This document shows positions 1 through 60,533 of a DNA stretch of 60,533 bases, piece after piece. The position numbers and the translations under genes are program-made. Position 1 is the first letter of the stretch, and each line of letters opens with the position of its first letter. The stretch is from a virus. Below the pieces are notes generated by a model, which was not told the DNA's origin, made no database searches, and saw only the letters and a list, made by a program, of their open reading frames with translations. The stretch covers positions 1 through 60,533 of IMG/VR virus record IMGVR_UViG_3300048625_000009. The stretch is one strand, 5' to 3'.

Positions 1-280
1 CTGCTGTAATATCATTACGTACCATCACTGGAGTAAGGTACTCTACTTGATAACCGTTACGAACAGCAAACTCTTCAACGTATGATACTAGACCGACATA
101 CAATGTCTTTCTAATCTGGTCATACATGCGCACTTTACCATCCCACAACCGCGCTCTGTATTGTGGAGTGAACTTAGCGCCTGGATATTCGTAGGTAAAG
201 AAGTCTGCCAGTTCTTGTTCGATGCTGGCATCAGAAAAGACTCTTACATAAACTTCATCAAGTTTCTCAATTTTAATCAT
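1..280 (-). CDS. uvsW: UvsW helicase, N-terminal part (cut by window edge)
   Basis: Reading leftwards from the ATG at 280-278, the frame is open to the window edge (about 93 codons). The N-terminus has the motif RLWDGKVRMYD at about residues 46-56, which matches the NWDGRIRLLD region of the small N-terminal DNA-binding domain of T4 UvsW. In T4 UvsW is an SF2 helicase that unwinds branched recombination intermediates and R-loops and shifts replication from origin-dependent to recombination-dependent initiation. The helicase motifs would lie outside the window and cannot be seen. The start overlaps the end of the endonuclease gene by 8 bases (ATGATTAA). A TATAAATA late-promoter match lies about 130 bases upstream, consistent with late expression as known for T4 uvsW. 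Confidence 0.85.
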   Translation of the reverse strand, partial: MIKIEKLDEVYVRVFSDASIEQELADFFTYEYPGAKFTPQYRARLWDGKVRMYDQIRKTLYVGLVSYVEEFAVRNGYQVEYLTPVMVRNDITA

Positions 281-896
281 TAGTATATTGATTGTAGTGA
301 TAACCCTTTTCTTTACGAGTTTGGGATATCTTATCATTCCTCAGTTTATATGTATATTCTTTAAGTTGTTCAGGAGTGTCAAATGACATACCAGAAGCAA
401 CCAATTCTTTGTATTTATAATAGTGTGAAGTAGACCAGTTCAACTGTCTCATAGCTTCTTTAGCTGATGGATATGTTTTTCCAAACAAGGTCACTTCAAT
501 TGCATTAGATGTGACTTTACCACGCAATTTAGCTGCCTGTTTAATAGAACCTTGTTTCTGTTTTTCTGTTCTATTGTCTCCAGTTAGCTTTGCTTTAGGC
601 GAAACCTTACCCTTTCTCGATGGTGGAATATTACCACCTTTAGCTATATTCCAACCAATATTCTCCTCTGGTCGATGTAACCACTCAAGATTCTCTGCCT
701 CAACTTTAGTTAAACTGTCATAGAGGATTGTAGCAATAGCACCAGAATCTATGCGGTTCTTAATGTGTGCGTATTTGGTATACTTGGAGTGGGTCTGGAT
801 ACGTTTGCTGAAATCGCTAGTGATTCCTACATATCCTTCTAACATTGGATCTTTTTGGTCTGGATAGTGGATCCAGTATAAGCAGTATTTAGTCAT
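273..896 (-). CDS. Free-standing GIY-YIG homing endonuclease
   Basis: Product of 207 residues when started at the ATG at 896. The N-terminus carries the two halves of the GIY-YIG catalytic module in the variant form YCLYWIH (about residues 4-10) and GYVGIT (21-26), followed by a conserved Arg near residue 32, a Glu near 65 and an N-x-x-x-G-G element around 82. The C-terminal third has a lysine-rich linker and a short segment, TYPSAKEAMRQLNW, typical of the NUMOD/IENR1 DNA-binding repeats of intron- and intergenic-homing enzymes. It lies between uvsY and uvsW; T4 carries seg-family GIY-YIG endonucleases near uvsW. The frame is open to a GTG at 932 overlapping the uvsY stop, but the domain begins right after the 896 ATG, which is preceded by a late-promoter-like element, so I prefer 896. 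No intron is visible. Confidence 0.85.
   Translation of the reverse strand: MTKYCLYWIHYPDQKDPMLEGYVGITSDFSKRIQTHSKYTKYAHIKNRIDSGAIATILYDSLTKVEAENLEWLHRPEENIGWNIAKGGNIPPSRKGKVSPKAKLTGDNRTEKQKQGSIKQAAKLRGKVTSNAIEVTLFGKTYPSAKEAMRQLNWSTSHYYKYKELVASGMSFDTPEQLKEYTYKLRNDKISQTRKEKGYHYNQYTND
412..419 (-). promoter_or_regulatory. T4-type late promoter match (TATAAATA) upstream of uvsW
   Basis: A perfect TATAAATA on the minus strand inside the homing-endonuclease gene, about 130 bases before the uvsW ATG. T4 late promoters consist essentially of this octamer recognised by gp55. The position would allow late transcription of uvsW independent of the endonuclease gene. AT-rich coding sequence could produce it by chance. 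Confidence 0.45.
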
Positions 897-901
897 ACTC
901 T

Positions 902-909
902 TATTTAGG
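902..909 (-). promoter_or_regulatory. CCTAAATA late-promoter-like element, 5 bases before endonuclease ATG
   Basis: Minus strand reads CCTAAATA-AGAGT-ATG. It differs from TATAAATA in the first two bases and lies at the same distance from the ATG as the elements at 1936 and 50440. There is no Shine-Dalgarno sequence, so a transcript starting here would begin at or next to the ATG. Confidence 0.45.
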
Positions 910-928
910 AAACTGCGATTTTTATCTG

Positions 929-1366
929 TCACATACCAGCAAGAAACTTTTTCCAGTCTATAGCTGCACGTATTTGCCAGTCTCTAGCTTTAATTTGTCC
1001 AAGGATGGACTCCAAAAAGTATATCATTGTTTCAAGATAATCAATCTTGACTTTCATTGTATTTAGATCACTGTCGCCTGTTAAGAATTCATCCATCTCA
1101 TTCTTGAGTGGTTTGACTCCTTGCCACTGTGGCCAATCAAGCGCAGTCAACTCTTCACGAGAGAGTTCTCCGCGATAGTATCTGAATTTGTTTTTGCGTA
1201 GGATGTTGTAGTCAGAACTGAACTTGGTATGTTTCAGTTTTACATTGACCAGAATTTTGATATACTTAGCGTGTAGCTTTGGGGTCGCGGTGGTAGTCTC
1301 ACCGAGGTAGTTGTTGTCGATCTCACAATCGACATCCCACATTTCTTGTAGTTGCTCAATGTTCAT
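929..1366 (-). CDS. uvsY: UvsY recombination mediator
   Basis: 145 residues, against 137 in T4. UvsY loads the UvsX recombinase onto gp32-coated single-stranded DNA. The N-terminus (MNIEQLQEMWDVDCEID) matches the T4 start, and the C-terminus has the pattern LESILGQIKARDWQIR followed by a conserved FLAGM end, corresponding to the GALDAIKSRGFAI...FEAGK end of T4 UvsY. The start is supported by GGAG 7 bases upstream of the ATG. The gene sits in a replication-recombination pair with uvsW, split by the endonuclease gene. A weak hairpin separates it from the tube-like gene upstream. Confidence 0.9.
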   Translation of the reverse strand: MNIEQLQEMWDVDCEIDNNYLGETTTATPKLHAKYIKILVNVKLKHTKFSSDYNILRKNKFRYYRGELSREELTALDWPQWQGVKPLKNEMDEFLTGDSDLNTMKVKIDYLETMIYFLESILGQIKARDWQIRAAIDWKKFLAGM

Positions 1367-1384
1367 AATAACTCCATGTTAAAA

Positions 1385-1402
1385 TAGTTCATCTCTGAAC
1401 TA
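1385..1402 (-). terminator. Weak hairpin between tube-like gene and uvsY
   Basis: A 6-bp stem (TAGTTC/GAACTA) with a 6-base loop, followed on the minus strand by ATTTTAAC. The U-tract is short, so it may attenuate rather than terminate. Confidence 0.35.
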
Positions 1403-1411
1403 GAACTCAAA

Positions 1412-1930
1412 TTATAAAATCTTAAACCATCCAAATTTAAATGTAACAGAAGCAACTACGTAGTTGACATCGTCATTTGTTGAGGCAAACGTCATTGAAT
1501 CAATAGTCGTTGGAAACACGTCATAGAACTGCATCGTCTGGATAGCTTGGTTGTTACTATCTAGGATCTGAAGTGTAGCATCAGAATAGTTCTTTGATAG
1601 ATCGCTATATGCAATAGTGTCAGTAGCAGCACCATTGATATACTGTTGATAACTCTCTGGGAATCCAAGAGCAACAATCCAGTTATACAGCGTTTTATAG
1701 TTTGTCATATTCTCATCAACCAAAAACTGCACTGTCAGTGGATCGTATTGTAACGTATCACCTGGAACTGGCTGTGTAGAGAATGGTGTAGAAAACGCTG
1801 GCTCTCCAAGGTTAATCCCTGGAAGATTTACCTGCTGGCAATGAAATGTAACATCAGGCAGCTTTGTGATGCTGAACTGAAACCCATTGGGTGACAGAGG
1901 ATTTAAATTGGAAGGAATAGATGTAGCCAT
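1412..1930 (-). CDS. gp19-family tail-tube-like protein (second copy)
   Basis: 172 residues with the features of the T4 gp19 tube family (Phage_T4_gp19): an early beta segment ending HCQQVNLPGINLGEP, a central PLTVQFLVDENMTNYKTLYNW, and a C-terminal block with YDVFPTTIDSM and a final beta strand. The true tube protein gp19 is at 8151-8738, so this is a paralogue. It lies between gene 23 and uvsY, outside the tail cluster, and has its own promoter-like element and an upstream terminator, suggesting expression separate from gene 23. It may cap or complete the tube (a gp3-like tail-completion role is possible), form a minor tube ring, or replace gp19 in some virions. The fold assignment is fairly secure; the role is unknown. 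Confidence 0.75.
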   Translation of the reverse strand: MATSIPSNLNPLSPNGFQFSITKLPDVTFHCQQVNLPGINLGEPAFSTPFSTQPVPGDTLQYDPLTVQFLVDENMTNYKTLYNWIVALGFPESYQQYINGAATDTIAYSDLSKNYSDATLQILDSNNQAIQTMQFYDVFPTTIDSMTFASTNDDVNYVVASVTFKFGWFKIL

Positions 1931-1935
1931 GTTAT

Positions 1936-1943
1936 TATTTAGG
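1936..1943 (-). promoter_or_regulatory. CCTAAATA late-promoter-like element before tube-like gene
   Basis: Minus strand reads CCTAAATA-ATAAC-ATG, directly after the gene 23 terminator. There is no Shine-Dalgarno sequence between the hairpin and the ATG. A late start here would give a leaderless or nearly leaderless mRNA. Confidence 0.5.
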
Positions 1944-1951
1944 AAATGAAA

Positions 1952-1973
1952 AAAGGGAGCCGAAGCTCCCTTT
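1952..1973 (-). terminator. Intrinsic terminator downstream of gene 23
   Basis: A perfect 9-bp stem (AAAGGGAGC/GCTCCCTTT) closed on the minus strand by the stable TTCG tetraloop and followed by a run of six T. It lies 34 bases after the capsid gene stop. The stem is identical in sequence to that of the hairpin at 55097-55119. Confidence 0.9.
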
Positions 1974-2006
1974 GAAATACCTATCTTACGTAGGTTTCTT
2001 AACCTA

Positions 2007-3326
2007 TTACAGAAGGTTAGTAACTTTAACCTTACGGTAGTAGTAGTTTGCGTTCGCAGTCAAGTTGTCTTGACCAGAAGTGCCGTCATCCAAGTTAACG
2101 AATGGGTTAGCAACTAGACCGTAACGAGTCTTGAAACCAATCTTTGGTTGGAAGCTATTTGGATCAACAGCGCGAACCATTTGCAATGGAACGTATGGGC
2201 AGTAGAACAAACCAGCGTCAAAAGCAGAAGCGCCTTTGTAGCCAACAACGAAGAATTGGCTGTTAGAAACGTTAGAAGTGTATGGGTCAACATAAACTTT
2301 GTACTTACCGTTTAGAACACCAGCGAAAGTAGTAGAAGTGTCATCTACAGTCAATGCGTTCTTACCAGTGATACCAGATTGGTAATCAAGAACACCAGCC
2401 ATCGCTAGAGCAGACGCAACGTCAGCAGAAGTGATGATGATGTTACCACGTCCACGACGTGTTTGTTGACCGATAGCGTTGGCTTCACGTTCGATTTGGA
2501 ACATTAGACCTTTGAACTTTTCAACAGACCAACGACCGTTAGAGTCAACGTCCAAGTCGAAAGTACCAGCAGTAGCAGTACCAACAGCAGCACCAACTTT
2601 AGATGTGTTGTAGATTGTACGGATAACTTCGCGGTTGATTTCAGCCAAGATTTCAGTAGAAAGGATGTTGCTCAATTCGCCTTCAGCGTCAAGACCATGA
2701 ACAGACTTCAAGTCTTGAGCCAATTCGATAGAGTACTCAGCCTTCAAAGCACGAGTCTTAGCAACAACAGATGCCTTCTCGATAGAGAATGCCATTTGTG
2801 CGAAAGAACCGTCACCAGAACCGCCTTGACCTAAACGCTCAGCAGCCACAGTAGAGATACCACGACCAACTGCATCAGCACCGCCTAGAGCAGAACCAGC
2901 AGAAGCGTCAGTACCGTCACCAGTGAAACCAGAGTTTACTTCATTGAACAATGCTTCAGTACCGTTTTGAGTAGTGTAGCGAGACTTCATTGCGAAGATC
3001 AAACCAGTTGGTTGAGTCATTGGTTGAACACCAGCAACGTCATAAGCGATCAATTGTGGCATCGCACGGCGAACCAAAGAGATCAATACTGGATCGAAAC
3101 CAGCAACACCACCAGTAGCACCGCCACCAACAGTACCGATTTGGCCACCAGTGCCGTTAGTTGGAGAACCTTCGAACAATGCTTCAGCTTGCTTTTGCAT
3201 TTCGCGTTCTTGGTTTTCCAATAGAACAGCAGTAACTTCCTTACGGTAGTTGTCCTTGAATGGCACAGAACCTTCATGGTTCAATACTGGTGCCCATTTT
3301 TCCATTAATTGTTGACGTGTTGTCAT
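2007..3326 (-). CDS. 23: Major capsid protein gp23
   Basis: 439 residues, HK97-fold major head protein of the T4 gp23 family (521 in T4). The N-terminal 52 residues form a helical scaffold-like propeptide rich in E/K/Q ending LFE-G (50-53), which fits the (I/L)xE cleavage rule of the gp21 protease. It is followed by a glycine-rich linker and the conserved GFDPVLISLVRRAMPQLIAYD segment start near residue 77. The C-terminus has the gp23-type SFQPKIGFKTRYG motif. The start has AAGGAAAA 6 bases upstream. It follows scaffold gene 22 by 17 bases and is followed by a strong terminator. No gp24 vertex paralogue or hoc gene follows in this window. Confidence 0.97.
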   Translation of the reverse strand: MTTRQQLMEKWAPVLNHEGSVPFKDNYRKEVTAVLLENQEREMQKQAEALFEGSPTNGTGGQIGTVGGGATGGVAGFDPVLISLVRRAMPQLIAYDVAGVQPMTQPTGLIFAMKSRYTTQNGTEALFNEVNSGFTGDGTDASAGSALGGADAVGRGISTVAAERLGQGGSGDGSFAQMAFSIEKASVVAKTRALKAEYSIELAQDLKSVHGLDAEGELSNILSTEILAEINREVIRTIYNTSKVGAAVGTATAGTFDLDVDSNGRWSVEKFKGLMFQIEREANAIGQQTRRGRGNIIITSADVASALAMAGVLDYQSGITGKNALTVDDTSTTFAGVLNGKYKVYVDPYTSNVSNSQFFVVGYKGASAFDAGLFYCPYVPLQMVRAVDPNSFQPKIGFKTRYGLVANPFVNLDDGTSGQDNLTANANYYYRKVKVTNLL

Positions 3327-3343
3327 TTTTATTTTCCTTAGAT

Positions 3344-4372
3344 TTATTTGTTGAGAACTGACAAGTAAGCAGACATTGCTGGATCCATTGCTTTAACAGC
3401 GACAGTTTCAGACAACATTTCTACTGGTGCATCAGTAACTACAGATTGCTCTGCGATTGTTTTAGTAGTGAAGTAGTTTTCACGAATAGTCTTTAGCTTT
3501 TGTTCAAAAGACGCTACATCTTCAAAAGATAATTCTTCAACCAAGCCCAAGAATTTCTCAGTCTCAGTATCAGTCAAACCTTCAGAGATAGACTTAACCA
3601 ACTCAGCTTGCTTGGCTTCTGTTAGGCTCTTAGTGAGATTAACGTTAGCTTCTACTTGCTCATTCAATTTTGCTTCGAGTTCAGCAACAGTGTTTTCCAT
3701 TTCACCAAGAACGTCGTAACGCTCTTCTGGAATTTCAACATAGTGCTCTTCGAATAGGTCTTTCATACCAAGGATAAAACTCTCCATGATTTCAGACTTC
3801 ATACCACGCTCAAGGGCGATTTCATTCTGTGCAATCCACTGCTCGGCAATATAACCGAGGTATCCATCAACTTGTTCAACAATTCCCTGTGTATTCTGCT
3901 CAACTTGCTCAGCAAGTTTAGCTTCGAATTCTTCTTCGATACGTGCAATTTCTTCATTAACACGTGTCATGACAGCAGCTTCGAAAATAGTAGTAGCTTT
4001 AGTTCTGAAGTCTTCAGAAAGCTCTTCACCATTCATAAGTGCGTCGATATCTTCTTGTACACCTTTAACTGCATTACCCTTACGGATAGGAGTTTGGTCA
4101 CCAGCATGTGCCTTAGCAGTAACTACGTTTGGCTTCTTAGATGTAGCATCAGCTGCATCATCTTCATTGTCAACGTTGTTACGAGCATGATCTGGGTTTG
4201 GTGTTTCACCACCGTTTGGCACATTTAACTTTGCGTCGCGGATTGGTGTTTGATCGCCAGAGTGTGCGCCACCAGTAGTAGAATCACTACCACCTTCTGC
4301 GCCTGCAAACTTAGCTTCATTTAATTTTTTAGACTCTGCCAAGATAGTGGCAATTTTTTGTTCGATTGACAT
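3344..4372 (-). CDS. 22: Prohead core scaffold protein gp22
   Basis: 342 residues (269 in T4), acidic and mostly helical. It forms the inner scaffold around which the gp23 shell assembles and is then degraded by gp21. Residues about 130-330 are predicted coiled coil with the family segment MKSEIMESFILGMKDLFEEH. The N-terminal 120 residues are a low-complexity extension containing a duplicated GDQTPIR motif (residues 39-45 and 91-97). Several (I/L)xE sites are available for gp21. The start has AGGAG 8 bases upstream. Gene order 21-22-23 is as in T4, with an upstream cluster of late-promoter matches. Confidence 0.93.
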   Translation of the reverse strand: MSIEQKIATILAESKKLNEAKFAGAEGGSDSTTGGAHSGDQTPIRDAKLNVPNGGETPNPDHARNNVDNEDDAADATSKKPNVVTAKAHAGDQTPIRKGNAVKGVQEDIDALMNGEELSEDFRTKATTIFEAAVMTRVNEEIARIEEEFEAKLAEQVEQNTQGIVEQVDGYLGYIAEQWIAQNEIALERGMKSEIMESFILGMKDLFEEHYVEIPEERYDVLGEMENTVAELEAKLNEQVEANVNLTKSLTEAKQAELVKSISEGLTDTETEKFLGLVEELSFEDVASFEQKLKTIRENYFTTKTIAEQSVVTDAPVEMLSETVAVKAMDPAMSAYLSVLNK

Positions 4373-4401
4373 CGTTTTCTCCTGTAACTGGATAGTTCTG
4401 T

Positions 4402-4420
4402 TATTTATTTATTATTTATC
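4402..4420 (-). promoter_or_regulatory. Cluster of late-promoter octamers upstream of gene 22
   Basis: Three NATAAATA matches on the minus strand: GATAAATA (4413-4420), AATAAATA (4406-4413) and AATAAATA (4402-4409), 30-48 bases before the gene 22 ATG and overlapping the gene 21 stop. This is the position where T4-like phages place a strong late promoter for scaffold and capsid. Confidence 0.65.
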
Positions 4421-5069
4421 TGATTTTACTCAGAAAGTGTTGGAAAGCCTGAATCTTTGCTTCCTCTAGATTTCTAGAAGAAGTTTTCTTTACGAAAGAT
4501 CTTACCTCTTCGATATGTTGTTCCACAAACTTTCCATCAACAAAAATCCATTCTTTGTTCTCCATGATACCACGAACAAACGCATCTGGTGCAGATGGGT
4601 CAGCTACGATATCAGCAGCAGTAGATAACATAAAGTCATCCTGAACAATATTGATTCCCTCATTACTCATCTTGAGAGAACCCATGGCTCTTGAAGAAAC
4701 ACCAAGGTTTGCGCCACCATCTAGAAGACCTCTAGCAATCTGACCCATTGGAGTTTCTAAAATCTTTGCTTTACCGATCCAGTTAGTACCTTCTTTACGT
4801 AGGTCAACGATCAGGTGAGATACACGATCCAAGTTAATGGATGGAGTATCTGGGTGTCCAAGTTCACCGTAAGCACGATTAGCTTGAACAGATTCTTTAA
4901 GGTAACGACCAACTTCACGATCCATTGTATGCTCTGGATACATACGACCGTTACGATTTTTTAATTGTGACTGAAGAAAGATACCTTCGATAAAGTATTG
5001 CTTACCTTTACCTAATTTTTCTTCAACAATAAGTTTAGTCTCTTCGACTGTTTCTCTAATTAGTTTCAT
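4416..5069 (-). CDS. 21: Prohead maturation protease gp21
   Basis: 217 residues (212 in T4), a serine protease of the herpesvirus-assemblin fold that cleaves gp22, gp23 and the core proteins during head maturation. The catalytic His is in GELGHP (His72) and the Ser in GVSSRAMG (Ser125 or Ser126); the family segment NRNGRMYP is at 38-45. The start has AAGG 7 bases upstream and is 2 bases from the preceding gene's stop. It is co-transcribed with the portal and core genes. Confidence 0.95.
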   Translation of the reverse strand: MKLIRETVEETKLIVEEKLGKGKQYFIEGIFLQSQLKNRNGRMYPEHTMDREVGRYLKESVQANRAYGELGHPDTPSINLDRVSHLIVDLRKEGTNWIGKAKILETPMGQIARGLLDGGANLGVSSRAMGSLKMSNEGINIVQDDFMLSTAADIVADPSAPDAFVRGIMENKEWIFVDGKFVEQHIEEVRSFVKKTSSRNLEEAKIQAFQHFLSKIR

Positions 5070-5070
5070 G

Positions 5071-5535
5071 TTAGACCTTATCTGGAGAACCGCTTAGAGT
5101 AGTAGAAGCACCAACACGGGTTTCATCATCGTAGGCACCATAAGTAGCAGTCTCAACTTTAGTAGACCAGCCAGCGATTTTACGTAGAACCAAATAACCA
5201 GTAACTGGTTTTGCTACATCGTTTGTTACAACAATGTCTGATGTGTTGTTAGTTCCATCAGAAATACCGATAGAGTTTAGATCTAACATTGGCGCGTTTT
5301 CTGGGGCGCAGGCAATAACATTTTTGCTATTACGCACAATACGCAAACCAGAACCTAACTCACCAGTAGAAACAAACTTAACAATATTAACTGTTGGAGT
5401 GCCACCAGATGTTAATTCTTGAGTAGCAGCACCTAGTGTATTAAGAGCTAGTGTACCAGACTCAGCAGCAACTGTGTCAAAGTGCACAATAACTTCTTGG
5501 TTAGTATTCTTAACTGTTGTGAAAATTACAGCCAT
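5071..5535 (-). CDS. Unknown head-region protein, beta-rich
   Basis: 154 residues, rich in T, V, S, G and N with alternating hydrophobic residues suggesting beta sandwich structure; no coiled coil or membrane segment. I do not recognise a family. It lies between two prohead-core genes and gene 21 with a clear GAGGAA ribosome site, so it probably belongs to head assembly, for example as a head-associated or decoration protein. No (I/L)xE-like core peptide is evident. The function is not known. Confidence 0.7.
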   Translation of the reverse strand: MAVIFTTVKNTNQEVIVHFDTVAAESGTLALNTLGAATQELTSGGTPTVNIVKFVSTGELGSGLRIVRNSKNVIACAPENAPMLDLNSIGISDGTNNTSDIVVTNDVAKPVTGYLVLRKIAGWSTKVETATYGAYDDETRVGASTTLSGSPDKV

Positions 5536-5537
5536 CT

Positions 5538-6080
5538 TTATTCCTCTATTTGTTCAAGCACAGATAGAAAGTTCTCTTTGGACTCTCTCATGTACTCAAT
5601 AATCTCTGTTTGATTACCTAATAAGTTATTTAGGCGCTCTTGCGTTTGCTCACTAATTGCTACAATGCTTTCATCAGCGAGCACATAATGCAGTTTACCT
5701 TCAACAATTCTATCAAGTTTATTTAGAGCACGAATGTCTTGAACAACTGGATCAACACTAAACATATTGGAAGAAGCAAGTTGAATATATGTTTCGATTA
5801 ACGTATCTGTGACTTTAACATCGTGGTATTCTTTGATGATACTTGCGACTTTAGCGTCTGATATTTCTTCGTATAGTTCTTTAGAGACTTGTTCTTCGAT
5901 TTTCTGTGCGGCGTATTCTTGTTTGATGTATTGTCTTGCTTCTTCCAGAGACTTGAAATCTGTGGATTCGCCATCAACCATTACTTGGTCATTGGCCATC
6001 TCAATTAAGTGACCATAAGAACGGATGCTGATAGCATCTTCTGTTCTTAGCTGTTTGGCGAATTCGTAGTAACGCATCAC
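5538..6080 (-). CDS. Probable prohead core protein (helical, acidic)
   Basis: 180 residues, strongly acidic and mostly helical: long E/Q/K-rich stretches (residues 60-85 and 150-180) resemble prohead core proteins. It lies downstream of the portal gene in the T4 67/68 position. The start (MMRYYEFAKQL) overlaps the previous gene's stop by 4 bases (ATGTGATG context), typical of translational coupling. Sequence similarity to T4 gp67 or gp68 is not clear to me, so the role rests on position and composition. Confidence 0.6.
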   Translation of the reverse strand: MMRYYEFAKQLRTEDAISIRSYGHLIEMANDQVMVDGESTDFKSLEEARQYIKQEYAAQKIEEQVSKELYEEISDAKVASIIKEYHDVKVTDTLIETYIQLASSNMFSVDPVVQDIRALNKLDRIVEGKLHYVLADESIVAISEQTQERLNNLLGNQTEIIEYMRESKENFLSVLEQIEE

Positions 6081-6538
6081 ATCTCGTTTTCGTGATCGTT
6101 TTTGTCGCTTGCTTTTTGTTTAGCAGCTGCTGCATTACCGCCACGGCTCTTAATAATCTTAGCAGTCTTAACTATCGCCTTCTTACCTTGAGCTTCTTGT
6201 TTACGGGTGCCATCGTAACGTGTAGCGACAGACTTAGTGAAATTTTTATTCATACGAGTTTGTAAACCCGCATTAGTTGAATTTGATGCTTCAATTAAAT
6301 TGAATTCAGATTGTTCTTCCTCAGAAAGAGAATCCCATTCTTCTTGCGTGAATTCAACTGATTCTTCAACATTCAGTTCTGGCTCTACTGCATTGAACAT
6401 ATTCTGTGCTACTTGTACACGAAGGTCATCGAGTTTAGCAGAGATCTTTTCTGCCATTGCAGACTGAAACGCAGACTCTGTTGCCATTGCGTCTTTTTGT
6501 AACATTGCTGTTACTAGTTGTTTTACTGATTCATTCAT
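6077..6538 (-). CDS. Probable prohead core protein, gp67/gp68 position
   Basis: 153 residues from the ATG at 6538, chosen because AAGGAAAAT precedes it and it starts right after the portal stop; the longer upstream frame overlaps gene 20 and is unlikely to be used. The N-terminal half is helical (LVTAMLQKDAMATESAFQSA), the centre very acidic, and the C-terminus strongly basic and Lys/Ala/Gly-rich (last 50 residues). An acidic body with a basic tail next to the portal fits a small core/scaffold protein such as gp68 or the T4 gp67 precursor of internal peptides. A precise family is not recognised. Confidence 0.65.
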   Translation of the reverse strand: MNESVKQLVTAMLQKDAMATESAFQSAMAEKISAKLDDLRVQVAQNMFNAVEPELNVEESVEFTQEEWDSLSEEEQSEFNLIEASNSTNAGLQTRMNKNFTKSVATRYDGTRKQEAQGKKAIVKTAKIIKSRGGNAAAAKQKASDKNDHENEM

Positions 6539-6539
6539 T

Positions 6540-8132
6540 TTATTTTCCTTTAGATTTGTCTTCTGGTTCAGGAGGTTGGTTATCGTCCATTTGCGGGGCG
6601 TTGTAAGCCATATAGTTATCAGAAGCAGCTTGTCCAACTGCAGCCAATGTACCATCAAACTGCGCATTCGCCATATGATAATCTTCTTCAGAGTCCATTT
6701 CTTTCTGCATCTCTTCGATGAGTTCTTCATCTTGGAACAGAACGTTCTCTTTGATCCACTGCATAGAGTAGAACTTACCAATGTACGGTTCGATTTGTTG
6801 TAGAGCACCAAGACGAGCCATAAGGATTTCATTATCCTTTAGTTCAGCATAGTGGTTATCTTCAACGAAATCATAACGGATGTCTTGTTTTAAATCATCC
6901 CACTCATCGGCGCGCATAATATTCTTAGAGATAAGTTGGACACCCAACGCATCAGTAAAGAAGTTAGCGAAACGTTTACGTAAACGAGCAACAAACTTAT
7001 GGAACTTAATTTCATCACGAGAGATTTCAGTGGCACGACCAATTGAGAAACCTTGTTGTTCTTGCATACGACCAACAGGTACGTTTAATGCATGGAACAA
7101 TTTGTTCTGGAAGTATTCGATATCTTGGATGTCACCAAGATTCTGACCACCTGGAAGTGTAGTAATCTCAGTACCCTTACCACCCTCGCGGCGTGGCATC
7201 CAAAAGTCTTCCATCATTGACATATGTTTGCGGTCATCACGAACTTCACCAGTAGTAGCATCGTAAACGATCTTATTACGGAACTTGTTCATAATGTCAG
7301 TTACATACTGTTCGGCTTTAACCTTAGGTAAGTTACCAACGTCAATGTAGAAAATTCTACGTTCAGGGGCACGACTAATACGATAGATGACCATTGAGTC
7401 TTCGATCATCTTTAGTTGGTTTACTGGTTTGATGGCTTTGTGTAAGTATGACAACATCATACTTGTATTAGCATCTAAGAAACCAGATGGAACATAAACA
7501 ACTGAGTCTAGGGAGAGTTTAACACCCTGTGTTGTTTGCTCCGTAATTCCTTTGTCATTGAACAGGTAGTATTCTTCAATCTGTTTAATAACTTCAACAC
7601 CCTTTGGTGTTCTTTCTTTGATTACGTTCTTGATACGACGAATTTTACGTGGATCAATATAACGTAGTTCTGCAATACCATTCTTAGGATTCTTTTCATC
7701 CAAAAGGATCTGGTAGTACAAACGACCGTCAACATACCATGTACGGAAAATGTCATGGCCACGGTCATCTAGTTTGATAAGTTTCAATACATTATTGAAC
7801 TCATCGCGCATCTTTTTCTTGATAGATTCAGAGATGCTAACATCATCTAAATTGATGTTTACAGACTTACCTTTTTCATCAACGATAATTGCTTCGTTTA
7901 CGATATCTTCAATAGCTGAATCACAATCGCTGTACTGAGCAACTTCACGATAACGACGGAGAAGGTCATTCTCATTCTTAATGACCCCATCCAAATCCAT
8001 AACCATACCGTAGTACCCACCAGCATTAATACCAGTGTTTACTACGGTGGCACCGTCCTGTGCCGTTGGGGAGACCACGCTCCCTATTGGCAACTCTTTT
8101 TTACGGCTTATTTCAAATCCAAATAATTGCAT
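6540..8132 (-). CDS. 20: Portal vertex protein gp20
   Basis: 530 residues (524 in T4). It forms the dodecameric portal that nucleates head assembly and is the docking site for the terminase and neck. Recognised by the family segments YREVAQYSDCDSAIEDIVNEA (about residues 62-82), ELRYIDPRKIRR, and IEDSMVIYRISRAPERRIFY, with a long acidic helical C-terminus. The start has AAGG 8 bases upstream. It is followed by the core and protease genes in T4 order. Confidence 0.97.
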   Translation of the reverse strand: MQLFGFEISRKKELPIGSVVSPTAQDGATVVNTGINAGGYYGMVMDLDGVIKNENDLLRRYREVAQYSDCDSAIEDIVNEAIIVDEKGKSVNINLDDVSISESIKKKMRDEFNNVLKLIKLDDRGHDIFRTWYVDGRLYYQILLDEKNPKNGIAELRYIDPRKIRRIKNVIKERTPKGVEVIKQIEEYYLFNDKGITEQTTQGVKLSLDSVVYVPSGFLDANTSMMLSYLHKAIKPVNQLKMIEDSMVIYRISRAPERRIFYIDVGNLPKVKAEQYVTDIMNKFRNKIVYDATTGEVRDDRKHMSMMEDFWMPRREGGKGTEITTLPGGQNLGDIQDIEYFQNKLFHALNVPVGRMQEQQGFSIGRATEISRDEIKFHKFVARLRKRFANFFTDALGVQLISKNIMRADEWDDLKQDIRYDFVEDNHYAELKDNEILMARLGALQQIEPYIGKFYSMQWIKENVLFQDEELIEEMQKEMDSEEDYHMANAQFDGTLAAVGQAASDNYMAYNAPQMDDNQPPEPEDKSKGK

Positions 8133-8150
8133 TATATAACCTTCAGTTTA

Positions 8151-8738
8151 TTATAGAGGGATAGAACCAACTGGAGTATCAACGCTAACGTTAACACCGA
8201 AGCCAGAAGAAGCACCAGTACCAGAAGTGAAGAAGTTGTATGTGAATTCCACATCAAACTGTTCAATTGCGTTCTGTTGTTCGTAGTCTAAACCGATAGC
8301 ACCGATAGATGTTGGGAAAGCATCAAAGAACTTATAAGTCTTGATGATAGCGCCAGAGCGATCTAATTGGTGAATAGACAAGTCAACTTGATAGTCAGAA
8401 GGATTGACCTTACCATTAGTAGTGTCGTAGTTCTGGATACCAGATTGCCATTGTTCCAATGCGTTACGGATACCAAAAGTAGTATCGTTATAGATTGTTA
8501 CAGACCATGGTTGGAATGTACGTTCACCAGCAAAGTTAACTGGGCGTCCTTTAAACAAGACTGGAATAGTCTCGATAGTTGACGCTGGTAACTGAGCAGC
8601 TTTACACAAGAACTGTGCACGTTGTCCAGCTACCGCACCCAATGTAACGAAGGATGGGAATGTTAGTTCGGCACGGAATTGGTTAGGACGAGCGCCCCCG
8701 CCAATCATCTGTGACTTAAAATCAGCAATATTTGCCAT
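8151..8738 (-). CDS. 19: Tail tube protein gp19
   Basis: 195 residues (163 in T4). It polymerises as hexameric rings into the tail tube. It carries the gp19 family pattern: FRAELTFPSFV near the start, LCKAAQLPASTIETIPV, VNFAGERTFQPWSVTIYND, and KFFDAFPTSIGAIGLDYEQQN near residues 137-157. The C-terminal 25 residues (G/S/V-rich) are an extension beyond T4 gp19. It lies directly after the sheath gene, has AAGGAG 8 bases upstream of the ATG, and an AATAAATA element upstream for strong late expression. Confidence 0.95.
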   Translation of the reverse strand: MANIADFKSQMIGGGARPNQFRAELTFPSFVTLGAVAGQRAQFLCKAAQLPASTIETIPVLFKGRPVNFAGERTFQPWSVTIYNDTTFGIRNALEQWQSGIQNYDTTNGKVNPSDYQVDLSIHQLDRSGAIIKTYKFFDAFPTSIGAIGLDYEQQNAIEQFDVEFTYNFFTSGTGASSGFGVNVSVDTPVGSIPL

Positions 8739-8760
8739 TTTGTATCTCCTTATTCTTTCT

Positions 8761-8768
8761 TATTTATT
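8761..8768 (-). promoter_or_regulatory. Late-promoter match (AATAAATA) upstream of gene 19
   Basis: Lies in the 36-base gap between genes 18 and 19, 22 bases before the gene 19 ATG, leaving room for the AAGGAG ribosome site in the leader. Confidence 0.55.
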
Positions 8769-8774
8769 CTCTAA

Positions 8775-10943
8775 TTAAGCACCTAATTCGCTGAAGCTAA
8801 TGCTAGAACGAGCAGCCACGAAGTTTAGAGTAATAAAGTTGATAGAACGGTTTGGCTTAACGTAGATGTCAGCAACAAAGTTGTTAGAGTCAATTACTTG
8901 ACCAGTGTTGTTAGACTCATCACACTTAACAGCGAAATCAGTAATACCACGACGACCTTGGATGTCACGTAGGAATGGCTCGATCAAGTTCTTGAACTGA
9001 GCGCGAGTGAACGGATCGTTGAATTCAAACAACTGATACTTAGCAGCAGTAGCGATAGCTTTTTCCATAACGATGAACAAGCGACGAACGTTGATACGAT
9101 CGAATGCAGATGGCTTTGCCAACAATGTCTTGTCACCGAATAGAACAGTACCTTCGCCTGGGAATGTTACAACTGGGTTTACACCAGCTTTGTACAGAAC
9201 ATCACGATCTGCTTTAGTTGGGTTGTGTGCCAATTTAACAACGTTCTTGATCTGACCACGTGTTAGACCAGATGGAGAGAACCATGGGTCATTAGTGTAA
9301 TCAGTACGTGCGCATAGACCAGCAGTATCACCGTTCAATGGAACCCAACGGTATTTATCGTTGTAACGGTCATATTGATACTTGTAACCAGAGTCAAGTA
9401 CAGCGTAAGAAGTAGAAGGTAATACGTTACGGTAAGCAACGATCTTATCTGTAGCAGCAGAACCACCACCGATAATAACTTCACCAGTATCTACGTCTTG
9501 TGGAGATGCGAATACCACGCAGTCTAGACGAGTTTCAGCAACATTACCGATAACGTAATCAACAACAGTAGCATCAGCCTTGCCCATTAGAACTAGAGAG
9601 ATATCATATTGAGCATCATCAGCAAACAAAGAGTAAGCTGTTTCTAATTGGCCATCAGTAGCAGTAAGGTTATCAACACCACCAGAAAGCGCACGAGTCA
9701 CTGCAGAACCGATAGTAACGAATGATTTACCAGCAGAAGATGTACCCCAGTTGGTGCCACCAGCAGTATGATCCATCCAATAGATGTATTGTGAACCATT
9801 ATTGATAGCGTCTTTGTAATAGTTGTTAGTACCATCAGACTTCTTAACATCAGAAGCCTTAGAAACAAACGCGAATTTTTCTAGAACAGTTCCTGGTGTT
9901 CCTGTCCATAGACCGTTATCGTCAACAACAACAACGTGCAGTTCATCATTAGAACCACCAAGACCATCAGCATAAGAAGATGTGCTTGGAGCAGAATCAA
10001 AGTTAGCTTTGTATGCCCACGCACCGAAAGATGCAGAGTCAGCCATAGAAACTGTTAGAGAGTTTCCTAGAGAACCTGGAAAACGAGCAGCCCACTCACC
10101 GTTAACACCTTCGCCATTAGCAAAAGACATTAAATAGTCATTAGTATTATTGATCTTAACACCACCAACAGCAATTAAAGCTGTATACACAGCAGTAGTA
10201 CCAGAAGCAGGTGGAGCAATTGTTACTGTAGGAGCAGTAGAGTAACCTGTACCAGCATTAGTAATAGTTAAACCAACGATAGTAGAAGCAGAAATTGTTA
10301 CTGTACCAGCAACGAAACCATTACCGCCACCAACAGTTACTGTAGGAGCAGAAGTGTATCCAGAACCAGCTGTATCGATAACGATAGCGCTGATAGATCC
10401 ACCAGATTGGGTTACATGAGCAGTTGGGGCAACACCACCAGCAAGTTGCGGAGCAGAAAATGTGACGATAGATCCATCAGAATATCCAGAACCACCTTGA
10501 GAAACTGTAACACCAGTTACGCCTCCACCAGACAAACGAGCAGTAGCAGTAGCTTGAATACCAGAAACATCATCAGGTGCTGTAATGGAAACTGCTGGAA
10601 CAGAAGTATATCCAGAGCCTACATTACCTTGAGCGAAACCAGTAATAGTACCAGTTTGAATAGCAACAGCGTTGCGTTGTGTGCCAGTGTCAGCGCGGCT
10701 GATCAAAAGGCTATTTGTATAAGACAGGAAGTTCGCTGCAGTAAAAAAGGCTTGGGCATTGGCGTCTTGTGGCTTACCGAAGATACGAACTAATTCGTTC
10801 TCGGAAGTAACAGATGTAGGAGCCAAAACTGGACCCCATGCAAACGCACCAGCGAATGCTCCACGTGAGCTAGACACGGCTGGAACGATTGCTGAAAAAT
10901 CTTTTTCTACGACTGCAACGCCTGGAGATAATTGGAAAGGCAT
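8775..10943 (-). CDS. 18: Tail sheath protein gp18
   Basis: 722 residues (659 in T4), the contractile sheath subunit. The N-terminus has the family start FQLSPGVAVVEKDFS and SSRGAFAGAFAWGPV (residues 3-39); the C-terminal third has YQLFEFNDPFTRAQFKNL and PNRSINFITLNF, the core domain that makes the inter-subunit mesh. Residues about 104-260 are not typical of gp18: they hold four copies of a G(S/T)GY(T/S)xxP repeat (109, 151, 193, 231), probably a surface domain on the sheath exterior. Ribosome site AAGGAGAA. It follows gene 17 as in T4, after an 80-base gap with a promoter-like element. Confidence 0.96.
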   Translation of the reverse strand: MPFQLSPGVAVVEKDFSAIVPAVSSSRGAFAGAFAWGPVLAPTSVTSENELVRIFGKPQDANAQAFFTAANFLSYTNSLLISRADTGTQRNAVAIQTGTITGFAQGNVGSGYTSVPAVSITAPDDVSGIQATATARLSGGGVTGVTVSQGGSGYSDGSIVTFSAPQLAGGVAPTAHVTQSGGSISAIVIDTAGSGYTSAPTVTVGGGNGFVAGTVTISASTIVGLTITNAGTGYSTAPTVTIAPPASGTTAVYTALIAVGGVKINNTNDYLMSFANGEGVNGEWAARFPGSLGNSLTVSMADSASFGAWAYKANFDSAPSTSSYADGLGGSNDELHVVVVDDNGLWTGTPGTVLEKFAFVSKASDVKKSDGTNNYYKDAINNGSQYIYWMDHTAGGTNWGTSSAGKSFVTIGSAVTRALSGGVDNLTATDGQLETAYSLFADDAQYDISLVLMGKADATVVDYVIGNVAETRLDCVVFASPQDVDTGEVIIGGGSAATDKIVAYRNVLPSTSYAVLDSGYKYQYDRYNDKYRWVPLNGDTAGLCARTDYTNDPWFSPSGLTRGQIKNVVKLAHNPTKADRDVLYKAGVNPVVTFPGEGTVLFGDKTLLAKPSAFDRINVRRLFIVMEKAIATAAKYQLFEFNDPFTRAQFKNLIEPFLRDIQGRRGITDFAVKCDESNNTGQVIDSNNFVADIYVKPNRSINFITLNFVAARSSISFSELGA
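10158..10634 (-). repeat. GSGYTSxPxV repeat insertion in sheath gene
   Basis: Four imperfect coding repeats of 38-42 residues with the core GSGYTSVPAV, GSGYSDGSIV, GSGYTSAPTV and GTGYSTAPTV. Each unit is glycine-rich and ends in alternating hydrophobic residues, as in short beta hairpins. The same unit occurs in gp14, gp8 and gp53 of this phage. Confidence 0.85.
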
Positions 10944-10998
10944 TGTAATTCTCCTTGTTAATAAGTTTTACTTTAGACAGAAAATCGTGTCTACATTT

Positions 10999-11005
10999 TA
11001 TTTAG
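10999..11005 (-). promoter_or_regulatory. CTAAATA late-promoter-like element upstream of gene 18
   Basis: Minus strand reads AACTAAATAAAA in the 80-base intergenic gap between genes 17 and 18, 55 bases before the sheath ATG. It is the only late-type element in this gap and would supply extra sheath mRNA. Confidence 0.5.
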
Positions 11006-11023
11006 TTTTTACAAGTTTTCAAC

Positions 11024-12604
11024 TCAGAAATTCAAAGGCTCGGCATCACCGTCCCCATTATCATAGAATCCGAATGGCGTCAGTTCCTCTTCGATAGCTT
11101 GCATTTGTTTCTTATACATAATCTCTCGGAGGTTTACATTATTTAGCTCTTTAAAATACGGGTTAGTTGTTAGCCAACCAAAGAGAACCAACGGCATTAC
11201 CAAATCATCGTGATAGCCTTCATCTGCTGCGTAAGAACCCTTAACCTCAATAAATGTTGAGATTTCAGAGATTGTATCAGCATCGTTAACAATCAGCTTA
11301 TTTTCTTCGACCATAGCTTTGAAGTTGTGACATCCAATGCGTTTGACCTTTTTATCAGTGTTAACACCCAGTTGAGTTTTACCTCCACCGAAGCCACCAC
11401 CAATTACCTGTCCATTAGTGTGGCGGTTTACCATTAGAATGTTCTCATATTCGAGTTCACTATAAAGTATGTGCGCAACTTGTTCACTAATGTTAGTTTC
11501 AATTAAGATATAAGCCTCATTGTATTCCTTACCAATCTTGTATAAAACGTTAGGATACAACAGCGGGCTAATCTCGTTATTTCTGTACTTACCAACAATA
11601 CGGTAAGGTACTTCTGTTATGTCGATAATCTGGAAAGCAGAGTGATCTCCACCAACACCTTTAGCGACGTCAGCAATAATACAATATGTATGCCCAGCAG
11701 ATGGACGTACATAGATGTCTAAACCATCTTTCTGATAGATTAGTGGATCCACAGACATCTTAGCAATAACATCGGCGTTGACCAATGTTAAACTAGAACC
11801 CAAGAACTTACATGCAACCTCTTGGTTGTACTTTAGTTCACCAAGCATCATCTTCTGTTCTTGTGCCCACTTCTCATCACGACCTGGAATTTCCCAGTAA
11901 GGAATGAATAGAGGGACAAATCCGTTACGACCTTTCTCAGCATCATTCCAGAATTTCCAGAAGTGATTATAACCAAGTGGCGTAGAAGATAGAAGAATCT
12001 TTGTTGTTTGACCCGCAGAAATAGTAGGGTAAACAGAAGTGAAGAACTGTTCAGCAACAGTGTTTGGAATAATCGCAGCTTCGTCAACATACAATAAGTT
12101 AACAGACTTACCACGAATACCAGAAGCAGATGTTGCTGCAGTGAATACTTTAGAACCATTTTCTAGTTCAATGTCACCTTTGTTCCAAGTAGTAACACCT
12201 TGTTGGAGCCATATTGGAAGAGCCTCATACATAGTCTGATAACGATCCAAAACTTCACGAGCAGCAGTGGCTTTGTTTGCCAAAATAGCTACGTTCTTGT
12301 TTGCTTGGAATAGAGTGTACCAAAGGATATAGGCAGCTGATGTAGTCGTCTTACCTTGCTGACGACCTTCCATAAGAATAACACGACGGTTATTATGGAT
12401 GACATTGATTTTGTTTTTCTGACAATCATACAGAGCGAACTTAATCAGACCATGATCTAGAGAAACGATGTAACAGTAATTTTCAATAAAGTAGATAGGG
12501 TCTTGGGAGCACTTCATATACTCCTGAACTTGTTCAGATGTATAGTTTACCTGAACTCCAGCTGCCTTTAAGTTACCATTTGAATTATAATTTTCTGATG
12601 CCAT
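11024..12604 (-). CDS. 17: Terminase large subunit gp17
   Basis: 526 residues (610 in T4), the DNA packaging motor. The ATPase domain has Walker A GRQQGKTT (80-87), Walker B VNLLYVDEAA (Asp174, Glu175) and the coupling motif SSTP (206-209). The RNase-H-like nuclease has Asp312 (CIIADVAKG), Asp320 (GGDHSAF) and the late acidic pair in YHDDLVM (466-467). The ATG overlaps the gene 15 stop by 1 base. The partner small subunit is not adjacent: gp16 is encoded 40 kb away on the other strand (52183-52599). Confidence 0.97.
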   Translation of the reverse strand: MASENYNSNGNLKAAGVQVNYTSEQVQEYMKCSQDPIYFIENYCYIVSLDHGLIKFALYDCQKNKINVIHNNRRVILMEGRQQGKTTTSAAYILWYTLFQANKNVAILANKATAAREVLDRYQTMYEALPIWLQQGVTTWNKGDIELENGSKVFTAATSASGIRGKSVNLLYVDEAAIIPNTVAEQFFTSVYPTISAGQTTKILLSSTPLGYNHFWKFWNDAEKGRNGFVPLFIPYWEIPGRDEKWAQEQKMMLGELKYNQEVACKFLGSSLTLVNADVIAKMSVDPLIYQKDGLDIYVRPSAGHTYCIIADVAKGVGGDHSAFQIIDITEVPYRIVGKYRNNEISPLLYPNVLYKIGKEYNEAYILIETNISEQVAHILYSELEYENILMVNRHTNGQVIGGGFGGGKTQLGVNTDKKVKRIGCHNFKAMVEENKLIVNDADTISEISTFIEVKGSYAADEGYHDDLVMPLVLFGWLTTNPYFKELNNVNLREIMYKKQMQAIEEELTPFGFYDNGDGDAEPLNF

Positions 12605-13347
12605 TAAAAGTTATTCATCCAGTTTTCACTGGAAACAGTAGCGTTAGTTGTATCACCTGTCGCTACGAATGTTTGATTCGGATTAGCGAAGTTCTCGTTG
12701 TTGCCGATATTTGCGTTAACTTGGGAGATAACATTTTTATCAGTAACTGGACCATATAAATTCAACTTCATTTCAAAGTTTAATGTATGTGTCACAAAAC
12801 GACGATCTTGGAAAGATCCATCGTATTCATCATCGACTTGAACACTATTTAGAATGATAGGTACATCAGTCTGAATCCCCATCTCTGGAATAGCATTAAT
12901 CGTTAAAGTGTAATCTGGAGTAAATGTTGGAAGGATCTGTTCAATAATTTGGAGACCATCTTCCTGTGTTTTTGTCAAAATGTATAATGACATATCTAAT
13001 GTGTATGGCACTGGAGTATATACTGCAGACTGACTTGATCCAGTACCAGACTTAACTTGTTGCATACGATTAGTTTTACGATGCGCATCATATCTGTAAC
13101 CAGTAATCTCGAAAGACATTCTTGGTAGAGTTGTATATGTATTGTTTTCTAGGTTTGGATCAGAGTCCAAACGAACAATCCATTTTTCCTTTGGTGCGTA
13201 GGCTAAAGGAATTTGTAGTCTTTGAGCAGTTGTGCCATTAACAGAGTCGCCAACTTTTCGATCAATGTAGATGTCACTAAACAAGCGACCAAATGCTACA
13301 ATGCTTTTGCGAATGATGCCGTGGTAATAGATGTTTCCGTTAAGCAT
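12604..13347 (-). CDS. 15: Tail sheath terminator gp15
   Basis: 247 residues (272 in T4). It forms the hexameric ring that caps the sheath and connects the tail to the neck. The N-terminus YYHGIIRKSIVAFGRLFSDI is followed by QIPLAYAPKEKW and LPRMSFEITGYRYDAHRKTN (residues about 86-105), matching the T4 gp15 segments PITYASKEHF and LPRINLHLVDFSYNA. The start overlaps the gene 14 stop by 1 base. Confidence 0.93.
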   Translation of the reverse strand: MLNGNIYYHGIIRKSIVAFGRLFSDIYIDRKVGDSVNGTTAQRLQIPLAYAPKEKWIVRLDSDPNLENNTYTTLPRMSFEITGYRYDAHRKTNRMQQVKSGTGSSQSAVYTPVPYTLDMSLYILTKTQEDGLQIIEQILPTFTPDYTLTINAIPEMGIQTDVPIILNSVQVDDEYDGSFQDRRFVTHTLNFEMKLNLYGPVTDKNVISQVNANIGNNENFANPNQTFVATGDTTNATVSSENWMNNF

Positions 13348-14246
13348 TATTTAATCTCACCGAATGGATTAGACTCATCGAAGTTGATAACTGTTGACGC
13401 TTCTTGTTTAAATTTATTGTTATCGCCATAGCTCTCTGTTTTGTCGATATCTATTTCAACTTCACATGTAGCTTGTGCTCCAATGCCATCACCATTGATA
13501 GTTATTAGAGGTGGTGTCTGATAACCAGTTCCTGCATTTGTGATTGTGATAGAGGTGATAACCCCATTAGTGATAACAGGTGTTAACACTGCTCCGAAGC
13601 CAGCTGCGCTCACTAAAGAGATAGTTGCTGATGTATAACCAGATCCACCATTAACAATAGTTGTCTTTACTACTTCACCATGAGGGTTTCGAGTAGTATT
13701 TGTATTAAATGTTTTCAATGTTTCGAATGTATCAATAGCAGCAATGCCAGTATCGATACTTTCAGAAGCATATTGGAATAGTTCTACTTGGAGTTTGTAA
13801 ACGTATAGCTTACCGAGTTGGTAGAATGGGTCTTGATGCTGAACAAACTTAATTTCAAACAACCCCTTTGATAATGGGAAATAGATTAAGTCGCCTTCAT
13901 TTGGACGATTAGGTAACTGAGTCACTCCATATCGACCAACGAACATATCCCAACGTCTACGAGATACAACTAAGGTAGCAGACTGTTCGACCATAAGACC
14001 AAACTTCTGAATAAATGCTCCCTGCCCACCGAATGAATCTACATTCTCGAAATACATTTCAATAGGGAATGCAGACTTAAATTCACTAAGACGATCTTCA
14101 CCTAGAATGTTATCCTTTGACACTAATGTTCTTGGGATGTACATAACCTCGTTCCCATACATACGTAACGATTCGATGATTAGATCTTCTACAAGGTACT
14201 GCTCATTGCGAGTACCGTGTGTAAAGTAAACATTAGTTGTTGACAT
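13347..14246 (-). CDS. 14: Neck protein gp14
   Basis: 299 residues (256 in T4). With gp13 it forms the neck that closes the filled head. The N-terminal 180 residues match the family: ESLRMYGNEVMYIPR, FGLMVEQSATLVVSRRRW, EGDLIYFPL and QLGKLYVYKLQVELFQYASE. Residues about 190-266 are a glycine-rich insert with two copies of the GSGYT/GTGYQTPP repeat (201, 239). The C-terminus DFDESNPFGEI-like end (INFDESNPFGEIK) is conserved in gp14. It is translationally coupled with genes 13 and 15. Confidence 0.93.
   Translation of the reverse strand: MSTTNVYFTHGTRNEQYLVEDLIIESLRMYGNEVMYIPRTLVSKDNILGEDRLSEFKSAFPIEMYFENVDSFGGQGAFIQKFGLMVEQSATLVVSRRRWDMFVGRYGVTQLPNRPNEGDLIYFPLSKGLFEIKFVQHQDPFYQLGKLYVYKLQVELFQYASESIDTGIAAIDTFETLKTFNTNTTRNPHGEVVKTTIVNGGSGYTSATISLVSAAGFGAVLTPVITNGVITSITITNAGTGYQTPPLITINGDGIGAQATCEVEIDIDKTESYGDNNKFKQEASTVINFDESNPFGEIK
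13449..13679 (-). repeat. Two GSGYT-type repeats inserted in gene 14
   Basis: Two units spaced 38 residues apart (GSGYTSATIS and GTGYQTPPLI), separated by FGAVLTPVITNGVITSIT. The linker is nearly the same as in gp53 (AVITNGVITNI), so the two inserts are closely related. Confidence 0.85.
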
Positions 14247-14247
14247 C

Positions 14248-15204
14248 TTAGCCCATTATGAAGTTTAGTGGTGCTGACTTGTTTTGTAAGTCATCTTCTA
14301 ACTCTCGAATCTCTTGCGTAGCTTCTAAGTATAGCTTATCACCATCAAGTGTAACACCACCTGGAAGTTGAATGCCAGAGAATTTCTTAATGTTAATCGC
14401 CCATTGTTTCTTGAACTGCGCTGTGACATATCGTTTCAGCCATGCTTCATTCCAGATTTTAGTCCACTGAGTAGGGTCCATTGCACGATAACACTTGATG
14501 ATAATATAATCACCGAATGCTACATCAGACTGCCAGTTGATATCAAGATACATACGATCTTGTAAACGGTTAAAACGGAAATTGTCTTTACCATTTAGAG
14601 TCCAGTCTAGTAAGTCTAGATGCTGCATAACAGTAGTGTAGTAAATGATAGATGTAGATGTTAAATCGTACAAGTCATTCAAACGTAATTGGTACTGTAA
14701 ATCAAAAATGTTCTTAGAAGATGATGCTTGCCCGATAGAAAGAACATCTGTAATACCATAGACATAGTCTGGAATATTGATGTAACGATTATCATATTCA
14801 CGTGGAGTGATAGAAACTGTAGTTGCAGTAACTGTTGTTCCTTGAATAGCCTCGCCTGGAATAAACGTACCAACAATATTTTTAACAAGCAATAGTGTTC
14901 CAGCAGACATGCGCTGAGATTCGCGTGTTACTGTAGCCTTAGCTCCAGAAGTTGCTCCAGTGATATGTTCTTCGAGAGCAAATTGATCTGCAACCGCAGT
15001 AGTAAGGATAATTTCTGATGCGCGAATTTGTTGCTTTAGATAAATTTCTTCGACACCTTCGTAATGATACAGACGCCAGTAGTCTAGACACTCATCAATA
15101 CGGTCTTCTAACTGATCGTCGTCTACGTTAATTTCCAATACTGGAGCACCAAGTGCTCTCAAGCAGTATTGTTTTAGAGATTCTCTAGATGTTGGGATAG
15201 CCAT
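14248..15204 (-). CDS. 13: Neck protein gp13
   Basis: 318 residues (309 in T4). It stabilises the packaged head and joins it to the tail with gp14. Family markers: the N-terminal LKQYCLRALGAPVLEINVDDDQ start and DRIDECLDYWRLYHYEGVEE, followed by VYGITDVLSI, YTTVMQHLDLLDW and the RAMDPTQWTKIWNEAWL block (about residues 244-260). A short glycine/threonine-rich stretch (80-125) interrupts the N-terminal half. The ATG has AAGG 9 bases upstream. It lies directly after a fibre gene in the T4 wac position. Confidence 0.94.
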   Translation of the reverse strand: MAIPTSRESLKQYCLRALGAPVLEINVDDDQLEDRIDECLDYWRLYHYEGVEEIYLKQQIRASEIILTTAVADQFALEEHITGATSGAKATVTRESQRMSAGTLLLVKNIVGTFIPGEAIQGTTVTATTVSITPREYDNRYINIPDYVYGITDVLSIGQASSSKNIFDLQYQLRLNDLYDLTSTSIIYYTTVMQHLDLLDWTLNGKDNFRFNRLQDRMYLDINWQSDVAFGDYIIIKCYRAMDPTQWTKIWNEAWLKRYVTAQFKKQWAINIKKFSGIQLPGGVTLDGDKLYLEATQEIRELEDDLQNKSAPLNFIMG

Positions 15205-15214
15205 TTGTTATACC

Positions 15215-17224
15215 TTAAGCAGTGAATAGTGTTGGAACACCTTTAATAACAGCTGTACCAGAAGAAACAGTTGCTTGTAATAAGACATTGCTGCCAGAAA
15301 TTGTTACACTAAATGCCGTGTTAGTGGTAGCAGTTTGCAATTCACTATCTGTTAGGTAGTTTGATGACATTGTGGCAGTTGTGCCATCATGTACAACTAA
15401 GAATTTCATAATTTTATATGCAGATCCATTTTTAACTTGAACAGTAAACTCACCAGAAGTATATGTAGCTTTAGGGAATGAGAATACAGTCTGTGCAGAA
15501 GATCCAGATGTAGTGAAAGAAAAAGAATCTCTAGTAGCAATATCTTGATGATTAAAACCTTTTGATTTATAGTAACCATAGGTTCCAGAGAATACTCCAC
15601 TAGTTTCAGTACCATCTACATAAAATTCCATTTGATTGGAATCATTACCCAATACTAAAGCAGCGTTTTTATCACTACCTTTAAAGTAGTGCATACGCAG
15701 ACCAACATCTTTACCGTCATCAGAAGTTAGTACACCACCATCTGTAGAATGTAATTCTAAAATAGAGTCTGAATAACTTGAATTTGTAGATGTAACAGTA
15801 GTAGTTGTACCTTGAATCGTAATGTTACCTGTGACAGTTAAGTTACCAGATAGCAGAGTTGTTCCAGCAGCATTTCCAAGATTAAGAGTAGTAGCAGCAC
15901 CAAAGGCATTAACTGTAGTAGCTATTGTATTCCATAAATTCTGAGTAGTCTGCGTGCCAACAATAGTTGGATTCCCGAGCGTTAATGTTCCGCTAGTTCC
16001 ACCAAGACGAACTGTAGTAGCAGCGCTACCCACATTAAGTGTAGTAACTACTGAATTGAAAATAGATCCAGTTGTTCCAGTAGTAGTTGTAATCGTAGGC
16101 GTCTTCATCTGTAAAGCGCCTGTAGAGCTGATAAATCTCCACTTTTCATTCGCGGCTAAAAATCCACCAGTACCTAAAATAATATCACCGACTGCTGAGT
16201 TGCCACCAGTTGCTAATACTAAGTTACCATTTAATCCAGATCCACCTACAGGTTGTACAAAGAAATATCCATCATTGTTGCCTGTTATTGTATAATTACT
16301 ATCACTAAAATTAGATCCAGTAATACCCATATCAGCCCAACCAGCTGTATCTGAACCATTATCTGCATATGCAACAAGATCAGATGAACCTGCTGAGTTT
16401 GAGTTAGTCATTGCTAACTGAGCATATGTACTACCACCAGCTTTAAAAACACCTGCAGGCGCTGTAAGAGGTGATGTAGAAGCGTTAGTTCCAACGTATA
16501 ATACGCTGCCGACTGCTAGCGATTTTACAATAGAAGCACCACCAGCAATAGTTAATGCGCCATTTGTTCCAGTAGTGGCATCAGCAGTGCCACTAATAGC
16601 AATAGATGTTAGACCCGCAATAGTAGATGACGAGCTTCCAAGATCAATAACTGTTGACCCGATAGTAACGTTAGCAGTCGCCCATGTAGGAGCATAACCA
16701 GCACCAGCAGACTTCAAGAATGTTCCAGAAGCACCAGCTGTAATGAATGTAGATAAACCAGTATCAGCCTGAATAATCAACTGTCCAGCAGAACCACCAG
16801 CAATGTTCGTTGCTGTAGCAGCAAGAGTAGATGTACCAGCAGAGATAGAAGAAGCTGCAACCCAAGTAGGGGCACCAGTACCACCAGAAGTTAAAATCTG
16901 ACCAGATGTACCAGCAGCAGAAAGAGCTAAACCACCAGATGTAGAATAAGCTACAGCACCAGCGGTAGCTGTGAGAGAAGAACCAGTACCACCATATGCT
17001 AAACCAACAGCATTACCCTGCCAAGCAGAGCCAGTACTAAATGTTTTGTTTAGCGCTGTTTGTGATGAGATATTATTAAGCATGGTGGCACCGCCACCTG
17101 CAGTAGTTCCATCATGTAGACGAATCGTTTTAAGATCGGTGTCAACAGAAATTTCACCAATAGCGCCTGTAAACGCATTGTTCTGTGTTGTTGTACCTCG
17201 TCTAAATTGTACTTGTGTTGACAT
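15215..17224 (-). CDS. Tail-fibre or whisker-like protein with Mtd-type N-terminus
   Basis: 669 residues, rich in G, S, T, A and N. The N-terminus QVQFRRGTTTQNNAFTGAIG followed by GEISVDTDLKTIRLHDG resembles the N-terminal domain of the phage major tropism determinant and many tail-fibre proteins. The middle is a series of short beta repeats; around residues 480-500 there is an Ile/Thr-rich shaft (NLTVTGNITIQGTTTTVTS). The C-terminal 150 residues form a distinct domain ending IKGVPTLFTA. It is immediately 5' of gene 13, the place of T4 wac, so it may be a whisker functional equivalent. No reverse transcriptase or template repeat for diversification was seen. Confidence 0.75.
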   Translation of the reverse strand: MSTQVQFRRGTTTQNNAFTGAIGEISVDTDLKTIRLHDGTTAGGGATMLNNISSQTALNKTFSTGSAWQGNAVGLAYGGTGSSLTATAGAVAYSTSGGLALSAAGTSGQILTSGGTGAPTWVAASSISAGTSTLAATATNIAGGSAGQLIIQADTGLSTFITAGASGTFLKSAGAGYAPTWATANVTIGSTVIDLGSSSSTIAGLTSIAISGTADATTGTNGALTIAGGASIVKSLAVGSVLYVGTNASTSPLTAPAGVFKAGGSTYAQLAMTNSNSAGSSDLVAYADNGSDTAGWADMGITGSNFSDSNYTITGNNDGYFFVQPVGGSGLNGNLVLATGGNSAVGDIILGTGGFLAANEKWRFISSTGALQMKTPTITTTTGTTGSIFNSVVTTLNVGSAATTVRLGGTSGTLTLGNPTIVGTQTTQNLWNTIATTVNAFGAATTLNLGNAAGTTLLSGNLTVTGNITIQGTTTTVTSTNSSYSDSILELHSTDGGVLTSDDGKDVGLRMHYFKGSDKNAALVLGNDSNQMEFYVDGTETSGVFSGTYGYYKSKGFNHQDIATRDSFSFTTSGSSAQTVFSFPKATYTSGEFTVQVKNGSAYKIMKFLVVHDGTTATMSSNYLTDSELQTATTNTAFSVTISGSNVLLQATVSSGTAVIKGVPTLFTA

Positions 17225-17244
17225 AGTTTTCCTCTAATTCGATA

Positions 17245-17252
17245 TATTTAGG
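17245..17252 (-). promoter_or_regulatory. CCTAAATA late-promoter-like element before 669-aa fibre gene
   Basis: Overlaps the stop of the preceding gene and lies 20 bases before the ATG, with GAGGAAAA in between. Unlike the leaderless cases it leaves room for a ribosome site. Confidence 0.45.
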
Positions 17253-20130
17253 CTTGGGCTTCAGACCAGAATAGGTTGATGTTAATGTTTGATGCTCCAC
17301 CACTCGACGCGATGTTTTTAACAACAACAGCTAAAACGTCTGGACCGTCTGGATAGTTTGAATAACCACCAATAGCTGAGTTCGTTAATTCTTTAAGTTC
17401 TGATAAGTCAATCTCAGCAAAACCAGCTGGTTGTCCAAGTGTTGAGAAGTTTTGTTCACCTGGAGTTGCTGCAGTAGAAGTACTGGTAGATACTTGGGCA
17501 AAGGATGGCTGTGAGCCTAGACCAACAGTGTTAACTGCAGTCCATGTTAATGTAGACGCATCAATATTTCCAGGGTTTAGAATACCATAAACCTGAACTG
17601 GAACGTCTGACTGAATCTGTAAGTTTTGTAGTAACAACTGTGATCGGTTAATTAGATCTCGATCTCCAAAATTACCAGCAATTGAGTTTGACACTGATGG
17701 GGCTAAACGTAGGAAGAATGCAGTTTTGGACTGTCCACCAGATAGTGTAATACCTGTTGCAGCGTAGTTAAAGTAGTAACCACGATCTGAGTCGAAATTA
17801 CCATCCATGATGTAAGAAGATCCCCAGTGGTTAATAATTGGAGAACATGTACATGTGATAAGAGTTACTGAGTTATATCCATTACCAACTGCATGAACTG
17901 CCGCTGCACCACCAGAGAATGATTTAGTAGAACCACCTACAAACATAGAGAAAGACGCTCCACGTGTTAGACCAGTTAATGTATTACCAGACTTGCCTGT
18001 ATATTGAATATACTCACTATCAATTAAAACTACACCACCTGTAGATGGGAAACGAGAAGCATCAAATAATGTCATTGATGTTACAGAGTTATTCATTGCA
18101 ACTGCAAGTCGATCTCTAGCTGATTCATTGATGGCTTGATAACGAACAGCAGTATTACCTGTACGCATATATGCTTCATCGTTTACGTTGTTCTGTTTCA
18201 TACGATGAACCAGAATCATATTACCGTCACCACCACGACACATAAAGTCGATAAAACCTGCACCATACCAAGAGAACGAGATACCAAGCATCTGCATCTT
18301 GTTTAGGTTAATGTTATAACCTGAAATACCAGTACCATCAATTTTATCAAAGTTGAATTGAGACTGTGGGATACGTTGATCTAGAACCTGTGCAATTTTA
18401 ATACCAGCAGAGTTATTGACACCACGATACTCTGGGTTAATTGACATTGTATTATCGTCTGTGATAGAACCAACACGATATGTCATACCACGAATAACGA
18501 TAGTATCACCAACCTTCAATTGTTGAGTGAAACGACAAGATGTACCTGTTACTGACTGAGACCCTGCAGTAACAGAAACGAAACCAGATAATTGATATGT
18601 GGCAGAACGTTTAACGACTGCAAGTTCTTGCCCATCAAATTCCCAGAAAATGCCGTTTTGATCATCGAATGGACCGCAACGAGTAGAAGCTCCAACCCAA
18701 TTTTTAACAGTAACACGTGGAAGGTTGGTAATAACAGCAGTTGTACTAGCAAGCTGAGTGATAGCATTAACTGTGAATGTAGATTCGTTAACAACAGTAC
18801 CTACACCATACGTGCCATTATAACCAGCGGTAACAACACCTGCAATCTGAATAGTAGCACCAGCTTGTAATCCATGGTCAATCTCAGTCGAGACTGTAAT
18901 AACAGAACCCACACTAGTACCTGCAGCAGAAATCTGATCCAAGTTCATAACTGGGTTGAACAAAACACCAGAAGTCCAGAGCATGCCTTTACCAGATTGG
19001 TAACGCATGTATTTCTTTGTTTGACGAGAAACAGAAGCTCCATGTGATGGTAAGAATGTGCCGATGTTAACACCACCATCAAATGGACGATGTTGAACAT
19101 AAGCATCTGATCGAGTATAAGTCTTGGCAATAATACCAGAGTTTGCTACTGCGCCACCAACTCGTGCCGTAAATGTGAATGTAGTTGAAGATGGTACAGT
19201 CTCAACGAAAAAGTTACCACCCATCAAATTATGGTTAGTTTCAGAAGAAGTAACTACGTTAACAAGAGGGCATCCAGCAACTAAACCATGTGGAGCAGAA
19301 CATGTAACTGTAATCTTAGAAGGGGAATTAGTATCAGAAACATATCCAGTAATTGGAAGGTCAGCCCCAGCATAGAAGCCACCACGACGAGCATATGTTG
19401 ACTGATTGTAAACAGTTGTGCCGTTAACACCAACGATACCTTTAGCAAAAAATGTAAATGTAGTAGTGTCAGGAACTGTTGCAACAACGAACGCTCCTTC
19501 AGAACGAGCAGCATTTGATACGCCTGCAGTACCAAAGATAATTACTGGCTGCGCGATAGAAAGTCCGTGTGGTTGAGAACATGTAACCGTCATAATAGAA
19601 GGATTACCGCCGTCAGATGTAATATTAGTCATGAACAAATCAAGACCTGGTTTTTCGTAAATACCTGGAATTCCGCGGATGTCAGAATAGTTCTGCCACT
19701 TAGTTGGCTGAAGACCATACTCAAAGTCAGCATCAATCATTGCCATTGGCTGAGCGACACGTTGGCGTTCAATAGCATCAACACCGAATGCATATGGGCG
19801 AATAATGTTACCGATCTGTTTTGGAGCGTCAGTGTAAATCGCGATCTTATCAGAAGACAGCATAGAAGCAGTATCAGCAGCGAATGTTACAGTACTTGCG
19901 CCTACTTGTTCAGAATACTGCGACGTATCACCCATGAATGTTGTATCATCTGGGTTATATGAGATAGAACCATTCTTAGTTGGGTCACCAATCGCATAGA
20001 TGTTTGTCTGTTGCGTCTTGTTTGCAATAATCAAAAGTTGAGTCAGGTCAACTTTTCCAGGGAATTTTAAAGTACCTTGCCCTGCAGCGTTTGGGGAAAA
20101 TATGTATTTTTCAATTAACTGACGTGCCAT
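17248..20130 (-). CDS. Large virion structural protein with HGL beta repeats
   Basis: 960 residues. The N-terminus (MARQLIEKYIFSPNAAGQG) is typical of a structural protein family of marine T4-like phages that I know only as conserved virion protein. At about residues 178-230, 272-325 and 404-455 there are three copies of a beta unit with the pattern ITVTxxxPHGLxxG...NGxxxVxTVxxxTFTF. The C-terminal half has FSWYGAGFIDFMCRGGDGNMILVH and ends in a S/T/G-rich region. It lies within the fibre cluster, with AAGGAT as ribosome site. A baseplate or fibre-connecting role is likely from position; the exact role is unknown. Confidence 0.7.
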   Translation of the reverse strand: MARQLIEKYIFSPNAAGQGTLKFPGKVDLTQLLIIANKTQQTNIYAIGDPTKNGSISYNPDDTTFMGDTSQYSEQVGASTVTFAADTASMLSSDKIAIYTDAPKQIGNIIRPYAFGVDAIERQRVAQPMAMIDADFEYGLQPTKWQNYSDIRGIPGIYEKPGLDLFMTNITSDGGNPSIMTVTCSQPHGLSIAQPVIIFGTAGVSNAARSEGAFVVATVPDTTTFTFFAKGIVGVNGTTVYNQSTYARRGGFYAGADLPITGYVSDTNSPSKITVTCSAPHGLVAGCPLVNVVTSSETNHNLMGGNFFVETVPSSTTFTFTARVGGAVANSGIIAKTYTRSDAYVQHRPFDGGVNIGTFLPSHGASVSRQTKKYMRYQSGKGMLWTSGVLFNPVMNLDQISAAGTSVGSVITVSTEIDHGLQAGATIQIAGVVTAGYNGTYGVGTVVNESTFTVNAITQLASTTAVITNLPRVTVKNWVGASTRCGPFDDQNGIFWEFDGQELAVVKRSATYQLSGFVSVTAGSQSVTGTSCRFTQQLKVGDTIVIRGMTYRVGSITDDNTMSINPEYRGVNNSAGIKIAQVLDQRIPQSQFNFDKIDGTGISGYNINLNKMQMLGISFSWYGAGFIDFMCRGGDGNMILVHRMKQNNVNDEAYMRTGNTAVRYQAINESARDRLAVAMNNSVTSMTLFDASRFPSTGGVVLIDSEYIQYTGKSGNTLTGLTRGASFSMFVGGSTKSFSGGAAAVHAVGNGYNSVTLITCTCSPIINHWGSSYIMDGNFDSDRGYYFNYAATGITLSGGQSKTAFFLRLAPSVSNSIAGNFGDRDLINRSQLLLQNLQIQSDVPVQVYGILNPGNIDASTLTWTAVNTVGLGSQPSFAQVSTSTSTAATPGEQNFSTLGQPAGFAEIDLSELKELTNSAIGGYSNYPDGPDVLAVVVKNIASSGGASNININLFWSEAQA

Positions 20131-20139
20131 TGTATATCC

Positions 20140-20754
20140 TTAGAAGCCGAAAATAATAGAATAACCAAGATAGTCTGATTTGACAGATTGGTCAATGTTG
20201 TTTAACGAGATAATACCCGTAAAGCTCAATACACCTAAGTCATAGATGTTGTTTGATACACCTGTTACTAATCCTTCATCTTCTGATACTGTGATAACAC
20301 CGTCAGTGATTAAACCCATATCATATTGTGATGAAGCGAAAACAGCAGATGCCACAACAGCATTAGAGTCAGCGTTGACCCATTGCGTGCCATTGTATGT
20401 AAGAACCTGTTGTGTTTTTGGAGTTGCTAGATTAACGTCAGATAGAGTTGATAACTGACCAGCATTTGGATTAGACCATTGAATGCCAGATCCTGTGGAC
20501 ATTAAAACTTGCCCAGAGTTACCAACACTATTGTTAATGGTTAAGGTTCCTGATAGTACAGGAGATGAGATTGTTTTGTTCGTCAGAGTCTGAGTTGATG
20601 AACTTGACCCGAGATGTTGAATTGTATTGGAAGAATCTGTGAAATACAGTTTACCATCAGCATAGTTTAATGCTAACTCACCGTATACTAAATCATCAGT
20701 AGTTGGTACTTTTGATCCAACTGATGATTTCTTGAGTATAATTTTATTACTCAT
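20140..20754 (-). CDS. Short tail-fibre-like protein
   Basis: 204 residues. The N-terminus IILKKSSVGSKVPTTDDLVYG then GELALNYADGKLYFTD is the same attachment-type motif found at the start of the two neighbouring fibre genes (677 aa and 669 aa). The centre has the TQTLTNKTISSPVLSG motif shared with the 677-aa protein. The C-terminal 60 residues differ from its neighbours and may form a tip. It has its own upstream promoter-like element and hairpin and a ribosome site AGGAAG. Confidence 0.7.
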   Translation of the reverse strand: MSNKIILKKSSVGSKVPTTDDLVYGELALNYADGKLYFTDSSNTIQHLGSSSSTQTLTNKTISSPVLSGTLTINNSVGNSGQVLMSTGSGIQWSNPNAGQLSTLSDVNLATPKTQQVLTYNGTQWVNADSNAVVASAVFASSQYDMGLITDGVITVSEDEGLVTGVSNNIYDLGVLSFTGIISLNNIDQSVKSDYLGYSIIFGF

Positions 20755-20776
20755 TCATCTTCCTAAAAAGGTTAAA

Positions 20777-20796
20777 GCTGGGGTAAAAACCCCAGC
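20777..20796 (-). terminator. Hairpin terminator between fibre genes
   Basis: A perfect 8-bp GC-rich stem (GCTGGGGT/ACCCCAGC) with a four-base loop, followed on the minus strand by TTTAACCTTTTT. It lies 20 bases after the stop of the 677-aa fibre gene. Confidence 0.75.
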
Positions 20797-20806
20797 GGAC
20801 TAAGTT

Positions 20807-20813
20807 TATTTAG
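20807..20813 (-). promoter_or_regulatory. CTAAATA element upstream of 204-aa fibre gene
   Basis: Minus strand GACTAAATAAACTTAGTC, also a small inverted repeat (GACTAA/TTAGTC), between the 677-aa gene stop and the hairpin. A transcript from here would pass through the hairpin before reaching the next gene, so its activity as a promoter is doubtful. Confidence 0.3.
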
Positions 20814-20815
20814 TC

Positions 20816-22849
20816 TTAATATGTGCCACCGTCAATATTGAATCCATCAAGATTAGAACTAGAAGCACCAGAGCCAATAATGTCTGTACCAACATAAACT
20901 TTCTTCGCTACAGATAGACCACCAGACAGAACAACAGCAGCAGTTCCAAGAGGACCAGCGTCTGTTGTATTGGTAAATGTTACTAATCCAGAAGCAGAAA
21001 GAGTTGTAGCAGCTACTGAACCAGCGAATGAAGAAGATGTGATTGTCTTATTGCTTAGTGCTTCAGTACCAGCTAATGTTGCTAATGTACCAGTAGTAGG
21101 TAATGTAACACTAGTTACATCAGTTACTGTTAGTGTAGTAGCATACGCACCAGCAGTAGTAAGGTTACCGCCAAGAGTAATTGTCTTAGAACCGTTATTA
21201 ACACCAGTACCACCATAAGTTGGTCCAATGATAGTACCTTGCCAAACACCAGTACCGATAGTACCTAATGTAGTTATAGATGATTGACCCACATATGTTG
21301 ATGCAATGTCAATGCTATCTGCATTAACAGTGATTCTGTTTGATGTACCAACAACAGCGAGTACACCAGATGTTAGTGTTAAACCATCACCAGCGACAGT
21401 AGATTTTAATTGTAGGTTATCAGAAGTGATTTCCAAACCACCTGAAGATGCTACATTAACTTCTAGTGTGTAACCATTTTTAGAAAGACCATTACCAGCA
21501 ATTAGTGTACCAGACGCTGAGAATAATGTGAACGTTAAAGCAGTAGAACCAACAGTTACTGTACCATCAGTTGTTAGTACAAAACCACAGTCACTGTTAA
21601 CAGTACCTTGTTCAACGAAAGTAAATACACCAGATGTAACTTCATTCGGCGCATCAAAGTCTGTGGCACGAGTCCATGCGCCGTCAGCAACTACATAGAT
21701 ACCATTCTGAGAACCAGTGCTTTGGTCTTTAACAAGAACTCGGTCTCCAACAGAAAGATCAATACCATCAATATTTTGTGTATTACTTAATGTAATGTCA
21801 CCTGTAGTAGCAACACGAACTGATTGTTTAACATCTAAACCAGAACGAGCAGCGTCAACATAGTATTTTGTAGCAGCATCAGAGTCTGATACAGGTTCTG
21901 CTACGTTAGTGATACGAGAAGCAGAAACGTTAACTGTACCAGTACCATTAGGGTCTAGAACAATATTACCGTTTGTATCTGTAGAAGAAATTGTGTTACC
22001 AGTAACACGGATATTACCAACGTCTACTTGAGTAAGACCTGCGATAGTAGTAGAAGAACTACCAAGAGCAACTGTAGTTGTACCAAATGTTACAGAACTA
22101 TTAACAAGAGAAGAATTTCCGATGTTAGATAGTGTATTAGAAGAACCACTAATAGACTTATTAGTTAAAGTCTGAGAACCAGTTAATGTAGCGACTGTGG
22201 AGTCAATGTCGAAAGTTACTGTATTTGCAGTAACAGTAGAAGTGATACCAGTACCACCAACAAAACCAAGTGTCTCGCTTAAAAGAGAGATACCATCAGT
22301 GCCAGTGTCGCCAGTAATGTTTAGTGTTGTTGCGATATTAGCAGTAGAAACTGCAGTGATTAAACCCTTACCATTTACTGTGATAATAGGGATTGCAGTG
22401 GCAGAACCGAATTGACCAGTATTACTGTTAACAGTTGCTAATGTGATAGCTTGGCTATAATTAGCAGATCCATCAAACGAACCAGAAGCAGTAGCATCAC
22501 CAGTTAAAGCGATAGTACGAGCAGTTGCTAATTTAGTTGATGTAGCCGCATTACCAGTTAAATCTGCAGTGATTGTACCAGCAGTAAAGTTACCAGAAGC
22601 ATCTCTCTTAACTAGAGTAGATGCAGTGTTTAGATTGGTCGCTGCAGTTACCATGTCGGTAAAGAACTTACCACCGATAACTACGTGAGAAGCAGCATTT
22701 CCTGCAGTCTCTGAGCCCATACCAATGTATAAACGATCACCACCGTTGGAACCGTTATCTGCTAATGCTGAGTAGGCTAGTTCTCCAGCACCAAGGGTAC
22801 TTGGGTTCCCTGATACTGAAGAACGTTTAATTCTAATAATTGATGCCAT
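20816..22849 (-). CDS. Tail-fibre protein with Mtd-type N-terminus
   Basis: 677 residues, G/S/T/A/V-rich and low in charged residues. The start IIRIKRSSVSGNPSTLGAGE followed by LAYSA is the fibre attachment motif shared with the 204-aa and 669-aa products. Residues about 325-440 contain AATKYYVDAARSGLDVKQSV and GDRVLVKDQSTGSQNGIYVV, a domain common in phage tail-fibre proteins. The rest is a series of short beta-strand repeats (LTGNAATSTKLATARTIALT type). Ribosome site GGAGAAATAAAAG. It is followed by a hairpin, so it may end a transcript. Confidence 0.75.
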   Translation of the reverse strand: MASIIRIKRSSVSGNPSTLGAGELAYSALADNGSNGGDRLYIGMGSETAGNAASHVVIGGKFFTDMVTAATNLNTASTLVKRDASGNFTAGTITADLTGNAATSTKLATARTIALTGDATASGSFDGSANYSQAITLATVNSNTGQFGSATAIPIITVNGKGLITAVSTANIATTLNITGDTGTDGISLLSETLGFVGGTGITSTVTANTVTFDIDSTVATLTGSQTLTNKSISGSSNTLSNIGNSSLVNSSVTFGTTTVALGSSSTTIAGLTQVDVGNIRVTGNTISSTDTNGNIVLDPNGTGTVNVSASRITNVAEPVSDSDAATKYYVDAARSGLDVKQSVRVATTGDITLSNTQNIDGIDLSVGDRVLVKDQSTGSQNGIYVVADGAWTRATDFDAPNEVTSGVFTFVEQGTVNSDCGFVLTTDGTVTVGSTALTFTLFSASGTLIAGNGLSKNGYTLEVNVASSGGLEITSDNLQLKSTVAGDGLTLTSGVLAVVGTSNRITVNADSIDIASTYVGQSSITTLGTIGTGVWQGTIIGPTYGGTGVNNGSKTITLGGNLTTAGAYATTLTVTDVTSVTLPTTGTLATLAGTEALSNKTITSSSFAGSVAATTLSASGLVTFTNTTDAGPLGTAAVVLSGGLSVAKKVYVGTDIIGSGASSSNLDGFNIDGGTY

Positions 22850-22863
22850 CTTTTATTTCTCCA

Positions 22864-23109
22864 TTAAAATTCTCCACCTTCCATGTCTTGTGCATCTAAG
22901 GTGGTTGTGGATGTCCACTTGTTTGTTATTGTTTTGTATACCAAAATAGACCCGTCAATCCTATTTGTAGCATCAACATCTGCGATATTCGATATTGATT
23001 CAACTACAGAAGGGTTGGCCACGTTTGATGAAGAAAGTGTAAGAACACCCTCAGAGACTGCTACCTGAAGTGCTTCATCTGGAGTTACAATAGCTATTGT
23101 ATCTGTCAT
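22864..23109 (-). CDS. Small fibre-region protein
   Basis: 81 residues, acidic, no Cys, no membrane segment. The C-terminus SILVYKTITNKWTSTTTLDAQ is of the type seen in fibre-associated proteins, where such segments precede a fibre domain. The start is 4 bases after the previous stop. I recognise no family; the context suggests a small virion or fibre-assembly protein. Confidence 0.55.
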   Translation of the reverse strand: MTDTIAIVTPDEALQVAVSEGVLTLSSSNVANPSVVESISNIADVDATNRIDGSILVYKTITNKWTSTTTLDAQDMEGGEF

Positions 23110-23112
23110 TGT

Positions 23113-23448
23113 TTAAATCTGTGTTATTTGTGGGTTAACAGTTACGATACCCTCGACCACTCTAGTTTTTGTGCCAGATGGTGATGTGATTTCTACGTCA
23201 TATAACCAGCGTCCCGCAGGAATAGCTGATGATTGGTCTGAATCAAGTTGGAGGCGAACTTTTCCGTTCGCTGCATCGTAGATAGATGCGGTGAAGTTAT
23301 AGGCTACAGATGAGCTATACGACTTTCTCATTTGAGACTTAGCCGTATATCCTGTTAAATTTAGCGCTTGCCCATTCGTAGCAGCAACAGTGATGATATT
23401 ACTGTAGTTAGCACCAGCGTCTACGAAAAGATTGCTAATTGTCGCCAT
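23113..23448 (-). CDS. Small structural protein, immunoglobulin-like
   Basis: 111 residues with strong beta pattern: LTGYTAKSQMRKSYSSSVAY in the first half and GKVRLQLDSDQSSAIPAG then RWLYDVEI in the second, ending VVEGIVTVNPQITQI. Such small beta-sandwich proteins occur in tail regions of many phages (similar in layout to the N-terminal domain of baseplate upper proteins). It is the first gene after a perfect TATAAATA and probably begins the transcript for the fibre genes downstream. Confidence 0.65.
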   Translation of the reverse strand: MATISNLFVDAGANYSNIITVAATNGQALNLTGYTAKSQMRKSYSSSVAYNFTASIYDAANGKVRLQLDSDQSSAIPAGRWLYDVEITSPSGTKTRVVEGIVTVNPQITQI

Positions 23449-23478
23449 CGTTTAATCCTAAAATGATTCTTATCATCT

Positions 23479-23486
23479 TATTTATA
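23479..23486 (-). promoter_or_regulatory. Perfect T4-type late promoter (TATAAATA)
   Basis: TATAAATA on the minus strand in the 55-base gap between the radical SAM gene and the 111-aa gene, 30 bases before the ATG. It is intergenic, so it is unlikely to be a coding coincidence. Confidence 0.75.
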
Positions 23487-23503
23487 AAGGATGGAATTTG
23501 CAA

Positions 23504-24892
23504 TTAAACTGCAAGGATAGGAATTATCTTTTTAGCTTTTCTAGTCTTTTCAGGTTTCCCGTTAACCCACCAGAAAATGTCTTTTCTGTCCTGTCTCAGA
23601 GGACCATCGATGTACATAGGGACGAATCCAGTGGCTGTTTCAATCGCTGTCGCAAACACTACAATGTTATCGCTGTATGCGTTATTGCAAGAAGCCTCCC
23701 AGAGATCTCCAGAAAGGAACATACAAGCGCCTTTACAGATATGGATAACTGGACACTTAGGGCATTCTTCTCTATCTTTCCAGTGCGTAGAAGTATCTAA
23801 TCTTACAGCATCTAGATCAGAAACATGGCCAATTTTATGCGAAACACCAGCTGGGTTGTTAGAAACAGCACTCACGTTCTGGCAGGTTAGTACGTTTCCA
23901 TTTAAGTCTACTGCCATAGAACCAGACTTATCCATACCACACTTCTGTGGTAGTGATTCGATCCTTCTCCCAGAATAGATACCGTTCAAGAAACCTTTAA
24001 CTTTATCACCAATAGCCATGAAACGAGTAACCTTAGTTTCTCTAAGTTCATTATATGCTAAGTTTCTAAATTTGATTTCCTCTTCTTCATCTTGAAGAGA
24101 GTTTGTCATACCACCTTCGTCGTATGCGTCTACGAAACCACCTTCGCCAATAGTCACGTACTGGATCCAGTCTTCCCCAACATTGTCTCGAATGAAGTTG
24201 ACAAAATATCTTTCAATGTCAGCGCGACTAACGTTCTTATTGTTAATCATTGCATTGAATGAGAACTTATTTTGAGGCGCGAGAATCTTAAATGCATGAA
24301 GAATAGCTTCTTTAGATTTTGCATCTTCTAGGGGATCTGGTCCACGAACGTGTTGACCTGGACCATCGTGGGAAAAACCAATCCAGAAGCCGTGTTTGTC
24401 TAGCCACTCAATCTTATCCATATCCAACAAACTACCGTTAGTGATAACTGAGCGAGTTGAGTTTGGATACTTTTCTACAATAGCCTCTACTAATGGTTTC
24501 ATCGTTTTCCAATAAACGAAAGGCTCGCCACCCCAGAATTCAAAATGTGTACCTAGTCCCTGACCATCATCGCCGCCTTGATACCAAGTAGACATATTTT
24601 CTACGAATGGTAGAACGTCATCTGGATTAGTAGAATCTGCATGTGGGACAAAACGTTGTGAGCAATAATCACACTCAAAATTACAAGAAAGACCGAGCTG
24701 GACTTTAATTGTCTTTAGATCTTTTTTAGAGTGTTCTATCTTTGCGGGCTCAGCGACTGGTGGAGAAGTTATCGTGCCATTTAGAATATGGGTTCCATCT
24801 TGCCACTTTAGAGTGCTAAGAGAACTATCATATATCATGACTCTTTCTTCTTGATTGACTGGGTTCCATGCTTTAATTTCAAACGTTGCCAT
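23504..24892 (-). CDS. Radical SAM enzyme with SPASM domain (peptide maturase type)
   Basis: 462 residues. The radical SAM cluster motif CNFECDYC (Cys70, Cys74, Cys77; CxxxCxxC) is preceded by QLGLS. The SAM-binding GGEP is at 121-124, and TNG at 151-153. The C-terminus has the full seven-cysteine SPASM signature: Cys318-x13-G-x4-Cys337, then Cys377-x2-Cys380-x5-Cys386-x3-Cys390, then Cys402, which binds two auxiliary [4Fe-4S] clusters. SPASM enzymes mostly modify peptides or proteins (thioether or C-C crosslinks, formylglycine formation). The ribosome site overlaps the stop of the PP-loop gene, so the two are co-translated. I infer that it modifies a phage tail protein. It lacks an N-terminal RRE domain that I can recognise; the first 55 residues are a short beta region. 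Confidence 0.9.
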   Translation of the reverse strand: MATFEIKAWNPVNQEERVMIYDSSLSTLKWQDGTHILNGTITSPPVAEPAKIEHSKKDLKTIKVQLGLSCNFECDYCSQRFVPHADSTNPDDVLPFVENMSTWYQGGDDGQGLGTHFEFWGGEPFVYWKTMKPLVEAIVEKYPNSTRSVITNGSLLDMDKIEWLDKHGFWIGFSHDGPGQHVRGPDPLEDAKSKEAILHAFKILAPQNKFSFNAMINNKNVSRADIERYFVNFIRDNVGEDWIQYVTIGEGGFVDAYDEGGMTNSLQDEEEEIKFRNLAYNELRETKVTRFMAIGDKVKGFLNGIYSGRRIESLPQKCGMDKSGSMAVDLNGNVLTCQNVSAVSNNPAGVSHKIGHVSDLDAVRLDTSTHWKDREECPKCPVIHICKGACMFLSGDLWEASCNNAYSDNIVVFATAIETATGFVPMYIDGPLRQDRKDIFWWVNGKPEKTRKAKKIIPILAV

Positions 24893-24900
24893 TATTTACC

Positions 24901-25950
24901 TCAATTTTGTGGGGGTTGTGCGTATATATTTTTGTATCCATCAAGTAAAAATAACCATGTTGGATCAGTAGCTAAGAAAGAAGAAATACGTTTTTCTTTA
25001 TTTTTAGCGTAGTGGGTTTCACCAAACATCTCATCTAGTACCTGACGCATTTGCCATCTATGTGTATTCGGATCACCTTTAATTTTCGTGAAAGGTTCTT
25101 TCGTATTGATAGCCCATTCTTGAAATTTTGTAGAATTGAAAAACCCATGAACTCTAGAAGCCACCTGTGGGGGTACTTGAGTTTTATGTTCATAAATTGC
25201 AGTATACCAGTCTAAGTTGAAAATACAGTACCATCTTAGATCGTTAACTGTTTCTATTTTCTTAGGTGATGTCTTTATGATTGGATCTAAAAATTCTAGT
25301 AACTCTGTATTTATGTGTTTCTCATACGGTTCATATATGGTTTCTGGAGTACCCAGTGTATGATGAAACATAGCAGTGTTGCCAGTAGCGAAAAAGTTAT
25401 CTGTTGGACCAAACAGCTGATTTCCACACATACCACTCACAAAAATTGAATCATCATCTATCTGGTAGTTGAATTCATTGATTGTAGGTTTTTGTATAAA
25501 GCAATCAAACTCGTGTTTAATTCTTCTGTCGAACATATTACCAGATTCAATAATCGAGTTGTATGTGCCATATACTCTAATCTGTTCAGGGTCATTAGCA
25601 AAATGACGAAGCAAGAACAGTATATAAGTGCTATCTATACCACCACTCCACATAACATTTATTTTCTTACCTAATGATAGCAGTTCTTTCGCTCTAATCT
25701 CAGAAATATCAAAAAATGATTTATTATATCCATCTATCTTAGATGGCATAGGATGCAGGTCTGGGGTAATATTGAGGAAGTGTGGTAGGTGATTGGTTCT
25801 ATCGTAAACTACGTTGAACCTATTCATCCCAAACTTTTCATACTGATTGAAAAGTGCGGCGTTGTAAGAAGCTGAATAATAATCACTGAATATATGGTTG
25901 TTGCTACGAATAACGTCGCAAACTTTATGGGTGTTATAGTATAAAATCAT
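24901..25950 (-). CDS. PP-loop ATPase (asparagine-synthetase-like)
   Basis: 349 residues with the PP-loop signature INVMWSGGIDSTYILFLLRHF start at about residue 97; SGGIDS is at 102-107. Proteins with this loop activate a carboxyl or carbonyl group as the adenylate (asparagine synthetase C-domain, lasso-peptide cyclases, QueC, tRNA thiolases). No N-terminal glutaminase domain is present: the protein does not start with Cys2 and has no amidotransferase motifs. No CxxC zinc cluster as in QueC is seen. The C-terminal HRWQMRQVLDEMFGETHYAKNK is reminiscent of asparagine synthetase C-terminal helices. GAGGAC precedes the ATG. It is coupled to the radical SAM gene and separated from the upstream gene by a terminator. 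It may activate a protein carboxylate for amide or ester formation; the substrate is unknown. Confidence 0.8.
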   Translation of the reverse strand: MILYYNTHKVCDVIRSNNHIFSDYYSASYNAALFNQYEKFGMNRFNVVYDRTNHLPHFLNITPDLHPMPSKIDGYNKSFFDISEIRAKELLSLGKKINVMWSGGIDSTYILFLLRHFANDPEQIRVYGTYNSIIESGNMFDRRIKHEFDCFIQKPTINEFNYQIDDDSIFVSGMCGNQLFGPTDNFFATGNTAMFHHTLGTPETIYEPYEKHINTELLEFLDPIIKTSPKKIETVNDLRWYCIFNLDWYTAIYEHKTQVPPQVASRVHGFFNSTKFQEWAINTKEPFTKIKGDPNTHRWQMRQVLDEMFGETHYAKNKEKRISSFLATDPTWLFLLDGYKNIYAQPPQN

Positions 25951-25965
25951 AATGTCCTCGAAATG

Positions 25966-25991
25966 AAAAAGGGGATGACTTGCATCCCCTT
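25966..25991 (-). terminator. Intrinsic terminator after TRAP-type binding-protein gene
   Basis: A 9-bp stem (AAGGGGATG/CATCCCCTT) with a 5-base loop followed by a T-run on the minus strand. It lies 20 bases after the stop of the binding-protein gene and before the ribosome site of the PP-loop gene, which has no obvious promoter of its own. Confidence 0.85.
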
Positions 25992-26010
25992 ACATAATCT
26001 ACTTAGTCAC

Positions 26011-26955
26011 TTAGTGTAACTGAATTTTCTGAACTAGACCTGGAGTGAAATAGTCAGCAAACTTGTCATACACTGCAGAAGTTGCTTGGACGAATTTAGT
26101 CTTTTCTTCTTCAGACATAGTCACCAACTGAACACCCTTTGCTTGGAAGTCAGCGATAATCCCTGGAACATCAGCAACAGACTCACGACGTTCTTGGCGT
26201 GCAGCAACGAAAGCAGCATCAGAAAGAATCTGTTGAGTTTCTTCGTCGAACTGTGACATCCAATCTTTGTTAACGATAATGCTAGTCAACAAGAGGTTGT
26301 GATTAGTTTCATTGATGTATCCAAACGCTTCAGTTTGGTTTAATGGGAATACACGAACGTATGTAGACTCACCACCATCAACTAGACCAGCCTTGCCAGC
26401 TTCAGTCAAGTGTTCAATATCGATAGATTGGTTTGGAGTAGCACCTAGTGTAGAGAAAATTTCCATACATACTGGGCTCTTGCTAGTGCGGATGTCCATA
26501 CCTTGGAAGTCTTCAACTTTAGTGATAGCCTTCTTAGCTGGAACAATTTTGTAACCACCAGAGTATGTGAATGCTAGACCTTGGACATTGCTTTTAGCAG
26601 CAACACCAGCTAATAATCCTTTACCGATTTCACCTTCTAAAACACGATCGACGTGGTCATGGTCAGAGAATAAGAATGGAAGATCTAATGCATGAAGATC
26701 TTTATTATAGTCGCCTAGCCAGTTAGAATAAATGTGGCTCATTTCAATAGCACCAGTATCGATCAAGTTCAATAGATCGTGCTTAGTGATAGCCTTGCCA
26801 CTGTTATATTTGCTAGAATAATCTGTTAAAGAAAGAACTTCGATGACAAAAGCACCGTTTGTTTTCTGATTAACTTCTTTAGCGAATCGTTCTGCTACTT
26901 TCAAAAACAAACCGATTGGTTCGTGGGCGATAACCCATTTTACATGTTTAGTCAT
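26011..26955 (-). CDS. TRAP-transporter-type solute-binding protein (DctP-like), no signal peptide
   Basis: 314 residues from the ATG at 26955 (AAGGAA upstream; a longer frame to 27012 overlaps the previous gene). It has the DctP fold landmarks: ALDLPFLFSDHDHVDRVLEG (about 89-108), LAFTYSGGYKIVPAKKAI, VEDFQGMDIRTSKSP with the conserved carboxylate-contacting Arg156, and GLVDGGESTYV. TRAP binding proteins are normally periplasmic and capture C4-dicarboxylates or related acids, but here the N-terminus (MTKHVKWVIAHEP) goes straight into the mature fold with no signal sequence and no membrane partner genes nearby. It is thus cytoplasmic, in the virion, or exported otherwise. It sits in the distal fibre region, two genes after a cysteine-rich fibre gene. 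It may be a tail component or an enzyme-system partner. Confidence 0.85.
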   Translation of the reverse strand: MTKHVKWVIAHEPIGLFLKVAERFAKEVNQKTNGAFVIEVLSLTDYSSKYNSGKAITKHDLLNLIDTGAIEMSHIYSNWLGDYNKDLHALDLPFLFSDHDHVDRVLEGEIGKGLLAGVAAKSNVQGLAFTYSGGYKIVPAKKAITKVEDFQGMDIRTSKSPVCMEIFSTLGATPNQSIDIEHLTEAGKAGLVDGGESTYVRVFPLNQTEAFGYINETNHNLLLTSIIVNKDWMSQFDEETQQILSDAAFVAARQERRESVADVPGIIADFQAKGVQLVTMSEEEKTKFVQATSAVYDKFADYFTPGLVQKIQLH

Positions 26956-26956
26956 T

Positions 26957-27268
26957 TTAGTTTCCTTGTAAGACTGTTTTAACGAAAACCCAAGTTTCTG
27001 TTTTAGTGTCAAAATTTATAACTTTTTTCAACACTGGAATTTTATTTTCTATAATTTTATTTATAGTTTCTTCTGGAATATCCTCAGTATTTATAACATC
27101 GGACTTTAGTATCACCATCCCTCTATAACCATATTCTTCACAAGTTGATTTATAATGGAAATAGTCTTTTATTGTGTGTAAATTACCATAATCAGAGGGG
27201 TTTCCAAAGTCGTCATACTTTGGAAACTCATTTACTTCTATCAAAACTTCATTAATATATGGGGTCAT
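26957..27268 (-). CDS. Small unknown protein in fibre/modification region
   Basis: 103 residues, acidic N-terminus (VNEFPKYDDFGNPSDYGN) and mixed alpha/beta pattern. I do not recognise a family and see no membrane segment or metal motif. The stop is one base from the start of the binding-protein gene, and it is 2 bases after the 284-aa gene, so it is part of the same unit. It has no clear ribosome site and is probably translationally coupled. Two TATAAATA sequences lie inside it. Confidence 0.55.
   Translation of the reverse strand: MTPYINEVLIEVNEFPKYDDFGNPSDYGNLHTIKDYFHYKSTCEEYGYRGMVILKSDVINTEDIPEETINKIIENKIPVLKKVINFDTKTETWVFVKTVLQGN
27058..27095 (-). promoter_or_regulatory. Tandem TATAAATA late-promoter matches upstream of binding-protein gene
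   Basis: Two perfect octamers on the minus strand (27088-27095 and 27058-27065), 30 bases apart and about 100-140 bases before the binding-protein ATG. They lie within the 103-aa coding region. Either could make a short mono-cistronic mRNA ending at the terminator at 25966. Confidence 0.5.
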
Positions 27269-27270
27269 TT

Positions 27271-28125
27271 TTAAGATAGAGTTCTATTAAATGAAGCAAC
27301 GCCAGTGTAAGAATACCATCCAAATTTAACTCTAACCTGTTCTCCAGAATTCATACCATCTGTGCTAACGAGAACACTTCCAATACCATTAGTTAATGGG
27401 ATTCTGGTTTTGTTAACACTGCCATATATTGGATCGACGAAAACGTCTGTGATATCAGGATTATTAACTTCTACTTGTAAAGAAATTTGATCACCAGCTG
27501 CAGTAGTTGGCTCAGAAGCAGTAATAGAAATAGTCGCCATCATTTGAGTGGCAAATTTAGTACCTTCAGTGAATGGTACAACATTAGTGCTAGTTGCGGC
27601 AGGACCACCAACAGTTGTAATGACTCCGCTATCTTCTGCAGTAGAATATGTTAATAAAACTAAATCTGTGATAGAACTTGTCTTAGAAGGAACAAAAATC
27701 TTTAATGGGCAAGAAAGAGTTTGATTTTTTTCCACAAACAAGTTTGGTCTATCTTGGAAAGATGACGTGTACACATTAACAATATCTGATTGTTTTACAG
27801 TATAAGTTCCCTCTTTATTTGCAATATCTGCTAGAGTAGAGTCTTTAACTGTCCACAAACTTTGGTCTGAAAAATTACCTGCAGATTTGATAACATCAAA
27901 TGGGATAGTAATATCAATAACTGTAGTTCCACCAGTGATACAATTTAATTTATACTCAATACTATCTCCAGAGATATTAATCCAGTTTTCCATTTCTATA
28001 TTGGATAGTGAAACTGGTGTATCTGAAGGAATTTCCTCTTCAGAGATAGTTGGTTGTTCTATTTCAATATTAGCATATTGAAGAATCTGTTTAGTGGAAA
28101 CATCGAATGGTTTAATTTTTAACAT
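27271..28125 (-). CDS. Unknown structural-type protein with Ig-like C-terminus
   Basis: 284 residues, beta-rich, T/S/V-rich. The first 100 residues are mixed (MLKIKPFDVSTKQILQYAN). The C-terminal 80 residues (ATISITASEPTTAAGDQISL then QVEVNNPDITDVFVDPIYGS) look like an immunoglobulin-like domain. The single Cys near residue 62 and one near 138 do not form a motif. It is just after the cysteine-tailed fibre gene with an AGGAAC ribosome site. I infer a fibre-associated virion protein; the exact role is unknown. Confidence 0.6.
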   Translation of the reverse strand: MLKIKPFDVSTKQILQYANIEIEQPTISEEEIPSDTPVSLSNIEMENWINISGDSIEYKLNCITGGTTVIDITIPFDVIKSAGNFSDQSLWTVKDSTLADIANKEGTYTVKQSDIVNVYTSSFQDRPNLFVEKNQTLSCPLKIFVPSKTSSITDLVLLTYSTAEDSGVITTVGGPAATSTNVVPFTEGTKFATQMMATISITASEPTTAAGDQISLQVEVNNPDITDVFVDPIYGSVNKTRIPLTNGIGSVLVSTDGMNSGEQVRVKFGWYSYTGVASFNRTLS

Positions 28126-28141
28126 ATGTTATGTTCCTAGA

Positions 28142-29341
28142 TTAGCAGTTGCAAGCGCAGTTGCAATTGTATGTATACTGGATACTGTAGTAGGTTCTAT
28201 ATTGATGAACACCACCGCCCGTATCAAATACTTCGCCACCTGCTGGTCCAACAATCTGGTTACACTGAATATTACCGCAATTATAACGGCGACCAGAGTC
28301 ACGAGCCGCTGCTTGTTCAGCAGTAACATAACCAGTAGCTAAGTATGGCTTGCTAGAAACGTTACCCCATGCAACTGCGTTGGCAGAACCAGCAGTAGTA
28401 GCATAAGTTGCGTTAGTTGCAGTAGCAGCGTTACCACCGATGTTTGTTACAATAACAGCACCAGTAGAACCTTGAACAGAAGTAACAGGAACAGAAACAA
28501 TAACAGCACCAGTGTTACCTTGAACAGATGTTACGTTTGCGTTAATAGTTGGGTTACCAGAAACACCGTTTCCGTTATCGACTGTGATACCAGCACCAGC
28601 AGTAATAGTACGTCCAGTAGCAGTACCAGCACCAGTAAGAGCAACCATACCAGTGGAAACGCCAGAAACAGCAGATAACTGGGCATTATACGCTTGAACA
28701 TCTGTACCGATAGCTAGACCAAGAGTAGAGCGAGCATTTGATGCAGCTGCAGAACCCATCAAACCACGCATATAAGATGTCGCAGTATAAGTACCAGCAG
28801 TACCAGAACCAGTGAAATATGGAGCAGTATCAGCAGCAGATGTTAAACTCGCTAAAGCAGCTAGTTCAGCGTCATAAGCCTGCACATCTGTACCGATGGC
28901 TAGACCAAGAGAGGTACGAGCACCAGCAGCAGTAGTAGCACCAGTACCACCAGAGCCAATGGCTAACTGAGTAGTAAGAGTGATAGAACCACTAGTAATA
29001 GCAGCAGCGCCACTAAATGTACCAGAGAATGTAGTACCAGTAATTACGTTACCCGTAAAGTTACCACTAGAGTCACGAGTAACAACAGAACTCTTATCTG
29101 TGGCAACTGGTAGACCAGAAGATGTATTTAAACCGTCGATTAAATCAGCGTCTAGACCAGATCCAGTTCCATCGACAGTAACCAACTTAGCCAGAACGTC
29201 TGCTGCAGTGTAGCTAGCTGCAGTCTGTGCTAATTGGAGTTGTGTATTTAAGTTATTAAAGTTTGCATCGACTTCGGAGTTAGTAAGAGGACTACCCTTA
29301 CCAGCACGAGTCGTAATTGTTGCAGCGCTAACTGATGACAT
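28142..29341 (-). CDS. Tail-fibre protein with cysteine-rich C-terminal tail
   Basis: 399 residues. The first 340 residues are fibre-like: A/G/S/T-rich repeats, two near copies of [12 protein letters not shown] (about 139 and 208), SVQGxTGAVIV repeated (about 285 and 302), and [16 protein letters not shown], typical of fibre shafts. The last 50 residues are quite different: [15 protein letters not shown] and, after a short Y-rich stretch ([11 protein letters not shown]), the terminal YNCNCACNC. Six cysteines lie in the last 50 residues and none elsewhere. This could be a metal-binding tip or the modified region of the fibre. It precedes the gene set that includes the PP-loop and radical SAM enzymes. 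Ribosome site AAGGAAAAA. Confidence 0.8.
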
Positions 29342-29358
29342 TGTGTTTTTCCTTTAGT

Positions 29359-29586
29359 TCAGTCTTTATTTAAGACTTGAAGAATTAACGATTTGATCTC
29401 TTGTAATTCGTTCTTTAGATTATTTATCTCATCTGTATGTTGAGAAATCGCGTTTTCACGATCCTCAGCATGTCTACGACGAGTCATATACTCTTCATAT
29501 TCAGTTCTATTTGTATTTATGATGGCTCCAGTAGAGGGATCTCTAACTAAGCCATCATGTCCTACGACTTTTAAAAACTTATCCAT
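29359..29586 (-). CDS. Small conserved phage protein (coiled coil)
   Basis: 75 residues from the ATG at 29586, which overlaps the preceding stop (TAATG). The N-terminus FLKVVGHDGLVRDPSTGAII then NTNRTEYEEYM is a conserved pattern in marine T4-like phages, and the last 45 residues are a coiled coil (heptads around HTDEINNLKNELQEIKSLI). I know no function. It lies between the large DUF4815 protein and the fibre genes and may help fibre attachment or folding. Confidence 0.7.
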   Translation of the reverse strand: MDKFLKVVGHDGLVRDPSTGAIINTNRTEYEEYMTRRRHAEDRENAISQHTDEINNLKNELQEIKSLILQVLNKD

Positions 29587-32500
29587 TATGGGCAAGCGAT
29601 AACTCTAAAGTCTTTAATCACAGGGACTGCAGAGCTATTTGTAGAATACATAACAATCTTAACAACCATTCCATCGAAAGGTGTTAGTCCAGTTAGCGTA
29701 TAGTCAATATCGGAGAATGTTGGGTTTCCATTTTCTACCTTATTAATGGTAGAGTCAGGAACGATCTGAGTATATTTAGTTGTCGCTAACTGCTTAGTAT
29801 CACCAACGCTAGTCTTATAGTAAACTTCGATACTTGCTTCATTCGGGATATTTGCAGATAAGCGAATACGCAGGTATGAAGACGAGTTAGCAAACTTAAT
29901 AGGTGTAGTTACATAGCTGGATAGATGAGAACCACCCTCTGGAGAGATATCATCAAAGAACAATTCACGAATAGAAACTGTAGTTCCAGTAGCAGCAGAT
30001 TCAGCAGAACCAGAGAATCCTGATAGAGTGATAGTCGCTGTAGTACCATCATCTGTAAAACCAGTAACTAGGTAAGTTCCATTATTAGCAGAAGTAGTAG
30101 CAGACGCGATAGTGATATAACGACCAATACCCAGACCAGACATTAAGTTACGAACTGTAGCGTTTGTAGAAGTGAATCCAGTAGCAGTGAATGTATAAGC
30201 GCCAGTAGCACCAGTAAACATAGCCTTAACGTCTAGGGCAGCTACGTTAGTATTTGCTTCTGTTGGTTGGTTAATCTTATTAGAAATAGCAACCAAGCTA
30301 GTACGAGCAGTATCAATAACTGGAGAAACCGCATCATTAACAGTTGAAATCAGAGCAGAGAATGTTACTGACTTAGATCCAGATAGAGCAGAGTTGTTTT
30401 CGTTAATTTCAGAAGCGATAACACGAGTGCTATCAAAGTAGTTATCCTGCTTAACCAAACATGGAGTAAATGCAGTATCTGCAACGTAAGGAGTTTGAGT
30501 TCCATCGATAGACTTACCAGAAGTAGTCTTGATAGAGAAACTTGTCTTAGTATCAGAGAAAGTCTGCATCTGAACAGTTGGGTTAATCACATCGAATGTG
30601 ACGTTACGTGTAGCCATTACTGCAGAACCACCGCCATAACCGTTACCAGTTGCAGATGTAGTAGTTGTAATAGTGTAGCAATCAGCATCTACGTTAGAGA
30701 TAACATGATCTCCATTGAGTTCAGAAGCTGGGATACCATTGATAGCGGCAGCAACACCTTTAATTGTTACACGAGATCCAGAGAACATGCAGTGGTCATA
30801 GTGCCAAACGCGAACTGTATTAGTTCCAGAAACCATTTGGAATGGATCTGTATCTAGAGTATCATACTGTAGAACGTCGTTGACAAATTCAATATCACCA
30901 ACAACACTAGTATCAAACTTTGCGCGGTAGATAGTAAACTTAATGTCTTGGTTCTGATCTGCAGTCCATGTAGAAGCATTCTGAGACTTGAACATAACAC
31001 CAGCATAAGGCTGCTCAGAGATAGTTCTTCCAGAAGTTCCTGGGATAGTATCACCTACGTTAGAGATCCAAACTTTGTAGTTGTTAGAGTCTGACTGCAG
31101 AACAAAACAATATTCAGAATTGTCCTGTACATAAACAGGAGTCTGGAAATTAAATCTTGTTGGTGTATCATATGTTGGATACGCAGCACCATCAGGTAGT
31201 GTAACCTGATTAGAAGATAAGCTAACAGAAGTTGGGTTCAATGTAACACGGCTGAACGGAAGAACGTTCTGCCCTGGACTACCGTTAATCATATCACGGA
31301 TTTCTAGTGTAACAGGAATACGATCATCTTTTGTAGCAAAGAAAATATCAACGCCAGTTAAGAACGCTCCACCTTTTTGCTGAACCAAGAATGATTGAGC
31401 TAGTGGATCATACCATCCAGTGTCAGAAATAACTCTGTTACCTGCGTCGCGGTAGATAGTTTGACGAGCAGATGGATCATCATTTGGACCGATGATTTCT
31501 TTAGAAAGTTCAGCGTTACGTACAGCGTTAATAGTTGCTTGCTTAGTCTCTAAAATACCTTCAGCGCGATATAAACCACGACCACGAGAAGTCCATTGAC
31601 CAGTAGATGTAGAAGCATCAATCAGTTTTAGTTCACGTGAACCTGTACGGAAACGAATAGAATCTGTATTAGGGATGTTGAACAAGAAATTCAACTCACC
31701 GTTTTTATTTGTGATAAGAGTGGTTGGAGTTGTTACAGAAACAACAGTACCAGTAGCACCAGAAACAGATCCAGAGAATGTTTGGTTATTGACAAATGTT
31801 CCAAGAACATTTGCTAGTTCTAAAGTTAGAGCGCCTGTGTCTGGATCAGTATACTTACCGATAACAACGCCAGAAGCTGTGTTTAGTGCATTAGAAATAA
31901 CATCACCACGGTTTAGACAGACTTCAGAATCGCCATTGATACGACGTTTAGTTTCAGAACCAGAACCACCAACGTTAGTAGAGATATCGAATGTACCAGC
32001 AGTAGCTGTGTATACTAGCTTGACTGATGGAACAATATATGAATTAACATCGATGTCATCAAAGTATGCATAGAATCTTGTAGATGGCTTTAGACCTTTA
32101 GTCTGAACTAATACATTACGTGAACGGATATAAGGGATAATAGCTGTAGATACAGTACGATCTGCCACTTGTTCATAATCTGTTTTTACAGAGATATTAG
32201 TTTTTACACCAGAACGAGATTGACCAACTGCAGTGGCTAGAGTTTCTATCTGGATAACACGATGTGCCCAACCATTAGCTGCTGGTCCAGTACCAAACTG
32301 AGCATCAACCGTGCTAGGAGCCATAGTAGTGCCATTACCACCGCGCTTATCGCTAACGATAGTTTTAGTTCCTGTAGAAACTGGCTGTCCGATCCACTCA
32401 TCTTGCCAAGCACCCCAAACAGTACCAAGAATACCAGCCTTTGCTGCTAGGTCTTTAATAGTGTTATAGTTACCTTCCACTTGCTGAACAATGTCAGGCA

Positions 32501-35500
32501 TACGTGTAGTTTCAAACCAATCGTCAGAAGGTGGATTGATTGCAACGTTACCCAAGAAAGTATAGATCGCGAATGGGTTAATGTTCTCTAAACGAGACGC
32601 ATAGTCTTGTTTAATCAATACTGGAGTATCAATAATTGGAAGAGTGATAATATCACCGCTCAACTGATAGTTAGATGCAGCGCGTTGCCCATTGTTGGAG
32701 TTTTTCTCTAACAAGTTTACGTTGTATGTAGTATAGAATGGACGTAACTGGTTCTGCGCCATATCAATAGAGCAGAAATAGTCCTTAGACTTTGTATTAC
32801 CGATGTTATTACCACTAAAGTTATCAACAACGAAACCATTCTTCATACGATCAAGACCAGTAGAGTCTGTAATCTTCATAGACTGAGTTTCTTGTTCTAG
32901 TAAAGATAGAGATGTGTAGTACTCTAAGTTGTTGATACGCGATTCTAGTTTTCCAATATCACGCATTGTATAACGCTTGTTTTCAATCTTCTTAATGGCA
33001 ATGTGATCAGAAGAAGTGCCAAATGTGTATGGCTCAAGTGTCAAGTTATATAAAATCATTGCCAGTGCTGGATCTTGTGGATCGCCTGGATCGATAGATG
33101 GAACACCAGTAACATCAAAGAACTTACCATTGAAGTCCAATGCAATCTTGTCTTTACGAGCTAGGTAATAGCTGTAGTCAGATGTTACGTTTTCTCCACG
33201 CTTTGGAATACCAGTAACAGAAGAACCAGTAGAAACGAAATTCTTAGTAGAACCAGCAGACTTGTTCGCTACACGTGGACGGAAATCGATCGCATCACGT
33301 AGTGTAGAAGGAATCTGGTTATAGTCAATGTTGCTATAAGAGTTAACATCGAAATAATCACCAACACCATGTTCGAAGTATTCGTAAGTAACTTGTACTG
33401 GGTTAGATGGAGTAGTGAACGATGGCTTCAGATTCAAACGACCCCAATCATAGAAAGTATTACGTTGACCATTATCAAAGTCAAAACGATCTGCGATATC
33501 AAGAGTGAATAGATTAGAAGCTAATGTAGCATTAGTTGATTGGAACGCAGTACCAGCGGCAGTCTTAATGCTAGTGATACGGTAAACGTCAGCCTTATCG
33601 AGATAAACGATAGCTTGTTGCGCTAGAGCAGCAGTGTTAAACTGCTCCGTCACAGTAGTAAGAGTCTTGGTCTTTTCGTAGCCAGAACCATTACGGCTAA
33701 CAGCTGCAATAACAGTCATAGAGTGACCAGATTGACCAGAAGGTAGAGTAATAGTAGCAGTAGAGCCAGAAACTACAATAGAAACTGGTTGAATTACAGC
33801 ACCACCAGATGTAGCATCATTATCTACAACGATGTAATTTGTTACGCCAGAAGCAGAAGCAAATGTACCAGAAGTGCTTAGAGATAGTGTTACACCAGTA
33901 GCATTCTGTGTAAACTTTTGGTAACACAAGTAAGTTGTATTATTGATACCACCAGTACCTGCTCCGCGCATAGAACGAACAGCGTAGTTAGACAGTGGAT
34001 ATACTAAACTAGAATTTTGTGGCTCTAACAACTGAGTAGTTGCTAGAGAATATGCCTTGCCAGTTCCAGTGAATGCACCAGAAACAATAGCAGCAGCATT
34101 CTGAGAAGATGGAGTGCCAGTAATACGAACCATTACACCATCAATAACGATGTAATCGCCAGAAGTTAAGTCTGTTTGGAACGATGTACCAACACCAGTA
34201 AGAGCAGTTCCTGATCCAGAAACAGATCCGATTAGTGTCTTAGATACTGGGTTAATATCAGAACTGAAACTTAGGTTTGAGTCACCACCTGTACCAGCAT
34301 AGTAGAAAGATTTAACATTACGGTTAAAATCTTTACCTGAATTCATTTGAATATCAAATAAACCTAGCTTGTAAACAGCAGTAGAACCATAAGAAGCACC
34401 ACTGTGCCATTCCATAAAACGTACGCGAGCAGTACCAATTTGAGCACCGACAGCAGTACCAACACCAGAAGCAGTAACTTGATCACGTAAAGAGATTGTA
34501 TCGAATGTGTCGATTGGAGGTAAGTTATTTACGTTTGTTACAAGAACATAGTTACCAACAGTAGGTTGGATAATAGAATTAGTTGCTTGATCATAGTCGC
34601 GAGCCTTTGAGACTGCCACGTAAGTAGTAGAATCTTTTTGGATCTCATAACCACGAACATATGCTTTTCCTGGTTCTAAACCGATAGCTAGTTTAGCTTC
34701 ATCGCCATCTTTATAGATACCACGGTTATATGCTGGTGTAGAATTAAACTCCCACTTGATACCAGTAGAACCTGGACCATCATATGCAGTACCAGTAGTA
34801 TGAACTGGAGCAGTAGTAACAGATGTTCCACCTAGCTTAGCAACATAAGTGTTACCAGCATTTGATACAATGTCACCTGTTAAATATGCAGTGTTCTGTG
34901 TCCATGCACCACGATCGTTATTACGATGTTCACGGATGTCGATTGAGAATTCACGAACAGTATAGTCACCAGATTCATCATAAGTACGACGAGCTAGTTC
35001 ATCACCTAAGATTGAATACGCAGTTGAGTCGACGATTGTTTTAATCTTACCTTGATCTACACGAATCAATTCAATAAAGTCTTGATCAGAAGTAGAATCA
35101 ACTGATAACTTAGTTAATGTTAAATCAATGTAATAGCGATGAGCGCCTGGAGCAGCAAAGTTATAGCTGTTCTGTGCGTTATCGAGTAATGTTTCATCTT
35201 CTTCTGGAGTGATAATAGACTCAGCAACAGATAAACCGATACGATAAGAAGGAGTGTTTGTATACTTGTCTAGAACAATAGTTTGTTCTTCAACCAAACA
35301 GAAGTGTTTGTTAACATAGTAGACACCGCGCTTAACTGTTGCTAGTGAACCTTTACCAACTGCGTCAGAACTGGCAGCTTGGAAAGAGTATGCACCATCA
35401 GTTGTAGTGATAACTTCTCCGTTAGAGAAAGTTTGAGTAGTATTGTTAGAACCAGTAGTAGTGTATCGTACATACAGAGTAGTTGGATCTGTATTCTCAG

Positions 35501-35855
35501 CATCTTGGGCTACAACAACTTGAGCAGTAACACCAGAAGAACCTACAACTGTCATACCCGTTAAATGGGAGACAAATGTCTGAACTGCTACGCCGTTATA
35601 GATTGATTGCAGCTTAACATAATCTGCGCCTTTGTTTGGCTGTGTTACTGTTTCAATAGATGCTTGACCTGGAATTACCATTGCACCTTGTTTGAAAATC
35701 GCGTCGCCATGGCGAGAAATTTGATTCTGCAGAATGGTCTGCATCTGAGTAAGTTCACGAGCCTGAACCGCAAACGATGGACGATACAGAATACGATAGA
35801 ACTTTTTGTTCTCATCGTAATCATCATTATACGGTTCGGTATTGAAATCGATCAT
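29586..35855 (-). CDS. Giant virion structural protein, DUF4815 type
   Basis: 2089 residues. The N-terminus has the motif YRILYRPSFAVQARELTQMQ then ILQNQISRHGDAIFKQG (residues about 21-57), diagnostic of the DUF4815 family found in tail-tip regions of T4-like marine phages. The rest is beta-rich, with many G/S/T repeats. It lies directly after gene 8 in the position of T4 genes 9-11, where the baseplate connects to fibres, so it may do the work of gp10 or form a long arm; that is inference. The last residues (VIACP) overlap the next start. Late promoter element AATAAATA is upstream. Confidence 0.8.
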   Translation of the reverse strand: MIDFNTEPYNDDYDENKKFYRILYRPSFAVQARELTQMQTILQNQISRHGDAIFKQGAMVIPGQASIETVTQPNKGADYVKLQSIYNGVAVQTFVSHLTGMTVVGSSGVTAQVVVAQDAENTDPTTLYVRYTTTGSNNTTQTFSNGEVITTTDGAYSFQAASSDAVGKGSLATVKRGVYYVNKHFCLVEEQTIVLDKYTNTPSYRIGLSVAESIITPEEDETLLDNAQNSYNFAAPGAHRYYIDLTLTKLSVDSTSDQDFIELIRVDQGKIKTIVDSTAYSILGDELARRTYDESGDYTVREFSIDIREHRNNDRGAWTQNTAYLTGDIVSNAGNTYVAKLGGTSVTTAPVHTTGTAYDGPGSTGIKWEFNSTPAYNRGIYKDGDEAKLAIGLEPGKAYVRGYEIQKDSTTYVAVSKARDYDQATNSIIQPTVGNYVLVTNVNNLPPIDTFDTISLRDQVTASGVGTAVGAQIGTARVRFMEWHSGASYGSTAVYKLGLFDIQMNSGKDFNRNVKSFYYAGTGGDSNLSFSSDINPVSKTLIGSVSGSGTALTGVGTSFQTDLTSGDYIVIDGVMVRITGTPSSQNAAAIVSGAFTGTGKAYSLATTQLLEPQNSSLVYPLSNYAVRSMRGAGTGGINNTTYLCYQKFTQNATGVTLSLSTSGTFASASGVTNYIVVDNDATSGGAVIQPVSIVVSGSTATITLPSGQSGHSMTVIAAVSRNGSGYEKTKTLTTVTEQFNTAALAQQAIVYLDKADVYRITSIKTAAGTAFQSTNATLASNLFTLDIADRFDFDNGQRNTFYDWGRLNLKPSFTTPSNPVQVTYEYFEHGVGDYFDVNSYSNIDYNQIPSTLRDAIDFRPRVANKSAGSTKNFVSTGSSVTGIPKRGENVTSDYSYYLARKDKIALDFNGKFFDVTGVPSIDPGDPQDPALAMILYNLTLEPYTFGTSSDHIAIKKIENKRYTMRDIGKLESRINNLEYYTSLSLLEQETQSMKITDSTGLDRMKNGFVVDNFSGNNIGNTKSKDYFCSIDMAQNQLRPFYTTYNVNLLEKNSNNGQRAASNYQLSGDIITLPIIDTPVLIKQDYASRLENINPFAIYTFLGNVAINPPSDDWFETTRMPDIVQQVEGNYNTIKDLAAKAGILGTVWGAWQDEWIGQPVSTGTKTIVSDKRGGNGTTMAPSTVDAQFGTGPAANGWAHRVIQIETLATAVGQSRSGVKTNISVKTDYEQVADRTVSTAIIPYIRSRNVLVQTKGLKPSTRFYAYFDDIDVNSYIVPSVKLVYTATAGTFDISTNVGGSGSETKRRINGDSEVCLNRGDVISNALNTASGVVIGKYTDPDTGALTLELANVLGTFVNNQTFSGSVSGATGTVVSVTTPTTLITNKNGELNFLFNIPNTDSIRFRTGSRELKLIDASTSTGQWTSRGRGLYRAEGILETKQATINAVRNAELSKEIIGPNDDPSARQTIYRDAGNRVISDTGWYDPLAQSFLVQQKGGAFLTGVDIFFATKDDRIPVTLEIRDMINGSPGQNVLPFSRVTLNPTSVSLSSNQVTLPDGAAYPTYDTPTRFNFQTPVYVQDNSEYCFVLQSDSNNYKVWISNVGDTIPGTSGRTISEQPYAGVMFKSQNASTWTADQNQDIKFTIYRAKFDTSVVGDIEFVNDVLQYDTLDTDPFQMVSGTNTVRVWHYDHCMFSGSRVTIKGVAAAINGIPASELNGDHVISNVDADCYTITTTTSATGNGYGGGSAVMATRNVTFDVINPTVQMQTFSDTKTSFSIKTTSGKSIDGTQTPYVADTAFTPCLVKQDNYFDSTRVIASEINENNSALSGSKSVTFSALISTVNDAVSPVIDTARTSLVAISNKINQPTEANTNVAALDVKAMFTGATGAYTFTATGFTSTNATVRNLMSGLGIGRYITIASATTSANNGTYLVTGFTDDGTTATITLSGFSGSAESAATGTTVSIRELFFDDISPEGGSHLSSYVTTPIKFANSSSYLRIRLSANIPNEASIEVYYKTSVGDTKQLATTKYTQIVPDSTINKVENGNPTFSDIDYTLTGLTPFDGMVVKIVMYSTNSSAVPVIKDFRVIACP

Positions 35856-35884
35856 TCTTATACTCTTCTTTAAATGTTATTCTT

Positions 35885-35892
35885 TATTTATT
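35885..35892 (-). promoter_or_regulatory. Late-promoter match (AATAAATA) upstream of DUF4815 gene
   Basis: In the gap between gene 8 and the giant structural gene, 29 bases before the ATG; the leader contains AAGAAGAG. Confidence 0.5.
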
Positions 35893-38467
35893 AGAATTTT
35901 ATAACAGTTCTTAATGTAACTGTTTGGTCTGCTGTAGGCGTAAACGCTTGTTTGTTATCAATAAACAATATGTGGCCAGAATACTTATCCGCAGTAGGAG
36001 CAGTGACACCAGAAGCAGTAAATGTAGTACCTGTTGGGTTAATAAAAACTGTACCAACAGCTGGTGCCATATTATCTAGAGATTGTAACAACATACCAGT
36101 TGTAGTCAATGAAACTATACGGAAACGTCTTGCATTATCTCCTACAGTCAATAACATGTCCTGTTTAAATGCAGCAGTATCTACAAAACCTGTTACAACA
36201 TAACATGCAGACGCAAGCGCAGTTTTTAGGTTACCATACTGTCCAAACTGACGAGGGTTTTTAATAATACCGAGCTGGCGGAAATCATTGTTAACGCTAA
36301 AGCCTTGATTTGTATCTTTGGAGATATTAGTGTAGAACATTAATGTTCTCGCGAACATACCTGTAATTGGATCTTTACCATGTCCACCAAATGGTGCGCG
36401 AACCGCGCGAGCCTTTGCGCCGTAACCACCGCCAGAAATAGTTACAGTAGCCCAACGATAACCAGTTCCATATCCATCAACTACCAATTTTTTAATTGAT
36501 CCACCTTCAACAACAGCGTGTGCAGTAGCACCTACACCATCACCATCAATAGTAACTGTAGGCGCACCACCATACCCAAAGCCACCAGAGATAACTGGAT
36601 ATGCCATGATACGTCCATCGGGTGTTAACAGTTCAGTATTAGCCTGCATTGTGTTAATATCACCTGGACTCAAATCAGCTGTAATAGAAGCATTCGTTCC
36701 GTCACCCTGTACAGTTAAGTTAGCATATGTATAACCAACACCACCATTATCAATCTGAACACCAGTGATTTGTCCATTAGAAATAACTGGAATTAGTTTA
36801 GCTTCTGATTTTAGACCAACAAAATATCCTGTTGCTCCTGCGCCGCCAGAAACTGGTTGAATTTGAATATTTGGTAAAGTTGAGTAGCCAGAACCATACT
36901 TTAGCGCGACTGTTCCAGTAGCTGGTGAACCAACATAAGTTAATGTTGCAGTACCATTAACAACAGCACCAGATGTATGTGTTGGCGCAGTTCCGCTAGT
37001 AGTTCCTGCAGTTGTTACTGTGTATAAACGACTAGAATAGAAAATCTGCTCACCGACTGTATATGCTGTAGTAGCAGTCCATTGTGTTCCAAACTTTGCC
37101 GTTGGAATAGAAGTATATGATTGTCCAGCATCAGAAACATAAACTTTCTGTACGCCAGTTCCGTTCATAACTGCAGCACCTACGAATCCAGAACCACCAC
37201 CATTAGAAAGTGATACAGATGGAGCAGAAGTATAGCCAGAGCCTGGACTAGTCATGTTAATTTCTAGAACAGAACCGTTTAATGTAACACCAGTAACAGC
37301 ACCATCAGTTAAATTAACGGCACCAGTTACACGAGTACCAATATATTTTAATGCTGCTGTACCATTTGATACTATACCAGATTTATGACTTGGCGCAGGA
37401 GAAGCTAATGTACCTGATACAGTTGCTTCATATAGATTATTATTATATTCTACTTTTTGCCCAAGTAAAATACCAACACCATCTGTCCATGAGTTTGCGC
37501 CAGCAAAAGGAGGATCGATCGTGATTGTAGCACCAGAACTATATCCACTTCCAGGTGCTGAAATTTGAACGTTCTGTAACAATAGTGGATCAGATTCGCG
37601 ATATCCATCACCAGCAACTGAGATAGAAGCAAATGTATAATTCTGACCATTGTTTTCTAAAACTACGTTTAGAATCTCTCCGTTAGAATAGAACTGCGAA
37701 CGGATAGAGTTAACAACTGGCATATAAACGTCAGTTAAGAATTTATTACGCAAGGCAATTGGAATACTATACAAGTATTTCCACATATACCCGTCTGGCA
37801 TAATAACTGGGTCTACAACAGTACCGATTGGTTTGTAAGTAGAAATAGCATTGTTGTTATTGTCTAGACACTTGTATACGTTATACTCGTCTGTCATAAC
37901 AACACAGTTAATGTCTTCTAAACGCTGAGCGCCAGAATATGCGATAGCCACAGAAGCTGTAGCTGCAGCACCTTCTCCACCACCACCAGTAATTTCTACT
38001 GCAGGAACAGATGTATAACCTCTGCCACGAGAGACCATATCAATAGAAACAATAACACCATCTTGTAGTGTTGGAACGGCAATTGCACCAGAACCACCAC
38101 CACCAGAAATTGTGATAGAAGGTGGGTCTGAGTAACCATATCCACCTGTAATTAAGTTAATACCTTGAACTTCATCGCTGTACTGATCATCGTACATATC
38201 CCAGATTTGACCTGTAACCCAGTCTACGCGTGGGATAACGAACGCAACGTCTGTACTCTTAATTTCTTTAAGAGTGATCATTTCGTTACGTGTTTGTAAC
38301 TCATAATCAAAACTATCAATTGGATACGGAGGAGTTGTATCGTCCGTCCAACTAACAGTTCTTCCTAAGAAATAGTAGTAACGTGCATTTCGGTTCTGGA
38401 TCTCATCGTACAGAGCCTCTGCAATAGAGTTATGTAGAGGAGACTTCAGTAAAGAAGATGAGCTCAT
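35891..38467 (-). CDS. 8: Baseplate wedge protein gp8-like, enlarged by repeats
   Basis: 858 residues against 334 in T4. The ends match gp8: N-terminal ARYYYFLGRTVSW then PPYPIDS and DVAFVIPRVDW (residues 28-83), like FGRSEPWS...APPYPTDS...DAVIPRRDW in T4, and later EYNVYKCLDNN and PDGYMWKYLYSIPI, like WLVYRCLD and DGYVWEYLFEIPP. Around and after these, there are about ten glycine/tyrosine-rich repeats of the GSGYTSAPSV type (first two at residues 109 and 148). gp8 dimers make up part of the wedge. The enlargement would put extra beta domains on the baseplate periphery. Confidence 0.85.
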   Translation of the reverse strand: MSSSSLLKSPLHNSIAEALYDEIQNRNARYYYFLGRTVSWTDDTTPPYPIDSFDYELQTRNEMITLKEIKSTDVAFVIPRVDWVTGQIWDMYDDQYSDEVQGINLITGGYGYSDPPSITISGGGGSGAIAVPTLQDGVIVSIDMVSRGRGYTSVPAVEITGGGGEGAAATASVAIAYSGAQRLEDINCVVMTDEYNVYKCLDNNNNAISTYKPIGTVVDPVIMPDGYMWKYLYSIPIALRNKFLTDVYMPVVNSIRSQFYSNGEILNVVLENNGQNYTFASISVAGDGYRESDPLLLQNVQISAPGSGYSSGATITIDPPFAGANSWTDGVGILLGQKVEYNNNLYEATVSGTLASPAPSHKSGIVSNGTAALKYIGTRVTGAVNLTDGAVTGVTLNGSVLEINMTSPGSGYTSAPSVSLSNGGGSGFVGAAVMNGTGVQKVYVSDAGQSYTSIPTAKFGTQWTATTAYTVGEQIFYSSRLYTVTTAGTTSGTAPTHTSGAVVNGTATLTYVGSPATGTVALKYGSGYSTLPNIQIQPVSGGAGATGYFVGLKSEAKLIPVISNGQITGVQIDNGGVGYTYANLTVQGDGTNASITADLSPGDINTMQANTELLTPDGRIMAYPVISGGFGYGGAPTVTIDGDGVGATAHAVVEGGSIKKLVVDGYGTGYRWATVTISGGGYGAKARAVRAPFGGHGKDPITGMFARTLMFYTNISKDTNQGFSVNNDFRQLGIIKNPRQFGQYGNLKTALASACYVVTGFVDTAAFKQDMLLTVGDNARRFRIVSLTTTGMLLQSLDNMAPAVGTVFINPTGTTFTASGVTAPTADKYSGHILFIDNKQAFTPTADQTVTLRTVIKF
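37943..38170 (-). repeat. GYGYSDPPSI / GRGYTSVPAV repeat insertion in gene 8
   Basis: Two units 39 residues apart, each followed by a GGGGSGA or GGGGEGA turn, inserted between the conserved gp8 segments VIPRVDW and the NVYKCLDN region. About eight further units follow in the C-terminal 600 residues. Confidence 0.85.
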
Positions 38468-38483
38468 TGAATTTACCTAAAAA

Positions 38484-38936
38484 TTAGCTTACTGTAACAA
38501 CCCAAGTGATAGCGATAGAGTCGCCAGCAGCCTTGTTAACAACTGGGAAAGTTGTACGGCATAACATTGTACCAACTGAGTTTGCATTAAAAATGCCTGC
38601 TTCAGTAATAGCGCCAGTACCTGTACCAGCTGGGAAAGTAGCTGTAGCAGTAACTTGGTTAGATGAAGATGAGAAAGAAGCCAATGCTACACGACCAGCC
38701 TCAACACCTAGAGTAGTATTACCTACAGCTGGAGTTGCAGTACCAGTACCGATAGCCATATAACCCATAACTGTTGGGATAGCTGAACCCTGCATACGAG
38801 CAGCGATATAAGTCTTACCTGCAGAAACAACTAAGTTTTTAACTTTGTGTTCTTCTTTTACATTACCAGCTGCGTCCAATAGTTGGATCTTTACTTCACC
38901 TGTAGCTAGTAAGTCTTCTTGTTGTTGAAATTCCAT
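38484..38936 (-). CDS. Small virion-type protein
   Basis: 150 residues, mostly beta: GEVKIQLLDAAGNVKEEHKV at the N-terminus, GYMAIGTGTATP in the centre, and TEAGIFNANSVGTMLCRTTF near the end. This arrangement is frequent among small tail or fibre proteins in T4-like marine phages, but no function is known to me. It lies between genes 7 and 8 with an AGGAGAA ribosome site. A wedge-associated structural role is likely. Confidence 0.6.
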   Translation of the reverse strand: MEFQQQEDLLATGEVKIQLLDAAGNVKEEHKVKNLVVSAGKTYIAARMQGSAIPTVMGYMAIGTGTATPAVGNTTLGVEAGRVALASFSSSSNQVTATATFPAGTGTGAITEAGIFNANSVGTMLCRTTFPVVNKAAGDSIAITWVVTVS

Positions 38937-38948
38937 ATAATTCTCCTG

Positions 38949-41156
38949 TTAGATTGTAATTGCCTCGCCGACGTATAACCCACTATCATTTAAGAAGAAG
39001 CCAGCCTCTCCGTATGGGTTAAGTTCAAGTAAACCGCCAGAGTCTACTGCTGCGGCATTATCGTCGCCACCATAGTATGTCGGATCTATGGTGGTCGTAT
39101 AAACAAATGCTGGTGTCGTTCTATTTAGGTCTGTAGGACTTGTTGCGTCAGTGTCTGACATAACAACTTGTTCTAGATCTTGGTCATTTCCATTATTTAA
39201 GTAGTGATTAGCTTCGAGTAATTTGCTAAAATCGAATACATCCGCACCAATTCTAGAAGCGCCACCAGCATATCCGATAGCCTGTTCAACCATTGTAGTG
39301 GTTTCATTATCATACGCTAAGTCATGATTTAAATGGGTTGCATCAAGTAGTTTAGTCTGATCGAAAAATGGAACGGTACGAGATCCATTAGTTCCCTCTG
39401 TATCTAAAGTGAATACAGATTCAGAATCTAGAGTAGTTCCATCATTAATAACGTGGTTTAAAGTTAATGCCTTTACAGTATCGAAATATGGCATCGTTCT
39501 TGTAGAGTCAGTTACATCTCCACCATCAGCTAAAGAAATAGTCTGTTGTTCTATATCACCATCATAATTTAGGTTAGTTCCATCGATCGGTTTTGCTAAT
39601 GTAAGATAAGGCATTGTTCTGGAACCATCCAGAGTCAATCCTAGTTCTTGCATTGTTACAAAGTGTCCTTCTACTACGCCCTCGAAGTTAGATGTCTGAT
39701 CATCAAAATATTTACCAAAATCTTTGATTTCAGTTAAGTTCGCAATAGTAATTTCATCTGGCACAGTAACTGCAAGGATCTTTACTAAAGACTCTAACTG
39801 CTCGCTGATATCAAATTCATTACGAATATCATACTCACCAAAGATGGCCATACCAGCAGGATGAATTAGATTCTTAACTGCAGTTTTATAAGAATCTAAT
39901 GCTTCATCGATCTTAATGACATAAGAGTATGCTTGATAATAACGACTATCTTGAATGAAAATAGCATCATCTAAGAAACCATCATTGTTAACATAATAAC
40001 CTGGATATTTTGCTAGTGGTCCTAGAGAACATTTAATGATCGCTGGATCATTATTCGTAACAGTAGAGTCTACGCTAGAGATACCAAACTCGCGCATAAC
40101 CAAACCAGCAAATGTTCCATCTAATGCGGGTCCACCAGTTTCTCCAACACCAGCCATGTTGTAGTCTGCTGTATTCAGTGTACCAGATTCAGCAAATCCA
40201 TCTAGTTTTTCACTAATGTTAAGAGTGGAGAGTATATGTCCTCCAGGCTGCACTGTATCAATACGTTGAATGACAGTACCAGCTGTACCAGAAACATCTT
40301 GTCCTGACTTAGCAGAAATTGTTGTAGTAAAATCTGTAGTGTAACCAACACCGTACTTAATGAATTGTCCCTGTGCGATACCACCATTGGAATCTACACG
40401 AGAAATTTTCATGATGGAACCATATCCATCAAAGTTTTTAATGTTGTATAGATCACCAACTTTAAAGCCAGATCCAGGTTTTTGAATCTCTAGCTGAGAA
40501 GTTGTAGCTAATATTTCACCAGTGAAATAGATACCAGCAACATCATCACGATAACGAAGTCTATCACCAACAGAGATATTACCAAAGAAGCGACGATCAA
40601 TGTAATATTCATAAACATTATCAGAAACTTTAACTACACGATCTACTTCGACCTCAACATACTGACGTCTATCAACTAAAACACGAATAATTCTGTTTGG
40701 TGTAACAACATCTACTAACTTACCAATAGGGTCATTTGGATGACCAGTAAGGACTCTGATGAATACAGAAACGTCTTGATTCCACTTACCGTCAGAAGCA
40801 CGCAGCATCTGTTTAGCTGGATATTCAACTGTAACTTCCTTGTTGAAAAGGATACGGAATAACAGCTTGAATGATGCTTCAGAACCTTTAGCACCATAAT
40901 GATCCTTGATGTGTTCCATCAAGAAACGAGGCTCTACCGTTGTATACGGTAACTTAGAAGCAAGTTCACTTTTAAAATGGCCAATGAAAGAATCTAATGT
41001 CTTATCGAGATCTCTTAAATTAGTTAAGTCTTGCTGTGTTGATTCAAGAAAGTTATAATACGCTTGCAAGAATGCTACAAACGTAGGATAATCTGACCTT
41101 ACGAATTCAGGTAGCTGGGACGCTACCAGAGATGATAACTTTGGCTTGGTAAGCAT
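38949..41156 (-). CDS. 7: Baseplate wedge protein gp7-like
   Basis: 735 residues against 1032 in T4. The N-terminal 110 residues match the C-terminal part of T4 gp7: DYPTFVAFLQAYYNFLE...NLRDL (22-50) and YGAKGSEASFKLLFRILFNKE (about 87-107), as in T4 FEAFCEAYIQYL...NLRNL and KGIEASYKFLFKVLYNEE. The large N-terminal beta-propeller part of T4 gp7 is absent. In the centre there are GSGF and GVGYTTDF units related to the GSGYT repeats. Residues 511-690 hold about five tandem repeats of roughly 40 residues (RTMPYF type). gp7 organises the wedge with gp6, gp8 and gp10. The gene lies between genes 6 and 8 as in T4. Confidence 0.82.
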   Translation of the reverse strand: MLTKPKLSSLVASQLPEFVRSDYPTFVAFLQAYYNFLESTQQDLTNLRDLDKTLDSFIGHFKSELASKLPYTTVEPRFLMEHIKDHYGAKGSEASFKLLFRILFNKEVTVEYPAKQMLRASDGKWNQDVSVFIRVLTGHPNDPIGKLVDVVTPNRIIRVLVDRRQYVEVEVDRVVKVSDNVYEYYIDRRFFGNISVGDRLRYRDDVAGIYFTGEILATTSQLEIQKPGSGFKVGDLYNIKNFDGYGSIMKISRVDSNGGIAQGQFIKYGVGYTTDFTTTISAKSGQDVSGTAGTVIQRIDTVQPGGHILSTLNISEKLDGFAESGTLNTADYNMAGVGETGGPALDGTFAGLVMREFGISSVDSTVTNNDPAIIKCSLGPLAKYPGYYVNNDGFLDDAIFIQDSRYYQAYSYVIKIDEALDSYKTAVKNLIHPAGMAIFGEYDIRNEFDISEQLESLVKILAVTVPDEITIANLTEIKDFGKYFDDQTSNFEGVVEGHFVTMQELGLTLDGSRTMPYLTLAKPIDGTNLNYDGDIEQQTISLADGGDVTDSTRTMPYFDTVKALTLNHVINDGTTLDSESVFTLDTEGTNGSRTVPFFDQTKLLDATHLNHDLAYDNETTTMVEQAIGYAGGASRIGADVFDFSKLLEANHYLNNGNDQDLEQVVMSDTDATSPTDLNRTTPAFVYTTTIDPTYYGGDDNAAAVDSGGLLELNPYGEAGFFLNDSGLYVGEAITI
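39087..39626 (-). repeat. Tandem ~40-residue repeats in gene 7 C-terminus
   Basis: Coding repeats beginning GSRTMPYL (residue 511), STRTMPYF (551), GSRTVPFF (591), GADVFDF (about 627) and LNRTTPAF (677), each followed by a K-x-hydrophobic..NH(L/V) segment and an acidic stretch. Spacing 40, 40, 36 and 50 residues. Confidence 0.75.
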
Positions 41157-42988
41157 TATGAGCGACTAGAAGTAAACTGATAATTGTATCCACCACGTAA
41201 ATCACCAGAAGCTGTCTTATCAGCAATAGCGGTAATCTTTAAGTGGTCATTTGCAATTTCTGCTACTTGAGTAAGAGCAGAAACTACGTCGTTAGATTGT
41301 GGGGCGATAGAAAGTTCAAAGTCAACATCAGCTAGAGCTGTAATGTGCAAGTTCTTAATATCAACGATACCCTTCGTATAATCAATAGTACCAATCTGGT
41401 CATTCACAATAACTTTTACAGCGTTTGTACCTAAACGATATAATCTAACATAACGAACACCATCATCATCCAAATAGTGTACTTGGTCAGAGCCAGCGAT
41501 ATAAAATCCTGTGCTGGAGAAAGACTCTTCGGCAACACCAGAGTAATAAATTGGGTTAATCATATTTAACAGATACTGAGCAGACACGTTATAACGCGGT
41601 GTCATTCTACGACGAAGTAATACTGTTGTAATGTTATTAACGATAGATGGATCAGTTTCATCAATAAGTTTACTTAACTTAGAGAAACGGAATACGCCAT
41701 CGAATGTTTGCAGGTCAGAATCATTATACGAAATAACAGTCTGACGTACTAGGGTTGCTATCTCTGCTGCAGTCTTTGTAGTATCCTGTTCATTATAATA
41801 AACAGTAACATTAAGGGCGATGTTAATGTATTCTGGATCTACAATCTCAGGAATAACAGAAACGACGTTACGGTTGCTAAGAATAGATGAAGTGATAGCA
41901 GCTTTTTGAACAGTAGTCAGTTTAGTTGCGTCTTTTGGTTTGATGCAAATGAATGTCTTACCGTATACTGGAGGGTTATTATCCTCACCACCCCACACAG
42001 AAACAGATTTTGCTTCTGGTACGTTAGCATAGATTAGGGCTTTGTAGTCATCTGGTGTCACTGCACGGTTTTGTGCAGCATAAAATTTTGGAGCATTAAA
42101 TCGAATAGAGTCATTCGATTCTTTATCTGCGCCAAGAGATGCCACACCTGTAGTTGTGACGCTAACTTGAGCGCCACCAAGGATAGTCGCGCCATTATAT
42201 GTGAACGCTCGAGCGCCGTTGGCAGCAGTTAAACTAGAAACAAAATAATCTAAATGTACCACGTTACCAGCATCAAGGGCACGACCGATATTACCATCGC
42301 CAAAATTGATCTCATATAGACCATCATCGATCTCTTTAACCCAATATGCTTTAGTGGTAGAAGTAACGTTAACAACTGTATCTGTATTACTCCAAGTTTC
42401 GTACATAGATGATGTAGAATTTTCTTGGATTCTAACTTTTAGAGTAGAGATGTCTACGTTAGCATTAGGAATAAGATAACGCATACCATCAGCAACTGTA
42501 TAGTTAAATGATAGTGGCTTACCTTCGATAATCTCTACATTCTGGAATGTATAACCACCAGCAGCAAGAGTTGCTGTCATAGACCCTGTGTTATAGAACG
42601 TATATTGAATTCCGTCAACCGTAGTAGTAAATCCTTGATATGCAGGCATTGTAACTGCAGTAGGAGAACTAGAACCAACAGAAACATTAACTGTAACGAT
42701 AGCTTTAGCACAAGTAGCAGAGCGTGGTGTATATCCAAGCATCTTAGAAAGTGAAACTACGCTGTTACGTTTGCGCGCTGAATCTAAAAACATCTCATTA
42801 ATCGCCATGTTATTATACAAAGCATTGTAGTGAGTGTTATATGCCAGAACGTCCAATAGAACAGACATAGCAGAACCTTCAAAGTCATAGTCTTGAAACT
42901 CTGACTGTCCTTTTAGAAAGTTCTTTAAGTTAGACTTGATGTTATCGAAGTCTAACTCTGTTACGTTGATTTTCTTATTATTTGCCAT
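41156..42988 (-). CDS. 6: Baseplate wedge protein gp6
   Basis: 610 residues (660 in T4). It forms the inner ring of the baseplate wedge. Recognised by the gp6 N-terminus NNKKINVTELDFDNIKSNLK then FLKGQSEFQDYDFEGSAMSVLLD (about residues 4-48), NALYNNMAINEMFLDSARKR, and KFYAAQNRAVTPDDYKALI, features shared with the J protein family of contractile tails. The start overlaps the gene 25 stop by 1 base and the end overlaps gene 7 by 1 base. Confidence 0.94.
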   Translation of the reverse strand: MANNKKINVTELDFDNIKSNLKNFLKGQSEFQDYDFEGSAMSVLLDVLAYNTHYNALYNNMAINEMFLDSARKRNSVVSLSKMLGYTPRSATCAKAIVTVNVSVGSSSPTAVTMPAYQGFTTTVDGIQYTFYNTGSMTATLAAGGYTFQNVEIIEGKPLSFNYTVADGMRYLIPNANVDISTLKVRIQENSTSSMYETWSNTDTVVNVTSTTKAYWVKEIDDGLYEINFGDGNIGRALDAGNVVHLDYFVSSLTAANGARAFTYNGATILGGAQVSVTTTGVASLGADKESNDSIRFNAPKFYAAQNRAVTPDDYKALIYANVPEAKSVSVWGGEDNNPPVYGKTFICIKPKDATKLTTVQKAAITSSILSNRNVVSVIPEIVDPEYINIALNVTVYYNEQDTTKTAAEIATLVRQTVISYNDSDLQTFDGVFRFSKLSKLIDETDPSIVNNITTVLLRRRMTPRYNVSAQYLLNMINPIYYSGVAEESFSSTGFYIAGSDQVHYLDDDGVRYVRLYRLGTNAVKVIVNDQIGTIDYTKGIVDIKNLHITALADVDFELSIAPQSNDVVSALTQVAEIANDHLKITAIADKTASGDLRGGYNYQFTSSRS

Positions 42989-43380
42989 TATCGGGTTCTC
43001 TCTAGCACTAAATCAAGAGTCAGTGGTTGGTTTGTGTTTATAATTTGAAACTCTATAGTCACACTAACATCATATTCGTCTTCAGAAACAACTACAATAA
43101 CGTCCATTACTTGGACACGTGGTTCAAAGTTATCAATAGTGTCTATAATTGCTCTTCTGAGCATGACTTCGAGCATAGGTGTAACTGGCTCGAATAGTAA
43201 TCTTTTAATTGGGCTACCAATTTCGCTATGGAATGGTCGCTCATAGTTGGCAGTTAGAATCAAATTTTTAAGACTAGTCTTAACTGCATTCTCATCGAAC
43301 CTGCGTGATACATCACCTGTCACTGGATGTGGAGTGAAGTTAAAGTCTAAGTCGGAGAAGATTCTTGTATTTCTTGCCAT
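42988..43380 (-). CDS. 25: Baseplate wedge protein gp25
   Basis: 130 residues (132 in T4), the gpW/gp25 lysozyme-like fold that initiates the sheath and is conserved in all contractile injection systems. Family markers: FSDLDFNFTPHPVTGDVSRRFD and KNLILTANYERPFHSEIGSPI (residues 7-57), with the EPR signature in FEPRVQV. In T4 gene 25 lies next to uvsY; here it is between the PAAR gene and gene 6. There is no Shine-Dalgarno sequence, and a CCTAAATA element ends 6 bases before the ATG. Confidence 0.95.
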   Translation of the reverse strand: MARNTRIFSDLDFNFTPHPVTGDVSRRFDENAVKTSLKNLILTANYERPFHSEIGSPIKRLLFEPVTPMLEVMLRRAIIDTIDNFEPRVQVMDVIVVVSEDEYDVSVTIEFQIINTNQPLTLDLVLERTR

Positions 43381-43386
43381 ATTGTT

Positions 43387-43394
43387 TATTTAGG
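43387..43394 (-). promoter_or_regulatory. CCTAAATA late-promoter-like element before gene 25
   Basis: Minus strand CCTAAATA-AACAAT-ATG, right after the PAAR gene stop. No ribosome site is visible. It is the fourth example of this arrangement in the window. Confidence 0.45.
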
Positions 43395-43688
43395 TTATTC
43401 TATGAAAGTCTTTGCATTTCCATCAGAAATTGCATCTCCGTCGGCAATTAAATCATCAACTCTTGCAGCTAGATGTCCTTCGAAATAAGTCTTTGCAGCG
43501 CCAGTCGAGATCTTTCGCTTAATGTCTGTATGTTGTGGAGATGGACCGTGATCATCAAACTGGTCGCCAATCACACCAATAATTTTCCCACCAACATAAC
43601 TTTTAGAGCACTGCATAACAGTAAGAGCAGATGGAGGATATCCATCCTGTCCCTTACTCATAGCTCCCTTATAAGTTACAGCTGTCAT
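43395..43688 (-). CDS. PAAR-type spike tip protein
   Basis: 97 residues, PAAR fold as in T4 gp5.4: GKIIGVIGDQFDDHGPSPQH then repeating G/A/D-rich turns (GAAKTYFEGHLAARVDDLIA, DGDAIS). It forms a small cone on the gp5 needle and probably binds a metal through His residues (around 48-53 and 72). It directly follows the gp5 gene and overlaps it by 4 bases (ATGA), which supports the assignment. Confidence 0.88.
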   Translation of the reverse strand: MTAVTYKGAMSKGQDGYPPSALTVMQCSKSYVGGKIIGVIGDQFDDHGPSPQHTDIKRKISTGAAKTYFEGHLAARVDDLIADGDAISDGNAKTFIE

Positions 43689-46600
43689 ACCTTCTTAGCT
43701 TTTGGTGGGATTGAATCTAGTAAGATGAATCCAGATGGGATACCCTTGGCATCTCGTTTATAGACTGAATCATTTACCATAGTAAACGCCATCTTACGAT
43801 TCCCTTGTGGTTTGTAACCAGTATGAATCCAAACAGACTCTGGTGCGCGATACTCTAGAATCAATTGATCATATGTGATTAACTTTTCTAGTTGTTGGAT
43901 AAGAACGTATGTCTTATTGTTACGGTCTGGTAGCATCAAAGCGATATCGAAACAGTGACCTTTACAGTGATCAGAGAATGGTGACTCAGTTGGAACAACA
44001 CCCTTTAGGCGATAACCAGAAGAAATCTTCCATTGTTTGTTATAACCACCGATACCACCTGGAAGTGCCTCGAGATACGGCTCAAGAATGTTCTGAGCAG
44101 ACATCGCCAAGTTACATACAATTTCCTGAACTGTATAAACACGTTCTGGAGAATTTGGTCCATCTTTAAGCATTTGGTCGACCAACTTATGCTTACCATT
44201 CACACCACCATCCATACACATACCAAGAGTAAAGTTCTTAGAGATTGTGTAATCGTTAGTGAAGTTCTTAGTGCCGTAGATAATCTTACAGTCAACTGGA
44301 ACTTGTTTACCAGATCCACCAGATGGTGTACCAGCTTCTTCAGATGCAACTGGAGCTGGAGCATTAGGAACACCAGCGATAGCTTGAGCATTGGCAGCAG
44401 CACGTCCTTCTGGTGTATCGAAGTCTTCTGGAGTTTCATTTGCAGCAAGTTCCTCAGTCTTACGTTCTGGAGGAATTAGGTAAGGAACCACTGAGTTTAT
44501 TGGATCTCCAACTGGTGGTGGTGTTAATTCTACTGGAGATACATCTGTCGCGCTCGCAGCACCGTTACCAAATTGTCCTTCTGCGTAATCAGCAGATAGA
44601 GTTCCACCTGCGAGAAAGTCCATAGATCCAGCAGATTCTACATTAACAGTATTACCTTTAGTGCTTACAGCACCAGTACCCATCATAGTTAAGTCTGCGT
44701 CTGCTAAAACAGAAACATCATTAGCCTGAACTTTAAATGTTCCACCAGCTTTAACTAAAATATCACCACCTGCAGCAAGGTACATATCGTTGGCAACACC
44801 AACGTCTAAGTTGTTACCAACTCTGATAGTAGCATTCTGAGCGACTTCAATGTTAGCATCAGTTCGTGCAAATACGTTAAGGTTACCATCAACTGTAATG
44901 TTGCATTCACCTGAAACATGAATACATCCATTACGTTCCATCAAAGTGAAACTATCACCAACGATGTAGTTGATCACAGAACCATTCGGATCAATCTCTT
45001 GGTATGTTCCTGCTCTGTGGTATGTATGGATACGTTCTTGGCCAGGTGTATCGTCAAACTCTTGTACGTGACCAGATTCAGTTTCGAATACTTTGTTGTA
45101 TGGGTACTGAGCGCCAAAAGATGGCATTGGCTGATCCCATGAACCAGAACCATTAGCCTTTGGAATACCTTTAACGATATTCGCATCTTTTCTCTCAACA
45201 ATAGTTCCATCAATGATACCACGAGCGAGACGGTTAGTATCTGGTTCGTTCAAGTATTCTTTTAGTGGATACTTGTTATTTGGATCTCGGAAGCCTGTGT
45301 TGTCTGTTCCGCGCTTGATAGAATCAGCGGAAGGTCCAGGTGTTCCGTCAAAGTTAGCAGGTGGTGCAGCAACAGGAGCACCAGCATCTTTGTCAACTGC
45401 ATTACCAGCAGCTTGACCATAAAAATATTCGTAGTATGATGTTTTCTTCGCAGTAATGTCTGGTGAGTTAACACCGACAGCTTTTTTAGCAGCTAAGAAA
45501 TAACCTGGATGTTCTGTGGCTTTTACACTCTTTGATACTCGATCTTTGATATAGAGCGCAGCAACCATGGCAGAGACATTAATGTCTGTATCTAATGAGT
45601 CTGGATTATTGACAATATCAATATTCAATCCAGCTTCGTTGGCAAGTTTCTGATAGCGAGCATAGTTGGCTTTACCTGTCAGCTGGATAAACCCACGCCC
45701 AAAGTATTTACCGCCGTCATCGTCAGTCATGTTTCCTAAGAAACCCTTGCCGCGCTTTGTTGGACCATATGCCCATGAGAAGAATTGTGCGCGAGTAATA
45801 CCTTTCTTAGAGGCATCAGAGTATTTTGCGATATCTTCATCTGTCGCGAATGAATATATCTGCTTCATACGAGAAGCAGAATAATTGTATGATTCTAGCT
45901 GTGGAATCCAACGTGTCTCACCACCAGCAATACCCAGTAAGGCACACTTTTGTTCTTTAGTTGTCAGTCCAACTTTATCACAAGCCGCGATTAAAGCCTT
46001 GATACCAGCAGAAGACTTAGACGCATCTGGTGATTCTTTTGGTGGTGGAATGGTAGGAATAGAAGTATTAGTAGGTGTCTGCGCTGGTGCACCTTGTTGT
46101 GACTCTGCTGAACGAACTGGAGTGCCATCAGATGTTGTTACTGGCATGCCAGTGGCAGATGTTAGAACGCCTTCTAACTTACTTTGATTAACAGCTTCTA
46201 AGTTAGTCGCTGGATCTTTAAATGTAATAATGTTTTCAGCGTAACCAGTAACAGCTTCGCTAATAGTAATCTGATTCAGACTATCAATCGTAACAATAGT
46301 ACAGTTATCAGAAAGACCGAAACCAACAACCTTCATATTGGCTTTTAGACCAGATGTTAAATCTTTTCTTCCAGCCTCAGTATCAATAAACGTTAGCTGT
46401 TTACCTGTCGTTGGACCAGTGATAGTTCTTAGAACGATATCTCTAGTTTTTGTTACTGCGTCAAACGGTGTCGCGCTATCATCATCTTCAATAGACTTAG
46501 GTGCTGTTGGAATACCACCAATAGTACCAAGCATAATAGGTTGCTGTTGAGCACCATCAGCGAACATAATAATAACAGTGGAACCTTCAACTGGTCCAAT

Positions 46601-46780
46601 CGGAGTCATACCGATACCGTTCATCGCAGCAGATGTAACTGGTTGAACTGGAGTAGCCCATGGAAGCTGCTCAGTTGGTAGCTGAGACTTGTCGTGTGTA
46701 TGAAGACCTACGATACGAACTTGGCATCGACCAAGTTGTAATGGATCTTGTCTATTTTCAACTACGCCTGTATAAAACAT
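43685..46780 (-). CDS. 5: Tail spike/lysozyme gp5 with GH19 and M15-type domains
   Basis: 1031 residues against 575 in T4. An OB-fold (residues about 1-95, GVVENRQDPLQLGRCQVRIVG) is followed by a linker and a GH19 chitinase-like lysozyme domain (about 258-455) with candidate catalytic Glu288 (AGGETR) and GRGFIQLTGKANY (361-373), where T4 has a GH24 lysozyme. The needle beta-helix follows (about 600-730: SGECNITVDGNLNVF, LAAGGDILVKAGGTFKV). The C-terminus (830-1031) resembles a peptidase M15: SSGYR at 920, SDHCKGHCFD (His938, Asp945) and WIHTGY (His986). It probably cuts peptidoglycan by two mechanisms during injection. It overlaps the gp27-like gene by 1 base. Confidence 0.92.
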   Translation of the reverse strand: MFYTGVVENRQDPLQLGRCQVRIVGLHTHDKSQLPTEQLPWATPVQPVTSAAMNGIGMTPIGPVEGSTVIIMFADGAQQQPIMLGTIGGIPTAPKSIEDDDSATPFDAVTKTRDIVLRTITGPTTGKQLTFIDTEAGRKDLTSGLKANMKVVGFGLSDNCTIVTIDSLNQITISEAVTGYAENIITFKDPATNLEAVNQSKLEGVLTSATGMPVTTSDGTPVRSAESQQGAPAQTPTNTSIPTIPPPKESPDASKSSAGIKALIAACDKVGLTTKEQKCALLGIAGGETRWIPQLESYNYSASRMKQIYSFATDEDIAKYSDASKKGITRAQFFSWAYGPTKRGKGFLGNMTDDDGGKYFGRGFIQLTGKANYARYQKLANEAGLNIDIVNNPDSLDTDINVSAMVAALYIKDRVSKSVKATEHPGYFLAAKKAVGVNSPDITAKKTSYYEYFYGQAAGNAVDKDAGAPVAAPPANFDGTPGPSADSIKRGTDNTGFRDPNNKYPLKEYLNEPDTNRLARGIIDGTIVERKDANIVKGIPKANGSGSWDQPMPSFGAQYPYNKVFETESGHVQEFDDTPGQERIHTYHRAGTYQEIDPNGSVINYIVGDSFTLMERNGCIHVSGECNITVDGNLNVFARTDANIEVAQNATIRVGNNLDVGVANDMYLAAGGDILVKAGGTFKVQANDVSVLADADLTMMGTGAVSTKGNTVNVESAGSMDFLAGGTLSADYAEGQFGNGAASATDVSPVELTPPPVGDPINSVVPYLIPPERKTEELAANETPEDFDTPEGRAAANAQAIAGVPNAPAPVASEEAGTPSGGSGKQVPVDCKIIYGTKNFTNDYTISKNFTLGMCMDGGVNGKHKLVDQMLKDGPNSPERVYTVQEIVCNLAMSAQNILEPYLEALPGGIGGYNKQWKISSGYRLKGVVPTESPFSDHCKGHCFDIALMLPDRNNKTYVLIQQLEKLITYDQLILEYRAPESVWIHTGYKPQGNRKMAFTMVNDSVYKRDAKGIPSGFILLDSIPPKAKKV

Positions 46781-48063
46781 TATTTGTTGTTCCCGTCAAC
46801 ACTCATGAGTAATGAGTCTTTAATTAGTTCCATATTACATTCGTGCATTTCACGAGTAATATAGTGATTCACTGCTGCAATCAGGTAGTAACCTGAGAAC
46901 ATCTTATCTGTTACGTCTGTATCATCAGTAGAGATAGGTTCCATCTTATTTAATGTAACCTTAACCTTCTGTCCAACTGTATAGTCACAACGACCTGGAA
47001 CCGTGATTTGAATTTTGTTCGCTTCTGCTGCTAACATCAAAGAAGCGCGTTTCTGTGAATTTCTATAATTAGAAGCATCACCAAAACCACTAAAGTTAGA
47101 TGTCATTCTAGGATAATTCACGATTTTAGAATTTGATCTAAAGATAGCATTATTAGAAACTACGTTGAATTTGTTCAAGTGTTTTTCGTTGTTAAACCCG
47201 TCAAACATATTGAAATTTTTAACGTTGTATGCTTTCTTAGTTAGGTCATACGATACTAACTTAGATGAAAAGAATCCATTCTTGATTCGTTCGAGATAAT
47301 CAAAACCCTTTGGAATGCTTATTGTTCCAATACGTTTATAATCTTCAGAAACATTCTTAGCATCACCACCATTTACTTTGGTGTCACGAGTATACTTGTC
47401 CATAACAAACTCTTGATAAACTTCGCCATCATATAATGTCTCTAAGCTAGTGAAGTAGAATCCATCGCGATTTTCATAGAATACAAAACTTGGAGAACCT
47501 GACTTGTTTTCTGCCAACTGAGTTGCATGGTTAATAGCTTCAACAGGTGACCAGAAATTTGAAATAAATTTAGCGATCTTAGATGTTGGTTCAGAGATAA
47601 ATCGTTTCGTAGTCTGAAGACCATTCACTTGATCTTGAAGTAGGCTCTGGATAATCACTTCTGGTTTATCACCATAAACACGACTAATCTTTTTATTCAA
47701 ATCAACAATAGCTTCATTGGAAATAAAATGTAGTTGGTAAACCATATTTCTATCGCCAAGCATCTCTCTATCTGTCATCTTATAGATGTAGAACTTAGCC
47801 TTGATGTTACCATTCTGTAGAGATGGTGTGTTAATTTCAATCTCAACTTCTTCTTCTCCAGCAAATGGGAATAAGTTGATAAGGTCTAGCGATTCTTTTA
47901 GAATTAAACTACCTGTAATGAATGGCGAGAACAAGTCTTCAAAAATTTGAATGTTGATAACCTGCGCAGTAATATCTTGAGCAAGACCGCTGCGTGTTAC
48001 GATTTTAATTTTGGAGATATTTACATCACCAGCAAATCTAACTGCTTGTTCTGACGATTGCAT
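46780..48063 (-). CDS. 27: Baseplate hub protein gp27-like
   Basis: 427 residues (391 in T4). It forms the trimeric hub between tube and spike. The N-terminus has the hub beta-domain style ITAQVINIQIFEDLFSPFIT then GSLILKESLDLINLFPFAGE, frequent in gp27 and gpD-type hubs, and the C-terminus has DYTVGQKVKVTLNKMEP and FSGYYLIAAVNHYITREMHE, also typical. It is directly upstream of gene 5 and in the same order, whereas T4 has gene 27 in another operon. Coupled by 1-base overlaps with genes 53 and 5. Confidence 0.9.
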   Translation of the reverse strand: MQSSEQAVRFAGDVNISKIKIVTRSGLAQDITAQVINIQIFEDLFSPFITGSLILKESLDLINLFPFAGEEEVEIEINTPSLQNGNIKAKFYIYKMTDREMLGDRNMVYQLHFISNEAIVDLNKKISRVYGDKPEVIIQSLLQDQVNGLQTTKRFISEPTSKIAKFISNFWSPVEAINHATQLAENKSGSPSFVFYENRDGFYFTSLETLYDGEVYQEFVMDKYTRDTKVNGGDAKNVSEDYKRIGTISIPKGFDYLERIKNGFFSSKLVSYDLTKKAYNVKNFNMFDGFNNEKHLNKFNVVSNNAIFRSNSKIVNYPRMTSNFSGFGDASNYRNSQKRASLMLAAEANKIQITVPGRCDYTVGQKVKVTLNKMEPISTDDTDVTDKMFSGYYLIAAVNHYITREMHECNMELIKDSLLMSVDGNNK

Positions 48064-48818
48064 TATAATTGTTCTTTAAAGTTCTTCAGTACAATAGAAA
48101 TCAAATTCTTAGAAATCAATTTTATTCTACGTTTAGATTCATTGACTATTTCTTCATATTGTCTATTAGAAACCGATACTGCGCCACTTGCAGTTTGATT
48201 GACAATATAACCATTAGCATCTTCATAGTGGTGTACAGCATCAGCGTCTACGCCATATTTGTCTTGTACGAACTGATCTAATGCCAACTGTGTTAGTGGA
48301 AAATCTGCTTTGTAGTCATACATATCGTTCGTTAACATAACGATCCAATGATACTGAGCATTACCGTAAACTTTCTCAGCAATAATCTCTGGAGTCTCTC
48401 CATCAATGATATCGTATTCATCATACATTGTGATATTTGAAAGAACATCACGACGGAAACGAATATTACGAGAGATGTCAGTCATCAAGAAGGCTTTAGT
48501 TTCTTTCTTGATAATACCATATGGTGGAGTGATAACTACTGTCGGAGTTAGAGTGTATCCAACACCATTGGTTAGCATGATAATATTAGTGATAACACCA
48601 TTAGTAATAACTGCTTTGGCAGAAGCAGTCACACCAGTATTTTCTGGTTCAGAGAATGTAACTGATGCTGATGTATATCCAGATCCAGGGTTTGTGATTG
48701 TTACTGAACCAACTCCACCTGCCGTAAGGTTAGCGATAGCAGTGGCTTGTGTTCCATCTGCTTTCTTGGAGTTAATATCAAAGTCGTATAAGACTTTCGG
48801 GAAATCCTTAAAGTACAT
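48063..48818 (-). CDS. 53: Baseplate wedge protein gp53
   Basis: 251 residues (196 in T4). gp53 clamps wedges together. The family N-terminus FKDFPKVLYDFDI (3-15) and SRNIRFRRDVLSNITMYDEY (about 114-133), then EIIAEKVYGNAQYHWIVMLT, are conserved and contain the wedge-binding LysM-like region. Residues about 20-105 are an insert with two GSGYT-type repeats (45, 85) placed between the conserved strand and helix. The end overlaps the gp27-like gene by 1 base. Confidence 0.93.
   Translation of the reverse strand: MYFKDFPKVLYDFDINSKKADGTQATAIANLTAGGVGSVTITNPGSGYTSASVTFSEPENTGVTASAKAVITNGVITNIIMLTNGVGYTLTPTVVITPPYGIIKKETKAFLMTDISRNIRFRRDVLSNITMYDEYDIIDGETPEIIAEKVYGNAQYHWIVMLTNDMYDYKADFPLTQLALDQFVQDKYGVDADAVHHYEDANGYIVNQTASGAVSVSNRQYEEIVNESKRRIKLISKNLISIVLKNFKEQL
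48495..48755 (-). repeat. Two GSGYT-type repeats inserted in gene 53
   Basis: Units GSGYTSASVT and GVGYTLTPTV, 40 residues apart, joined by AVITNGVITNI, which is nearly identical to the linker in gene 14. The insertion splits the conserved N-terminus of gp53 cleanly. Confidence 0.88.
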
Positions 48819-48819
48819 T

Positions 48820-49953
48820 TTATAGACCGTCCTTAATTTTATCTTTTGTCAACAGAGCCAATTCGCGGAATGATAGTGTCAAATTGATTTGTGTTGGCTG
48901 TCCATCCGAGAATGTTGTGAACAATCCATTTGGTGTATAGTTTACATTGACTTCAGTTAATACACAAGACGTATGGCGGTGTAGATTCTTATTCTCTTTA
49001 CCATTCGAGTAGTACATAATGTCAAACTCAGAAGGATAGATGTAAACGAAATTATTGGCATCCTTAAATTCTGGATGCATGTGGTATTTAAATTCTTGAA
49101 TGATATTCATTACATTCTGTGCCTCAGTAGAACTACGAGGAAAGAATTGGTACTCGAATGAGAATGTTCTAAAGTCAACACCTTTGAACACTTGTTCTTT
49201 TTTAGGGTTTGCTGCCAAGCCCAATGCAGCGGAGTTTGCTCCTTGGTTTGGACCTTTAGATAACGCTAGGTTAGTAATAACAGCTTGTGCTACGCCAGTG
49301 ACGTTACTATTTTTACCAAGAGATGATACTGCCTTTACAATTTCAGTTCCAGCCACATTAGCCATAGCCAATGAAGACGTATCATCTTCAGACCATTGAA
49401 CTCCATAGTGAACAGATAACTGATTTGGAATGTGAAGAGCGATGGCAGTCTTCAATCTACGCTGAGAACGTTTGGCATCTGGAGCCATAGAAGCAGCCAC
49501 ACCGACACCAACTGTAGCGATACCTGCTACCGCAGCACCTTGCATAGATCCTTTTTTGCCATTGAGAATAGTACCAGCAGCAATACCTTGAATGACTGAA
49601 GTTACACCATTAGAAGCAACTAAACCAGCTGTAGACATATTTTGCCCAATAAGGTCACCACGATCTCTTGGAGAATAGTCTTTTACTGTCTTAACACCAG
49701 TATCTTTGAATAGTTTGGAATCAGTTGCTACGTTGATATAGAACATAGCGTAGTTACCACCGTAACGACCATCTGCAGCCATTAAGTCCTCTGGATAAGA
49801 GTGACTGCTAATGTCATATTTACCATCTTCAAACGGCGATGATGTTCCTCTAGCCGTATAAAGGTTAGCAGGATTTTCTAATGATTTGGCATAGCTATTT
49901 GCTGCGTCTACTTTAGACTGTAGAGCTGCCGTTGCGTCTGTGAAGAGTGACAT
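48820..49953 (-). CDS. 48: Baseplate tail-tube cap gp48
   Basis: 377 residues (364 in T4). It forms the first ring on the hub below the tube. The C-terminal part shows the family pattern FRTFSFEYQFFPRSSTEAQN (about 263-282), IIQEFKYHMHPEF and NVNYTPNGLFTTFSDGQPTQ. The N-terminal 40 residues and the 130-160 Ala/Gly-rich region are variable; the latter may be a short hydrophobic segment. It is the first gene of the long minus-strand block, with promoter elements just upstream. Confidence 0.92.
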   Translation of the reverse strand: MSLFTDATAALQSKVDAANSYAKSLENPANLYTARGTSSPFEDGKYDISSHSYPEDLMAADGRYGGNYAMFYINVATDSKLFKDTGVKTVKDYSPRDRGDLIGQNMSTAGLVASNGVTSVIQGIAAGTILNGKKGSMQGAAVAGIATVGVGVAASMAPDAKRSQRRLKTAIALHIPNQLSVHYGVQWSEDDTSSLAMANVAGTEIVKAVSSLGKNSNVTGVAQAVITNLALSKGPNQGANSAALGLAANPKKEQVFKGVDFRTFSFEYQFFPRSSTEAQNVMNIIQEFKYHMHPEFKDANNFVYIYPSEFDIMYYSNGKENKNLHRHTSCVLTEVNVNYTPNGLFTTFSDGQPTQINLTLSFRELALLTKDKIKDGL

Positions 49954-49959
49954 ATTTTC

Positions 49960-50004
49960 TCTAAATAAAGGTGGTGTTATTTATTCCCTAATTAGTTATT
50001 TATG
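49960..50004. promoter_or_regulatory. Divergent late-promoter region between genes 48 and 4
   Basis: A 48-base gap between divergent genes holding TCTAAATA on the plus strand (49960-49967, 34 bases before the gene 4 ATG) and, on the minus strand, AATAAATA (49978-49985) and CATAAATA (49997-50004), the former 24 bases before the gene 48 ATG. Overlapping back-to-back late promoters fit the start of both structural blocks. Confidence 0.7.
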
Positions 50005-50448
50005 TTCCATAAAAGAAAGTTCGTTCCAGTCTTTGCAGAAAAGTACACTGGAGATCCATCAAATATCATTATGAGGTCTTCATGGGAGACTCAATTTGCA
50101 AATTGGTGTGACAAGAACCCTAAAGTGATTAAATGGAGTTCTGAAGAGACTATCATCCCATATCGCTGCCCGACTGATAACAAGATCCACCGTTATTTCG
50201 TAGACTTCAAGATTCAGGTAGCCACAACAGGCGATACGCTAAAGACATATCTGGTCGAAGTTAAACCTGCCCAGCAGTGCCAACCACCTGTGTATCCAGG
50301 TCGAAACACTAAAAAGTATCTGACTGAATCTTATACCTATATCAAAAACCAAGCTAAGTGGGAGGCAGCGAAACAGTACTGCCTCGATCGTAAGTGGGAA
50401 TTTAAGATTATTACTGAGTATGAACTTGGGCTGAAGAAGCCTAAATAA
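50002..50448 (+). CDS. 4: Head completion nuclease gp4
   Basis: 148 residues (150 in T4), TnsA-type endonuclease fold. The expected active-site residues are visible: Glu in RSSWETQF (about 29), Asp in HRYFVDFKI (about 68) and Glu-x-Lys in YLVEVKPA (86-88). The segment PKVIKWSSEETIIPYRCPTD matches T4 gp4 NVIQWGSEEVVIPYISPLD. gp4 is needed for head completion and presumably trims DNA at the portal. The gene starts the plus-strand block, and its stop codon lies inside the CCTAAATAA element of the next gene. Confidence 0.93.
   Translation: MFHKRKFVPVFAEKYTGDPSNIIMRSSWETQFANWCDKNPKVIKWSSEETIIPYRCPTDNKIHRYFVDFKIQVATTGDTLKTYLVEVKPAQQCQPPVYPGRNTKKYLTESYTYIKNQAKWEAAKQYCLDRKWEFKIITEYELGLKKPK
50440..50447 (+). 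promoter_or_regulatory. CCTAAATA late-promoter-like element, 5 bases before ATG
   Basis: CCTAAATA-AGATT-ATG. The element overlaps the last codons and stop (Pro-Lys-stop) of gene 4, so coding constraint alone could explain part of it. Confidence 0.4.
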
Positions 50449-50452
50449 GATT

Positions 50453-51055
50453 ATGGCTAAAAAACCACCAATGCAAGACGTCTTCGAACGTAACCAATTT
50501 GACCTTCTAACAGCTGTTAAAAGATCGAGAAGCTGGTTCGATAAACAGGTCCACGAGATGGCTAAGCAACAACTCACCCCTAAGAAAGTGTTAAATGGAG
50601 ACGTAAGTGCTCTGACAACACAACTAATTCCAGGGAATTTGTACATGTATGCTTATGATCCAAAGACCAAAGAAGACCTTCCATACTATGATAGATTCCC
50701 TCTAGTTTTCCCATTCAGAAAAACAACTGATGGGTTCTATGGTTTGAATATGCACTACTTGCCATATGTCCTACGTATGCAGTTACTCGATAACCTTCTA
50801 GCGTTTAAATCAAACTCTAGATTAGACGAGACAACTCGATTGAAATATTCGTGGGCTATGATTGATGGTGTCTCTAAATTCAAAGCAGCCCAACCATGTG
50901 TCAAACAGTATTTAACTGGACACGTAAGAAGCCAATACAGAAAAGTCGATTCCAGCGACTGGGCTACTGCTATGTTACTACCTGTCGAACAATTCGTCGG
51001 TGCCAGCAAGCAGAAAGTCTGGGATGAGTCCAGAAGAAAAATTAGAAAACTATAA
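50453..51055 (+). CDS. Conserved T4-like phage protein downstream of gene 4
   Basis: 200 residues. It carries PGNLYMYAYDPKTKEDLPYY then DRFPLVFPF and GFYGLNMHYLPYVLRMQLLD (about 60-112), a pattern I know from many T4-like phages next to gene 4. In T4 the gene before 4 is 2 (DNA end protector) and this could correspond to gp2 (274 residues), but I cannot confirm similarity. The last 40 residues are basic (SKQKVWDESRRKIRKL), consistent with DNA or terminus binding. It ends in an overlap with the tube initiator gene. Confidence 0.7.
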   Translation: MAKKPPMQDVFERNQFDLLTAVKRSRSWFDKQVHEMAKQQLTPKKVLNGDVSALTTQLIPGNLYMYAYDPKTKEDLPYYDRFPLVFPFRKTTDGFYGLNMHYLPYVLRMQLLDNLLAFKSNSRLDETTRLKYSWAMIDGVSKFKAAQPCVKQYLTGHVRSQYRKVDSSDWATAMLLPVEQFVGASKQKVWDESRRKIRKL

Positions 51056-51723
51056 TGGCAACTATCAAAGAATTCACAGCAGCTGTAAAGAGTAACGGAT
51101 TAGCTAGAACTAACCGTTACGCAGTCGTATTCTCTTTACCAAAGGGTATGTCTGAGAGAGCAGTGACTCAAACTGCGTTAATGTTTTGCGAACAAATTCA
51201 ACTTCCAGGTACTAATTTCTCCACAACACAGAACAGATCATTCGGTGAATTTAGAGAAACACCATACGAGAAATTGTATGAACATATCAACTTATCATTC
51301 TATGTTGATAAAGATATGCAGATCAAGAAATTGTTCGATGATTGGAACAATTGTATCTACAATCCAAAAACTCGCGTGTTCAATTACTATGATCAGTACA
51401 TAACCGACATCAAGATCGAAGTTCATGATATGACTGACCAGAAGAAATATACAATTGAACTTCATGAATGTTATCCAAAAAGCATTGGAGCTGTTCAATT
51501 AGATTATGCGTCAAAAGACGTTATGAAGTTATCAGTTTCCATGGCGTACAAGTGGTTCGAGACTTCTACTGAACCACTAGCAATACCAGATGGCATTCCT
51601 AGAAATGCTCTAACAGATAGACTAATGAACTTTGCTGTTGGAACTGCTGGTGCTTATGCAGTAACAAAATTGCCTGCGCTACAAAAGAAAATATCAGGCT
51701 TTACCTCAAAACTAAAATTCTAA
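51055..51723 (+). CDS. 54: Tail tube initiator gp54-like
   Basis: 222 residues (320 in T4). gp19-like fold, as expected for gp54: YAVVFSLPKG near residue 22, MFCEQIQLPGTNFSTTQNRS, FGEFRETPYEKLYEHINLSF and ECYPKSIGAVQLDYASKDVM then KLSVSMAYKWFE. The last 40 residues are a separate basic Ala-rich tail (NFAVGTAGAYAVTKLPALQK). gp54 sits on gp48 and templates the tube. The third gp19-family member in the window, and the only one in the plus-strand block. Overlaps the previous stop by 1 base. Confidence 0.85.
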   Translation: MATIKEFTAAVKSNGLARTNRYAVVFSLPKGMSERAVTQTALMFCEQIQLPGTNFSTTQNRSFGEFRETPYEKLYEHINLSFYVDKDMQIKKLFDDWNNCIYNPKTRVFNYYDQYITDIKIEVHDMTDQKKYTIELHECYPKSIGAVQLDYASKDVMKLSVSMAYKWFETSTEPLAIPDGIPRNALTDRLMNFAVGTAGAYAVTKLPALQKKISGFTSKLKF

Positions 51724-51736
51724 AAGGGTGATCACT

Positions 51737-52177
51737 ATGGCAGACGAAGAAAAGAAAATCAGCGCAAGCGAACAGAAAAAAGAAGATTGGATGAACTCCA
51801 AGTGGCGTCCGATGATGGGTTGGATGTACATGGCTATTTGTACAGCAGACTTTATGTTGTTCCCTATTCTATGGTCTTTAGCACAAACGATTCTAAAGCA
51901 GCCTATTAGCCAATGGCAACCACTAACACTACAAGGTGCTGGTTTATTCCACGTGGCCATGGGTGCAGTATTAGGTATCTCAGCAATGGGTCGTACACAA
52001 GAAAAGATCGCAGGAGCAAATAATGGCGGAGCCAACACACCAAGCACAACTGCAACACCTAGCGTATCTGCGCCAAGTGCAATCCCAAAACCAATATTAT
52101 CAACCCCAGCTGCAACAGCAGCACCAGTTGGTCTCGACCCAAGTGATCCACCAACTAGAAACACTAGAAACGACTAA
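51737..52177 (+). CDS. Holin (gene-transfer-agent-type, 3 TM family)
   Basis: 146 residues from the ATG at 51737 (AAGGGTGAT upstream; an earlier in-frame GTG is unlikely). A short charged N-terminus is followed by hydrophobic segments MMGWMYMAICTADFMLFPIL and QGAGLFHVAMGAVLGISAMG, resembling the GTA_holin_3TM family, then a Pro/Ala/Thr-rich cytoplasmic tail of about 60 residues. Such holins release lysis enzymes or collapse the membrane. It differs from T4 gpt. The SleB-like endolysin is at 59734-60249, so the lysis genes are split between strands. Confidence 0.75.
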   Translation: MADEEKKISASEQKKEDWMNSKWRPMMGWMYMAICTADFMLFPILWSLAQTILKQPISQWQPLTLQGAGLFHVAMGAVLGISAMGRTQEKIAGANNGGANTPSTTATPSVSAPSAIPKPILSTPAATAAPVGLDPSDPPTRNTRND

Positions 52178-52182
52178 ACAAT

Positions 52183-52599
52183 ATGAAACTTGATGATTCT
52201 TTGTCAGAAATCTTCGATGTCGCTCCGATGTCGAAGACTGAAGTGATCTCGAAAGACGGTGAAGTAATTCCAGAGTCTAACGATAGGATTGAAACTGATT
52301 ATGATGTAACACGAAATAATCTTCGCGAGTTACTTGCTACAGGACAAGCAGCGCTAACGCATGCATTAGAAGTAGCTAAACAATCTGAGCACCCACGCGC
52401 CTTCGAGGTAGTGGGTAACTTAATGAAACAACTAGCTGATGTGAACCAACAATTGATGGACATTCACCAGCAAAAAGCCAAGTTAGATGCCCCAAAGGGT
52501 ATCGCAAAAACTGGTGGTGATAAAGTGACCAACAATGCTATCTTCGTGGGTAGCACTGCTGAATTAAACAAAATGATCAAGAAAATGCAAGGAGAATAA
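52183..52599 (+). CDS. 16: Terminase small subunit gp16
   Basis: 138 residues (164 in T4). The central part matches gp16: DYDVTRNNLRELLATGQAAL, HALEVAKQSEHPRAFEVVGN then LMKQLADVNQQL, and the C-terminus NNAIFVGSTAELNKMI corresponds to T4 QNATVFMGSPTEL. gp16 forms a ring that recognises DNA and stimulates gp17. Unusually it is not next to gene 17; it lies between the holin gene and the tail chaperone gene on the opposite strand. Confidence 0.92.
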   Translation: MKLDDSLSEIFDVAPMSKTEVISKDGEVIPESNDRIETDYDVTRNNLRELLATGQAALTHALEVAKQSEHPRAFEVVGNLMKQLADVNQQLMDIHQQKAKLDAPKGIAKTGGDKVTNNAIFVGSTAELNKMIKKMQGE

Positions 52600-52601
52600 T
52601 T

Positions 52602-53324
52602 ATGGCTTTACCAATTATGGCAACACCAACGTACAGTTTGGTGATACCTTCTAGTGGAGTGAGTGTTAAGTATAGACCATTTCTGGTCAAAGAAGAAAAG
52701 GCTCTTCTAATCGCGCAACAGTCTGAAGATATTAACGTTATGGTCGACAGCCTGAAGGGTGTCATCAAGAGTTGCGTTATGGATAAGATTGATGTAGACA
52801 AATTAGCAATATTCGATATCGAGTATATTTTTACTCAGATTCGCGCTAAGTCTGTTGGTGAAATTGTTGAACTCTTGTTTCCATGCGATGTTGATCATGG
52901 TGAAGACAATGATAAAGCTAAGATTAAAATTTCTATCGACATCTCTAAGCTAGAAGTCGAGAAGCCAGAAGGGCATACAAACAAGATCGAATTGTTCGAT
53001 GATGTTGGTATTGTAATGAAGTATCCTTCTATGAAAGTTCTAGCTAGACTAGAACAATTGGATACTGAAAACATTGATGCCATCTTTGACGTGATTGCAG
53101 ATTGTATTGATATCATCTATCAAGGTGATGACCTTCACTATGCTTCTGAACAATCCAAAGAAGAACTGTTGCAGTTCTTGGGTAACTTGACAACAGAACA
53201 ATTTAAGAACCTACAGACATTCTTCACTACTATGCCTAAGATTAGAAAAGTAGTTGAGTATGACTGCCCAATTTGTGGTAAGCACCACACAGCAGCCTTG
53301 GAGGGCATGCAAAGTTTTTTTTAA
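52602..53324 (+). CDS. 26: Tail/baseplate hub assembly chaperone, gp26 type (0-frame product)
   Basis: 240 residues. The N-terminal part YRPFLVKEEKALLIAQQSED and DKLAIFDIEYIFTQIRAKSV then GEIVELLFPC match the T4_baseplate (gp26/gp51) family: RPFLVREEKALLMA, LPLFEIEYIFLNLRAKSVGEV. A zinc-finger-like CPICGKHH is near residue 225-232. It ends GMQSFF at a run of eight T, immediately followed by a stop. The family-typical C-terminal continuation is present in the -1 frame (see 53321-53506). It precedes the tape measure gene, exactly as tail chaperones do in other tailed phages. Confidence 0.85.
   Translation: MALPIMATPTYSLVIPSSGVSVKYRPFLVKEEKALLIAQQSEDINVMVDSLKGVIKSCVMDKIDVDKLAIFDIEYIFTQIRAKSVGEIVELLFPCDVDHGEDNDKAKIKISIDISKLEVEKPEGHTNKIELFDDVGIVMKYPSMKVLARLEQLDTENIDAIFDVIADCIDIIYQGDDLHYASEQSKEELLQFLGNLTTEQFKNLQTFFTTMPKIRKVVEYDCPICGKHHTAALEGMQSFF
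53315..53321 (+). promoter_or_regulatory. Candidate -1 frameshift site (T TTT TTT) at end of gene 26
   Basis: In-frame codons AGT TTT TTT TAA make the slippery heptamer T-TTT-TTT directly before the stop. A shift back by one base opens a 61-codon extension. A sequencing or assembly error in the 8-T run (53315-53322) is the alternative. Confidence 0.65.
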
Positions 53325-53506
53325 TTAACCTGTGTCATGAGAGTTTAGTAAATTACTATAAAATGAACTTCGCTCTGATGCAGTACCACAAATATTCTTT
53401 GGAAGAATTAGAAACAATGATTCCGTTTGAGCGTGAAATTTATGTCCATATGTTAATTCAGTATCTAGAAGAAGAAAAACAAAGATTAGAATCTAAGAAG
53501 AGATAA
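53321..53506 (+). CDS. Frameshift extension of gp26-type chaperone
   Basis: From TTA at 53321 the -1 frame is open for 61 codons: LINLCHESLVNYYKMNFALM, then QYHKYSLEELETMIPFEREI then YVHMLIQYLEEEKQRL, to a TAA at 53504. Continuous with the 0-frame product this makes 301 residues. The SHESLxNYY...FALMQ..KYSL..LE.MIPxEREIY pattern is what I expect for the C-terminus of this chaperone family. A 47-codon internal start (ATG 53363) exists but has no Shine-Dalgarno sequence. The layout parallels the lambda G/GT and other tail chaperones. Confidence 0.7.
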   Translation, partial: LINLCHESLVNYYKMNFALMQYHKYSLEELETMIPFEREIYVHMLIQYLEEEKQRLESKKR

Positions 53507-53508
53507 AA

Positions 53509-55092
53509 ATGCCAAAAAGAACAGGTAACAGCTCAGTCAACTCAAGCATTAGACAAGGCACCAAATCAGCAGAAGAAGGTTTTGGTGGGATTCTTGCTGC
53601 ACAAGAGGCTTCTCTCGGTGAGTTGGTCTCTATTAAGAACCTGTTGGAATTGTCTAGATCGCAAGAGAAAAATAAAGCAATGGTGTCTGGTGGTGCTGAT
53701 ATGGCAGACATTCAAGACAAGATTCTCTCTACATTAGGTGACCAACTAAAGTCTACTAAACGTAGAGAGAAAACATACGATGAATGGGTTCGCGAGTGGA
53801 GAGCAGAATCATCTAATATTGCTGAGATGGCTAAACTTATGAATACACAAGGTAATGTATTTGAACAGATGCGTGATTCTTTTAGAGGTACTGTTAACAG
53901 CGTTAAAGACAAAGTTGGTATTAAGAACGGTGGGCTTGGGCGTACTGTTATGGGCGCACTAAATGTCGGTGGTATATTTAATAAGTCTATTGAGAAAAGT
54001 AAATTTAAAGAAAAGCAGCGCCTTCTTGGTGGTGATACTAGTGACGCAAACGCTGAACAAGCATATCAAGCCTCTAAACAAATTAAAGCACATGACGCTA
54101 AAATAGAAAAATTTAAAGCTGCTACTGGTTTATCTCATGAACAAATGATGAATACTGAAGCTGGCAGTAAACTACTAGCTACACGTAATGAATTAACTGA
54201 TAGCTATTCTGCCACAGATAAAGCATCACATGTTTTTGATTCTACTATTAAAGGTAGATCTGTAGATGAAGGTGCTGCTCAAGAATATCAGATGGAAGCA
54301 GCTAAAGATAAAGAGCGCGAATTAAAACTTCTAGAAGATATTAGTTCTAAGTTAGGTAACAAAGCGACTCCAGAGAAAGTCAAAACAGAAGGATCTTCTG
54401 AAGGTGGCGGTCTAATGGATATGATTACTGGATTCTTGGGCGAAGGGTTCATGACTGCTCTTAAGTCAATGTTTAGCCCAATGAATATTCTTAAATCTCT
54501 TGGTAAAGTATTTGCTATTGGTATGATTGTTGGTGCACTATTCGAAGGTATCACAGATGGCTTCGATGAGTATATGAAAACAGGCAGTATTGGTAAAGCA
54601 CTAATTGCTGGACTAGCTGGTATCGTAGACTTCTTAACATTCGGTCTATTTGATAAAGACGCTATCAAAGAAGTTATTGGTGACTTTGGCGCATGGATTG
54701 GTGAACATGTTGTTGATCCATTTATGAACTTTTTTAAGACTGCTAAAGATGGTTTGATGTCTGCTCTAGGTAGTATCGGTGTCCCAAAAATGACGCTGTT
54801 TAAGAATCCTCTTACTGGAAACGATGTAACAGTTGGTCCATTCTATCCATTTAAGAGTGAAGGTGGTTCTACTTCACCAGAAGCACCTGCTCCAACTTCT
54901 GCTTCTACAGTTGATCAAAAGTCTGCTGATAATGCTGCGTCTGCTGTTCCTCAATCTCAAGCTGGTGGAACTACTGTTGTTAATGCTCCAACTAATAACA
55001 ACACTACTCAGAATCAAAATATCCGTGCTCCGATTCGCAATCAGGATTCGTCAGCTACACGGTATGTTGATAGTCGACAACGATACGCATAA
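53509..55092 (+). CDS. 29: Tape measure protein gp29-like
   Basis: 527 residues (590 in T4). Position after the tail chaperone, long helical N-terminal half with heptads (residues 30-150), a central hydrophobic segment (about 305-360: MFSPMNILKSLGKVFAIGMI then VGALFEGITDGFDEY), and a disordered S/T/P/N-rich end (about 455-527). It sets tail length and leaves the tube ahead of DNA; at about 0.15 nm per residue a helical rod would be about 80 nm. Sequence identity to gp29 is not strong, so the call rests on position and composition. The stop is 4 bases before the terminator. Confidence 0.75.
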   Translation: MPKRTGNSSVNSSIRQGTKSAEEGFGGILAAQEASLGELVSIKNLLELSRSQEKNKAMVSGGADMADIQDKILSTLGDQLKSTKRREKTYDEWVREWRAESSNIAEMAKLMNTQGNVFEQMRDSFRGTVNSVKDKVGIKNGGLGRTVMGALNVGGIFNKSIEKSKFKEKQRLLGGDTSDANAEQAYQASKQIKAHDAKIEKFKAATGLSHEQMMNTEAGSKLLATRNELTDSYSATDKASHVFDSTIKGRSVDEGAAQEYQMEAAKDKERELKLLEDISSKLGNKATPEKVKTEGSSEGGGLMDMITGFLGEGFMTALKSMFSPMNILKSLGKVFAIGMIVGALFEGITDGFDEYMKTGSIGKALIAGLAGIVDFLTFGLFDKDAIKEVIGDFGAWIGEHVVDPFMNFFKTAKDGLMSALGSIGVPKMTLFKNPLTGNDVTVGPFYPFKSEGGSTSPEAPAPTSASTVDQKSADNAASAVPQSQAGGTTVVNAPTNNNTTQNQNIRAPIRNQDSSATRYVDSRQRYA

Positions 55093-55096
55093 TAAA

Positions 55097-55119
55097 AAAG
55101 GGAGCGCAAGGCTCCCTTT
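55097..55119. terminator. Bidirectional terminator between gene 29 and gene 32
   Basis: A perfect 9-bp stem AAAGGGAGC/GCTCCCTTT with a GCAAG loop. It ends the plus-strand block and, with a T-run on the minus strand (TTTTTTATT), gene 32. The stem equals that of the gene 23 terminator. Confidence 0.9.
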
Positions 55120-55138
55120 AATCATTTCTCAGAATGGT

Positions 55139-56050
55139 TTAATCGTCGTTGGCGATTTTCTGGAAATATGACATCACATCTTCATCATCGTCTTGATTAG
55201 AGACAGCAGACTTTGGTTGTGGTGCAGCTTTAGCAGTAAATGCTGGTGCTGGAGCAGAACGTGGTTCGTCAGCAATTTCAGCAGCACTCTTAGGCGCGAA
55301 AGAATCACCAGACAAAACTTCATTCAACTTCTTCTTCAACTCGTCGTAAGACTTGAAGTTCTTACGATCTGTGAATTCAGATAGCTTGTGCTGAGCATTG
55401 ACAACAGCTAACAACTTGTCTTCGTCGTCAGAAACAACAGAAGGCTCCATAAAAGCAGATTCGTCATAGTTAGCATAGCCATCCTTCTTACGCATACGCA
55501 TCTTGAAGTTGGCACCTTCCCACAAATCAAACACATTTACTGGCTTCTCGTCCTCGAAAGTAGGACGTGCTTTGTCCATAATCTTGTCGAAGATCTTTTT
55601 ACCGAACTTAAACAAGAAGACTTTACCTTCGTTTTCTGGGTGCTTTGGATCAGACACAACCAAGACGTTAGCAGTGAAACTTAGCTTACGCTTTTGCTTA
55701 CGTGCAATTTCTTTGTTGGCTTCAGAACCAGAGTTCCATAGCGTAGTATTCAGTTCACCGACAGGGTCATTCTCACCAAGAGTGGTCAGAGAATTTTCGA
55801 TGTACCATTTACCAGTTGAACCTTGGAAACCGTGAGAGAAGATACGAACCCATGGGAGTTCATCGCCTTCAACACGTGGGAGGAAACGCAAAGTGGCAGT
55901 ACCATTGCCAGCTTTATCACCTTCGAGGCGCCAGTAGCGATCGTCGTTGTATGACTTGGTTTCAGTTTGAGGGTTTGCTACTTTTTCGAATGCGTTAGAA
56001 ATAGCACCGAAATCAGAGTTGCGCATAGCACGTAGTTTTTGAATATCCAT
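55139..56050 (-). CDS. 32: Single-stranded DNA-binding protein gp32
   Basis: 303 residues (301 in T4). It coats single-stranded DNA in replication, recombination and repair. The N-terminal basic region, the core (GTATLRFLPR, RIFSHGFQGS and SFTANVLVVSDPKHPENEG then KVFLFKFGKKIFDKI) and the acidic C-terminal tail (DDDEDVMSYFQKI) match T4. The structural zinc of T4 gp32 (His64, Cys77, Cys87, Cys90) is missing: His73 is kept but there is no Cys in the protein. Ribosome site AAGGAAAA. Downstream of it is a strong terminator. Confidence 0.97.
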   Translation of the reverse strand: MDIQKLRAMRNSDFGAISNAFEKVANPQTETKSYNDDRYWRLEGDKAGNGTATLRFLPRVEGDELPWVRIFSHGFQGSTGKWYIENSLTTLGENDPVGELNTTLWNSGSEANKEIARKQKRKLSFTANVLVVSDPKHPENEGKVFLFKFGKKIFDKIMDKARPTFEDEKPVNVFDLWEGANFKMRMRKKDGYANYDESAFMEPSVVSDDEDKLLAVVNAQHKLSEFTDRKNFKSYDELKKKLNEVLSGDSFAPKSAAEIADEPRSAPAPAFTAKAAPQPKSAVSNQDDDEDVMSYFQKIANDD

Positions 56051-56066
56051 ATATTTTCCTTAGTAT

Positions 56067-56282
56067 TTACTTTGTATTAGTATTGTGTTGTATAGAAATC
56101 TGATCATCTAGTTCAAATTCGTCATCGAAATCATCGATGTTGATATCATAATCTTCTTCAACATAACTATTTAGCGTTCTCATACCACCAGTTTTTTTAC
56201 CGCTGCTATGCTTGGCAGGTTTCCCTGAACGCCCACCAAATTCATCATCGAATCTCTTCGACTGTGTATAAGTCTTGCCCAT
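56067..56282 (-). CDS. Small unknown protein between genes 59 and 32
   Basis: 71 residues from the ATG at 56282 (GAG ten bases upstream). A basic Gly/Lys-rich N-terminal half (SKRFDDEFGGRSGKPAKHSS) and a very acidic C-terminal half (EEDYDINIDDFDDEFELDD) suggest an intrinsically disordered protein that could bind a basic partner. No family is recognised. It is coupled between genes 59 and 32. Confidence 0.6.
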   Translation of the reverse strand: MGKTYTQSKRFDDEFGGRSGKPAKHSSGKKTGGMRTLNSYVEEDYDINIDDFDDEFELDDQISIQHNTNTK

Positions 56283-56286
56283 CTTA

Positions 56287-56940
56287 TTACTCTGCAATTT
56301 CTTCCATGAAGTGTGTGAAAACTTTACTAGCCTTAATCTTATTATACTTTACGAATCCAGTCAACTTTTTAATTCGTAATAGTTCATCGCTCCATATATG
56401 TTTAACAGAGGAGTTTTGACTCCAATGTTCTACAATAGGGTGATAATCCTCTAAGATGTTTAGCGTTTCTATACTTATCTGTCCTCCGATGAATAACTTC
56501 AGCGCGACTGGATATTCATCGTTGACAAAATTTAAGACTGAACTGGTTGGCAGTCTATTCACTTCTATGTAGGTTAGTAATTTAGCCAAATCATCAATAA
56601 AAATCTGAGAGACAGATTGTTTACGTCTGTTCCACTCAACTAGATTATCTTCAGCTTCTTTACCTTCATAAATTGCATTACCATTACCATACGCGAAGTT
56701 TGCAACAAAGAACTGAATAATATCTTTATCTGTTGCAAACTTAGCAGCAAGTTTCTCAAAAATATATCTGTCATTCCTAGCATTGAATGCTTCACGAGTG
56801 CCCTTAACGTTACCTCGATTCTCGAAGACGTTAAACTTCTCAGTCGTAAAGTGTAATTTAATTGCTAGGTAATAACGGTATGCTTTAAATCCGTCCACTT
56901 CGATGTTTCCTACAAAGTTCTTTCGCTTCCACTGGGACAT
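56287..56940 (-). CDS. 59: Helicase loader gp59
   Basis: 217 residues from the ATG at 56940, the same as T4 (217). It loads the gp41 helicase onto gp32-covered forks. Family pattern: DGFKAYRYYLAIKLHFTTEK (12-31), ARNDRYIFEKLAAKFATDKD, FFVANFAYGNGNAIYEG, WNRRKQSVSQIFIDDLAKLL and LKLFIGGQISIETLNILEDY, as in T4 VYKLYLMIKQHM, RRDKYFFQKLSEKY, FISNLVANQDA and LLQSNIISFETFILLDSF. A longer frame reaching 56970 would overlap the small membrane-protein gene more. Its position before gene 32 is as in T4. Confidence 0.9.
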   Translation of the reverse strand: MSQWKRKNFVGNIEVDGFKAYRYYLAIKLHFTTEKFNVFENRGNVKGTREAFNARNDRYIFEKLAAKFATDKDIIQFFVANFAYGNGNAIYEGKEAEDNLVEWNRRKQSVSQIFIDDLAKLLTYIEVNRLPTSSVLNFVNDEYPVALKLFIGGQISIETLNILEDYHPIVEHWSQNSSVKHIWSDELLRIKKLTGFVKYNKIKASKVFTHFMEEIAE

Positions 56941-57070
56941 CGGGAGATATCTCTGCAATGGAACAATCAATTCTAATGGTTCTATTATCTGCGTTCTTGG
57001 CCAATGAAATAATCAAAACCATCATGGCAATGAGAACAACAGAAGGCAGCAAGAAAATAAATTTAGACAT
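56885..57070 (-). CDS. Small membrane protein overlapping gene 59
   Basis: 61 residues. A single N-terminal transmembrane or signal-anchor segment (FIFLLPSVVLIAMMVLIISL) is followed by CSIAEISPDVPVEAKELCRK, a pattern seen in small phage membrane proteins. The start overlaps the gene 33 stop by 8 bases; the end overlaps gene 59 by 56 bases in another frame. The two Cys could form a disulphide in the periplasm. Overlapping coding makes it less certain. Confidence 0.6.
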   Translation of the reverse strand: MSKFIFLLPSVVLIAMMVLIISLAKNADNRTIRIDCSIAEISPDVPVEAKELCRKHRSGRI

Positions 57071-57335
57071 CTAGTTTAGCTTGTTTTGGTAAATAATTCA
57101 ACTCACGAAAATCCATCTCGATCTTATCTTTCAATGACTTGTTGATAAGCGATGATACATCCGCAGGTTCCAGAAAGTTTTCTTTACAGTAATAAAGAAC
57201 AGCATCCATGTAATTAAGACGTTTATCTCGAACGATTGATTCAATATGTAGAGAGAATTCGTTGGCTGTCTTAAACATTGGCTTGTCGCTGTATGTAGTA
57301 GTTAGTGTTTCTAATTTCTTGACAAAGTTGTCCAT
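57063..57335 (-). CDS. 33: Late transcription co-activator gp33
   Basis: 90 residues from the ATG at 57335 (112 in T4). gp33 links the phage sliding clamp to RNA polymerase at gp55-dependent late promoters. The C-terminal half LNYMDAVLYYCKENFLEPAD then VSSLINKSLKDKIEMDF is like T4 SYLEATTAFLEENSIPETQ...IIEKIQSEA, and the Lys/Leu-rich end (PKQAKLDV) may be the clamp-binding tail. It lies beside gene 59 as in T4. Its presence supports the reading of TATAAATA-like sequences in this genome as gp55-type promoters. Confidence 0.8.
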   Translation of the reverse strand: MDNFVKKLETLTTTYSDKPMFKTANEFSLHIESIVRDKRLNYMDAVLYYCKENFLEPADVSSLINKSLKDKIEMDFRELNYLPKQAKLDV

Positions 57336-57495
57336 ATTCTTTATGCTTTTGTTTGTAGAGTTTCCAGATAGGCGTATCGGTACGTTCTGGATCCATCTTA
57401 CGTTCAAATTTGTCTAAGAACATAGTGAAGAATTTATCCATCTTCATGCGCTCAGAGAGCAGGGTATTGTATTTAGTAATCAAGTCCATATCCAT
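57271..57495 (-). CDS. Small unknown protein upstream of gene 33
   Basis: 74 residues from the ATG at 57495 (GGAG with 6-base spacing). Highly charged, helical (MDKFFTMFLDKFERKMDPER then TDTPIWKLYKQKH). It overlaps gene 33 by 65 bases. T4 has dsbA next to 33 but I see no similarity. Function unknown. Confidence 0.6.
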   Translation of the reverse strand: MDMDLITKYNTLLSERMKMDKFFTMFLDKFERKMDPERTDTPIWKLYKQKHKEYGQLCQEIRNTNYYIQRQANV

Positions 57496-57527
57496 ATTAT
57501 ACTCCAGTTTATATTGCAAGGCAAGGT

Positions 57528-57773
57528 TTATTTTAGATTCATGATATGAGAGAGGACAATCTTAGACTCTTCATAATCAGACATAGCTAAGGCTTCTTCG
57601 ATGTAATCTTCTGCCTTCTTTTGGATACGTTCTCTTCGAGACATTCTAGTTTGTCTTTGAATTTCTTCCAATAAGAACTCATCTAAACGATCCATATCAG
57701 AACCCTGTACATATACATTCTGCCAAGTACCATCTGGCATTAGGCGAATCTTTAGAAGTTTTTTCGGTTCCAT
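57528..57773 (-). CDS. Small unknown phage protein
   Basis: 81 residues. An N-terminal beta hairpin (LLKIRLMPDGTWQNVYVQG) is followed by helices rich in R/E (RQTRMSRRERIQKKAEDYIE). No family is recognised. The start is 1 base from the stop of the 114-aa gene, in one coupled unit. Confidence 0.6.
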   Translation of the reverse strand: MEPKKLLKIRLMPDGTWQNVYVQGSDMDRLDEFLLEEIQRQTRMSRRERIQKKAEDYIEEALAMSDYEESKIVLSHIMNLK

Positions 57774-58117
57774 TAGCCTCTCCTCATTGTTGCAATATCG
57801 TGAGCTTCTTCATCACTAAACACTGGCACTGCATTGCTTTTATGCATTGTACCAATACCTTTAATCTTATCACCCGTGTAGACTGGATTAGGACGCCAGC
57901 TGGCATTACCACCTGTGGTAGAACGACTCGGCAGCTTAGGGGTCTCCCGACCAGCAGGTATGCCAAGTGAGTATGAAAGACCAGCATCCTTAGCGACTGC
58001 TAGAGGCTTCTTTGGCTCATACTTCTTAAGTAGATCAGCCCATGATTTATCCAACTCGCGTTGTTTAGCGTTTGGTTTACGTTTCTTGGACTTCATTGGA
58101 GTGGTATGGTAAATCAT
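57773..58117 (-). CDS. Conserved small phage protein (KSKKRKPN type)
   Basis: 114 residues. Basic N-terminus (MKSKKRKPNAKQRELDKSWA) and C-terminus YTGDKIKGIGTMHKSNAVPV then FSDEEAHDIATMRR, a pattern I know from many unrelated tailed phages without a function. The ATG at 58117 overlaps the previous stop (ATGA); a second ATG at 58096 is the other candidate. Confidence 0.7.
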   Translation of the reverse strand: MIYHTTPMKSKKRKPNAKQRELDKSWADLLKKYEPKKPLAVAKDAGLSYSLGIPAGRETPKLPSRSTTGGNASWRPNPVYTGDKIKGIGTMHKSNAVPVFSDEEAHDIATMRRG

Positions 58118-58806
58118 ACTACAAACCCTGTTGTGTCTTTCTTAGCACGACCCTTAGCTTTTAAGCCAACGATAACACCCTTTGGATCGAGGAAACGCAG
58201 ATCTGTTTCATCACCATTGATAACTGCACGACCAAGATAATTCTCTGGCACAGAGTGGAAAACTGCAGCAACGTTCATGCCATTAGACAGAGCGATACGA
58301 ACATCCATGTCATTACCATCAGCTTTGGAGAAAGTCAAGTGGTAGTTAGGGATGTGTTTGACTTTGCGGTTATTGACTTTAGTGTAGTCATAAAATTGAA
58401 CGTCAGGGAACATCTGGAAAATGTTTTTACCATCAGCAACTTCGTACTTCTCCCATGCTAAGTCAGAAGTACCATTCAGACGAAAGACTGGAACCAAGTC
58501 TTTCTTTTCAGCCTTCTTGATGGTTTTTGTGATTTCTACCACCAACTCATTGAGAAACTCTTGACGATTTTCGAAAAATGCCTTAGTCTTACGGATACGT
58601 GCTTGTTGAATCACGTTAGTAGACTCACCTTTCTTGAAGATACCACCACGACCAGCAGTGTTCAAACAAGCAGTTGTACAACCTGCAGTACGCTTTGGAC
58701 AGACTTCTTTACCAGACAAATCAGCTGGAGCGAAGTGGAGGACAGAAGACAAATAACCCTTTTTTTCACCTTTAAGCAACTTGGGGTTTCCAACAGTCAG
58801 TAGCAT
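58114..58806 (-). CDS. GP88-like protein with cysteine motif
   Basis: 230 residues. LHFAPADLSGKEVCPKRTAG then CTTACLNTAGRGG (residues 23-54) has Cys36, Cys43 and Cys47, and later VFRLNGTSDLAWEKYEV and MFPDVQFYDYTKVNNR are typical of the phage GP88/DUF7227 family. The Cys spacing (CPx5CxxxC) suggests metal binding or an Fe-S cluster. The enzymatic role is unknown. Ribosome site AAGGAACTGAG. A sigma70-type promoter candidate is upstream, so it may be an early gene heading the unit that runs to gene 32. Confidence 0.75.
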   Translation of the reverse strand: MLLTVGNPKLLKGEKKGYLSSVLHFAPADLSGKEVCPKRTAGCTTACLNTAGRGGIFKKGESTNVIQQARIRKTKAFFENRQEFLNELVVEITKTIKKAEKKDLVPVFRLNGTSDLAWEKYEVADGKNIFQMFPDVQFYDYTKVNNRKVKHIPNYHLTFSKADGNDMDVRIALSNGMNVAAVFHSVPENYLGRAVINGDETDLRFLDPKGVIVGLKAKGRAKKDTTGFVV

Positions 58807-58836
58807 CTCAGTTCCTTTTCTCGATTCATTAGATAT

Positions 58837-58865
58837 ATTATCGCTGAATCATGGATTAAAGACAA
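58837..58865 (-). promoter_or_regulatory. Candidate host sigma70 promoter upstream of GP88-like gene
   Basis: Minus strand TTGTCT (58860-58865), 17-base spacer, GATAAT (58837-58842), about 30 bases before the ATG. Close to the TTGACA-17-TATAAT consensus; it suits an early promoter for the gene 33-59-32 cluster. Confidence 0.5.
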
Positions 58866-58907
58866 CAACTTTCTGGAGAGTCGTAAGTTGTTGATTCTAC
58901 AAGGAAA

Positions 58908-58934
58908 AATACCCCTCAGAAACTGAAGGGTATT
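58908..58934 (-). terminator. Intrinsic terminator after small membrane-protein gene
   Basis: A 12-position stem with one mismatch (AATACCC and CTGA/TCAG arms), 3-base loop, followed on the minus strand by TTTTTCC. It lies 18 bases after the 70-aa gene. The bases 58807-58951 hold only this hairpin, a second inverted repeat (AACAACTT/AAGTTGTT near 58863) and the promoter candidate. Confidence 0.8.
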
Positions 58935-58951
58935 AGTAGAAAACGAAAGTA

Positions 58952-59164
58952 TTACTTTTTAACCGTTACAGCGTAAGCGATACAGATGTTATCATGAGAG
59001 TTACCATAAGCACAACGTACTGCCAACGGATCGATACCCTTTGCCACAGCAGAGTCGATGTTATGCTCCATTGATTTCAGAGCAGTGTAGTTATAGAAGC
59101 CAACAGCCCCTACAATAGCCAATACGGCAGTCAACAGTGAAAGTGTCCAAACATTTTCATTCAT
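58952..59164 (-). CDS. Small membrane protein
   Basis: 70 residues from the ATG at 59164 (AAGGAA upstream). An N-terminal transmembrane segment (VWTLSLLTAVLAIVGAVGFY) is followed by a periplasmic-type region with DSAVAKGIDPLAVRCAYGNS and a second Cys (ICIAYAV), probably a disulphide. Similar small proteins are common in phages. It follows the ClpP-like gene and ends a transcription unit. Confidence 0.7.
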   Translation of the reverse strand: MNENVWTLSLLTAVLAIVGAVGFYNYTALKSMEHNIDSAVAKGIDPLAVRCAYGNSHDNICIAYAVTVKK

Positions 59165-59174
59165 AGTAAATTCC

Positions 59175-59732
59175 TTAAGAAAGTTCCTTAACGTCATCGC
59201 AGATTCCTAGCTTTTTAGCTTCGGATGGGCTTAACCAGATATCCTGTGGTGGCAAGAGCACATCACGAATTTGTTTTTCTGAAAGACCAGTACACTTTTT
59301 ATAGTGAGCAGTCATCTTCTTGGTTGTAAGGTCGAATTCTTTAACTGTGGCAAACAATTCGTGTTCTTTACCAAACGCACCCCATGAGTACTGATGAGAA
59401 AGAATAGAAGTATTTGGTGTAAGAATTCGCATACCTTTATCACCAGCGATAAAAATCATAAGTCCTGCTGAAGCAATCTGACCAAGACCGATTGTTCTTA
59501 CTGGAATAGATGAACCACGCATAACATCAATTAACGCAAATGCTGCGTTCAAATCACCACCTGGAGATGTAATAATCAAGTTTAGCAACTCTGGCTTTTC
59601 TTCACCGAAGTTAGCTTCAAAGATCCACTCAACAGCACCCTTAACTGTATTCAGTGAAATTTCTTCCATCATCAGGTAGAATGCATGGCGTGAGCTTTCT
59701 TCCTTTAGTTGGAGATTCATTTTTTGCATCAT
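59175..59732 (-). CDS. ClpP-like serine protease
   Basis: 185 residues from the ATG at 59732. The ClpP/crotonase fold is visible: LIITSPGGDLNAAFALIDVM, the nucleophile in GQIASAGLMIF (Ser88), the His in ILSHQYSWG (His113) and Asp in QDIWLSPSEAKKLG (Asp164). Phage ClpP-like proteins are usually head maturation proteases, but here gp21 does that, and the gene is in the early/lysis region. It may modify a host Clp system. It has no visible partner ATPase. It begins after the endolysin stop. Confidence 0.85.
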   Translation of the reverse strand: MMQKMNLQLKEESSRHAFYLMMEEISLNTVKGAVEWIFEANFGEEKPELLNLIITSPGGDLNAAFALIDVMRGSSIPVRTIGLGQIASAGLMIFIAGDKGMRILTPNTSILSHQYSWGAFGKEHELFATVKEFDLTTKKMTAHYKKCTGLSEKQIRDVLLPPQDIWLSPSEAKKLGICDDVKELS

Positions 59733-59733
59733 A

Positions 59734-60249
59734 TTATCTTTCGCTTTCTTTATAAAATATATGTCTACCAATTACGGTAGTTCTTTCTAAACCACGCCAA
59801 CGAGGGTGAACGTAATCAGCATGATAGAACAGAGCACCATTGGTGATGTCTGGTGTAGTTTCGTAGTTAGCGAAAACTCGAAGTGCAACTTCTAATGCAT
59901 CTTCATAAACAGTCTGATTCTTAATAGTCTTGCCATGTTGACAGAACCAAGAGAACTGACAAGTTGATCTTACTCTTTGTTTCACTACAGAGCAAATATC
60001 TTTTGGATAACGTGGGTCTTGCAGACGATTCATTGTAACTAAAGCAACAGCAACTTTACCATCTTCTGGTTCAAACCCAGCTTCATGATAAATGTTCTCT
60101 GCAAGGCATCGAACTTGATGTTGTGATTCTAAAGTTAACTGAGACATTTTAACACTAAGGTTAATGGTCTCTGTATAAGTTGTTTTTATTAAGACAACCA
60201 AACTTAAAACTAATAATATGAGCGGAATGTATATACGGTATGAGCGCAT
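59734..60249 (-). CDS. SleB/CwlJ-type cell wall hydrolase with signal anchor
   Basis: 171 residues. An N-terminal hydrophobic segment (IYIPLILLVLSLVVLIKTTY) is followed by the hydrolase_2 domain: RCLAENIYHEAGFEPEDGKV (catalytic Glu56), ALVTMNRLQDPRYPKDICSV, CQFSWFCQHGK and GALFYHADYVHPRW. SleB domains are lytic transglycosylases. The single uncleaved-looking hydrophobic start suggests a signal-anchor-release endolysin. AAGGAGATA precedes the ATG. Together with the holin at 51737 this probably makes up the lysis system. Confidence 0.85.
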   Translation of the reverse strand: MRSYRIYIPLILLVLSLVVLIKTTYTETINLSVKMSQLTLESQHQVRCLAENIYHEAGFEPEDGKVAVALVTMNRLQDPRYPKDICSVVKQRVRSTCQFSWFCQHGKTIKNQTVYEDALEVALRVFANYETTPDITNGALFYHADYVHPRWRGLERTTVIGRHIFYKESER

Positions 60250-60275
60250 AGTTATCTCCTTAAATGGTTAAAAGT

Positions 60276-60297
60276 CAAAGGGTGTGTGAACCCTCTG
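60276..60297 (-). terminator. Weak hairpin upstream of endolysin gene
   Basis: A 5-bp GC stem (AGGGT/ACCCT) extended by AA/TT pairs, 6-base loop, then TTTGACTTTT on the minus strand. It follows the partial gene at the window's right end. Confidence 0.4.
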
Positions 60298-60309
60298 ACC
60301 AATCCCTTA

Positions 60310-60531
60310 TCAGGTGGACTTTTTGCTAGTCTTTTCTAGTGTAGCTTGGGGGATCTGAGAAACGAATCCATTTAACTGAGTTGCCTTTGCGACAATATCG
60401 GATTCGGTTGGATATGTTGGCATGGATGGGTGTTCTGGTGGAACAGCACCTGCATTTCGAGCACTTTCTACTCGAACCTGCCAATCATTGGACACTTGCT
60501 CTTTCTTACCGTAGTATTCTTCAACAAGCAT
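60310..60531 (-). CDS. Unknown protein, may extend past window
   Basis: 73 residues from an ATG 2 bases from the right edge; the real start may be outside. Composition is polar with a proline stretch (AVPPEHPSMPTYPTESD) and a Lys/Ser-rich end. No family or motif is recognised. Confidence 0.5.
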   Translation of the reverse strand: MLVEEYYGKKEQVSNDWQVRVESARNAGAVPPEHPSMPTYPTESDIVAKATQLNGFVSQIPQATLEKTSKKST

Positions 60532-60533
60532 AT

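What the first reader, a model, noticed from the sequence alone, without database searches (positions are those of the whole stretch)
23504..29341. Candidate tail-fibre post-translational modification module: radical SAM/SPASM + PP-loop ATPase + cysteine-tailed fibre + TRAP-type binding protein
Seen: a gene coding a radical SAM enzyme with CxxxCxxC (Cys70/74/77) and a perfect seven-cysteine SPASM signature follows, with overlapping ribosome site, a PP-loop protein with SGGIDS. A few genes upstream is a fibre whose only six cysteines are in its last 50 residues, ending YNCNCACNC. Known: SPASM enzymes mostly act on peptides or proteins, and PP-loop ATPases of the asparagine-synthetase type activate carboxylates (as in lasso peptide cyclisation). 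Inferred: the pair modifies a phage tail protein, the Cys-rich fibre tail being the best substrate candidate, in a region where T4 has genes 11/12/wac. I know of no described tail-fibre maturation by such a pair, though I cannot search.
Basis: partly seen in the sequence, partly recalled or inferred. Interest (0 to 1): 0.88.

Follow-up and report, generated by a model that had tools for sequence, protein, structure and literature searches.

The report
Enzyme module for cysteine-tipped phage tail fibres
Many bacterial viruses and proviruses pair a radical-chemistry enzyme with a tail fibre that ends in an alternating cysteine tract, which suggests an undescribed chemical modification of the part that touches the host, though the chemistry itself has not been shown.

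Summary
The window (a T4-like myovirus contig) encodes a 462-aa radical SAM/SPASM enzyme (all 10 cluster cysteines invariant in 38 relatives), an AsnB-like PP-loop enzyme, a TRAP-type binding protein without signal peptide, and a fibre whose six cysteines lie in its last 45 residues, ending NCNCACNC. Of 92 relatives of the enzyme with enough flanking DNA, 87 have an alternating-cysteine ORF within 4.5 kb on the same strand (89 by eye; 2/156 on the opposite strand). Conversely, all 29 fibre-type ORFs ending NCNCNC or NCNCxCNC with enough flank have the enzyme; those without it that I checked end just downstream of the tract. Of 47 phage loci sharing only the fibre shaft, none has the enzyme. 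The link spans T4-like phages, Achromobacter siphoviruses and proteobacterial genomes, including fibres whose tract precedes a self-processing Hint domain. The PP-loop/TRAP cassette is optional and replaced elsewhere by 2OG-Fe(II) oxygenases. Most likely the SPASM enzyme modifies the fibre-tip tract; the reaction (cross-link, oxidation or other) is unknown. No described family or paper in the searched libraries covers it.

The parts
28142..29341 (-). Tail-fibre protein, 399 aa, only six Cys (355, 360, 393, 395, 397, 399); candidate substrate
   Evidence: (PHROG tail fibre); homologues with NC tails
28145..28168 (-). Alternating tract NCNCACNC, the last 8 residues of the fibre
   Evidence: sequence; same tract in relatives
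27271..28125 (-). Ig-like protein (p28), 284 aa; recurrent third gene, possible tip adhesin or adapter
   Evidence: present in 54 of 80 loci with room; AF2 pLDDT 88 with Ig-like C-terminal domain, best PDB hits intimin/invasin domains, distant
26957..27268 (-). Small protein p27, 103 aa, first gene of the optional cassette p27-DctP-PP-loop
26011..26955 (-). TRAP-type (DctP) solute-binding protein, 314 aa from the ATG at 26955, no signal peptide; optional cassette
24901..25950 (-). AsnB-like PP-loop ATP-dependent synthetase without glutaminase domain, 349 aa; optional partner
   Evidence: pLDDT 91; asparagine/carbapenam synthetase hits
23504..24892 (-). Radical SAM/SPASM enzyme, 462 aa; core enzyme
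   Evidence: (phrog_1802 1.3e-64)

Best explanation
A phage-encoded maturation system for the tail-fibre tip. Shown: a conserved radical SAM/SPASM enzyme is encoded within a few kb of a fibre (or short tail protein, or Cys-rich ORF) carrying an alternating (N/A/D-Cys)n tract, usually at its extreme C terminus, and no fibre-type tract was found without it where enough downstream DNA is visible. Inferred: the enzyme recognises the tract before or during virion assembly, uses its SAM-cleaving cluster to abstract a hydrogen and its SPASM clusters to bind the cysteines, and installs a cysteine-based modification. Thioether cross-links are the most likely product, within a chain or between the three chains of the fibre, stiffening, capping or functionalising the tip, where the Ig-like p28 protein may dock. 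The AsnB-like PP-loop enzyme (in this clade with a cytosolic carboxylate-binding DctP protein) or, elsewhere, 2OG-Fe(II) oxygenases would be interchangeable tailoring enzymes. My estimates: about 0.8 that the tract is the substrate, about 0.35 for thioether chemistry.
For: Forward: 87/92 enzyme loci with room have a same-strand tract ORF within 4.5 kb (median gap 980 nt), 89/92 by eye; antisense 2/156. Reverse: a DNA scan for C-terminal NCNCNC/NCNCxCNC gave 94 fibre/p28-type ORF loci; 65 have the enzyme in the stretch, 29/29 of those with room; whole-record search recovers it in 10 more records plus one 39-residue fragment, and the four longest remaining records that I read end within 1.5 kb downstream of the tract. 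Negative control: 47 loci sharing only the fibre shaft have 0 enzymes. Tract and enzyme stay together across architectures: tandem mini-fibres (L036, L048, L085); fibre with a chaperone-type coil end and the tract in the next gene (L351, L353); tract directly before a Hint domain (JWF, 2-1, L275, L308-L312). All cluster cysteines invariant. NCBIfam neighbours are peptide/protein maturases; the PDB profile search finds CteB and anSME among others. Accessory enzymes switch about 9 times on the enzyme tree while the tract stays.
Against: No experiment, mass shift or enzyme-substrate model. The tract suits metal binding as it stands. In eleven loci a different ORF ends in NCNCNC without this enzyme, so the tract alone does not require it. 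In part of the family the tract is internal, before a 'SKIICTKL' domain, or is a long Cys-rich stretch. Three distant bacterial loci with room show no recognisable tract (L302, L320, L323). Neighbouring genes on related phage genomes are linked, which inflates co-occurrence counts.
Confidence: 0.72

Rival explanations
1. The tract is a metal- or Fe-S-binding needle tip, the cysteine counterpart of the HxH iron sites in trimeric phage fibres and spikes, and the rSAM enzyme helps cluster or metal assembly or acts elsewhere.
For: The i, i+2 spacing equals HxH; six His from three HxH copies bind iron in R-pyocin fibres, with similar sites in T4 gp37 and P2 gpV (PMC6116203). Some relatives carry His-rich stretches just before the tract (DPHHHH..NCTNCNCNC).
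Against: From general knowledge, HxH fibres need no dedicated enzyme, whereas the fibre-type tract is coupled to this enzyme. I know of no SPASM enzyme that assembles clusters in other proteins.
Confidence: 0.12
2. The enzyme modifies another neighbour, such as the Ig-like p28 protein or another tail protein, and the fibre cysteines only form disulfides.
For: p28 is co-conserved in 54 of 80 loci.
Against: p28 was not found in some tract-bearing loci (L049, L057, L066), and it has few cysteines and low conservation. The enzyme is still present when the tract sits in another gene.
Confidence: 0.07
3. The rSAM, PP-loop and DctP genes form a small-molecule pathway (auxiliary metabolism) that happens to sit in the tail region.
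For: DctP proteins bind carboxylates; enzymes of the AsnB type activate small acids.
Against: The cassette is optional while the tract is nearly constant. Gene neighbours are virion and tail genes across unrelated phages.
Confidence: 0.05
4. The Cys-rich ORFs are precursors of a released peptide product (a RiPP) rather than virion parts.
For: Some clade-2 ORFs are short and very Cys-rich (L049, L054, L059). SPASM enzymes commonly make RiPPs.
Against: In most loci the tract is on a fibre-like protein of about 200-1080 aa; no peptidase or exporter was seen among the neighbours scanned.
Confidence: 0.04

Closest known systems
Radical SAM/SPASM peptide and protein maturases (CteB/SCIFF, PapB, anaerobic sulfatase maturase, QhpD)
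   Same: Core CX3CX2C, full seven-Cys SPASM signature, a Cys-rich candidate substrate encoded nearby
   Different: Scores far below every equivalog cutoff (best 52.9 against 349 bits); the candidate substrate is a virion fibre tip, not a short RiPP precursor, sulfatase or dehydrogenase subunit
Asparagine-synthetase-type PP-loop enzymes (AsnB, beta-lactam and carbapenam synthetases, lasso cyclase)
   Same: SGGxDS loop, AsnB-like 'SGxxx[N/D]QLFG' motif, best fold hits asparagine and carbapenam synthetase
   Different: No glutaminase domain; below the Pfam cutoff (14.1 against 21 bits); low TM-scores (0.3-0.37)
HxH metal-binding trimeric fibre and spike tips (T4 gp37, P2 gpV, R-pyocin fibre; PMC6116203)
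   Same: Alternating ligand residues in a phage fibre
   Different: Cys instead of His, usually at the extreme C terminus, and coupled to a modifying enzyme
phrog_1802 (phage 'radical SAM domain-containing protein')
   Same: Same protein family (1.3e-64); includes Achromobacter phage JWF
   Different: The family is annotated with no substrate or function

Membership tests
Radical SAM superfamily | CX3CX2C cluster motif and core family match | tested here: met
   C70/C74/C77 invariant in 38; PF04055 31.4 against 29.5 bits
SPASM domain enzymes | Seven-Cys motif C-x9-15-G-x4-C-gap-C-x2-C-x5-C-x3-C-gap-C | tested here: met
   C318...G332-x4-C337...C377-x2-C380-x5-C386-x3-C390...C402, all invariant; TIGR04085 31.7 against 27 bits
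SPASM peptide/protein maturase | Acts on a peptide or protein substrate | not testable with these tools
   Only co-occurrence with the tract is shown; no biochemistry
Named maturase subfamilies (anSME, SCIFF, PapB, DynA) | NCBIfam equivalog cutoff | tested here: not met
   Best hits 50-53 bits against cutoffs of 340 or more
RiPP system | Short precursor with leader peptide, peptidase and exporter nearby | tested here: not met
   In the window the candidate substrate is a 399-aa fibre; no peptidase or exporter among the neighbours scanned
Asparagine synthetase-type PP-loop | SGGxDS pyrophosphate loop | tested here: met
   SGGIDST in the window, SGG[I/L/V]DST in all 28
Asparagine synthetase-type PP-loop | AsnB-type synthetase fold | tested here: inconclusive
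   Best hits 9b6c and 1q19, E 2-4e-4, TM 0.32-0.37
Asparagine synthetase (glutamine-hydrolysing) | N-terminal glutaminase domain and Pfam PF00733 above cutoff | tested here: not met
   No glutaminase hit; 14.1 against 21 bits
TRAP solute-binding protein (DctP) | DctP family match | tested here: met
   PF03480 172 against 23.4 bits; 4p47 3e-35
TRAP solute-binding protein (DctP) | Signal peptide for export | tested here: not met
   No N-terminal signal in the window protein or 15 homologues, by inspection
TRAP solute-binding protein (DctP) | Membrane partners DctQ/DctM in the operon | not tested
   None noticed among the module's genes; the rest of the window was not scanned for them

The most novel reading that the evidence does not exclude
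The enzyme ties the alternating cysteines of the three fibre chains into a covalently cross-linked or chemically reactive tip, so that the virus carries a radical-made chemical group at the point of host contact. This would be a class of post-translationally modified viral adhesins spread over many phages and prophages.
Probability: 0.3. Interest if true: 0.93.

Novelty: new variant of a known kind. Interest (0 to 1): 0.83.

Why it matters
The host-contacting tips of phage fibres set host range, and to my knowledge their maturation is thought to be folding, trimerisation, chaperone cleavage and metal binding. A dedicated radical SAM enzyme for the fibre tip would add a new chemistry to virion assembly and a new substrate class to the SPASM enzymes. 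The system is common (over 100 viral loci and 74 bacterial loci found), includes isolated phages (Achromobacter phages JWF and 2-1) and cultured hosts (Limnohabitans, Burkholderia paludis), and makes a directly testable prediction.

Tried and rejected
Phage-record search with the PP-loop protein gave nothing and the DctP search only distant TRAP proteins. Direct IMG/VR search with the PP-loop found only 7 loci because its patterns are too specific; profiles on neighbouring genes showed it is common. My first counting script used a faulty distance rule and under-counted; corrected. Pfam and NCBIfam give no name for most tract proteins, p28, or the JWF protein between fibre and enzyme. The Campylobacter phage rSAM hits match only the core domain (about 26%, 38% coverage), so I did not treat them as the same system. 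phiCbK was read for a Hint-fibre precedent; its Hint is in TerL, irrelevant. Paper searches for rSAM with tail fibres, NCNCNC, or Achromobacter phage found nothing relevant; preprints and most subscription papers are not held.

Full report
Observation. The 462-aa enzyme carries the radical SAM motif C70-x3-C74-x2-C77 and a complete seven-cysteine SPASM signature; all ten cysteines are invariant in 38 aligned relatives. The 349-aa PP-loop protein has SGGIDS, and its stop codon overlaps the ribosome site of the enzyme gene. The 399-aa fibre has six cysteines, all in its last 45 residues, and ends YNCNCACNC. The DctP-like protein is a true TRAP binding-protein homologue; its likely start is the ATG at 26955, and neither it nor 15 homologues shows a signal peptide. 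The contig is a T4-like myovirus fragment (T4-type terminase and baseplate wedge proteins).

Generality. The enzyme has over 100 relatives in IMG/VR, full-length relatives at 40-42% identity in Achromobacter phages JWF and 2-1, and 74 loci in bacterial genomes, mostly Burkholderiales and Alphaproteobacteria. In JWF and 2-1, phages unrelated in gene order with lambda-like tail genes, the fibre gene two upstream carries NCNCDCNCNCS or NCNCDCNCS directly before a Hint self-processing domain. In viral loci close to the window the fibre ends in NCNCNC, NCNCVCNC or NCNCACNC; in others two or three tandem 81-101 aa mini-fibres each end that way (L036, L048, L085). A more distant clade has Cys-rich ORFs directly next to the enzyme (YNCNCACTYNC...CACACAC). 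The bacterial loci were not tested one by one for being prophages.

Co-occurrence tests. Forward: of 92 enzyme loci with at least 4.5 kb upstream and 1.5 kb downstream, 87 have a same-strand alternating-Cys ORF within 4.5 kb (two more by eye, L076 and L317), against 2 of 156 on the antisense strand. Reverse: scanning IMG/VR DNA for C-terminal NCNCNC or NCNCxCNC gave 105 loci with a real ORF end. Of 94 fibre/p28-type ones, 65 have the enzyme in the fetched stretch, and all 29 with enough flank have it. Searching the whole records recovered a full enzyme in ten more records and a fragment in one, and the four longest remaining ones that I read end within 1.5 kb downstream of the tract. The short remaining contigs were judged by length only. 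Negative control: 47 loci that share only the repetitive fibre shaft have no enzyme; one has a 70-aa same-strand tract ORF. In L350, L351 and L353 the homologous fibre ends in a chaperone-type coil without cysteines and the tract sits in the next gene; in L351 and L353 the enzyme is present (L350 is truncated). These counts treat linked, related genomes as separate, so they are descriptive rather than probabilities.

Partners. The Ig-like p28 protein (27271-28125) follows the fibre and recurs in 54 of 80 loci with room. Its AF2 model (pLDDT 88) has an Ig-like C-terminal domain, nearest in the PDB to intimin and invasin domains, and matches several unnamed phage proteins. An adhesin or adapter role, like T-even gp38 on gp37, is an inference. 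The PP-loop protein is predicted confidently (pLDDT 91) and resembles asparagine, carbapenam and beta-lactam synthetases, weakly. It occurs near the enzyme in 28 of 80 loci; 2OG-Fe(II) oxygenases occur in 28; both in one (identities). On the enzyme tree (a quick search; some long branches are unsure) the PP-loop and oxygenase states each change about nine times. They therefore look like interchangeable accessories on a conserved enzyme-tract core. DctP travels with the PP-loop, and was seen only in the myovirus-type loci and L085.

Mechanism. Shown: conserved catalytic motifs and a tight enzyme-tract association across different gene arrangements. Inferred: the enzyme modifies the tract. The usual C-terminal position, the Hint domain placed so that self-cleavage would expose the tract (an expectation from Hint chemistry, not tested), and the mini-fibres all point to the tract being the functional end of a fibre. 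Known SPASM chemistry on cysteine-rich substrates is mainly thioether formation and cysteine oxidation, so a covalent cysteine modification is the leading guess. The closest structural analogue is the HxH iron site of phage fibres (PMC6116203), so metal binding is the main rival.

Novelty. No Pfam, PHROG or NCBIfam entry names the tract proteins as such or links this enzyme to a substrate, and no held paper that I found describes it. I file it as a new variant of a known kind (SPASM-type protein maturation) with a new substrate class, pending biochemistry.

Noticed in passing
L103, L162, L182 (185-190 aa ORF ending ..CGLENCNCNC or ..CGAANCNCNC); L106, L144, L170, L193 (203 aa ORF ending ..GESNCNCNC or ..GSSNCNCNC): Two other ORF families in viral contigs end in NCNCNC but have no relative of this enzyme on their records; function unknown, no family search was run on them.
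   Followed up: partly
L069:11468-12376, L085:6893-7684, L076:11481-12434: A conserved domain starting C-[SG]-K-I-I-C-T-K-L follows the tract directly in many clade-2 loci; no Pfam or NCBIfam name and no significant PHROG hit.
   Followed up: partly
L002 and L003, L275, L308-L312, L329: A Hint-type self-processing domain (CFPAGT.. or similar) begins right at the end of the Cys tract, so cleavage could create a C-terminal tract.
   Followed up: partly
L317 (Parasutterella) 6521-7917: Three tandem ORFs with CSYCSYCTYC-type repeats next to two tandem rSAM genes, apparently a divergent version of the system.
   Followed up: no
window 23113-23448: 111-aa protein related to phage L-shaped tail-fibre assembly proteins (phrog_3304), conserved just downstream of the module in most myovirus relatives.
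   Followed up: partly
L085:14788-15822: This contig carries a second, divergent PP-loop paralogue (29% identical) in addition to the main one.
   Followed up: no
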